DNA of 29,860 nucleotides, taken from positions 1-29,860 of the IMG/VR virus record IMGVR_UViG_3300031566_000257, one strand, 5' to 3'. The stretch's first letter is position 1; every line of letters begins with the position of its first letter. The position numbers and the translations under genes are program-made. The notes under the pieces were generated by a model. The model was given only the letters and a program-made list of their open reading frames with translations. It was not told where the DNA came from and ran no database searches. This document shows positions 1 through 29,860 of this stretch, in pieces. This DNA is from a virus.

Positions 1-228
1 GTCCCCGTCCGTTCCAGCCAGTTCCGCCAGGGTGTCGTTCCGCACGGCGAGGATTGGCACGCCATTGTCACCGCTTGTGTGCGCAGCATCCTCCACGCCG
101 AAGATGGCCTCTATCGCCACGAGGATGGCCTTGCTACCGTCACCGCTAACGTCGGCGGTGTACGCCGCCCACACCGTACCGACCACCAACGCCACAACCA
201 ACCCGCCTGCCAACAGTGCGCGCCTCAT
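1..228 (-). CDS. Signal-peptide phage protein, 3' part beyond the window
   Basis: The ATG at 228 follows a clear Shine-Dalgarno (AAGGAG, 7 nt spacing). The 76 visible codons stay open to the window edge, so the C-terminus is missing. Residues 1-25 form a typical export signal: two arginines, then a hydrophobic core (LLAGGLVVALVVGTVWAA), then a possible signal-peptidase site near AYTA. After that comes a mature part with the segment VRNDTLAELAGTDGD. I recall that VRNDxLAxLAxxDGD stretch from small phage tail or virion-associated proteins, but this is memory, not a search. An exported phage protein could be virion-associated or act at the cell envelope. It is the last gene visible in the structural operon, 60 nt after the large internal protein. 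Function is not assigned. Confidence 0.75.
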   Translation of the reverse strand, partial: MRRALLAGGLVVALVVGTVWAAYTADVSGDGSKAILVAIEAIFGVEDAAHTSGDNGVPILAVRNDTLAELAGTDGD

Positions 229-288
229 GTTCGTTCTCCTTGTCCCTGGTTCCGCACCTATATTTTCGTCCCTTTCGAGGACTTCCTG

Positions 289-3200
289 CTACGGATTCGC
301 CGCTGGCTCGATAGGTTTGTAGGCACGTTTTGCCTTGATGCTTGGCACAAGTCGTCGCGCCGCAGCGATGTTCAACTCCTTTGCCTCTGGGGACTTCTTT
401 TGGATTTCGGGCAATACCGTGGTGTTATAAACTTCGATTCGCTCCTTGGCGTCGCCTTCGTCCCCCTTGATAAGCATAGCAGCGGCTTCCTGCAAGGCGA
501 GCGTGCGGGCGCGCGGCCATTCGCTTATCGCCCCCAGCGCGATGCTCGCATACACAAGTCGGTCTTTGTCGGCAGGGCGGTAACGGTCATTCCACAGGCG
601 GAGTAAGGTTTCGGCCAGTTCCGGTTCGCCTTCAATCCAGGCGTTCTTCACCGTTTCGCGCACATCATGCTCGGACACATAGGCTGGTCGGATATTGACG
701 CCGGACAGCGTTCCGAGAATCGCCAGACCCAACGTTTCGCGCCCATCTTCGTCCATGGCGCGCCCGATGCGGCCAGGGCCATAGACGGTTCCCGTCGGAT
801 ACGGTGCGGCGGTGAGGGCGATCTTCCCTAGGCGCGCCAAGAGTTTTTCTTTCGCTGTCATCTTTTCTGTGACGATGGGGCGGCCAAGGAATAGGTCTTT
901 GTTGACCGTCTGCTCGATGCCGGCCCGAAGCATCGGTGACTGCAAAAACCAGGGGAGAATGAACAGGTCGCCCCGGAACTCCGGCGCAATGTCGTTCGCC
1001 AAAGGCATGATGTATCGCAAGTCCAAAGTCATCGCTTGGTCTCGCTTGCCCCGGAATGGCATTAGCGGTTCGAAGTAGCCGCGCTGCTTGTCTATGAGTT
1101 CTTTTTCCTCATCCGAAAGCCCAAGGGCGAGCGCGGACAGATAGGATGCGATTCCCGGTAGCGCCACCAAAGCCAGCAACCGAAGCGGACGGTCGCGGGC
1201 GGCGCGTGCTCCAATGCGAATAGACTGGTCCACGAAAGAAAGGAACGGAGCGCCAATGGGAGATTGCCGAAGGATGCGCGTCATCTTGCCGATGCGGGCG
1301 TAGTTCGGGAACCACTTGTTGACTTCTTCGGCCGCAACCTGGGCCGACATCCCTTCGCTGCGATATTTCAGAAACGCTGCGGTCTTGAACCACTGGTCTT
1401 CGAGCGCGTAGAGCGCCCCCACATTGTCGCGTGCGGCACGTTGCAAGGCCATCAGCGTATCGAGCCGCCCTTCCGTCTGAACGCGAACGATGTCGTTCAG
1501 CCTGTGCAACTCGGCTCCGTAGTATTCCGTACCGACCGCACCGAATCGTACCAAGTCCTCGTAGGCTTCGCCCTTGTTCCACAATTCCTGTGTGGCCTGC
1601 ACATAGTACTTCGCATTGAGAGGATTGAGCGGAGAGCAGCGGGCCAGGTACGAGAAAACACCGACGTTGCCGATGACATTGCGCCCGTGCGTTGCCGGGT
1701 TCCAAACAGTCTTGCTTTCTTTCCACACGCCGAGATATTGCTGGTAGAGTTTGCTGAGCATGGACGGCGCGCGTACCATGTCCGTCAAGTCGAGCGCAAT
1801 GTTCTTGGGAACGTACATGCCTTTCAGGTCGTGGAGCCGCCCCGATTCCGGCAACTGAACCAGTCCGCCATCTTCGGCCCATGCCGCCACTTCTTCTTCC
1901 GTCATGTCTGCGGGAGCCTCTTGTCCCCACCGTTCGGCGGCAACACTGAATAGGCGAGCCATCTCTGCGTCGTGACGGGCCTCGATTGCCCCGCGTGCCA
2001 AAAGGTATCGCGGGTCGTGAACTTCGTGTTCGAGTCGCCACTGTGCCGAAATAGGCTCGACAAGATGAACGCGCCCGGCTGCCTTGCGATAGAGGTCCGC
2101 CGCTTCCGGTCCTGCGCCCTCGACAGTTTTCATCCATTCGGTGAACTCGCCAGCGAACTTCCGAACCGGCTTCCCGTCCACGAGTACAGTTTTAGTGACA
2201 GGAACCTTGCCTGTCCGCGTCAGTGTCCACTTCTTCGCCTGCCACCGCTTTGTGGCGAGTTCTATCTTGGCGTTTTCGACCGCTTCTTGGTACGCAGCGC
2301 GTGCCTTGACCTCGGCCTGTGGGTCTGTGGCGGGATCAAAACTGGCGACTATCTTTTGTCCGACATAGACATCCCATCGGGTCTTTGCCCGTTTTCCCCA
2401 AGCCGCCGAAAGTCGCGGGCCGACGAGTCGCCCGATGAACGCCTTCGCCTTGGCTGTCATCGAGACTTGTTCCATCGGGACGTGCTTCAGGTACTTGCCG
2501 ACGTTCTCGCGGTAGAGTTTGGCCTTCTCCGGCAACCCAACCTGGTCGAATATCTCGGCGGCGTAGAGGCTTTCGGTGTCCTGCGCTGCCCGGATGGTCT
2601 TGGCCCACTCCTGGCCGACGGGGGGCAAGGATTCCATCGGGACTTCGCCTCGAACCGCCGCCTCGATGCGCATCATGGTCTGGGCGTCGTTCGGGTCTAG
2701 CCCGGCCTTCTTGAACGCACTGGTCATATCGGCGGCGATTTTCGCCACACGCAACTTCGCCAACTCGGTCGAACCCTGGGCCTGGAAGTAAGCCTCGACC
2801 CACTCTTGCGGTCGTCCGAACGCGACGCTGATGCGCGGACCGACCCAATCGCGGATTTTCCCGATGGGGTTCTCGGCGGGAATCGCCTTGAGTATATTGC
2901 CCGGCAGGTCCACGATGCCTCGCCATAATCCCTGGGCCTGCTTGAAGGTTTGCCGCAAGGCGCTTTCTGTGGCCTCGACGACTTCCTCTGCGCCCTTGGC
3001 GCGGAAAGCCCCGGTTTCCTCGGCGTGGAAATCGCCCAGGACGGTGTGCTTCGGCGGGGCTTCTGCGAAAGGCTCCGGCAAGGCCCCTGGCTTCGCTTCA
3101 GGCGCGACTTCGGGCGCGGGGGCTACCGTGGGCCTGGCAATCTCGCCCTCTGCCCCTGCCGGAGCGGGCGCGGCCTCGGCGGGCGCGGCAGCGGGCGGGG

Positions 3201-4629
3201 AAGGCTGAATGGGGGCAACGATCGGCGCGGCCACGGCCGCAGGGGCGGCAACAGGGGCGGGAGCCGCTTGAGGGGCCACGCCTTGCGCCTTGACGCCGCC
3301 AGCCCTCTCGCCCATCTTGAACAACCCGCCCGTCAACACGGACGCGATAGCAGCGACACCACCGGCCAGCACCAACCGTTCCCAAAAGCCGGGTTCCAAC
3401 GGTTCGCCTGTGATACCGCTCGTGGCGATTTCCTGCGTGGCTTGCTGAATGACTTCCTGCCCGCCCTCGTTGGCCGCGAGTTTTATGGCGTCCAATCCAA
3501 CAGATGCGCCCTTCGCCCAGACCGACTTCGCCGCCGAAGCGGTCAGGTTTTTCACGGCGGCTTCCGTGACCTTCTTGGAAAACGCCCTCTGCGCCGTCTT
3601 GCCCCCGACGAACTCGATGATTTTGGATGCCTGCCACATTTCTACCGCGCCATTGATGAACCCGACTATCTGGGCGATGTCCCCCTTCTGCGCCGGACTC
3701 GCATCTTCCGGCATGGCCTGACGCGCGCCCTCGCCTTCCACAAGGTAGGTCATTATGAAAGGTGCGGCCATTCCACGGGTCGCTATGGCAAGGGCAACCG
3801 TCCCGGCCATGTAGGGAACCATCGCGCCCACGCGCTCGGCCAAGAGTTGCGGATTGGTGAACACGGCTTTGACAGATTCGGCGGGCGTCTCGGACAGGTA
3901 CGGTTTGGTCTGTTCGATGCTCCAATTCAGAATCCCGCCGCCGAGGAGATACTTTACATAGTTTTCGGTGATTGCGTTCGCCGTGGAGCGCACTTTCTCG
4001 GTGGCGCGTTCCTGCACCTTTTCCAAAATATCGGCCTCGCGGGTTCTACCCACATTCCGCAGCATCTTGGAGGCCACATCTACCTGTGCCCCCAGCGTCG
4101 GAGTCGAACCCTGTGGCAAGTTTCCCGCCAGAAGCGGAAGCGCCTTCTCGCGTATCCATGACGCCATCTCCGGCGAGAGGACACCGGCTTGCTCCAAGAG
4201 GTTCGGGCCAACGGCCCCGACCCGCATGATGCGCGCCTTGGGACTTTCAATCGACTGTGCCAGAAAATCGGATACGGTTTTCGCTGCACCCGCTTCAACC
4301 ATCTGCCCCGTTTCCAGTATTCCACCTGCAACCCTTCTCGCAAAGTGGTATGGGGCCTGAGCGAGTTGGGCGAGAAAACTCGGCAGTTCCGGTACGGCAG
4401 GCGGCGGGTTGTAGATTTCGCTCGCCATGCCGAGAGAAATGCCCGTCTCGGCGGCTACGCCGAACGCTTCCGCCGCCCGCTTCATGGCCTCGGCGGGAGT
4501 AATCCTCTGCCCGTCAAGCGAGAGGTCCATGCGCGAAGGCGCGGGCGGCTCGTCGAGGGCAATAGCCTTGCCCCGCCAACCTTCCTGCGGTTCGTCCAGC
4601 GGAATCGCGATTTCTCGCCACTTCGCCAT
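289..4629 (-). CDS. Giant internal virion (ejection) protein, LPD38-like
   Basis: This 1446-aa protein is the largest in the window and overlaps the preceding gene by TAATG. A hydrophobic Gly/Ala segment lies around residues 270-298, an Ala/Pro-rich low-complexity linker around 446-511, and a strong transmembrane-like stretch (LLALVALPGIASYLSALALG) around 1147-1168. The region around residues 975-1140, with the motif WNPATHGRNVIGNV, resembles large polyvalent protein-associated domains (LPD38 type) that I know from giant internal proteins of podovirus-like phages. By position (after the tail and head-completion genes) and size it is the equivalent of the T7 internal core proteins that are ejected with the DNA. 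I see no lysozyme or transglycosylase motif, so a peptidoglycan-cutting activity is not supported. Role: high confidence as a virion protein, moderate as ejection protein. Confidence 0.72.
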   Translation of the reverse strand: MAKWREIAIPLDEPQEGWRGKAIALDEPPAPSRMDLSLDGQRITPAEAMKRAAEAFGVAAETGISLGMASEIYNPPPAVPELPSFLAQLAQAPYHFARRVAGGILETGQMVEAGAAKTVSDFLAQSIESPKARIMRVGAVGPNLLEQAGVLSPEMASWIREKALPLLAGNLPQGSTPTLGAQVDVASKMLRNVGRTREADILEKVQERATEKVRSTANAITENYVKYLLGGGILNWSIEQTKPYLSETPAESVKAVFTNPQLLAERVGAMVPYMAGTVALAIATRGMAAPFIMTYLVEGEGARQAMPEDASPAQKGDIAQIVGFINGAVEMWQASKIIEFVGGKTAQRAFSKKVTEAAVKNLTASAAKSVWAKGASVGLDAIKLAANEGGQEVIQQATQEIATSGITGEPLEPGFWERLVLAGGVAAIASVLTGGLFKMGERAGGVKAQGVAPQAAPAPVAAPAAVAAPIVAPIQPSPPAAAPAEAAPAPAGAEGEIARPTVAPAPEVAPEAKPGALPEPFAEAPPKHTVLGDFHAEETGAFRAKGAEEVVEATESALRQTFKQAQGLWRGIVDLPGNILKAIPAENPIGKIRDWVGPRISVAFGRPQEWVEAYFQAQGSTELAKLRVAKIAADMTSAFKKAGLDPNDAQTMMRIEAAVRGEVPMESLPPVGQEWAKTIRAAQDTESLYAAEIFDQVGLPEKAKLYRENVGKYLKHVPMEQVSMTAKAKAFIGRLVGPRLSAAWGKRAKTRWDVYVGQKIVASFDPATDPQAEVKARAAYQEAVENAKIELATKRWQAKKWTLTRTGKVPVTKTVLVDGKPVRKFAGEFTEWMKTVEGAGPEAADLYRKAAGRVHLVEPISAQWRLEHEVHDPRYLLARGAIEARHDAEMARLFSVAAERWGQEAPADMTEEEVAAWAEDGGLVQLPESGRLHDLKGMYVPKNIALDLTDMVRAPSMLSKLYQQYLGVWKESKTVWNPATHGRNVIGNVGVFSYLARCSPLNPLNAKYYVQATQELWNKGEAYEDLVRFGAVGTEYYGAELHRLNDIVRVQTEGRLDTLMALQRAARDNVGALYALEDQWFKTAAFLKYRSEGMSAQVAAEEVNKWFPNYARIGKMTRILRQSPIGAPFLSFVDQSIRIGARAARDRPLRLLALVALPGIASYLSALALGLSDEEKELIDKQRGYFEPLMPFRGKRDQAMTLDLRYIMPLANDIAPEFRGDLFILPWFLQSPMLRAGIEQTVNKDLFLGRPIVTEKMTAKEKLLARLGKIALTAAPYPTGTVYGPGRIGRAMDEDGRETLGLAILGTLSGVNIRPAYVSEHDVRETVKNAWIEGEPELAETLLRLWNDRYRPADKDRLVYASIALGAISEWPRARTLALQEAAAMLIKGDEGDAKERIEVYNTTVLPEIQKKSPEAKELNIAAARRLVPSIKAKRAYKPIEPAANP

Positions 4630-6221
4630 TACGGTTTCCGATAGGGCTTTCCGTTTTCGTCCTCAAACTCCGCGCCGGACTCCAGCGCATCGTAGTCCTC
4701 GTCGGTTTTCACAACTGGTAAAGTTGGTGCGCCCTTCGCGGTCCTCGCCGCAACACCGGCAGCCGTAGGCGTCTCGCCAGGAAGAAGCGGCAACTGCTCG
4801 TTGCCCGAATACTCCGCGTCGAGCATGACCCTCAACTGCGTCCGGTTCTCGTCGGTCAGGCGCGGGTCGTACCAGATTTTTTGCACAATCAACCTGACGG
4901 CATCTGCGCGCGTGCTGATGTCTTCCAGGGGGCCGAAAGGCGTCCACTGCGTCTGGCGCGCCTTCAACTGCCCAAGGATATTCGACAACTCGACCGGCGG
5001 AAGTTTTGCCTCCGGCCTTGCTTCTTCGGGAACCATTACAGCCAGCCCTGCCGTAAACGAGTAAACCTTCCATGGGTCGAACGGCCCCTTGTCCTCGTTG
5101 ATGTGCTTCTCCACCTGGCGACGAATCACGTCCGCATAGAACTTATCAATGACCTTGCGGGCCACCAAGTCATCCACGGCGGCATTCACGGCGTAAGTCT
5201 TGGCGGTATCCAGCCGCGTGCCGAGTTCCTTGATGAAGTCGTAGGCTCGCGGCCCGAGTCTTGGCGCAAGGGCGAGAATCTTGTCGCGGGCCTCGGCGTT
5301 TTCCTGCGGTGTCGAGTCGGCGGTCAAGGTTCGGACGATGTCGTTGGCCTCGATTTCGGCCTGCGGGTCAACCTTGAACGGTTTGCCTTCGGCAATCGAA
5401 TCAAGCCAGTTGAAAGTCGCCCGCAAATCTTCCGGCGATTCCGCGATTTGCGCATAGCGAGCCTTGATTTGCTCGATGGCCATAAACCGTTCAACGTCCG
5501 GCAAGCCCGTCGTTTTATCGGCTTCTGTGAGCAGTTCAACCCGCCCCTGGCTCACCCGCTCGCGTTCGCCGCGATCAACCACGCCCGCGAGTGTTTTCAA
5601 GTCCTCTTTCTGCTCGACCGACAGTTCCAACTTCCGGGCTTCCTCGATAGATGCCTTGGCTCCCCCCAAGTTGCCTTCCGCCACGGCCCGGCGCACCTGT
5701 CGAAGCGCAGAGGCGTTCGGCGCGTCGGAAGCCATCTTGTCGTAAATCGAGGCGTTCTCCGGCTCGATGGTTTTCAGGTGTTCCGTTATTTTGACCGCGC
5801 CAACCAAGTCGCCCGCGTCCAGGGCGGCTTCGTATTCCTGAAGTCCCTTGTCGTGAATCCGCTTCTCGCCAGCCGCTTTCGTCTGCCGCGCGAACCTGTC
5901 CTCCCAGCCCGGCAGAGACCCCTCGACGTGCGCTGAAAAAGCGTTCTGGACCCGGATGTTCTTCGACTGCAACTTGAACACGCCCGCCTTGGCGACTTCG
6001 AGTATCTTCGACGCGCTCGACTCGTCGGGGGCTTCCTCTGCCTCGCGCAGCGCGGCGTTCATCGTCTCGTCGGCCTGCCGTCGGAGCGTGGCGAACTCGA
6101 TTGCGGCTTGCGCGGCGTCGTGTTCTTCGAGGGTCTCGCGTTCTTCGCGCGGCACGATGGGCCGTGGTCGGCGAGGAACGCCATACGTCATGGGCGACGG
6201 GTTAGTCCTAAAGGTTGGCAT
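4629..6221 (-). CDS. Alpha-helical internal virion protein
   Basis: A 530-aa protein, very rich in Glu, Ala, Arg and Lys, with long amphipathic helices (residues about 20-330) and no hydrophobic segment. The start ATG at 6221 has GGGAG five nt upstream and lies inside the end of the preceding small gene (14-nt overlap). Its stop overlaps the start of the giant protein gene as TAATG, so the two are translationally coupled. The C-terminus ends in an acidic tail (YDALESGAEFEDENGKP) of a kind I recognise from the ends of phage internal or structural proteins. Placement directly before the giant protein fits the T7-like arrangement of consecutive internal core proteins. No enzymatic motif is visible. 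Confidence 0.65.
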   Translation of the reverse strand: MPTFRTNPSPMTYGVPRRPRPIVPREERETLEEHDAAQAAIEFATLRRQADETMNAALREAEEAPDESSASKILEVAKAGVFKLQSKNIRVQNAFSAHVEGSLPGWEDRFARQTKAAGEKRIHDKGLQEYEAALDAGDLVGAVKITEHLKTIEPENASIYDKMASDAPNASALRQVRRAVAEGNLGGAKASIEEARKLELSVEQKEDLKTLAGVVDRGERERVSQGRVELLTEADKTTGLPDVERFMAIEQIKARYAQIAESPEDLRATFNWLDSIAEGKPFKVDPQAEIEANDIVRTLTADSTPQENAEARDKILALAPRLGPRAYDFIKELGTRLDTAKTYAVNAAVDDLVARKVIDKFYADVIRRQVEKHINEDKGPFDPWKVYSFTAGLAVMVPEEARPEAKLPPVELSNILGQLKARQTQWTPFGPLEDISTRADAVRLIVQKIWYDPRLTDENRTQLRVMLDAEYSGNEQLPLLPGETPTAAGVAARTAKGAPTLPVVKTDEDYDALESGAEFEDENGKPYRKP

Positions 6222-6360
6222 TGTATCTCCCGAATCCAGTCAGGAGCGTTTGCTTCACCGGCTTCTCTGGCTTGGCGCGAAGCGCGTCCAACTCTTGTCG
6301 CGCGGCCTCGCGCGCCCGCGCGAGAAGGTCGGTCGGCTTCTCTTTTTCGCTTTCCGCCAT
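6208..6360 (-). CDS. Small charged protein, 50 aa
   Basis: Starts at the ATG at 6360 (GAGG about 9 nt upstream), one nt after the stop of the preceding virion gene. An upstream in-frame ATG at 6393 would run back into that gene and is less likely. The product is one charged helix (KPTDLLARAREAARQELDAL) followed by a tail ending in TLLTGFGRYNANL. It overlaps the next gene by 14 nt. The position between a virion protein and an internal protein suggests a structural accessory; nothing more can be said from sequence. Confidence 0.6.
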   Translation of the reverse strand: MAESEKEKPTDLLARAREAARQELDALRAKPEKPVKQTLLTGFGRYNANL

Positions 6361-6361
6361 G

Positions 6362-6811
6362 TTAGGCGTCCTCGCGCACCACGACTTCGGCAAAGAGGCC
6401 AGTCGGCAGAGCGCCGGTCCCTACCGTGGCAACGATAACCAGGGTCAGCACGTCGCCTGCCACAACAGCCGTGACCGACAGCGTTCCTTCTTCGAGAATG
6501 TACGCGACGTTGCTGCTGTCCAAGGTGATGACCGCCGACAACATCGTTGTCCCGTTCTTTTTGAGGTCAACGGTGACCGTGGCATTGCCCGTGGCAGCCA
6601 CGATGGACCCCGCCCGGAAAGCCACAACGGTTCCCGTGGCACCCTTGACGACGTGGATGACGCGCCCCGTATCGCTCGCCGCCGCCGAGTTTGCCTGCGC
6701 AAAGACGGAGCAGTATTGATGCCGCATCTTGGTCGGGTCAAGGTTCGCGCTGGCAGCAATGTCTGCATCCTGAATCGTGCCCGGTGTGACGCTCCCATAG
6801 AAACTTCCCAT
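6362..6811 (-). CDS. Virion surface-type beta protein
   Basis: The 149-aa reading starts at the ATG at 6811, which has an excellent Shine-Dalgarno (AAAGGAGAG); a longer in-frame reading to 6979 runs through the preceding gene and is rejected. The sequence is almost all beta-strand-like: repeated Val/Thr/Ala/Gly stretches (GATGTVVAFRAGSIVAATGN, ATVTVDLKKNGTTMLSAVIT) with very few charges, ending in LFAEVVVREDA. Such all-beta proteins in podovirus tail/head clusters are usually decoration, tail or fibre-associated proteins; I recognise the general type but not a named family. Co-transcribed with the structural genes on both sides. Confidence 0.6.
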   Translation of the reverse strand: MGSFYGSVTPGTIQDADIAASANLDPTKMRHQYCSVFAQANSAAASDTGRVIHVVKGATGTVVAFRAGSIVAATGNATVTVDLKKNGTTMLSAVITLDSSNVAYILEEGTLSVTAVVAGDVLTLVIVATVGTGALPTGLFAEVVVREDA

Positions 6812-6827
6812 TTTTCTCTCCTTTGCT

Positions 6828-7046
6828 CTAGTGCGCGAATCCCTTTGCGATTTCGGTCCAACTCCTGATTGCCATTTCCAGTTTCGCCGCCAGCAAGTCC
6901 GCCGCCGCCCGCTGGTTCGCGTAGTCCAGCAAGCCGAAAGTTTCCAGCGCGCCATGCGCCACGCCGAACAGTACGTCACCGGGGCTTGCCAAGCGCCCCG
7001 CCGCCGCCAGCACCTCCTTGACCTCGTGCGCCCCGTTCCCGTTCAT
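6828..7046 (-). CDS. Small helical protein, 72 aa
   Basis: Begins at the ATG at 7046 overlapping the stop of the preceding gene (ATGA). The protein is alpha-helical with Ala/Leu-rich amphipathic segments (AADLLAAKLEMAIRSWTEIA) and no cysteines. It sits inside the tail/virion block. I do not recognise the family. Confidence 0.6.
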   Translation of the reverse strand: MNGNGAHEVKEVLAAAGRLASPGDVLFGVAHGALETFGLLDYANQRAAADLLAAKLEMAIRSWTEIAKGFAH

Positions 7047-7342
7047 GCCAGACGCCTATATGGTACAAGCCTATTCAACTTCGCGCGACGTTTTCCGCAC
7101 CCGCCGCACGGCTTCACGCGCCCCAGTGTCACGGCCTTGATGACTTTCGCCACGGTATCCCCCAGGCCTCGGCTCGGCCCCGTCCAGCCCCACGCCTTCC
7201 CGCGCGGGCAGGGCCAGTCCACGCCCTCGACCACGGACCGTTCCGCTATCTGCTTCCGCCACGCCCGCCCGCCTTCCAGGTTCCGGCACGTCCCGCAATG
7301 CGCCTCAAGCCGACAGTGCACGCTTTGTGTCCACGCTCTCAA
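7043..7342 (-). CDS. Cys-rich small phage protein with CGGC motif
   Basis: A 99-aa basic protein, start coupled to the preceding gene by ATGA at 7339-7342. It contains HCGTC near residue 15, a single Cys in DWPCPRG, and a C-terminal module GLGDTVAKVIKAVTLG followed by KPCGGCGKRRAKLNRLVPY. The pattern GLGDxxAKxxKAxxxKPCGGCxxRRxxLN is one I recall from small uncharacterised phage proteins. Four or five paired cysteines suggest metal binding. Its neighbour at 7339-7821 is also Cys-rich. Alternative in-frame starts cannot be excluded because the first 13 residues are not distinctive. Confidence 0.65.
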   Translation of the reverse strand: MRAWTQSVHCRLEAHCGTCRNLEGGRAWRKQIAERSVVEGVDWPCPRGKAWGWTGPSRGLGDTVAKVIKAVTLGRVKPCGGCGKRRAKLNRLVPYRRLA

Positions 7343-7821
7343 AGAACGCCTCCGAAATCCACCGTGGCAACGCAGTTAGTGCACAACGTCCAAGGGTTCA
7401 GAATGACCGCCCCCGCCCATGTGCCCAAAAAGCATAAGACCTCAACATCGGCGCTCTTTATGAACAACAGACCCGTGGGGTCGTAGAATATACTAACGTA
7501 CCAAAAGTTGCTGAGGGTGTCCGCGGCGGCTTTGCCCTGGAGGGTGTAGTTGCCCTTCGTCCAAAAGTAATTACATTCGTCCTCAAACCTCTCGTGATGG
7601 CTATATTCGTAGACTCCGGCTGCGCCCCGACATATCGCCTCATACGCACCACTACAGGTTCCAGAGACGAAGACCTCTGCGTCCGGTTGACTACTCGTAC
7701 ACCGACAGTACGGGCAGCAGGCGGCGCATTCCCCCGCCGCGTCGAATACAGCGGCCTTGCCGCCCGCGAGGACGCCCCGCTTGCCACTGGCGAGCACAAC
7801 GGCTTTCCCTGCCGTAGCCAT
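7339..7821 (-). CDS. Cys-rich virion-cluster protein
   Basis: Read from the ATG at 7821 (TGATG overlap with the preceding stop), 160 aa. The N-terminus (GKAVVLASGKRGVLAGGKAA) has a repeated GK.avlA pattern, followed by the cluster CAACCPYCRC at about residues 31-40, then a mixed beta domain with scattered cysteines ending CTNCVATVDFGG. Cysteine content is far above its neighbours. A compact metal- or disulfide-stabilised head on a beta domain would suit an exposed tail or fibre component; this is inference. No named family recognised. Confidence 0.6.
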   Translation of the reverse strand: MATAGKAVVLASGKRGVLAGGKAAVFDAAGECAACCPYCRCTSSQPDAEVFVSGTCSGAYEAICRGAAGVYEYSHHERFEDECNYFWTKGNYTLQGKAAADTLSNFWYVSIFYDPTGLLFIKSADVEVLCFLGTWAGAVILNPWTLCTNCVATVDFGGVL

Positions 7822-8615
7822 CACGCACACGCTTCCTGGTCGGCTACTTCGTTTATCCAGCCAATCACAAAGTCCCCGTCGGCGTTCAGGTGAGCATAGC
7901 CGAACGTGGCAAAAAGCATGTAGCCGACGGTCGGACGCTGCCAGTTGTGCACGCCCGCCGTCGGGTCAACCGCCGTACCCAACTCTACCCCGGACAGGGT
8001 ATCCGTCACTGTATAGACGTATGAGCACTTTGTCGTTTCGTTGCCAGGGTCGCCGGCGGTGTAACTGAGAGTGACGGGGAAAACGCCTCCTCTCTGATAA
8101 TTGAACACATACCGCAGCGTCCCGGTCGTGTCGTACTCCTCACGAATCTTGATGATCGTCCCGACCACAATGCCCGCCACGGCGTTCGCCTCGTAGCAGG
8201 TTCCCGTCCGCCCGCCGGCCAGGTCCGACCAGGTAGTGGCGTCCTCGCGCTTCTCCTCCTTGAAAGTGTACGCCCCGCTTCCCGCGTCCGTGACAATCTC
8301 GGCCCAAAAATACCTTTCCGTTGGAAGCAACCCGTCGTCGCGCGGATGCGCCTTCTCGCCTCCCTGCGCGCCGCGCGTCTTGTCCTCCAACTCCGCCAGC
8401 GCGCGGTCGGTATCCTCGGCGAACCGCGCCAACGCCTCGGTGTCCGGCAACTCCGGCAACATCGATAGGATTCTCTTTACCTCGTCGTGCCACTTGATGA
8501 TGCCCTGGATGCCGTCGCGCTCCGACGGCGTAGAGAGACTTCGCAACTTGTCCAGCGCGTCAAGCAACGCCTGGAACCCGCCCTCGAAGTCCTGCACGTT
8601 TTGCGTGTCAATCAC
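7821..8615 (-). CDS. Structural protein, helical N-terminus and beta C-terminus
   Basis: A 264-aa protein starting with GTG at 8615, overlapping the previous stop as GTGA. Residues 1-85 are strongly helical and charged (coiled-coil-like, KLRSLSTPSERDGIQGII and ELPDTEALARFAEDTDRALA); residues 95-264 are beta-rich with aromatic residues (YTFKEEKREDATTWSDL, GWINEVADQ). A helical stalk followed by a beta domain is common in tail or fibre-associated virion proteins. It is tightly packed between two other virion-type genes. No catalytic motif seen. Confidence 0.55.
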   Translation of the reverse strand: MIDTQNVQDFEGGFQALLDALDKLRSLSTPSERDGIQGIIKWHDEVKRILSMLPELPDTEALARFAEDTDRALAELEDKTRGAQGGEKAHPRDDGLLPTERYFWAEIVTDAGSGAYTFKEEKREDATTWSDLAGGRTGTCYEANAVAGIVVGTIIKIREEYDTTGTLRYVFNYQRGGVFPVTLSYTAGDPGNETTKCSYVYTVTDTLSGVELGTAVDPTAGVHNWQRPTVGYMLFATFGYAHLNADGDFVIGWINEVADQEACA

Positions 8616-9724
8616 GATAGGTATCCATTCAGGGTTGCGAATGAAGCCGTGTTGTCCGTTATCGGAATCTCCGTCGGGTCGGCGTCCGAATTAGGAATCC
8701 ACGAACCCACGGTATGCTTGCCGACTACCGTTGTCCCGTCGGCCTCGTACACGATTTCCCGCCGTATGTCGTACTTTTGGAGTTGCGCGAGCGTCTTGGC
8801 GTCCCACCCGGCAGGGTCATAAGCCAACCCGATGATGCAGTCAAACAGGGTGCTTTGGCCGCGCTTCCGTTGCCGCATACTGAACTTGTCAAACCAGAGT
8901 GTTCCAGCAGCCGCGTTGACGATGTTTGGGCAACCGTTGGAGTTGACTGCCCCTACCAGCCCCTTGACCAGAGCCAGATTGGAAGAAGTCAAGACGGCCC
9001 GGATGCGCATGTCGGCCCGCACCAGCGGCCACCCATTGTTCCCCGCAACCTTCACCCAACACTTGCGAACGCTTCCGTCCCAATAGATTTCGTCAATCCG
9101 CTTTGTCGTGCCGGGAACCACTTCCCTGTTCCACATCATCACGGCGGACGCATCGGCTTCGAGGATGCCCTTGTTGACGTAGATGACTTCTCCGATGGGC
9201 GCGTAGGTGTCATAGGCCGCCGTGATTTTGGCGATACCGACGCGCCACCGCTTCTCAATCTGCTTCTCGCGTAGCAGAGCGTACTGCCAGTTCCCAGACG
9301 CCGCCATCGGAGTCAGTTCGGGCAACGAAGCCTCTGCGATGGATTCGGCGTCTGCCTCCGCTACAAGGAAAACCCGGATGCCCATGTAACGTCCACGCCG
9401 TCCGGTTTCCGGTCTTCGAGCAACCTCATACAAGCCGCTGATGCCGCTCGTGAATGGAACCTTCGGCTTGGCGTACTGGCATCGAGTGGTGTAGGCTCCC
9501 TGGTCGGGGGTTCTGTGTGACGTGCCGCTCCCCGTCTCGATGCAGATATAGCCCCATGGCGCGGTCTGCGCCGCCAGGTAGCGGTCGCCGGGGTAGGCAC
9601 TTCCGAGGGCGGGAACCTGCGCCGCGCGCTTGGCAATCGGCAGGTTGTAGTCGCAAGTGAGGGTATAATCCTCAAGCGTCTCCGAGTATACCACATTTTC
9701 TGGGACAAGTTTTAGCGTGGCCAT
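8612..9724 (-). CDS. Virion structural protein, unknown family
   Basis: 370 aa, beginning MATLKLVPENVVYSETLEDY, start overlapping the stop of the upstream HNH gene as TAATG. The protein is a mixed alpha/beta, aromatic-rich globular chain without signal peptide, membrane segment or recognisable active site. It lies downstream of the tail tubular protein, where podoviruses encode tail tubular B or other tail components. It is shorter than T7 gp12 (794 aa) and I see no convincing similarity to that family, so I leave it as a structural protein of unknown role. Confidence 0.55.
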   Translation of the reverse strand: MATLKLVPENVVYSETLEDYTLTCDYNLPIAKRAAQVPALGSAYPGDRYLAAQTAPWGYICIETGSGTSHRTPDQGAYTTRCQYAKPKVPFTSGISGLYEVARRPETGRRGRYMGIRVFLVAEADAESIAEASLPELTPMAASGNWQYALLREKQIEKRWRVGIAKITAAYDTYAPIGEVIYVNKGILEADASAVMMWNREVVPGTTKRIDEIYWDGSVRKCWVKVAGNNGWPLVRADMRIRAVLTSSNLALVKGLVGAVNSNGCPNIVNAAAGTLWFDKFSMRQRKRGQSTLFDCIIGLAYDPAGWDAKTLAQLQKYDIRREIVYEADGTTVVGKHTVGSWIPNSDADPTEIPITDNTASFATLNGYLS

Positions 9725-10350
9725 TACTTTTGCCCTTCAAGTTCTGCAATGCTTTTCTTGATGGCCATCGCCTGAAACACCGCAGCCCAGTGGCTCCGAT
9801 GAAAATTACTTCTCGTGTGGCAGAGAACACAAAGCGTAACCAGGTTCACGGGGTCGTTGTCCCTTTTGTTGTAGTTGATATGATGGACAGACAACAGCCG
9901 CTCGCATTCCGTTTGCGGCACACCACACACCTGGCATTTATAATCATCCCGACGACGGACCTCCTCGCGCAGTTCCTCGGTCCATTCCCATCCATAGAGT
10001 TCGCAAGAGACGCCTCCGCGCCAGTTTGGATTCTTGCTTCCCATGCGCGCGAGTCGGTGTTTCCCCAGTTGTTCCTCCGACATCTTCTTGCCTTTGCGTG
10101 AAGCACTTGACTTTGCCCGCGTTTCCGGGCTACGCTTGCAACCCAAAGCCTGTTTCTTCCCCCCTTCGACCAAGTATTTTATTTGAGCAGCGGATAGATT
10201 GGCTCGCCACTCCGCCGAACGCGGAGGGCGTTTCTTGCCCCTGCGTGCTGCACCCTGTTTGGCGCGAGTTTCATCTGTGGGTTTTTGGCCCATGCGTGCA
10301 GCACTTATTTTCGCTCGCGACTCGGCGGCATGATGAGTTCCAATTTTCAT
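9724..10350 (-). CDS. HNH homing-type endonuclease with NUMOD-like array
   Basis: 208 aa, start coupled to the tail tubular gene (ATGA at 10347-10350). Residues 1-105 are short Lys/Arg-rich helical modules (SRAKISAARMGQKPTDETR, SPETRAKSSASRKGKKMS) typical of NUMOD3-like DNA-binding units. Then SKNPNWRGGVS and the HNH domain: EELREEVRRRDDYKCQVCGVPQTEC, SVHHINYNK, DPVNLVTLCVLCHTRSN. Zinc ligands are CxxC at CQVC and CVLC; catalytic residues are the His pair, the Asn of VNL and the final His of LCH. It should nick or cut DNA and promote its own spread. It sits between two structural genes without visibly breaking either. One of five HNH paralogs in the window. Confidence 0.92.
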   Translation of the reverse strand: MKIGTHHAAESRAKISAARMGQKPTDETRAKQGAARRGKKRPPRSAEWRANLSAAQIKYLVEGGKKQALGCKRSPETRAKSSASRKGKKMSEEQLGKHRLARMGSKNPNWRGGVSCELYGWEWTEELREEVRRRDDYKCQVCGVPQTECERLLSVHHINYNKRDNDPVNLVTLCVLCHTRSNFHRSHWAAVFQAMAIKKSIAELEGQK

Positions 10351-11138
10351 ACCCTAGCCTCGTTCCAGGTCTGTTGCTTTGCCATCTTGGACTCCTGCTG
10401 ATTCGCAAGACGCGCCTTCGACAGAGCCACCTCGGCCTCGACCTGAAGTTCTTTGTGAAGATTTTTGTCGTGCAAAAGCGGCATCACCAACCGCGTTGCC
10501 AGCGCCGCCACAAGAGCATCTACAAAAAGCGGGTCAAATAAATCGGGGTCCGTCTCTTGGCGAACGTATTCGATTGTGACGGCATCCTCATCCGATTTGA
10601 GCAGCGTTCCGACAATCTCAAACGGCTCATGCAGCGGGTCGGTCTTGGCAAACCGCAGGAAGTCGCTCGGCAGGTCGTACTGGTAATCCCACGGATAGGG
10701 CGGGTAGTTTGCCCAGATTTCGTAGGTGCTGGTGTCGTCGGGAACGGTAGTGAACGCGACGCTGGGGACCAGATAGGTGGCCGTGTTGGACGCAATGGTG
10801 CGAATCTGGTCCGAGCCGGTTCCGCCCGTTATCCAAAGATAGGAACTCGCATGTTCATTGATTGTCCACGCTTGGCCGGTATCATAGAACTTCAGCGTGG
10901 TGTTGGTGTCGTCGGTGGACGTGCCGGAGTCCGCTTCTTCGTCGATGACGAGTTCGACCCAAAGCGACGCGAATCGCCAGGTATGGGACCGCAAAAGCGC
11001 ATCCCTTGTCTGTTCGTAGTGCCGGTCGCATTGCTTGGCCTCGTCGGTCACCTTGGCAGCCAAGTCCCCGGTCGCCATCGGGGTTGCGCCGATTCTGTCA
11101 AGAGCCATGTTGCAAAGACCTTCGGCAGTGAGCGTCAT
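10347..11138 (-). CDS. Tail tubular protein A-like (T7 gp11-like) adaptor
   Basis: 263 aa. The N-terminus (TAEGLCNMALDRIGATPMATG, then AKQCDRHYEQTRDALLRSHTWRFA) matches what I know of the tail tubular protein A / gp11-like family, in which an N-terminal helical bundle with Y...RD.LLR..PW.FA binds the portal. A beta insert with YPPYPWDYQYDLPSDFLRFAK follows, then a C-terminal helix bundle (PLFVDALVAALATRLVMPL). In T7-like virions this forms a ring between portal and nozzle. Length is close to that of longer family members. It lies downstream of the capsid genes as expected. The stop overlaps the following HNH gene. Confidence 0.8.
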   Translation of the reverse strand: MTLTAEGLCNMALDRIGATPMATGDLAAKVTDEAKQCDRHYEQTRDALLRSHTWRFASLWVELVIDEEADSGTSTDDTNTTLKFYDTGQAWTINEHASSYLWITGGTGSDQIRTIASNTATYLVPSVAFTTVPDDTSTYEIWANYPPYPWDYQYDLPSDFLRFAKTDPLHEPFEIVGTLLKSDEDAVTIEYVRQETDPDLFDPLFVDALVAALATRLVMPLLHDKNLHKELQVEAEVALSKARLANQQESKMAKQQTWNEARV

Positions 11139-11142
11139 GACC

Positions 11143-11331
11143 TCAGTCCTTTTCTTTCCTGTTCCCGAAGACCTTTGCGAACCGCTCGGCGTAACCCCGC
11201 GACCAGCGCGAACGGATCCCGCCGCGCACCATCGGCTGCCCGTCGCGGTCGGTGTAACCCGCCCGGTGCGTGCGCAGATTTACTTCGTCGCGCAGGTCTT
11301 TTTCGCTCACGTCCGCCGGCACGAGTTCCAC
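11143..11331 (-). CDS. Small basic protein, 62 aa
   Basis: Starts with GTG at 11331 (GGAG about 6 nt upstream) and ends 4 nt before the tail tubular gene. The product MELVPADVSEKDLRDEVNLR... is basic, with RGGIRSRWSRGYAERFAKVFG toward the C-terminus. The longer reading in another frame here has the composition of a shadow. Position in the head-to-tail cluster suggests a virion accessory; family unknown. Confidence 0.6.
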   Translation of the reverse strand: MELVPADVSEKDLRDEVNLRTHRAGYTDRDGQPMVRGGIRSRWSRGYAERFAKVFGNRKEKD

Positions 11332-11391
11332 GCGATTCTCCGTCCCGGCGAGGGGGAAGCGGCCCGATTGCCGAATCCCCCGTCGCAGGAT

Positions 11392-11505
11392 TTACTTGTC
11401 GGACTTCTTTTCCTTCTTTTCCTTCTCCGCCGCGAGTTGCTTCAGCCGACGCGCGACGTAATCGTAGGAACCCATCGTGTCTTTTTGCTCGCCTTCTTTC
11501 GCCAT
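11392..11505 (-). CDS. Very small Lys-rich protein, 37 aa
   Basis: ATG at 11505 preceded by GGAGAAGGTC, ending with TAA at 11392. The product MAKEGEQKDTMGSYDYVARR continues into LKQLAAEKEKKEKKSDK, a charged helix encoded in part by a short purine repeat (plus strand cttttccttcttttccttct). The good ribosome-binding site, position right after an intergenic hairpin and fit to the gap between two genes support it as real. Function unknown. Confidence 0.55.
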   Translation of the reverse strand: MAKEGEQKDTMGSYDYVARRLKQLAAEKEKKEKKSDK

Positions 11506-11524
11506 GACCTTCTCCTTTCGTGCG

Positions 11525-11548
11525 GGGGTGGGCCTTTCGACCCACCCC
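11525..11548 (-). other. Intergenic hairpin with GAAA tetraloop
   Basis: On the minus transcript GGGGTGGG and CCCACCCC flank a T-G wobble, a C-G pair and a GAAA (GNRA) loop: a 10-bp stem. It lies between the 251-aa virion gene and the 37-aa gene. No U-run follows, so it is not a classical intrinsic terminator. More likely it limits read-through or protects mRNA ends. Confidence 0.6.
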
Positions 11549-11557
11549 GACGCCGAA

Positions 11558-12313
11558 TTACTCGATTTGCAGGAAGATCAGCGGGCCGTTGTCGCTGTTG
11601 TAGTTCATGACCCATCCGGCGTGCTGGTAATCCGAATGGCTCGCTTCCAGGAAGATCGCGCCGTTGCTCCCAAACACTACTTGCCTAATGTCGCCAGACG
11701 GAACAATCGTCTCGCCTGGCGAAACGACGCACGGGCCGTGCACCTGACCCCAGAAGTAATAACTGGCCGCCGCCGTGCAGGCTGGGACGCAGACAACCGA
11801 TGACTTGCCGGTAGCCGTCTTGGTGCAGAGACTCCAGGGATTCTCGAACATCTCGCAGTATTCGGTTCCTGCGATGGTCTGGTCCCACGGCTCGTCAACG
11901 TAGATTTTCGTCTTGCTCGTGAGAGACGCATCGTTGTGAACGACGCGCCGGAACTGGCCGCCGGTGGTGGCATAGATGAAGATGTACGCACCCACTAGTT
12001 GGTCTTCGACGAACCCGGTCTCGGTGATGTAGGTTGACAGACCACCGATGGAGGCGGCTGCCGACGGGGAGGTGACGGTGAGGACTTCCCCAATCACGTC
12101 ATCGGCCAGCCCGTTGGCCCCGTGGTATGCGTCCACGCCGCCGGTCGTCGCCAGACAGTAACGGTGCACCCGGCCGTCATCCTGAAGTAGCCGACGGCCA
12201 ACGGCAGACCGCTGGGTCGTCTCGCACGCGTGAACACCGAGTTCGGTGGTCCGGCTGTAATCTTTCGGTTCTGCACCACCGCCCACAATCGGAACATTTG
12301 AGTATAGTGTCAT
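11558..12313 (-). CDS. Head-associated virion protein (decoration or fibre type)
   Basis: 251 aa with a strong Shine-Dalgarno (AAGGAGG, 8 nt from the ATG at 12313), 42 nt after the major capsid gene. The sequence is beta-rich, Gly/Thr/Ser rich, with YITETGFVEDQLVGAYIFIY, QFRRVVHNDASLTSKTKIYV and EYCEMFENPWSLCTKT. Proteins placed directly after the major capsid gene in podovirus-like phages are commonly decoration, head-fibre or head-completion proteins. The gene is bracketed by two RNA hairpins (12329-12343 and 11525-11548), as if it had its own mRNA segment. Family name not recognised. Confidence 0.6.
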   Translation of the reverse strand: MTLYSNVPIVGGGAEPKDYSRTTELGVHACETTQRSAVGRRLLQDDGRVHRYCLATTGGVDAYHGANGLADDVIGEVLTVTSPSAAASIGGLSTYITETGFVEDQLVGAYIFIYATTGGQFRRVVHNDASLTSKTKIYVDEPWDQTIAGTEYCEMFENPWSLCTKTATGKSSVVCVPACTAAASYYFWGQVHGPCVVSPGETIVPSGDIRQVVFGSNGAIFLEASHSDYQHAGWVMNYNSDNGPLIFLQIE

Positions 12314-12328
12314 GACTGAATCCTCCTT

Positions 12329-12343
12329 GCGGGATTATCCCGC
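12329..12343 (-). other. Hairpin between capsid gene and next gene
   Basis: The sequence GCGGGATAATCCCGC is a perfect inverted repeat (6 bp, 3-nt loop) lying between the capsid stop (12356) and the Shine-Dalgarno of the following gene. There is no T-run. It could act as a partial attenuator or RNA-processing/stability element after the most highly expressed gene. Confidence 0.55.
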
Positions 12344-12355
12344 TATTGCCCGGTT

Positions 12356-13276
12356 TTACACAGCCGTCCCGCACTCGTGAACCTTGGAACCTTCCGTCCG
12401 AACCGCACCGCCGTCGATGGTGGCGTAGATGCCCGTCGCGTTTTTCTTGTCGGGCCGACGGTCCACGCTGACGCTCAAATCCTGAATGAACGCCAGACCC
12501 AGGCCGCCTTCGCTCCAAGCAAACGTCCTGTTGCTGACGGCCGTTGAATCCTTCAGCAACCGCGTGGTCACGATGAAATCGAACCCGGCGAAGTGGCCGA
12601 TGGCTCCCGTATCCAAACGCTTGGTCGTGAAGTCGCTGCTGGTGATTTCCAGGATGTCCATCATAGCCCGCTTGTCTTTGGGCGAGATGGCCCAATACTT
12701 GCGGTCGGTTTCCGGCACGTTGGCGTTGTCGAAAACCTGCGCCATGGCCAGAATCTTCGCCAGTTCCATCGTGACGGGGCTAGTGGTCATATCAACCGCC
12801 GTACCGAGGGTGGAAAGCACCCCGCCCGTGGCGGCGGTGACGCCGACCGACTCGGCTGCGAAGGTCACGGTCGTTCCGCCCGCCTTGCCGACCTTGGCAT
12901 CGGCGATAACGGCGGCAATGAGGAGATCATCAATCCATCGACCGAACGAACTTCCGATTGACTGGACGATGACGTTCTGGGGGTCCACGACCATCCGGTC
13001 CGTGTCCGGCTTGTCCAACAGGTAGCCGTCCTCGAAGGGCAACGGAATCACCTGCCGACGAAGCAGAACAGCCTCGCGCGACGGGGTATCCCCGTGGCGG
13101 TCGGCGTTCTGGGTCGGTGCGTCGAGGGCTTCAATCTGGTGGAAATACGCTTCCTCGGCGCTCGCAACGCGCTTGAAAGACACGCGGCTGCGAAGCAAGG
13201 AAGTCTTCTGCTGGGACAGGAGGTCGATGTACGGCTCGAACTCCTTCCCGTACAACTGGTCGCCAGTGTAACTCAT
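12356..13276 (-). CDS. Major capsid protein
   Basis: 306 aa, starting at the ATG at 13276 behind AAGGAGACCGGCA. It follows portal, small head genes and scaffold in the canonical order. Sequence features fit a phage coat protein: an N-terminal arm (YGKEFEPYIDLLSQQKTSLL), a central region with MVVDPQNVIVQSIGSSFGRWIDDLLIAAVI, alanine/glycine/threonine-rich segments, and RKYWAISPKDKRAMMDILEI with HFAGFDFIVTTRL, the pattern seen in HK97-fold podovirus coat proteins. It forms the icosahedral shell around the scaffold. It has the longest leader in the structural operon, with strong secondary structure, suggesting dedicated expression control. Confidence 0.82.
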   Translation of the reverse strand: MSYTGDQLYGKEFEPYIDLLSQQKTSLLRSRVSFKRVASAEEAYFHQIEALDAPTQNADRHGDTPSREAVLLRRQVIPLPFEDGYLLDKPDTDRMVVDPQNVIVQSIGSSFGRWIDDLLIAAVIADAKVGKAGGTTVTFAAESVGVTAATGGVLSTLGTAVDMTTSPVTMELAKILAMAQVFDNANVPETDRKYWAISPKDKRAMMDILEITSSDFTTKRLDTGAIGHFAGFDFIVTTRLLKDSTAVSNRTFAWSEGGLGLAFIQDLSVSVDRRPDKKNATGIYATIDGGAVRTEGSKVHECGTAV

Positions 13277-13444
13277 TGCCGGTCTCCTTGTTCACTTGTT
13301 CAGGTTGACAACCGTTACGCACAGTTTCGCGCACGGCTGCCTCCGAACAGGAGACCGGCACTACGTTTTACGCTCGCTCAGCGTTCGGTCTTTCCCGAAT
13401 GTCCGCGCGGACCCCAGCAGGGCTTCCCGCGTCTTTTCAGTTCA
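13277..13444 (-). promoter_or_regulatory. Structured leader of the capsid gene, RBS-pairing
   Basis: This 168-nt untranslated stretch between scaffold and capsid gene is dense with inverted repeats. The key pair is ggagaccggc (plus 13350-13359) against gccggtctcc (13278-13287). On the minus mRNA the upstream GCCGGTCTCC can pair over 10 bp with GGAGACCGGC, which is the capsid gene's own Shine-Dalgarno, and the flanking GTTC/GAAC extend it. Upstream are the palindrome GTCCGCGCGGAC, the hairpin TTCGG-GAAAGA-CCGAA and CGCTGAGCG. A competing local hairpin, CTCC-TGTTC-GGAG, would free the ribosome-binding site. I see no clear promoter in it. Confidence 0.6.
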
Positions 13445-14317
13445 TTACCCTCCGCGCGCTGCTCGCGCCTTCTCGTAAAGAGAATGGATTTCCTTGGTCA
13501 GCCGCGCCTTTGTCGCTTCAGGAATACGGCCCTCCAGAAATCCGGGCGTCTGCATGAGTTCCTTCGCCTTGTTTTCCATGTCCTCCGGCGTCATGGCCCG
13601 TTGGCCCGCGCCGCCCGCATCCGGCATCGTGTCCTCTAAAAGCAACTCGCCCATCTTCGACAAGGCGCGAGTCAGGTCGAGGTCGTTCCCCCACCGCGCA
13701 AGCAACTCCTCCTTTTTATCGGCAGGAACGGCTTGCTCTATAACGGAATTGGCCTGGTGCATCTTCTGTTTATACGCATCGCCCCATTCCGCCTTCAGCG
13801 TTTTGACGCCCTCATCATACGCCGCCGTTTGCGCGGCGTCGCGCTGGGTCATGGCCTCTTTGACTCGCGCAGCGTCCAGCGCCACGATGCCCTGCGCCTG
13901 TTCCTGCGTCAACCCAAGGCCGTGCATGACCTCCAGGGAACCCTTGAGCGCGTCCGGCTGAAAAACCTCCTCCATGCCTTCCGGCACGACAATCTTGTAA
14001 TCGTCCGGCGTCTTGGGTCGGCCCAGCGCCTCGTAGTACGCGGCTGTCTCGGTAGGACCGGCATCTTTCGCCAACGGCATGATGCCTTTGCCCTGCCGCC
14101 CGATGAGCGTCTTGGCGTGCCCGAACTCTCTCGCCAACTGCGCCACATTGAGAATGGGCTTGTAGTCGCCCAAATGCCGCAAATCTTCCGGCACAAGAGC
14201 GTCGATCCAGCCCGCCTCCAAAGTGCCATCTGCCCCAACGAATGACTGCGTTTCGTCCTGGACAGAATCTCCCTGCGTAGCCACCGCAGAACTCTGCTCC
14301 CCAGTTCCTTCAGACAT
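13445..14317 (-). CDS. Capsid scaffolding (assembly) protein
   Basis: 290 aa, start overlapping the preceding stop at 14317. The protein is acidic, low in cysteine and aromatic residues, and almost wholly helical: an N-terminal disordered Ser/Gln segment, a conserved-looking middle (AYYEALGRPKTPDDYKIVVP), then long helices (EQAQGIVALDAARVKEAMTQ) and a C-terminal helix (KARLTKEIHSLYEKARAARG). The motif GRPxxPxDYxI is typical of podovirus scaffold/assembly proteins. Its place directly before the major capsid gene supports this. It would form the internal core of the procapsid and leave before or during DNA packaging. Confidence 0.82.
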   Translation of the reverse strand: MSEGTGEQSSAVATQGDSVQDETQSFVGADGTLEAGWIDALVPEDLRHLGDYKPILNVAQLAREFGHAKTLIGRQGKGIMPLAKDAGPTETAAYYEALGRPKTPDDYKIVVPEGMEEVFQPDALKGSLEVMHGLGLTQEQAQGIVALDAARVKEAMTQRDAAQTAAYDEGVKTLKAEWGDAYKQKMHQANSVIEQAVPADKKEELLARWGNDLDLTRALSKMGELLLEDTMPDAGGAGQRAMTPEDMENKAKELMQTPGFLEGRIPEATKARLTKEIHSLYEKARAARGG

Positions 14318-14562
14318 TACTCGCCCTCCTCCTGTGCTGGTTCCTTGGAAAAGTCAAAGGACGCCCGGTTCGCCACTTCAATGACGAAAGCCCGCTGCGC
14401 CTCGTTCCAAATCAATCGCGTCGGCTCTATCGGCAACCCCTTTTTCACCTTCGTCCCGTAAACCCCCGCACGCCGCTTTAGGTCCTCAAGGACGCGCTGG
14501 CCGAGCGGCTGCGCGAACAGGTCCACATAGTCAACCAGGATTGCGCGTTCGGCCTCGGTCAT
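14317..14562 (-). CDS. Bbp19-like small head-cluster protein
   Basis: 81 aa, start overlapping the previous gene (ATGA). It has the pattern F..PLGQRVLEDLKRRAGVYG near residues 16-36 and then IEPTRLIWNEAQRAFVIEV. This FxxpxGqrVLedLrrra...RxvVlhI pattern corresponds to the Bbp19-like domain I know from Bordetella phage BPP-1 and related podoviruses, encoded between portal and scaffold. The biochemical role is not established as far as I know; a structural role is inferred from position. Confidence 0.7.
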   Translation of the reverse strand: MTEAERAILVDYVDLFAQPLGQRVLEDLKRRAGVYGTKVKKGLPIEPTRLIWNEAQRAFVIEVANRASFDFSKEPAQEEGE

Positions 14563-14696
14563 TTCTTGCCCTTATGGACGCCCTTGAGTTTCCCCGCATT
14601 GACCATCGAGTAGAAAATCCGCTTGGCCTTCTTCTTGCTGCCGTAGGTTTTCACCATCGACGCCATCACCTCTGCGCCCTTCGCGGTCAGCGGCAT
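14559..14696 (-). CDS. Small basic protein, 45 aa
   Basis: ATG at 14696, ending in TGA overlapping the next start (ATGA). The product MPLTAKGAEVMASMVKTYGS then KKKAKRIFYSMVNAGKLKGV is a Lys-rich helical peptide. The pattern K.G..V...M...YGSKK.AKR.FY...N.GK..GV is one I have seen as a short protein beside podovirus portals. Function unknown. It lies only 2 nt after the stop of the upstream small gene. Confidence 0.65.
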   Translation of the reverse strand: MPLTAKGAEVMASMVKTYGSKKKAKRIFYSMVNAGKLKGVHKGKK

Positions 14697-14698
14697 GA

Positions 14699-14869
14699 TT
14701 ATCTCCCCGCCCCTTCTCCGCTTTTCTGTAATACCCCGATAATGATTTCATCAAGATGCCGCCACATGGCCTTGATCGCCATTTTACAATATGGACTATT
14801 CATCGCCTGAGTGAGGCGTTTGTAGACTTCCTCACGTTCTTTCCACCAAGCCAAATCACGAGAAATCAC
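14699..14869 (-). CDS. Small helical protein, 56 aa, GTG start
   Basis: Immediately after the portal stop (14873) the minus strand reads GGAGGTAACCAGTG, an ideal Shine-Dalgarno six nt before a GTG at 14869. The ORF MISRDLAWWKEREEVYKRLT runs to TAA at 14699 with no better alternative in this gap. It is an amphipathic, aromatic-containing helix, ending in KSGEGAGR. Presumably a virion accessory or assembly factor; no family recognised. Confidence 0.6.
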   Translation of the reverse strand: MISRDLAWWKEREEVYKRLTQAMNSPYCKMAIKAMWRHLDEIIIGVLQKSGEGAGR

Positions 14870-14872
14870 TGG

Positions 14873-16522
14873 TTACCTCCCTGCACCCACCAATTCCTCG
14901 GCGGGGCTGCCTTCTTGCGGGGCCACCGACAGACCCCGGTTCGCTTTGCCCGCCTGTTCCGCCATCATCATCGCCTGCTGCGCCGCCTGCTGCTTGGCGC
15001 GGGCCTCTCGAATCGCGTCGATGCGTTCCTGCGTTGCAATGTGCGTGCTCTTGACCCCGAAGTATTTCGCCATGTCGGGGACCGCTTCGTCGAAGTCGAC
15101 GGTATCCAGCGAATCGGGGACAACCTCCGCGATTTTCATCACGAACTCGCTGAACCGCATGAACCCTGCGGCCTCCTTGTCCCGGAGCGCCAGGGCCAAC
15201 GCGCCAAGGTACTCGATGGACCATTCGGCCCCGTTCAATGCCGGGGGCAACGTCACGCGACCGTTCTGAATCAACAGGTCCGTAACCCGCTCGATGAGCC
15301 GGTTCATGTCCTCGTACAACTGGGCGGCCATCGGACTGATGCGCTTCATGCCCTCGCGCAACCGCTCGGAAACTTCCAGCACGGTCATGCGCTGGTTGCC
15401 GGTCAACGCCGACAGGCTGCGGAATACGTCCACGAAAAACACCTTCTGGATTTTTTCCGTGTATATCTCGATGGCTCTTTCCGTAATCGGCATGTTGCCG
15501 AGCATCCGCTGGTCAAGGGCTTTAATCATGCCCATTTGCCCGACCACGTTTTCGCCGTCAGGCCGAAGGTCCACCTCCCCCTCAAAAGCCTGGTCCTTTT
15601 CGTAAGGCGGGTGCGCCCAGCGGTTCGCAATGTCCACGTAATCCTTCACCATCTTGTCCAAGACCTTGATGCGCGACAGGTATTCCGTCCCTTGCCCGCG
15701 GCCGTACTTCTCGCCGGACGCGACTATCCACCGGAAAATGATGAACGGCATCTGGCGGTATCCGCCCTCGCGGACCACCTGCTGCGCGTCCACGGCCACG
15801 TGAAGGGACTCGAACGGCATGTTGCGCCAATTCTCCTTCCCCGTGTTCCGATCTTTTCGGGGCCGGACAATCTGGAGAAACTTGAACTTGTCGCTCGACC
15901 GTTCCGCCTTCCCTGCCGCCTCCTGGATGTCTTTCGGAAGGTTCTCCTCTCCGTAATTCTGGACCGATTGCCGTGCCGTCAAGGTAAACAACACAAGCAC
16001 CTGGTCAATCTCGCCGTCCGAGTTCTCCAGGAAAACGTAGTCGGCGATGTCGATGTTCTTGAACGTCAACTTGAGGGATTTTCTGGAAAAGTCGCAGTAC
16101 AAACACCCCTGGCCGAATCCGCCGTAGGGAGCGAGCATCTGGTTGTAGCGCGACACGAAATTGCTCGTGTAAAGTTCGATGTGCGCGTCCTCGACTAGTT
16201 TCCATATTGCCCTGTCGCCGTCCGTGCTTTCGGCCAACCGCTCGTCGCGGAGCCGGATTTCGTAGAAGTGCTGGCCCGTCTGAATCGTCGCGCTCGAAAG
16301 ACCGGCGGCCATTTCCCGCAAGGATTCCGTGGCCGTGTCATCGTACACCAGAAGGCTCTTGTCCTCGCCGGGCGTCGGCTGGCTGGTAATGCGGTTGAAC
16401 CGCGAAAGCACCCGGTCTGCGACCTGTTGCCAGAGATTCCGGTGGGGTTGCTGTTCCGCCAGTTCGCGCTCCCACAGGTCGATGACGCCCTTCGCGGTCG
16501 CGTTTTGTTCTGCGGATTCCAT
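14873..16522 (-). CDS. Portal protein (podovirus head-to-tail connector)
   Basis: 549 aa, read from the ATG at 16522 (GGAG 7 nt upstream, TGATG overlap). It matches the podovirus head-to-tail connecting protein family: N-terminal WERELAEQQPHRNLWQQVADRVLSRF, then VYDDTATESLREMAAGLSS (the D.T....... .A.gl.s motif), PYGGFGQGCLYCDF, PKDRNTGK-type loop, PFIIFRWIVASGEKYGRGQG, and a long C-terminal helix region with ERVTDLLIQNGR. Twelve copies would form the ring at one capsid vertex through which the terminase pumps DNA. The C-terminal ~40 residues are Ala/Gln-rich (AKQQAAQQAMMMAEQAGKA), consistent with the barrel helix inside the head. This is the best evidence that the phage is short-tailed. Confidence 0.93.
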   Translation of the reverse strand: MESAEQNATAKGVIDLWERELAEQQPHRNLWQQVADRVLSRFNRITSQPTPGEDKSLLVYDDTATESLREMAAGLSSATIQTGQHFYEIRLRDERLAESTDGDRAIWKLVEDAHIELYTSNFVSRYNQMLAPYGGFGQGCLYCDFSRKSLKLTFKNIDIADYVFLENSDGEIDQVLVLFTLTARQSVQNYGEENLPKDIQEAAGKAERSSDKFKFLQIVRPRKDRNTGKENWRNMPFESLHVAVDAQQVVREGGYRQMPFIIFRWIVASGEKYGRGQGTEYLSRIKVLDKMVKDYVDIANRWAHPPYEKDQAFEGEVDLRPDGENVVGQMGMIKALDQRMLGNMPITERAIEIYTEKIQKVFFVDVFRSLSALTGNQRMTVLEVSERLREGMKRISPMAAQLYEDMNRLIERVTDLLIQNGRVTLPPALNGAEWSIEYLGALALALRDKEAAGFMRFSEFVMKIAEVVPDSLDTVDFDEAVPDMAKYFGVKSTHIATQERIDAIREARAKQQAAQQAMMMAEQAGKANRGLSVAPQEGSPAEELVGAGR

Positions 16523-16725
16523 CAGCGGCTCCAATCTATCGCGGCGAAGTTCCTACGAAATCTCCGCCGGCCTTCCGGTGTCATGGTCGCAACATACGCC
16601 ACGCCTTTCCCGTTCCGCCCCATCTGCTCCCTGGGCACATGCTCCCCGTCCTTCCCGCACGCACCGGCCCGATGCGCTCGCACTATCAGTTCCTTCACAG
16701 ACCTAACATGCGCGTTATCGCTCAA
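16522..16725 (-). CDS. Small basic protein, 67 aa
   Basis: Starts at 16725 overlapping the HNH stop (ATGA) and ends overlapping the portal start (TGATG). Basic and His-containing, with GKDGEHVPREQMGRNGKGVA and a tail PEGRRRFRRNFAAIDW. Full coupling on both sides supports translation. It may have lain directly after the terminase before the HNH gene arrived. Family not recognised. Confidence 0.6.
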   Translation of the reverse strand: MSDNAHVRSVKELIVRAHRAGACGKDGEHVPREQMGRNGKGVAYVATMTPEGRRRFRRNFAAIDWSR

Positions 16726-17444
16726 AAGAACAACCCCTGGCGCGCTCGTTCCAGCGCCTTGGTCTGGAAAAACATAGTCCAGTATGGCCGGTTAGTGTTC
16801 ACCTTTGTGTTGCAAGACCTGCAGAGGGCCGTCAAGTTTACGGGGTCACTGTTTTTCTTGTCGTAGTCCACGTGGTGCACATCCAGTTTCTGTTTGCACT
16901 CCACTTGCGGCACACCACATAACTGGCATTTGTGTCCGTCTCGCCGACGTACTTCCTCTTTTAGTTCCGCGTTCCATTCCCAGCCATAGGGTTCACGACT
17001 GATACCGCCGAGCCAGTGCGGACTCTTATCACCTGACCTCTCCATACACATCTTTTCTATCGTCTCTGGCGTATGCCGCCTTCCCATGTTCGCAGCGTGC
17101 ATCGCCTTCAAGTTCGCTAACTGCTTCGGCGAACGCGGATAGTCGAGTTTTCTGCCAACATTCATGGACTGCGTCGCCTTCAGTGCCACCATTTGTTTCG
17201 GCGAACGCGGTAGCGCATGTAACGCCTTCACGTGCGCTATTTGTTTCGGCGAACGCGGTTGTTCCCACGTCGTGGCTAGTATGACCTTCGCCCGTGCTAT
17301 CTGCTTTGGCGAACGTGGTAGCGCGTGCAATTCTGCCAATTGTGCCGCTTCCTTCGGCGTACGTTTTCTGCCTGTATTTGCGACGTGCAGGGCCTCCAGT
17401 TGTGCTATCTGTTTCGGAGAACATCCACGACCCGCTTTTCTCAT
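16722..17444 (-). CDS. HNH endonuclease with expanded RSPKQ repeat array
   Basis: 240 aa, inserted between large terminase and portal. Residues 9-135 are about seven imperfect modules of 16-24 residues built on (R)SPKQIA..KALHALP, a NUMOD-like DNA-binding array; the count is higher than in the paralogs. Residues 139-230 form the shared domain: GGISREPYGWEW, ELKEEVRRRDGHKCQLCGVPQ, LDVHH, DPVNLTALCRSCN. The last catalytic position is Asn (CRSCN) where the four paralogs have His (CH), making an HNN form. HNN variants can be active in this superfamily, so loss of activity is not certain. Coupled to the 67-aa gene by ATGA. Confidence 0.9.
   Translation of the reverse strand: MRKAGRGCSPKQIAQLEALHVANTGRKRTPKEAAQLAELHALPRSPKQIARAKVILATTWEQPRSPKQIAHVKALHALPRSPKQMVALKATQSMNVGRKLDYPRSPKQLANLKAMHAANMGRRHTPETIEKMCMERSGDKSPHWLGGISREPYGWEWNAELKEEVRRRDGHKCQLCGVPQVECKQKLDVHHVDYDKKNSDPVNLTALCRSCNTKVNTNRPYWTMFFQTKALERARQGLFF
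17125..17427 (-). repeat. In-gene direct repeats in 12-nt steps
   Basis: The core ttcggcgaacgcgg (plus strand) occurs exactly at 17125, 17197 and 17245, with variants at 17305, 17353 and 17413. Successive spacings are 72, 48, 60, 48 and 60 nt, all multiples of 12, so modules differ by whole four-codon steps. Each core encodes PRSPK in the HNH gene's DNA-binding array. Confidence 0.85.
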
Positions 17445-17448
17445 GCCC

Positions 17449-19104
17449 TCACCCTAGAATCGCGTACTCGGTTTTCGGTGTCCGCTTCCCGTATTGCCCG
17501 GCGGCGCTCGATATTCCAACCCGCTGCGCCGCAAGAAAATAGTACCCCAACGCGTGCCGGTAATGGTCGTCGCCGCTGCTCGTGTACCGATACTTCGGCA
17601 CGCCCGTCTTCTTGTCCTTCTCTAAGATTTTCGCCATTGCGACGGCCTGTTCAGCAAAGATTTTTACCTCTGGACATTGCCGGGGCAGCGTCAACCGCTT
17701 CTCCGCAATCAACGAATGCGTCGAATCGCACAGACCCGTCCGGTACGCCTTGACCACGCCGCGCTCGTCGTCCACGGCATTCCCCGTCAGAGCGTTCTCG
17801 GTGTATTCGGCCAGGAGTACCCGGTGCTTTTCGGCGTTCTGGTGTTCCCTTGCCGAATCTTCGTAAGGCCGAATGTCGTCTACTTCCGACCGGACGTTGA
17901 ACTTCCGGGCCAGGTCGTGCAGCATTTCCCAGCCGCCCGCCATCGGAATCCGCGCCAGACGCAAGACCTCGAACCGCTCCGATGCGACCCGAATCCCGAT
18001 GACAACGTGGAACTCCTTGCCGATGTCCACGCCCATCGCGCACGGACCCCTGTGCCTCTGAAGCATCGGCTCCGACCCGCAACAGTCGTAGACCTGCCCC
18101 TCGGTCAACTGGTCCTCTTTCGGGATGTACGGCAGGCCAAGCCGCAGCCGGTAAGTGTCCGCAAGATTCGGATTTGCCGGGTCGTTGAACTCTTTCAGAA
18201 TGTCCGCCGGGTCGTTGAAAGCCGAACTCAACTGGCTCCACCTGTACCCCGTCAAGCCCTTCACGTCCGGCCTTTTGGCGACCCACTGGCCCGTCCCGCG
18301 CCCGGCATAGACCGGCACGGGTTTCCCGCACTTCACGCACGCGATGTAGCCCCGCCCCTCGTCGCCGATGCGCACGCAATCGGGAAACGATTCCTCGGCA
18401 CAGGTCCACGTCCCGCACCCGCACCGGCGATGCCAATGCCGCTGGTCCGACTGGCCGAACATCTTGTCTATCCCCCGGCCCGGTATGGTCGGGTTGGAAA
18501 TGTAAACCTCCTCCTTGACCTTCGAGTGCCCCATTCGCGCCAGAGCCTTCGCAATCGCGTCCTCGTCCATCAGGTCCAGTTCGTCGAACACTACCCGGTC
18601 CACGGGAACCGACCGCAACTTGCTCGACTCCTTCTCGCCCCCGCCGCCGCCTTCGAGGGACTGCGAAAGTCTCGCCCCGCGCAGGTAGAGAAAAGCGTTG
18701 AAAATCTTCTTCAACGACGCCGTGTCCGTTCCCTTGCCCTTGCCGCCTGATTTCACGAACCGCCCGATGCTGTTCTTGTTCGCTTGGATGAGCGGCCCAA
18801 AACGCGACTTGGAAAACTCCCCAACGTCGTCCGTCGTCGGAAAGAGGTACAAGACGCCCTGCGGATACCGATGGTGAATCATGCCGTGCAAAGACTTCAG
18901 AATCTCCAACTCCGTGTATCCCCCCTGCGTGCCCTTCATGTAGCAAATCCGCCGGTCGCGCGAAGTCATCGGCTCCAGTTGGTAGGCATGGTCGGGATAG
19001 ATGGCGAACGTGCCGGACTGCAACTGAATCCGATTCAAGACAGACCAGTAGGCCGCGTCGTACTCGGCCAGCACTTCGGGCTTGATTTCGGTCGCTACCG
19101 TCAC
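17449..19104 (-). CDS. Terminase large subunit (GpA-like)
   Basis: 551 aa from the GTG at 19104, chosen because GGGGGAGG lies 9 nt upstream; an ATG at 19134 would give 10 more residues but has no better site. ATPase part: Walker A-like KGTQGGYTE at residues 57-65, LYLFPTTDDVGEFSKSRFGP (about 86-104), Walker B RVVFDELDLMDED at 170-182. A zinc-type segment follows (HRRCGCGTWTC and ACVKCGKP, about 226-261), as in GpA-type terminases. The nuclease domain begins at GVDIGKEFHVVIG (358-370), where Asp360 would bind metal. It cuts concatemers and drives DNA through the portal. The gene order TerS ... TerL ... portal is normal apart from nuclease insertions. Confidence 0.92.
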   Translation of the reverse strand: MTVATEIKPEVLAEYDAAYWSVLNRIQLQSGTFAIYPDHAYQLEPMTSRDRRICYMKGTQGGYTELEILKSLHGMIHHRYPQGVLYLFPTTDDVGEFSKSRFGPLIQANKNSIGRFVKSGGKGKGTDTASLKKIFNAFLYLRGARLSQSLEGGGGGEKESSKLRSVPVDRVVFDELDLMDEDAIAKALARMGHSKVKEEVYISNPTIPGRGIDKMFGQSDQRHWHRRCGCGTWTCAEESFPDCVRIGDEGRGYIACVKCGKPVPVYAGRGTGQWVAKRPDVKGLTGYRWSQLSSAFNDPADILKEFNDPANPNLADTYRLRLGLPYIPKEDQLTEGQVYDCCGSEPMLQRHRGPCAMGVDIGKEFHVVIGIRVASERFEVLRLARIPMAGGWEMLHDLARKFNVRSEVDDIRPYEDSAREHQNAEKHRVLLAEYTENALTGNAVDDERGVVKAYRTGLCDSTHSLIAEKRLTLPRQCPEVKIFAEQAVAMAKILEKDKKTGVPKYRYTSSGDDHYRHALGYYFLAAQRVGISSAAGQYGKRTPKTEYAILG

Positions 19105-19108
19105 GCCC

Positions 19109-19381
19109 TCAAACCTCCCCCAGAAGCGTCTCACGCCGCTTGGCTCCGGCCAGGAGAGTATCGCGCCGTCGCATTGGCACTTTCTTCTTTATCGGTTCAT
19201 CGACCGGCGGGAAGGTGCTTGGGACAATCGGACTAATGGGAAGGTCCGGTTGCTTGAAAGGATTCGAGGCCGCACCCATGAGAGCACCAGTGCCAACACC
19301 AATGCTAGCACCCACCCCAAACGACTCCAAAAACAAGTCCCACCAAGGACGCTTCTTCACGCCACCCAGTTCGTATGCCAT
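19109..19381 (-). CDS. Small protein with Gly-rich hydrophobic segment
   Basis: 90 aa with an ideal ribosome-binding site (TAGGAGGTTGGGTC before ATG). Residues 13-38 (WDLFLESFGVGASIGVGTGALMGAAS) are hydrophobic and glycine-rich, possibly membrane-inserting; the rest is Pro-rich then basic (KKKVPMRRRDTLLAGAKRRE). It lies between the sigma factor and large terminase. Candidates are a minor virion protein or a holin-like protein, but a single weak hydrophobic stretch does not decide it. Confidence 0.6.
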   Translation of the reverse strand: MAYELGGVKKRPWWDLFLESFGVGASIGVGTGALMGAASNPFKQPDLPISPIVPSTFPPVDEPIKKKVPMRRRDTLLAGAKRRETLLGEV

Positions 19382-19392
19382 GACCCAACCTC

Positions 19393-20085
19393 CTAAACCC
19401 GCGATTCCACCCGTTCCCGAACCAACGCCCGCGCTTTCCGAGCCGCCTGCGATACCAACGATTCCGTCCGGCCAATCACCACCCCTATCTCCTTCATCGT
19501 CAATCCCTCGCGGTAGTACAAAATCAGAATCAAACGGTCACGACGACTCAGCCCCCGCGTCAACCACTCCCACTCGTCGCTACCGTCCAATCCCGACCCG
19601 ACCCCGCACACCCCCACCTGATTCAGCGGTTCCGTCCCGCTCCCATCCGCCCCCACAATGTCGCTGAACCGGCGAGCCGACCCCAACTTGTCCGCCCGGC
19701 CACCAGGACAAACACGCGCCGCCCGCCGACCAGAACGACCTAAAACGTCCCAACGCCGCAAACCCTCGCTGATGGACCCGCGCATCCGCCGGTAGGCAAA
19801 AGTCTGAAACTTGAACCCACGGCCAGGATCAAAACGCTCTATCGCGTCACGCAGCCCCTCCGACGCCCACTGAGCAAAATCACCCTCCGACGCCTCAGGA
19901 CTGTGACCCGTCACGCTACGAACGTGCCGACCCAACCGAACCGCAGACCCGTAGTAATGCTCCCACAACCGATTCCGCTCACGCACGCGATGACCGCGAC
20001 GATAACGCCCCCACAGCCTCTCGACCTCGATAGACGAAAGACCGTCCAGCGGAACGTCAATCTCGCGATAATGGAACCGCCTCAT
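19393..20085 (-). CDS. Phage-encoded sigma factor, FliA/WhiG-like
   Basis: 230 aa from the ATG at 20085 (GGGAGG just upstream); a longer in-frame reading lacks support. Sigma region 2 is clear: LWEHYYGSAVRLGRHVRS, then FAQWASEGLRDAIERFDPGR and GFKFQTFAYRRMRGSISEGL (residues about 40-110), with the FDPxRGxKFxTFAxxRxRGxIxExLR signature of the sigma-28 group. Region 4 is at 178-225: GLSRRDRLILILYYREGLTM then KEIGVVIGRTESLVSQAARK, a helix-turn-helix for the -35. The middle (115-175), where FliA has sigma 3, is degenerate and Gly-rich. It should redirect host RNA polymerase to phage promoters. It stands at the head of the terminase/structural genes. Confidence 0.85.
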   Translation of the reverse strand: MRRFHYREIDVPLDGLSSIEVERLWGRYRRGHRVRERNRLWEHYYGSAVRLGRHVRSVTGHSPEASEGDFAQWASEGLRDAIERFDPGRGFKFQTFAYRRMRGSISEGLRRWDVLGRSGRRAARVCPGGRADKLGSARRFSDIVGADGSGTEPLNQVGVCGVGSGLDGSDEWEWLTRGLSRRDRLILILYYREGLTMKEIGVVIGRTESLVSQAARKARALVRERVESRV

Positions 20086-20335
20086 CAACCTCCCACTCCT
20101 CACCCCTGTACTTGTACACCCACCCCTGACGCTGAATGTCAAAGTGGCTCCGCTGGTATATGAGATGCGAAATCCGGATGTTTGCTGGGGAATCATTGGG
20201 CCATCGCACAGCAGAAACAGGTCCCGGAAGGACGGCAAACCTAATCATGTCCGGCGGCCCGGCGCGGTCGCCTTGTAACCAACGCAACTCCCCGCCTCGT
20301 GGCCCACCTTCGAGGATTGCGCTTACTGCGTTCAT
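20057..20335 (-). CDS. Small phage protein, 92 aa
   Basis: ATG at 20335 with AAGGGGG eight nt upstream; its end overlaps the sigma factor start by 29 nt, suggesting coupled translation. The sequence MNAVSAILEGGPRGGELRWL ... QGWVYKYRGEEWEVDEAV is a small beta-type protein resembling the xLxGGPxxGxxxxL...YRYxG family of short phage proteins I have seen repeatedly, none with a known role. Overlap with the sigma gene makes an anti- or co-sigma role conceivable, but the sequence gives no direct support. Confidence 0.6.
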   Translation of the reverse strand: MNAVSAILEGGPRGGELRWLQGDRAGPPDMIRFAVLPGPVSAVRWPNDSPANIRISHLIYQRSHFDIQRQGWVYKYRGEEWEVDEAVPLSRD

Positions 20336-20390
20336 CACAGGCCCCCTTCTCAAAAAACGCCTCGATTTACACCTACACGCCGGAGCACCA

Positions 20391-21266
20391 TCACGCACTC
20401 TCCGCAATCCGAAGGGACTGGTGACGCGCAAGGTAGGCATGACACTTTTCCACGCGTTCGGGGTTTGCTTCAAGTCGCCCCACAAGTGTATTGCAACCAC
20501 CACAGAGCAGGGCACGAACCTCCCCCGTCTCATGGTCGTGGTCCACCGCAAGTTTCTTTTTCATGTCCTTCTGGTGTTTTCCGCATATGGCGCAACAGCC
20601 GCCCTGCTCGTTGAACATGCGGTTGTAGTCAGCCCCCGTGAGATTATACTTTCGCAGAAGGCCCGCCCGCTGGCTACACTCAGTAGAACAATACCACGTC
20701 CGATTTAGGTTCACCGCTTTCAGGGCGTTTACCATAACCGCAGAACCCGCGTCGGTACTTGGTATGCCTGGGACAAACTCCTTCCCGCAATGTTTGCACA
20801 CCTTCGGCAACACGGCACGCAACGGTCCCTTGCGAGATTCCCGCATTGTGCCCCTACACTCCGCACAGTATGTTTGGTGCTTCCTGTCTGGCAAAGGAAT
20901 AGCACCACCACAACGCTTGCAAGGTCTGGGGTTCAACCTCCTGGCTTCACTACGCTTCTGGACAGATTCAAACACCACAATCTTCCCACATTCGGGATGA
21001 TACTTGGTGTGGTTACCATAGGGTGGAACCAAGGCCTTTCCACATCTGGCACACAGACGCGGATTCGCACCCTGACGCTCAATCAAACTCGCCCGATACT
21101 TTTCGTGACACTCTGCGTTCTTCACCGCATAGGCCCTCTCGCGGCAACCTACGCAATACTTCTGGGCTACGCCATGTGGCTCAAAGGACGACCCACAGAA
21201 AGCACATGTCCTTGGCAATAACGGTTTCCGCCTGGGCGGATGAATCAACTGTCGCCAGATTTTCAT
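20391..21266 (-). CDS. Endonuclease VII-like protein with zinc-ribbon array
   Basis: 291 aa from the ATG at 21266 (AAGG 8 nt upstream; a GTG lies at 21275). The C-terminus (about 205-285) is a recombination endonuclease VII domain: KYNLTGADYNRMFNEQGGCC, CAICGKH, LAVDHDHETGEVRALLCGGC, LVGRLEANPE, with C225/C228 and C255/C258 as zinc ligands and VDHDH as the catalytic segment. The N-terminal 200 residues are four successive CxxC...CxxC-type units (from C21, C72, C116 and C157), i.e. a zinc-ribbon array. T4 gp49 resolves branched DNA before packaging; here the array suggests DNA-site recognition and homing-type behaviour instead. The location between small terminase and sigma gene fits either. 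Confidence 0.85.
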   Translation of the reverse strand: MKIWRQLIHPPRRKPLLPRTCAFCGSSFEPHGVAQKYCVGCRERAYAVKNAECHEKYRASLIERQGANPRLCARCGKALVPPYGNHTKYHPECGKIVVFESVQKRSEARRLNPRPCKRCGGAIPLPDRKHQTYCAECRGTMRESRKGPLRAVLPKVCKHCGKEFVPGIPSTDAGSAVMVNALKAVNLNRTWYCSTECSQRAGLLRKYNLTGADYNRMFNEQGGCCAICGKHQKDMKKKLAVDHDHETGEVRALLCGGCNTLVGRLEANPERVEKCHAYLARHQSLRIAESA

Positions 21267-21391
21267 CAAAAACACCTTGCTTTTGGAGTTATGCGCCAGA
21301 GTCCCTTATTCGTGCGCGCTACCGGGGGCCGATGGGGGTTTCGGGTGTCTCGGAAAAAGCATGCTTGCCGCTCACTCGCCGCCCTCCTCGC

Positions 21392-21481
21392 CTACCACCT
21401 GTTGTGCCTCACTCCCGCCCAAAGGCTCAATCCGCGTTCCTGCACCGGAATCGCCACAACTAACGCAACATAATCAAACAT
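21392..21481 (-). CDS. Possible 29-aa ORF after HNH gene
   Basis: The HNH stop and this start overlap as TAATG. The peptide MFDYVALVVAIPVQERGLSL then WAGVRHNRW has a short hydrophobic start. The rest of the gap (21276-21391) has only an 18-codon GTG reading behind AGGAGG at about 21370 and no obvious structure. It may be residue of a gene disrupted by nuclease insertion. Confidence 0.25.
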   Translation of the reverse strand: MFDYVALVVAIPVQERGLSLWAGVRHNRW

Positions 21482-22083
21482 TATCGGTCCATCTTGCTGA
21501 ACATGCCTGCCCAGTACTCCCGGTTTGAGTTAGTCCTTCCGTGGCAGGAAGGGCAGAGCGACACGAGGTTCACTGGGTCCGAGTTCGCCTTGTCGTAGTC
21601 AACGTGATGCACTTCCAGCGCCCTCTTGCACTCGCACTGGGAAACCCCGCACAACTGGCAACGATGGCCGTCGCGCCTACGAACCTCCGCCTTGAGTTCG
21701 TCGTTGAACTTCCACGAATACCCGACGGCGCTTATGCCTCCCTGCCACCGAGGATTCTTCGGACCTGCCTGGATGCCCTTGTGGGCAGCAGACATCTTCG
21801 CCAGCGTCGCCGGCGAACGCTTCTTGCCACGATTGGCAAGGCCACGGCTCAGGCAGCCTTCGGGCCTGTGGGCAGCATAGTAGGCACGGTCGTAGGCACT
21901 GCACTTTACTTTGTTGGCGGCCTGGTAGGCACGGCTGGAGGCGCGGTGCTTTTCCTTGTTAGCAGCCCAATAAGCACGAGCCCGAGCGCGGTTTTTCTCA
22001 AGGTCCCCTTCCTTTTTCGTGGCGCGATAGGCGCGCAGCCAATCGCATTCTTCCCACTCGCGCTTTTGCTCCAGACTCATCAC
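21481..22083 (-). CDS. HNH endonuclease with Tyr/Ala-rich N-terminal repeats
   Basis: Start is GTG at 22083 or ATG at 22080, behind AAGGAGG. The N-terminal ~75 residues differ from the other paralogs: repeated units RAYxAANKxKxxA (RARAYWAANKEKHRASSRAY, QAANKVKCSAYDRAYYAAH). A RGKKRSPATLAKMSAAHKG module follows and then the shared domain: KNPRWQGGIS, ELKAEVRRRDGHRCQLCGVSQ, LEVHHVDYDKANSDPVNL, LCPSCHGRTN. All three HNH residues and four zinc cysteines are present. It lies 3 nt downstream of the small terminase gene. Confidence 0.9.
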   Translation of the reverse strand: MMSLEQKREWEECDWLRAYRATKKEGDLEKNRARARAYWAANKEKHRASSRAYQAANKVKCSAYDRAYYAAHRPEGCLSRGLANRGKKRSPATLAKMSAAHKGIQAGPKNPRWQGGISAVGYSWKFNDELKAEVRRRDGHRCQLCGVSQCECKRALEVHHVDYDKANSDPVNLVSLCPSCHGRTNSNREYWAGMFSKMDR

Positions 22084-22086
22084 GCC

Positions 22087-22905
22087 TCAGCCCTCCTTGC
22101 GCGCCCCCGAAGCCTTCAAGAACGCCCCGCTGGCGTCCTCGCTGCTATCGTTTAGAGGCACTAGGCTGCCCCCAGCCGGGCGATCCCCCTCGACCTGGAC
22201 CTGGATGACCCTCGACTCGCCAGACGGCAAGCCCAACGCACGGTCACCCATCTCCTCAAGCAGCACGCGGGCAATCAAGTGCGCCTGCTCCTCAAGCGCC
22301 GCGTCATACTCGTGCTTCACCGTCAAGTCCAAGTGCAGGCTCGTATCGTAAGCCCCCAGCATCCGCCCGACGCACTCCAAGTGCTCGCGCTCATTCGTGC
22401 GGTCCCCGGCCAACTGGCAACGCGCCATCGCTTCGAGGTGCTTACGCTTCACAAACTCGACGTTGATTTCCTCGCCCGTTGTTAACTTCGCGGACATTTC
22501 GGCCATCGAAGCCTCTATCATCTGCTTTATTCGTGGCTTTGCCATCAGCCTAGAGGCTTGCGAGGCGGCGGTCTTTTCCTTGTAGCCTGCGGTGATAGCG
22601 GCTTTTGTGGCATTGAGGAACTCGGGCGCTGTGGGTGTCGTGTAGGCGACCACGAACACTTGCAGCCTGCGGGCATAGGCTTGCCGACTTGACAAAGGCT
22701 GCTGTGACGTGCTTTCGGCTGCTTCTTCGGCGTGACTTTCCTGGCTTGCTTGCTCTTGGGTCGGCGCTTCGAGGTCTACGGCTTGGGTTGGCAAGTCCCT
22801 GTTCCTTCCATCGGCGAGCCACGGCTCCCGTTCTACTTCACCAGCATCCTTCACCCGCCGTCCCCGCAGCCTACCATACTGGCAGCATCGGAGATTGTGC
22901 CCCAT
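22087..22905 (-). CDS. Terminase small subunit (Terminase_2 type)
   Basis: 272 aa from the ATG at 22905; a GTG near 22850 is an alternative and a longer reading to 23160 would overlap the plus-strand promoter and leader. The first ~85 residues are charged, Gln/Glu-rich and probably disordered. The core is FVVAYTTPTAPEFLNATKAA, ITAGYKEKTAASQASRLMAK, PRIKQMIEASMAEM, matching the FvxeYl...NatqAaixAGYsxktA.xqasrLl.kpkv...I pattern of the Terminase_2 DNA-recognition domain. The C-terminal part would oligomerise and contact the large subunit. First gene of the left minus-strand block; no clear promoter visible in the divergent gap. Confidence 0.85.
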   Translation of the reverse strand: MGHNLRCCQYGRLRGRRVKDAGEVEREPWLADGRNRDLPTQAVDLEAPTQEQASQESHAEEAAESTSQQPLSSRQAYARRLQVFVVAYTTPTAPEFLNATKAAITAGYKEKTAASQASRLMAKPRIKQMIEASMAEMSAKLTTGEEINVEFVKRKHLEAMARCQLAGDRTNEREHLECVGRMLGAYDTSLHLDLTVKHEYDAALEEQAHLIARVLLEEMGDRALGLPSGESRVIQVQVEGDRPAGGSLVPLNDSSEDASGAFLKASGARKEG

Positions 22906-23000
22906 CGTGTCAAGCGCATCCTTCGCAAGCAATTTAGTCGATATGGCGCAAGTCTTGGTGTTTTCGGGGTTTACGCGAAAAGAATATTTTCGGAATGTCC

Positions 23001-23029
23001 TTGACTTGCTGGCGTTGCGCGTCGATAAT
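23001..23029 (+). promoter_or_regulatory. Sigma-70 type promoter for plus-strand island
   Basis: TTGACT (23001-23006) and GATAAT (23024-23029) are separated by exactly 17 bp, five of six matches each to the consensus. Transcription would start near 23035-23037, precisely where the first long helix of the RNA leader begins. GTCGATAA (23021-23028) also resembles a sigma-28 -10 element but no matching -35 is present. Confidence 0.7.
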
Positions 23030-23034
23030 ACCAG

Positions 23035-23128
23035 TGGAGATAGCGATGCACCCGAACACACAGATTGGCGTTGCGGTTCCGGCTGGTGCAGCGAGTTCCT
23101 CTCTATCGCTATCTCCAACACCAGCCGG
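23035..23128 (+). ncRNA. 5'-terminal RNA with two interleaved helices over the RBS
   Basis: Helix A pairs tggagatagcgat (23035-23047) with atcgctatctcca (23105-23117), 13 bp plus a G-U. Helix B pairs ccggctggtg (23079-23088) with caccagccgg (23119-23128), 10 bp. The order A, B, A', B' makes them interleaved, so they form a pseudoknot or compete. Helix A covers the Shine-Dalgarno and start codon of the HNH gene and begins at the predicted transcription start. The same layout occurs before the GIY-YIG gene. Confidence 0.6.
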
Positions 23129-23687
23129 GCCGCGCGCCAAGAAACACCTGAGCAGAGCACACCGCTCTAAAATCGGCAAGTCCATGATGGGCAACAAGAA
23201 CGCCGTCAACCATAGGGGAGGATATAGGCGTACGCCCGCAACACGTGCCAAGATAAGCAAGGGTTGTGCTGGCAAGGGCATCGGCGACAAAAATCCCATG
23301 AGGCGACCCGATGTCCGCGCCAAGAACGCCATCGCGCACATAGGAATACAGGCGGGTGACAAGAATCCTAATTGGCTTGGTGGTATCTCGCGCGAACCCT
23401 ACGCTTGGACCTTCAATGCGGAGTTGAAAGAGGAAGTGCGCCGCAGGGACGGCCACAAGTGCCAGTTGTGCGGCATACCGCAGGCGAAACTCAAACGGGC
23501 GCTGGATGTTCACCATAGCAACTACGACAAGAAGGACATCGATCCTGATAATCTGGTGTCCCTGTGCCGCCCTTGCCACATGCGAACGAACACAAAGCGG
23601 GCGTATTGGAAGGCGTTTTTCAAGCAATGCGGCAATGGGGCCGCGCCTTTTGGAGGCCGATACCATGACTGGACAAGAACTGTATGA
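23046..23687 (+). CDS. HNH endonuclease on the plus strand
   Basis: 213 aa from the ATG at 23046 (GGAG upstream, within helix A). The first ~32 residues (MHPNTQIGVAVPAGAASSSL...) are unlike the paralogs and are encoded by the structured RNA. Homology with the 24074-24712 paralog begins at RSKIGKSMMGNKNA. Then come RTPATRAKISKGCAG and GDKNPMRRPDVRAKNAIAH modules and the shared domain: KNPNWLGGISREPYAW, ELKEEVRRRDGHKCQLCGIPQ, LDVHHSNYDKKDIDPDNL, LCRPCHMRTN with intact HNH residues. It is one of two genes on this strand, under its own promoter, and overlaps the next gene by 23 nt. Confidence 0.88.
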   Translation: MHPNTQIGVAVPAGAASSSLSLSPTPAGPRAKKHLSRAHRSKIGKSMMGNKNAVNHRGGYRRTPATRAKISKGCAGKGIGDKNPMRRPDVRAKNAIAHIGIQAGDKNPNWLGGISREPYAWTFNAELKEEVRRRDGHKCQLCGIPQAKLKRALDVHHSNYDKKDIDPDNLVSLCRPCHMRTNTKRAYWKAFFKQCGNGAAPFGGRYHDWTRTV

Positions 23688-23934
23688 GGCGAAAGCGCGG
23701 TTCCCGTGGACCGCACTCCGCACACGGGCGGAACTAGCCGAGCAGCACAAGGCCGACCGGACGCACGAGTTGGGGCCGGAAATGTTGGCGCTGCTCGTGG
23801 ACATTCGGAACACTTGCTACTTTTCGCCCTCTACTCCGTGGGAAGAAATGGCCGACCGCCTAGAAGAAATAGGCAAGGCGGCGGTTGCGGCCATTGACAA
23901 GGCCCGCGCCGCGCTCGCCAAGGCTTCGGCCTGA
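23665..23934 (+). CDS. Small helical protein of the plus-strand island
   Basis: 89 aa, ATG at 23665 with GGAGG 8 nt upstream, nested in the end of the HNH gene. Fully helical and acidic-basic mixed: MTGQELYEAKARFPWTALRT, EEMADRLEEIGKAAVAAIDK. The start GQELYEAxA resembles small early phage proteins I have seen, without a known function. Being the only non-nuclease product of an independently transcribed island, it is the likely cargo: it could help the phage in early infection or the nuclease in homing. Confidence 0.7.
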   Translation: MTGQELYEAKARFPWTALRTRAELAEQHKADRTHELGPEMLALLVDIRNTCYFSPSTPWEEMADRLEEIGKAAVAAIDKARAALAKASA

Positions 23935-24007
23935 ATCATCCCGGCCTCGGACTTTCGGCGGCGGCTGGGCGAGGCCAGAAGGGAACCGCGTCGCCGGCTG
24001 GTGAGTA

Positions 24008-24046
24008 GGCGGGAGGGCTTCTAAGCCTTTCCGCCTTTCGTTTGTA
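24008..24046 (+). terminator. Intrinsic terminator of the plus-strand island
   Basis: ggcgggagggc (24008-24018) pairs with gcctttccgcc (24025-24035) through 11 positions including two G-U pairs, loop ttctaa, followed by tttcgtttgt. The wobbles work only on the plus-strand RNA; on the minus strand they become A-C mismatches and no T-run follows, so orientation is plus. A second inverted repeat (ggcctcg 23943-23949 / cgaggcc 23970-23976) lies upstream. Confidence 0.7.
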
Positions 24047-24073
24047 GATTGGAGCAAGCCGCTGGCGCGCAAG

Positions 24074-24712
24074 TTAGACTTGAAAATACTCTTTCCAAAA
24101 AGCACGCCGAAAATTAGTCCTTTGATGACAGGAACGACACAAAGCGACAAGATTCAACGGGTCGTTGTCTTTCTTGTCGTAATTGGTGTGATGCACATCG
24201 AGGGCCTTCTTGCACTCGCACTGGGGAACCCCGCACAATTGGCAGCGATAGCCGTCGCGTCTGCGAACTTCCTCCTTCAATTCCGGCGAAAAGTCCCATC
24301 CATACGGTTCCCGCGATATGCCGCCCAGCCAAAGAGGATGCTTGCTTCCGACGCGCTTGCCCTTCAATGCCTCGCCTACTTTTTTGCAAGTCTCTGGCGA
24401 GGACTTACGTCCTTGATGCCAAGCGGCGTTTTTTGCCACCGCTTCCGGGCGCTTCATGGGATTTTTATCACCAAGCCAGGCGGCTCGCAACCGCTTACGC
24501 TCTTTTGGTGAGCGCTTGCAGCCCTTGGCGTTTTTATTGCCTCGAAGAGCCTTTGATTTTTTTAAGCATGTTTCAGCAGATTGTTTTTTGCCAACCTTGG
24601 CGGCACATGTTTCAGCCGAGTGTTTATAGCCTTTTGCGTTTTGGTTGCCCATGAGTGAGGCAGATATGTTCGCACAATGTTCTGGTGTTGGCTTATAAGT
24701 GCCTTGCGGCAT
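24074..24712 (-). CDS. HNH endonuclease with NUMOD3-like array
   Basis: 212 aa with a strong Shine-Dalgarno (AAGGAGG), 12 nt after the replication gene. Residues 8-115 are repeated KxSxETCxxK modules (GNQNAKGYKHSAETCAAKVG, GNKNAKGCKRSPKERKRLRA, RKSSPETCKKVGEALKGK). The shared domain follows: HPLWLGGISREPYGWDF, ELKEEVRRRDGYRCQLCGVPQ, LDVHHTNYDKKDNDPLNL, LCRSCHQRTN, ending FWKEYFQV. All catalytic and zinc residues are present. It closes the right-hand minus-strand block, facing the end of the plus-strand island. Confidence 0.92.
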   Translation of the reverse strand: MPQGTYKPTPEHCANISASLMGNQNAKGYKHSAETCAAKVGKKQSAETCLKKSKALRGNKNAKGCKRSPKERKRLRAAWLGDKNPMKRPEAVAKNAAWHQGRKSSPETCKKVGEALKGKRVGSKHPLWLGGISREPYGWDFSPELKEEVRRRDGYRCQLCGVPQCECKKALDVHHTNYDKKDNDPLNLVALCRSCHQRTNFRRAFWKEYFQV

Positions 24713-24724
24713 CCGTTTTCCTCC

Positions 24725-25672
24725 TTAATCGACAGATTCTAGTCCAACTGCCTTAAGTAGGTTAGCCTCCCGCCTCGCCCATGTCAAGACTTTTTCACTT
24801 CTCGCCCTGCCAGTGTCCCAAGAGGGTAAACCAACCTGCCGTAGATAATCCCTTGCTTCGAGAACATCTTTCAAGATCGCCTCAATGGTATTGCGTTTGG
24901 GCTCCAGGCGCGCCGCCGCCCAAGATTCGGTAAGGCGAACCATCGGAACCTCGGTTGCATCATCCCATCGTCCTTGGTTGAGCCACGTCGCGGGGTGTGG
25001 GATATACTGGCCGCCGTCCTTCGTCCACGCATCGGACGCCTTCTGCGCTTCAAGGGCAACAAGGATAACTTCGAGGGCGGGCCTTTCTTTGGATTTAGCC
25101 CAAGCCCTTCGGGCCTCTATTTTTGCCACCTTTCTTGGATAGGCAGCCCAGAACTCGTCGAACCCAGGCGGTGAAACCGCCGGAGTCTTTTTCTTACCCT
25201 TCTTACCTTGATTACAATGATTATCCTTATTGTTTGTGTCCTGCGGCTGTCCTACGGCTGTCCTACGGCTGTCCTGCGGCTGTCCTTCTGCCTGTCCACC
25301 CCCATCAGCCAAACACTGATATACTTGCCAGTTTACTATAGTTACGATGCTTCCGTGGCTGTCCTCTTTGATGTCCAGATTTCCGAGGTTTTTCAATTTT
25401 GCCATTCGATTCCGCACAGAACTTGGTTTCATGCCTAAATCCTGCGCCGCCGAAAGGCGTCCGAAAAGGAACTGTCCGGGCAGCAACTTTAGTTGTGTTT
25501 TGTGTGTTCCAACGGTCACGGAAATCCACCGCTCTTTCCACGAGGCCCGCATGAGACACCAGCACCAGATATACCAAAGGTGCGGGTCTTGCCAAACGCG
25601 GCTGTCTAGGGATTTCCGGTGAAGAAAAACATAGCCCATTCCGTTGTTTGGGGAGATTTCGGCGTCAGTCAT
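24725..25672 (-). CDS. Phage replication-initiation-like protein
   Basis: 315 aa from the ATG at 25672, overlapping the GIY-YIG stop by 8 nt. Residues 8-110 resemble the N-terminal winged-helix part of phage replisome organisers: GYVFLHRKSLDSRVWQDPHL, then QLKLLPGQFLFGRLSAAQDL and KPSSVRNRMAKLKNLGNLDI. A Gln/Asp/Lys-rich linker (about 125-165) contains an 11-nt tandem repeat. The C-terminus has PGFDEFWAAYPRKVAKIEAR and YIPHPATWLNQGRWDDA, a module common in phage proteins that load or bind the replicative helicase (DnaT/O-like). No polymerase or helicase is visible here; it would work with host or out-of-window replication factors. Confidence 0.78.
   Translation of the reverse strand: MTDAEISPNNGMGYVFLHRKSLDSRVWQDPHLWYIWCWCLMRASWKERWISVTVGTHKTQLKLLPGQFLFGRLSAAQDLGMKPSSVRNRMAKLKNLGNLDIKEDSHGSIVTIVNWQVYQCLADGGGQAEGQPQDSRRTAVGQPQDTNNKDNHCNQGKKGKKKTPAVSPPGFDEFWAAYPRKVAKIEARRAWAKSKERPALEVILVALEAQKASDAWTKDGGQYIPHPATWLNQGRWDDATEVPMVRLTESWAAARLEPKRNTIEAILKDVLEARDYLRQVGLPSWDTGRARSEKVLTWARREANLLKAVGLESVD
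25237..25286 (-). repeat. 11-nt tandem repeat inside the replication gene
   Basis: Four contiguous copies of tgtcc(t)(g/a)cggc-type units, tgtcctgcggc or tgtcctacggc, at 25237, 25248, 25259 and 25270, plus a six-nt partial copy. Since 11 is not a multiple of 3, each copy is read in a different frame, and gain or loss of one unit would shift the frame of the C-terminal half. Confidence 0.9.
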
Positions 25673-25997
25673 GGGATGCCCCCCGCTTGCCGCGCACATT
25701 ATGGCGCGGAGCAAGTCGGCGCAGCAGCCTTGCTTCGAGCATCAGCCATTCCCCGTATTTTTTTGTCGCACGAACCTTGACTGTAACTTTTGCAGCCGAA
25801 CCCCACGGGGTTTGGGTCCACGCGCTGTAACGGCAACTGTCAAATCGGTGGCCGGATAGTCGGTTTCGAACCTGGTAAGACGAGCCAACGTAGACAAGGT
25901 CGTTTCCGAAATAAACGGCGTAACACCCCGGTCCCTTTGGAACCCTGCCTATTTCCTCTGGCACAACATACTTCTTTGACCACCGAGATTGTTTCAT
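25665..25997 (-). CDS. GIY-YIG endonuclease domain protein
   Basis: 110 aa from the ATG at 25997 (GGAG 7 nt upstream); the longer reading into the leader is not supported. GIY-YIG signature in order: GPGCYAVYF (the GIY half), DLVYVGSS (the YIG half, here YVG), RNRLSGHRF with the catalytic Arg, then EWLMLEARLLRRLAPRHNV with the conserved Glu and Asn. It is a stand-alone catalytic domain without an obvious DNA-binding extension, as in small phage GIY-YIG proteins. It could be a homing or repair/defence nuclease. It is coupled by ATGA to a 34-aa leader ORF that lies in a structured RNA. Confidence 0.85.
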   Translation of the reverse strand: MKQSRWSKKYVVPEEIGRVPKGPGCYAVYFGNDLVYVGSSYQVRNRLSGHRFDSCRYSAWTQTPWGSAAKVTVKVRATKKYGEWLMLEARLLRRLAPRHNVRGKRGASHD

Positions 25998-26098
25998 GGC
26001 TTGCTCCAGGAAGCAGGGAAGCGGCCCCTGAAGGAACGGGTAGCGATGGAGAGCAGAGGACTCTCGCCCGTCCAGCAAAGGCCGCTTCTCGGTTTCAT
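25994..26098 (-). CDS. 34-aa leader ORF before GIY-YIG gene
   Basis: ATG at 26098 with GGAGG seven nt upstream; product MKPRSGLCWTGESPLLSIAT then RSFRGRFPASWSKP. Its TGA overlaps the GIY-YIG ATG (ATGA), so ribosomes finishing it could restart on the nuclease gene. The codons cover both downstream helix arms of the RNA element, so translating it would open the structure. The sequence CCATGAAAC occurs at both this start and the nuclease start (plus gtttcatgg at 25991 and 26092). The peptide is Arg/Ser-rich; a regulatory leader role is inferred. Confidence 0.5.
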   Translation of the reverse strand: MKPRSGLCWTGESPLLSIATRSFRGRFPASWSKP

Positions 26099-26118
26099 GG
26101 TTAGCCCTCCATCGCTAC
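26018..26118 (-). ncRNA. Second interleaved-helix RNA leader
   Basis: Helix A: ctccatcgctac (26107-26118) with gtagcgatggag (26040-26051), 12 perfect bp. Helix B: ggccgcttc (26080-26088) with gaagcggcc (26018-26026), 9 bp. In transcript order A, B, A', B', again interleaved. The 5' arm of A contains the Shine-Dalgarno of the 34-aa ORF. A -10-like TATAAG (26127-26122, minus strand) would start RNA at the beginning of helix A, but the -35 is poor. A small GGAC/GTCC hairpin lies between B and A'. The rest of the 26119-26217 gap holds only a doubtful 38-codon TTG reading. Confidence 0.55.
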
Positions 26119-26217
26119 TATCTTATACGGCATTTTCTCGCCGCAACAGCAAAGATTCTCCAAAACCGATATTGCGAGTTTGGCCCGCCACGCCCCTGTA
26201 GCGGCACGACTGCGCAA

Positions 26218-27048
26218 CTATTTTTCGGGCCTCCCTTCCTGTGCCAGCAGCGGCCCGCCCGTCATGGCATCCTCGTCTCCGCAGGTCGTTTCCATCGGCG
26301 TATCCAACAATGGGAAATCTTCCCGGGTCGCTTTCGCATCGCGGTCAAGCCACCAGCACCAATAGGCTTCGGCGTCTCGAAAGTCGCATCGCCCTCGCCC
26401 CTTCATGGTCTTCCACGCTTCTTCCGCCATGCGCCTCCAAAGGCGTGTGATGCCCGGCCACCGGAGCATCTGTTGTCCGACATTCCGCGTCATCGGGCAG
26501 AGCACGCAGCCGACGCGCTTCTGTCCTTCTGCGTACAGGCCCACCACCGACAGATTGTTTTCACGGATATGCGCCCAAATGTCAGAAGTCGTCCAGTCTA
26601 TCATCGGGTGCAGGTATCGTTTGGTCGGAACGCGATCGCACTTCTCCACCATTTTCCGCGACCGCCGCTGCACCGATTCTTCTGCCCGGATTCCCGTCAT
26701 GACGACTCGCCCCTTGCCGCCGCCTTCCTTCCAGTCACGGCAACACCAGCGGACGATGCGAGTTGGAAGCATCCCGTGCTCCCGCGCCAGTACGGTCGCG
26801 GCCTTGGCGGGATGATGTCGCTTGACTGCGGGGTAGTGCTGGACGACGAACCGCTTGACTTCGGGTGGGTCAGCCGGCGGAACGTTGTAATGCGCATCAA
26901 ACTTCACGCCGGATGCCACGGCCACGTCGTAGAGAACCACCGAATCCTTGCCGCCCGAAAACGCGAGCCAGTATCCTTCAGGCGGCTCGAAGGCCCGCAG
27001 CCGGTCAATCGTTATGCTGACAAGAGAACCAAAGAGTGTGTTGGTCAT
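26218..27048 (-). CDS. PAPS-reductase-family PP-loop protein
   Basis: 276 aa. The PP-loop SGGKDS is at residues 31-36, followed by VVLYDVAVASG and the family's later motifs: RWCCRDWKEGGG (100-111), VMTGIRAEESVQRRSR (116-131), HPMIDWTTSDIWAHIRENNL (147-166) and GLYAEGQKRVGCVLCPM (170-186). Cysteines 102/103 and 181/184 could bind an iron-sulfur cluster, as in assimilatory APS reductases and DndC-type proteins. Phage copies may act in sulfur metabolism, in nucleotide or tRNA/DNA modification, or in phosphorothioation. No dnd-type partner genes are visible here. The C-terminal 40 residues are outside the family core. Confidence 0.85.
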   Translation of the reverse strand: MTNTLFGSLVSITIDRLRAFEPPEGYWLAFSGGKDSVVLYDVAVASGVKFDAHYNVPPADPPEVKRFVVQHYPAVKRHHPAKAATVLAREHGMLPTRIVRWCCRDWKEGGGKGRVVMTGIRAEESVQRRSRKMVEKCDRVPTKRYLHPMIDWTTSDIWAHIRENNLSVVGLYAEGQKRVGCVLCPMTRNVGQQMLRWPGITRLWRRMAEEAWKTMKGRGRCDFRDAEAYWCWWLDRDAKATREDFPLLDTPMETTCGDEDAMTGGPLLAQEGRPEK

Positions 27049-27051
27049 GGT

Positions 27052-27219
27052 TTAGGCAACGCCCCGTCGTTTCCAGATACTCCAACACCAATAGAAAAAT
27101 ATGCCCCAAAGTATCACGCCAGCAAGCGGACCCAAAAACTCGGCTGAGAACAAAAATCGCGCCAAATCGTCGAGGTAAAGGTACAATCGAGCGTCGCCGA
27201 TTATCACAGGCTCAACCAT
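27052..27219 (-). CDS. 55-aa single-pass membrane protein
   Basis: ATG at 27219 overlaps the preceding stop by 8 nt; TAA at 27052 lies 3 nt before the PP-loop gene. The product is MVEPVIIGDARLYLYLDDLA, then a hydrophobic segment about residues 28-49 (FLGPLAGVILWGIFFYWCWS) and a basic end KRRGVA. One transmembrane helix with a positive C-terminus suggests N-out/C-in. It fills the gap exactly. A holin would be unusual this early and this short, so a membrane-acting early protein is as likely. Confidence 0.65.
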   Translation of the reverse strand: MVEPVIIGDARLYLYLDDLARFLFSAEFLGPLAGVILWGIFFYWCWSIWKRRGVA

Positions 27220-27568
27220 CGCCCTTCACCTTCGCCTGTGCGGGGCGAACGCGCGCCCGCTTTTTGCCCTGTTTCGGCTCAACCCGCCCTTTCCGGTCCC
27301 TTTCCGCCTTGTTTGACGCGCCAGGATCGCTTGTGGTGCGACTTTGCGCCTCCGGCCTACCCATCACCCTACCCGCCGCCTGATTGATGATACAGCGCGC
27401 CAGGGACGACGGTTCGCCACGGAGAATCCGCACCGCCGCGTACTCGACCATGATATTGCTGGCGCGTGCGAGTGCCACTCGCACGGCGGCGGCGTCACTT
27501 TTCGGCACGGCTCGGTTGAGCGCGTCGAGTTGGTCTGCGACGGCTATCATTGCGGGCAGGATTTTCAT
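27212..27568 (-). CDS. Small protein with basic disordered tail
   Basis: 118 aa from the ATG at 27568 (ATGA overlap). A helical N-terminal part (PAMIAVADQLDALNRAVPKS, AVRVALARASNIMVEYAAVR) is followed from about residue 70 by a Lys/Arg/Gln-rich tail (KAERDRKGRVEPKQGKKRAR). The tail suggests nucleic-acid binding. No family recognised. Confidence 0.6.
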   Translation of the reverse strand: MKILPAMIAVADQLDALNRAVPKSDAAAVRVALARASNIMVEYAAVRILRGEPSSLARCIINQAAGRVMGRPEAQSRTTSDPGASNKAERDRKGRVEPKQGKKRARVRPAQAKVKGDG

Positions 27569-27969
27569 TTCTTCTCCGTCGCAAGGACCGCGATTATCAA
27601 GCAGCCGTCCCAGTCGCTTGTGGGCGTCGAGTGCAGCGTCCACTTGTTCGTGTCGGCGTCGTAGGTCTCGATGGCGTAGCCGCCCGACGACAGACCGCCA
27701 GACCACCCATCCGTATTCGCTTCCAGCCACTTCCGCGCGCGGTCGCGGAGCAGGGCAAGGGCGGCGCGGGCCGGACATTCTTCATTCCGAATATATCGCT
27801 GCCGGTCAATCGTGAAGATTTTATCAAAAGACCACCCGCGAGTTCCGTCTCCAATTTCTATGAGAACAAGCCGCTGCAAACTCTCTGCATCGTGTTCATG
27901 TTCCCACTCCGGCCAGCCCATCTTCTCAATCGCCTTCCGCCCGTCCTCGCTCAGCCAGTCGGATAGCAT
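27565..27969 (-). CDS. Uncharacterised early protein, 134 aa
   Basis: Starts at 27969 inside the preceding gene (19-nt overlap) and ends in an ATGA overlap with the next. Acidic, Trp-rich alpha/beta chain (MLSDWLSEDGRKAIEKMGWP, LRDRARKWLEANTDGW, WDGCLIIAVLATEKK). It looks like a complete small globular protein of the kind common in phage accessory regions; no motif identifies a function. Confidence 0.6.
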   Translation of the reverse strand: MLSDWLSEDGRKAIEKMGWPEWEHEHDAESLQRLVLIEIGDGTRGWSFDKIFTIDRQRYIRNEECPARAALALLRDRARKWLEANTDGWSGGLSSGGYAIETYDADTNKWTLHSTPTSDWDGCLIIAVLATEKK

Positions 27970-28160
27970 TTCTCTCTCCCATAATAGTCGTCCTGGTTGT
28001 CCTCATTGGCCGCGATATATTCCTCGTCCGCTAATTGCTCATCGCAGGCACGGCACAAGTTGCCAGCCGTCATGCACCGTTCGCAGGCTTGAGCGCCGCA
28101 CCGCCCGCACTGATGGATAGGCCCAATACCAACGTTTGACCGACACAATTCGCACATCAT
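27951..28160 (-). CDS. Small Cys-rich zinc-finger protein
   Basis: 69 aa from the ATG at 28160 overlapping the preceding stop. Cysteine pairs CELC, CGRC, CERC and CRAC with His in HQC form a treble-clef, B-box or RING-like pattern: CELCRSNVGIGPIHQCGRCG then ACERCMTAGNLCRACDEQ. Two zinc ions are likely. The C-terminal third is acidic. Probably a protein- or nucleic-acid-binding early factor. Confidence 0.7.
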   Translation of the reverse strand: MMCELCRSNVGIGPIHQCGRCGAQACERCMTAGNLCRACDEQLADEEYIAANEDNQDDYYGREKCYPTG

Positions 28161-28423
28161 GGCTCGCTCCTTCCCTCGAACAAGTCCGGCTCGTTTCCCG
28201 TCGCCTCTTTGTGGGTACACTTGTAAAGATGCTGGCGAACCCACTCCATTGGTTGCCGCTCAATTTTGAGACCACTTCGGATAAACTCAGAAACCGCTTT
28301 ACCAGTGAACTTGTCGCCCGTATCCACCACGGCGGCTACGCAGCAGCCACAGGGCTTGATTCCAACGTAGGCGTGCTTTGCCTCGCCCAACTTCTTCGCG
28401 TGTTCGATTCCTTCGTCGCTCAT
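28157..28423 (-). CDS. Small phage protein with KPCGCC motif
   Basis: 88 aa, ATGA overlap at both ends. Core pattern: YVGIKPCGCCVAAVVDTGDK, then FIRSGLKIERQPMEWVRQHL and KCTHKE. The arrangement KPCGC..A..VD...........I..GL.VER.....VR....KC is one I recall from many small uncharacterised phage proteins. Cysteines at both ends may bind zinc. Function unknown. Confidence 0.65.
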   Translation of the reverse strand: MSDEGIEHAKKLGEAKHAYVGIKPCGCCVAAVVDTGDKFTGKAVSEFIRSGLKIERQPMEWVRQHLYKCTHKEATGNEPDLFEGRSEP

Positions 28424-28554
28424 GGCTTCTCCTTCGCCCCCTCTTGCAGCGCCCGCGCCTCTTGCTTCCGCCAGTATTGCACGCTCTCGACGAGTGCCCG
28501 AATCTTCGCGGGCAGCGCGGCGAGTCGTTCTTCCGGTGTTGGTTCGCGGGTCAT
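28420..28554 (-). CDS. 44-aa protein with shared PTPxxxLAALP module
   Basis: ATG at 28554 (ATGA overlap). MTREPTPEERLAALPAKIRA continues as a single helix to the end. The first 15 residues match the starts of the next two upstream genes, while the remainder is different. Longer in-frame readings run through the neighbour and are rejected. Function unknown. Confidence 0.6.
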   Translation of the reverse strand: MTREPTPEERLAALPAKIRALVESVQYWRKQEARALQEGAKEKP

Positions 28555-29094
28555 GGATTCACTGGCTCGTTGTATAAAAGACCGGGTGGCATCGTTATCA
28601 GAGGCGATTCCCCCCGCTGCCAACGCTCGGCATGGTCTTTGAACAAGAGGTTGTATTCGGAATCTGAAACGCGACGCACGTTCTGCCATCGACCACCAAG
28701 AACCATCTGGAGTTGCTTCTGTCCGTTCGGCTTCTCGACAATGCGCAGGTACGTTTGATATTCCACCCAGAAATGCAACACCCGCAAGGGCAGCGCGGCG
28801 AGTTTCGCGTCAGGCGTCGGCTTGTTCATTTTCGCCTTTCGCCGCATTCCATTCAGCCAGCCTTTGGCGGCTTGCCTCCATCAATTCATCATTCGTTCGC
28901 GGTTTCAGGCAGGGTTCGTCTGGCGTCGGCACATACCATGTTCGGCCACCATCAACCTGAAGATGATTCGTCGTGGCAAACCGAAGCGTACACCAGGGAA
29001 TCCAGCGCGGTCGCCACTCCAACGCGCGGCATCCTTTGCACGTTCTGGCCCGCTTGAGTGGCACGACAGCGGCGAGTTTCGATTCAGGCGTCGG
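28510..29094 (-). repeat. Duplicated N-terminal coding module, three copies
   Basis: Plus positions 29069-29094 and 28795-28820 are the same 26-nt sequence with two substitutions. gggcagcgcggcgagt is identical at 28788-28803 and 28510-28525. Each copy encodes the first residues of a different small gene. Confidence 0.8.
28551..28829 (-). CDS. 92-aa protein with shared PTPxxxLAALP module
   Basis: ATG at 28829 with AAAGGCG upstream, overlapping the previous gene by 20 nt. After MNKPTPDAKLAALPLRVLHF it forms a small alpha/beta protein (EYQTYLRIVEKPNGQKQLQM, NLLFKDHAERWQRGESPL). At DNA level its first ~26 nt of module match the upstream gene with two differences, and another 16-nt stretch is identical in the downstream gene. 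Function unknown. Confidence 0.65.
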   Translation of the reverse strand: MNKPTPDAKLAALPLRVLHFWVEYQTYLRIVEKPNGQKQLQMVLGGRWQNVRRVSDSEYNLLFKDHAERWQRGESPLITMPPGLLYNEPVNP

Positions 29095-29103
29095 GGCGGT
29101 CAT
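28810..29103 (-). CDS. 97-aa zinc-type protein with shared N-terminal module
   Basis: ATG at 29103 (ATGA overlap). MTAPTPESKLAAVVPLKRAR then CKGCRALEW, WCTLRF and PDEPCLKP: four cysteines in a CxxC...C...C arrangement likely binding one zinc, followed by a helical tail (NDELMEASRQRLAEWNAAKG). The N-terminal PTPESKLAAV is the module found in the two following genes. Confidence 0.65.
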   Translation of the reverse strand: MTAPTPESKLAAVVPLKRARTCKGCRALEWRPRWIPWCTLRFATTNHLQVDGGRTWYVPTPDEPCLKPRTNDELMEASRQRLAEWNAAKGENEQADA

Positions 29104-29354
29104 GCCTTCCCGCCTTTCATCCTGAACGCCCGCACGCGACTCAGGCCGACCGCAACCTCGCTCACCTCCCAGGCCGTCCGCCATTCCAGTCGGTCAGGAA
29201 CGCGGGTATCCACCCGACGCCAGACGATTCGCGAGAAAAGCCACAGGCGGCAAAGGAACCAGTACCAACGAGGGCGGACCTTCGCCCAAACCCACGCCCC
29301 GCATAGGTCGGTTTCGCAAAAGACGCGACCCCAGTAGATGACGCGCTCGCTCAT
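29100..29354 (-). CDS. Aromatic-rich small protein, 84 aa
   Basis: ATG at 29354 (ATGA overlap with the ASCH-like gene). MSERVIYWGRVFCETDLCGA, then WVWAKVRPRWYWFLCRLWLF and an amphipathic C-terminus ending RAFRMKGGKA. The unusually high Trp/Arg/Leu content around residues 20-50 could mean a membrane-surface or packed hydrophobic domain. Not recognised. Confidence 0.55.
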   Translation of the reverse strand: MSERVIYWGRVFCETDLCGAWVWAKVRPRWYWFLCRLWLFSRIVWRRVDTRVPDRLEWRTAWEVSEVAVGLSRVRAFRMKGGKA

Positions 29355-29860
29355 GGCCTCTTGCTCCGCTTGAACCGAATTACAAAAACCCAGGGGTTCG
29401 CGTCCCATCCGAATCCGCGCTTGGTGTTCAGGCGGTCCCAAAACTTCTTGGAGTGCTCCTTCTGGAACCGTTCGCCGACGAACGATTCCAAGGCGCGCGA
29501 TTGTTCGGCCAAGGTGGGGTAGAAGTCCGCGACCCAGGAATAGTTGCCCATGTTCTGCACGCGCTCGACGCGGACCTCGACGACTTCAAGCCACAGCCGC
29601 GCGGCCCACTTCGGCATGTGAATCGAGGGCAGTATCCTGTCGGTAATTATCCCGGTGTTTGCGTCAAGCCAATCCGTTATGCCCTCGGTTGCGACGTATC
29701 GAATCTTGTAGCCAGCCCCGGTTTCATAGTCGCAGTCCCCGTGTGCGGCCTTGTCGTCATATAAAGGCTGGAAACTTTCCCGCACCCAAAGCCGGTCGCC
29801 GGAAACGCCGTAGGGACAACGGAGCGTGTCTATAGCCATGCGGTTGCAAGCGGCCTGCCT
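29351..29860 (-). CDS. ASCH/PUA-like phage protein, 5' part beyond the window
   Basis: The frame is open to the right edge. An ATG at 29839 lacks a good Shine-Dalgarno, and the residues before it (RQAACNR) continue the frame, so the true N-terminus is probably outside. Motifs: CPYGVSGDRLWVRESF, RILPSIHMPKWAARLWLEVVEVRVERVQ, FWDRLNTKRGFGWDANPWVF, matching the common phage ASCH-like protein (GDrLWVREtw...psihMPrwasRi.lev..vrverlq). ASCH folds bind RNA or modified bases; the phage version's role is unknown to me. Confidence 0.78.
   Translation of the reverse strand, partial: RQAACNRMAIDTLRCPYGVSGDRLWVRESFQPLYDDKAAHGDCDYETGAGYKIRYVATEGITDWLDANTGIITDRILPSIHMPKWAARLWLEVVEVRVERVQNMGNYSWVADFYPTLAEQSRALESFVGERFQKEHSKKFWDRLNTKRGFGWDANPWVFVIRFKRSKRP

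Follow-up and report, generated by a model that had tools for sequence, protein, structure and literature searches.

Structure of the Leader Element Upstream of the GIY-YIG Gene

An element of two interleaved helices (E2, 26006-26118, minus strand) was found upstream of a small GIY-YIG-like nuclease gene in the window, that is, the whole stretch of 29,860 nucleotides of viral DNA analysed (IMG/VR record IMGVR_UViG_3300031566_000257). Based on features read from the sequence (the helices and their layout, recurrence, a strand-specific pairing bias, the predicted promoter position and the leader frames), we suggest that this element probably acts in cis as a translational gate at the 5′ end of the mRNA, open on the nascent RNA and closed thereafter. 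Such a gate would probably limit the amount of encoded protein made. More tentatively, E2 may represent a portable class of phage leader RNAs defined by topology and not by sequence, in which a promoter, a 5′-terminal helix that conceals the ribosome landing site of a leader frame, an interleaved helix and a translationally coupled gene form a unit, present several times per genome, for the autonomous and self-limiting expression of nucleases and replication initiators. The features of E2 and of the genes behind it are as follows.

26120..26127, minus strand: -10-like box, sequence TATAAGAT; helix A begins just downstream
26104..26118, minus strand: helix A, 5′ strand; 12 perfect pairs at 26107-26118, extension to 26104
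26106-26110, minus strand: leader Shine-Dalgarno GGAGG, inside helix A
25994..26098, minus strand: leader ORF of 34 codons, MKPRSGLCWTGESPLLSIATRSFRGRFPASWSKP and stop; ATG at 26098, stop TGA overlapping the ATG of the next gene (ATGA)
26071..26100, minus strand: helix B, 5′ strand; core 26080-26088
26040..26054, minus strand: helix A′, 3′ strand; 12-bp core 26040-26051
26006..26035, minus strand: helix B′, 3′ strand; core 26018-26026, ending at the Shine-Dalgarno of the GIY-YIG gene
25665..25997, minus strand: small GIY-YIG-like nuclease gene; ATG at 25997, own GGAG, PF01541 and PHROG endonuclease matches
24725..25672, minus strand: replication initiation/helicase-loader protein gene; start overlapping the end of the GIY-YIG gene, phrog_270 (E 2e-27)

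The 12-bp and 9-bp helices that a sequence-only reading had described here in the order A-B-A′-B′ proved exact and interleaved. Helix A/A′ (26118-26107/26051-26040) consists of 12 Watson-Crick pairs and reaches 15 pairs when one G·U is included, and the 9 pairs of B/B′ (26088-26080/26026-26018) lie within a longer irregular helix (26100-26071/26035-26006). The -10-like box that the same reading placed shortly before the A arm is present as well. The A arm does hold a ribosome-binding site, as had been claimed, but the Shine-Dalgarno at 26110-26106 serves the leader frame (26098-25994) and not the GIY-YIG gene. Support for the GIY-YIG assignment itself is weak, since the PF01541 match (E 0.0018) falls short of the Pfam cut-off and the PHROG endonuclease match has E 0.00075, and no sequence relatives of the protein were found by search. 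Because a leader in the related phage L092 directly precedes an initiator of the same PHROG as the gene at 24725..25672, the GIY-YIG gene probably sits within a replication-operon leader unit.

A Second Element in the Window and Chance Expectation

The same interleaved layout had also been noted at 23035-23128, and it was confirmed there, on the plus strand, before an HNH nuclease gene (E1).

23001..23029, plus strand: promoter TTGACT-17-GATAAT, consensus match 10/12
23035..23047, plus strand: helix A, 5′ strand; includes GGAG (23036-23039) as Shine-Dalgarno and extends two bases into the start codon at 23046
23065..23088, plus strand: helix B, 5′ strand; core 23079-23088
23105..23117, plus strand: helix A, 3′ strand
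23119..23140, plus strand: helix B, 3′ strand; core 23119-23128, one base past A′
23046..23687, plus strand: HNH nuclease gene (PF01844); the leader is an in-frame N-terminal fusion

The E1 helices (23035-23128) are of 13 bp and 10 bp, in the A-B-A′-B′ order of E2, and helix A begins five bases past the -10. In second-order Markov shuffles of the window, interleaved 12/9 pairs were expected 0.007 times per window, versus two seen. For perfect repeats of 12 bp or longer spanning no more than 120 nt, 0.24 were expected and three were seen; the rough estimate in the sequence-only reading had been fewer than one perfect 12-bp repeat within ~100 nt per window. The motif AGCGAT, reported as common to both A arms, is indeed shared, and TAGCGAT is confined within the window to the A and A′ arms of E1 and E2.

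The third 12-bp repeat (13277-13288/13349-13360, minus strand) is a simple hairpin over the Shine-Dalgarno of a 306-aa gene (12356-13276), which is the putative major capsid gene judging by its genomic position. This hairpin has a z of -5.6, and its GGTCTCC/GGAGACC arms are kept in the relatives L029, L030 and L031. The window also contains five related HNH genes (9724-10350, 16722-17444, 21481-22083, 23046-23687 and 24074-24712), three of which start close to the end of the upstream gene or overlap it. Among the five, 23046-23687 alone has the interleaved leader, which is absent before the other four.

Recurrence in Related Phages

HNH relatives in two other IMG/VR phages (L011 and L014) are preceded by A-B-A′-B′ repeats whose sequences are unrelated but whose leader frames are designed alike. 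The large terminase is 66-79% identical among these phages and the window phage. Since the arms have little sequence in common, a structural descriptor was used in place of a covariance model. For the family records it specified a Shine-Dalgarno in A, a start codon after it and an interleaved B, and the family was widened via terminase alignments and the replication initiator. As a result, 15 elements were found in seven terminase-related phages (E1 and E2; G1a and G1b; G2a-G2f; L092a and L092b; L140; L147; L184). A 16th element, L245, lies upstream of a replication gene, through which its record, outside the terminase set, was reached. The check proposed with the sequence-only reading was a scan of phages for further copies upstream of nuclease genes; further copies do exist, in L011, L014 and the terminase-related phages and, beside a replication gene, in L245.

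At a score of at least 60, the first ten family records gave 10 hits, or 52 hits/Mb, versus 2.75/Mb in the comparison set of other virus records (727 kb) and 1.95/Mb in shuffles; a few of the 10 are duplicates at one site or lie on the reverse strand. In 293 kb of early regions from terminase relatives at a greater distance, no element scored at least 56. Nothing further that was convincing came from the HNH relatives found in bacterial genomes, and the phage records searched contained no sequence relatives of the E2 region. Two candidates were set aside as elements, namely L062 (10/7 bp, long span) and L087 (repeat-like). E2 and L014 have in common a core, GGCG-(CG)-AGAGTCCT, between B and A′. 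When searched in the virus collection as a fixed motif (GGCG-0..3-AGAGTCCT-0..6-CTCTCC), it gave ten loci, with the layout only in the record of L014 itself, and was not retained.

Two genome positions of the elements recur. The promoter opposite the small terminase gene has a leader in six phages (E1 in the window, G1a, G2f with G2e beside it, L092b, L140 and L147), and 0.75% of random 1.1-kb regions score at least 55. In L141 and more distant relatives a leader opposite the small terminase is absent, and the distribution is patchy. The replication operon carries a leader in G2c, L092a, L184 and L245, and E2 of the window precedes the GIY-YIG gene and the initiator. Further copies stand before HNH-type genes (G1b, G2a, G2b and G2d). 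In L049 (12583-14073, minus strand), no stop separates the G2b HNH frame from that of a second protein, so that the joint frame has 496 aa, which suggests that the HNH was inserted just before or into the gene of this second protein.

The products behind the 16 elements are eight nucleases (E1, E2, G1b, G2a, G2b, G2d, G2f and L092b), four replication initiators and four unknown proteins. The initiators were recognized by PHROGs (G2c, L092a and L184) or by similarity to L092 (L245). The leader meets the initiator with an ATGA overlap in L092a and G2c, with an overlap in L184 and across a 4-nt gap in L245.

Evidence for Action at the RNA Level

With G·U and A·C given equal weight in the scoring, the 15 elements contained 465 Watson-Crick positions, 38 of G·U, 8 of A·C and 20 of other kinds. 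Although the descriptor used for discovery had a preference for G·U, the seven elements from perfect-repeat scans alone still gave 17 G·U versus 4 A·C. Since a G·U on this strand is an A·C on the other, and G·U is in excess, the strand appears to act as RNA, and the 38:8 ratio points to selection on this RNA strand. The A arms have a mean identity of 34%, three or four types of pair occur at most paired positions, and the arms differ even between elements of one phage.

These counts bear on whether the repeats belong to the DNA, as a repressor operator pair or a recombination or homing site, or are chance inverted repeats. TAGCGAT lies near the promoters of both E1 and E2, and half of the genes are nucleases, as a DNA site might have it; the G·U excess, however, is not expected from a DNA palindrome, and neither the divergence of arms within one phage nor a frequency far above that of shuffles favours this explanation, which we consider scarcely credible. 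Very unlikely, too, is a binding site for a protein or ligand, through which, for example, the encoded nuclease or initiator would be autogenously repressed in the manner of T4 gp32. There are precedents for pseudoknot operators in phages (PMC3014915), and the core common to L014 and E2 would suit one, but no core is common to all elements, the A arms are dissimilar, and the products vary while a common ligand would require a common sequence.

At Rfam 15 gathering thresholds, no match was found in the window or at the elements in seven loci (one tRNA lay elsewhere), and a permissive Rfam search of E2 and L014 gave sub-threshold matches only, mostly to microRNA families. Group I introns, omega-RNA/HEARO and other known RNAs were ruled out by these searches. 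HDV-like ribozymes have the order P1-P2-P1′-P2′, with a P1 of about 7 bp, P4 and a catalytic core. The strand order of the phage elements is the same, but helix A is 11-16 bp long, A′ and B′ are 0-14 nt apart and there is no Rfam ribozyme match, so this candidate was rejected. The sequence-only reading had supposed an undescribed RNA class attached to mobile nuclease genes. Its first part is supported, as the element is recurrent, appears from its pairing bias to act at the RNA level and has no Rfam match, but the attachment is not, with only 8 of the 16 elements preceding nucleases.

Promoters and Leader Frames

Seven of the 15 elements have a -10-like hexamer whose end lies 3-7 nt ahead of A (background 4.2%, p 1e-6), and a -10 together with a -35 of at least 4/6 was found in 5 of the 15 (background 0.5%, p 9e-9). 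Because A starts 4-6 nt past the -10 box in those seven, helix A would be located at the 5′ end of the predicted mRNA. The leader frames comprise 34-43 codons with their Shine-Dalgarno in helix A. Their stop usually overlaps the gene start (ATGA in E2, G1b, G2a, G2c, L092a and L140), or the leader is fused in frame and forms part of the protein (six elements). The frame is open over 34 codons in all 16 elements versus 50% of random windows, a result somewhat favoured by the post hoc choice of the leader start among candidates; ATGA starts bias the neighbouring frames. Helix B starts near the leader start codon in several elements, and B′ ends at or just before the Shine-Dalgarno of the gene itself in most elements with a separate leader.

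The latter arrangement, together with the location of A at the predicted 5′ end in 7 of 15 and the adjacency of A′ and B′, might also reflect protection of the 5′ end. The fold would bury the mRNA 5′ end and give a long-lived transcript, the gene would be translated from the Shine-Dalgarno that it has further downstream, and concealment of the leader site would be secondary. We regard this as rather improbable: protection needs no leader frame with a Shine-Dalgarno, 34-43 codons and an ATGA overlap, and where the leader lies within the protein, as in six elements, the hidden site is that of the gene.

Proposed Translational Gate

We suggest the following course of events for the gate. Transcription would start at helix A. 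Within this helix lies the Shine-Dalgarno for a leader frame of 34-43 codons coupled to the main gene, and in many cases the helix extends as far as the start codon of that frame. Only during the first ~70 nt would A be free and a ribosome able to load. Once A′ emerges, A/A′ would shut the ribosome landing site, and with the emergence of B′, B/B′ would shut the leader frame. If A/A′ is kept while B/B′ forms, the result would resemble an H-type pseudoknot, with A′ next to B′ and the 5′ end of the mRNA at the point where the two meet. Loading would then stop unless ribosomes already keep the RNA open. Expression would be handed to the gene by termination-reinitiation (ATGA) or by in-frame fusion. 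Consequently, the output would track transcription, limit itself and stay low, as would be fitting for nucleases and replication initiators. The coexistence of the helices, the equation of closed with off, the coupling to the gene and the kinetic window are parts of this scheme that we infer.

In nested folding of growing transcripts, the Shine-Dalgarno was in most cases accessible in part until ~70 nt, and its accessibility usually fell close to zero at 80-90 nt as A′ appears; L147 and L245 were weaker cases. L245 also fits worse in having a 102-nt A-A′ span and a weak B. In full-length nested folds the Shine-Dalgarno was partly free again in most elements because B/B′ outcompeted A/A′; in most, it re-opened at 100-110 nt. 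Duplex energies favour helix B over helix A in 14 of the 16 elements. According to a distance estimate, the longest B helices (27-32 bp), which have short A-B linkers, cannot form fully alongside A, whereas inner B and A can.

Because full-length nested folds re-open A, and a B of 27-32 bp would be incomplete while A is closed, the leading rival is a sequential switch. Here A/A′ would hide the Shine-Dalgarno first and the stronger B/B′ would then pull A/A′ apart, so that the element is a timer, or a gate whose closure lasts only as long as B′ is occupied by a ribosome at the leader stop. The strength of B, the re-opening and the length of the longest B helices all speak for it. However, the two helices have no common strand, unlike in usual attenuators; A′ and B′ are adjacent or 1-14 nt apart, which suits stacking; and a B near the leader start codon, as in several elements, would still block initiation. 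On this evidence we consider the sequential switch unlikely and keep to the gate that closes and stays closed, for which the coexistence of A/A′ with the longest B helices is the main doubt.

Comparison with Known Systems

Initiator leaders are known from the I-complex plasmids, in which an antisense RNA controls the system and a pseudoknot activates translation. Translation of the leader peptide is required for initiator expression in these plasmids (repB/repA; repZ of ColIb-P9), with a pseudoknot switch reported for repZ (PMC10286972, citing Asano and Mizobuchi 1998). The phage elements resemble them in that the leader frame ends at the start of a replication initiator (L092a, G2c, L184 and L245). 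They differ in that helix A covers the Shine-Dalgarno of the leader itself and in that half of the elements precede nucleases.

In I-TevI, Aeh1 mobE and T4 segB, a ribosome-binding site held in an RNA helix lowers translation of the phage nuclease; in I-TevI, the early and middle transcripts are silent, and the late promoter lies within the 5′ part of the structure (PMC3014915). The E1 helix, covering the ribosome-binding site of the fused HNH gene itself, resembles these T4-type homing endonuclease leaders, whereas the E2 helix covers the site of the leader frame and not that of the GIY-YIG gene. Unlike in I-TevI, the predicted promoter lies upstream of A (seven elements) and both arms are in the predicted transcript. 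While the T4-type leaders are sequestering structures or hairpins, the phage elements have an interleaved second helix and a leader frame.

The mRNA leader of T4 gene 32 has a pseudoknot with two coaxial helices, which lies upstream of the ribosome-binding site, is bound by gp32 and controls translation of this replication protein (PMC3014915). The interleaved complementary arms and the G·U bias of the elements described here, some of them before replication genes, may indicate a pseudoknot too, with the longest B helices seemingly limited by steric constraints; a leader frame is not involved in gene 32. Type I toxin mRNAs offer a functional parallel, an intramolecular fold blocking ribosome access: their own fold blocks ribosomes on the nascent mRNA, in some cases via the binding site of an upstream frame, and they require processing or antitoxin RNA and encode small toxins (PMC11228461).

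A description of such a leader was not found in the open-access literature (subscription papers and preprints were outside the scope of the search), and, as far as that literature shows, none of these known systems unites a 5′-terminal helix, an interleaved helix and a leader frame that is coupled to genes of various kinds. The elements would connect the control of free-standing homing nucleases with that of phage replication initiators, and they resemble plasmid copy-number leaders. As the layout is kept while nearly every base changes, profile methods based on similarity would tend to miss such a cis-regulatory RNA. The descriptor (an interleaved repeat, a Shine-Dalgarno in the first arm, a promoter just before it and a coupled leader frame) can be applied to any phage collection.

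Similar arrangements were observed in three further places. In L109, at 1994 on the minus strand of record G020, which is without a terminase match, an A-B-A′-B′ repeat with the promoter TTGACG-17-TATGAT precedes a gene start, and the leader frame is short or absent. In L282, at 839, the promoter TTGACA-17-TATTAT stands directly before an interleaved 16/8-bp pair with adjacent A′ and B′; this pair has no leader frame and precedes a 360-aa gene starting at 997. Finally, an AT-rich phage record has the same topology (11 bp and 13 bp) at L020 4073-4191 (= L107 3688), where an unknown frame of 125 aa follows.
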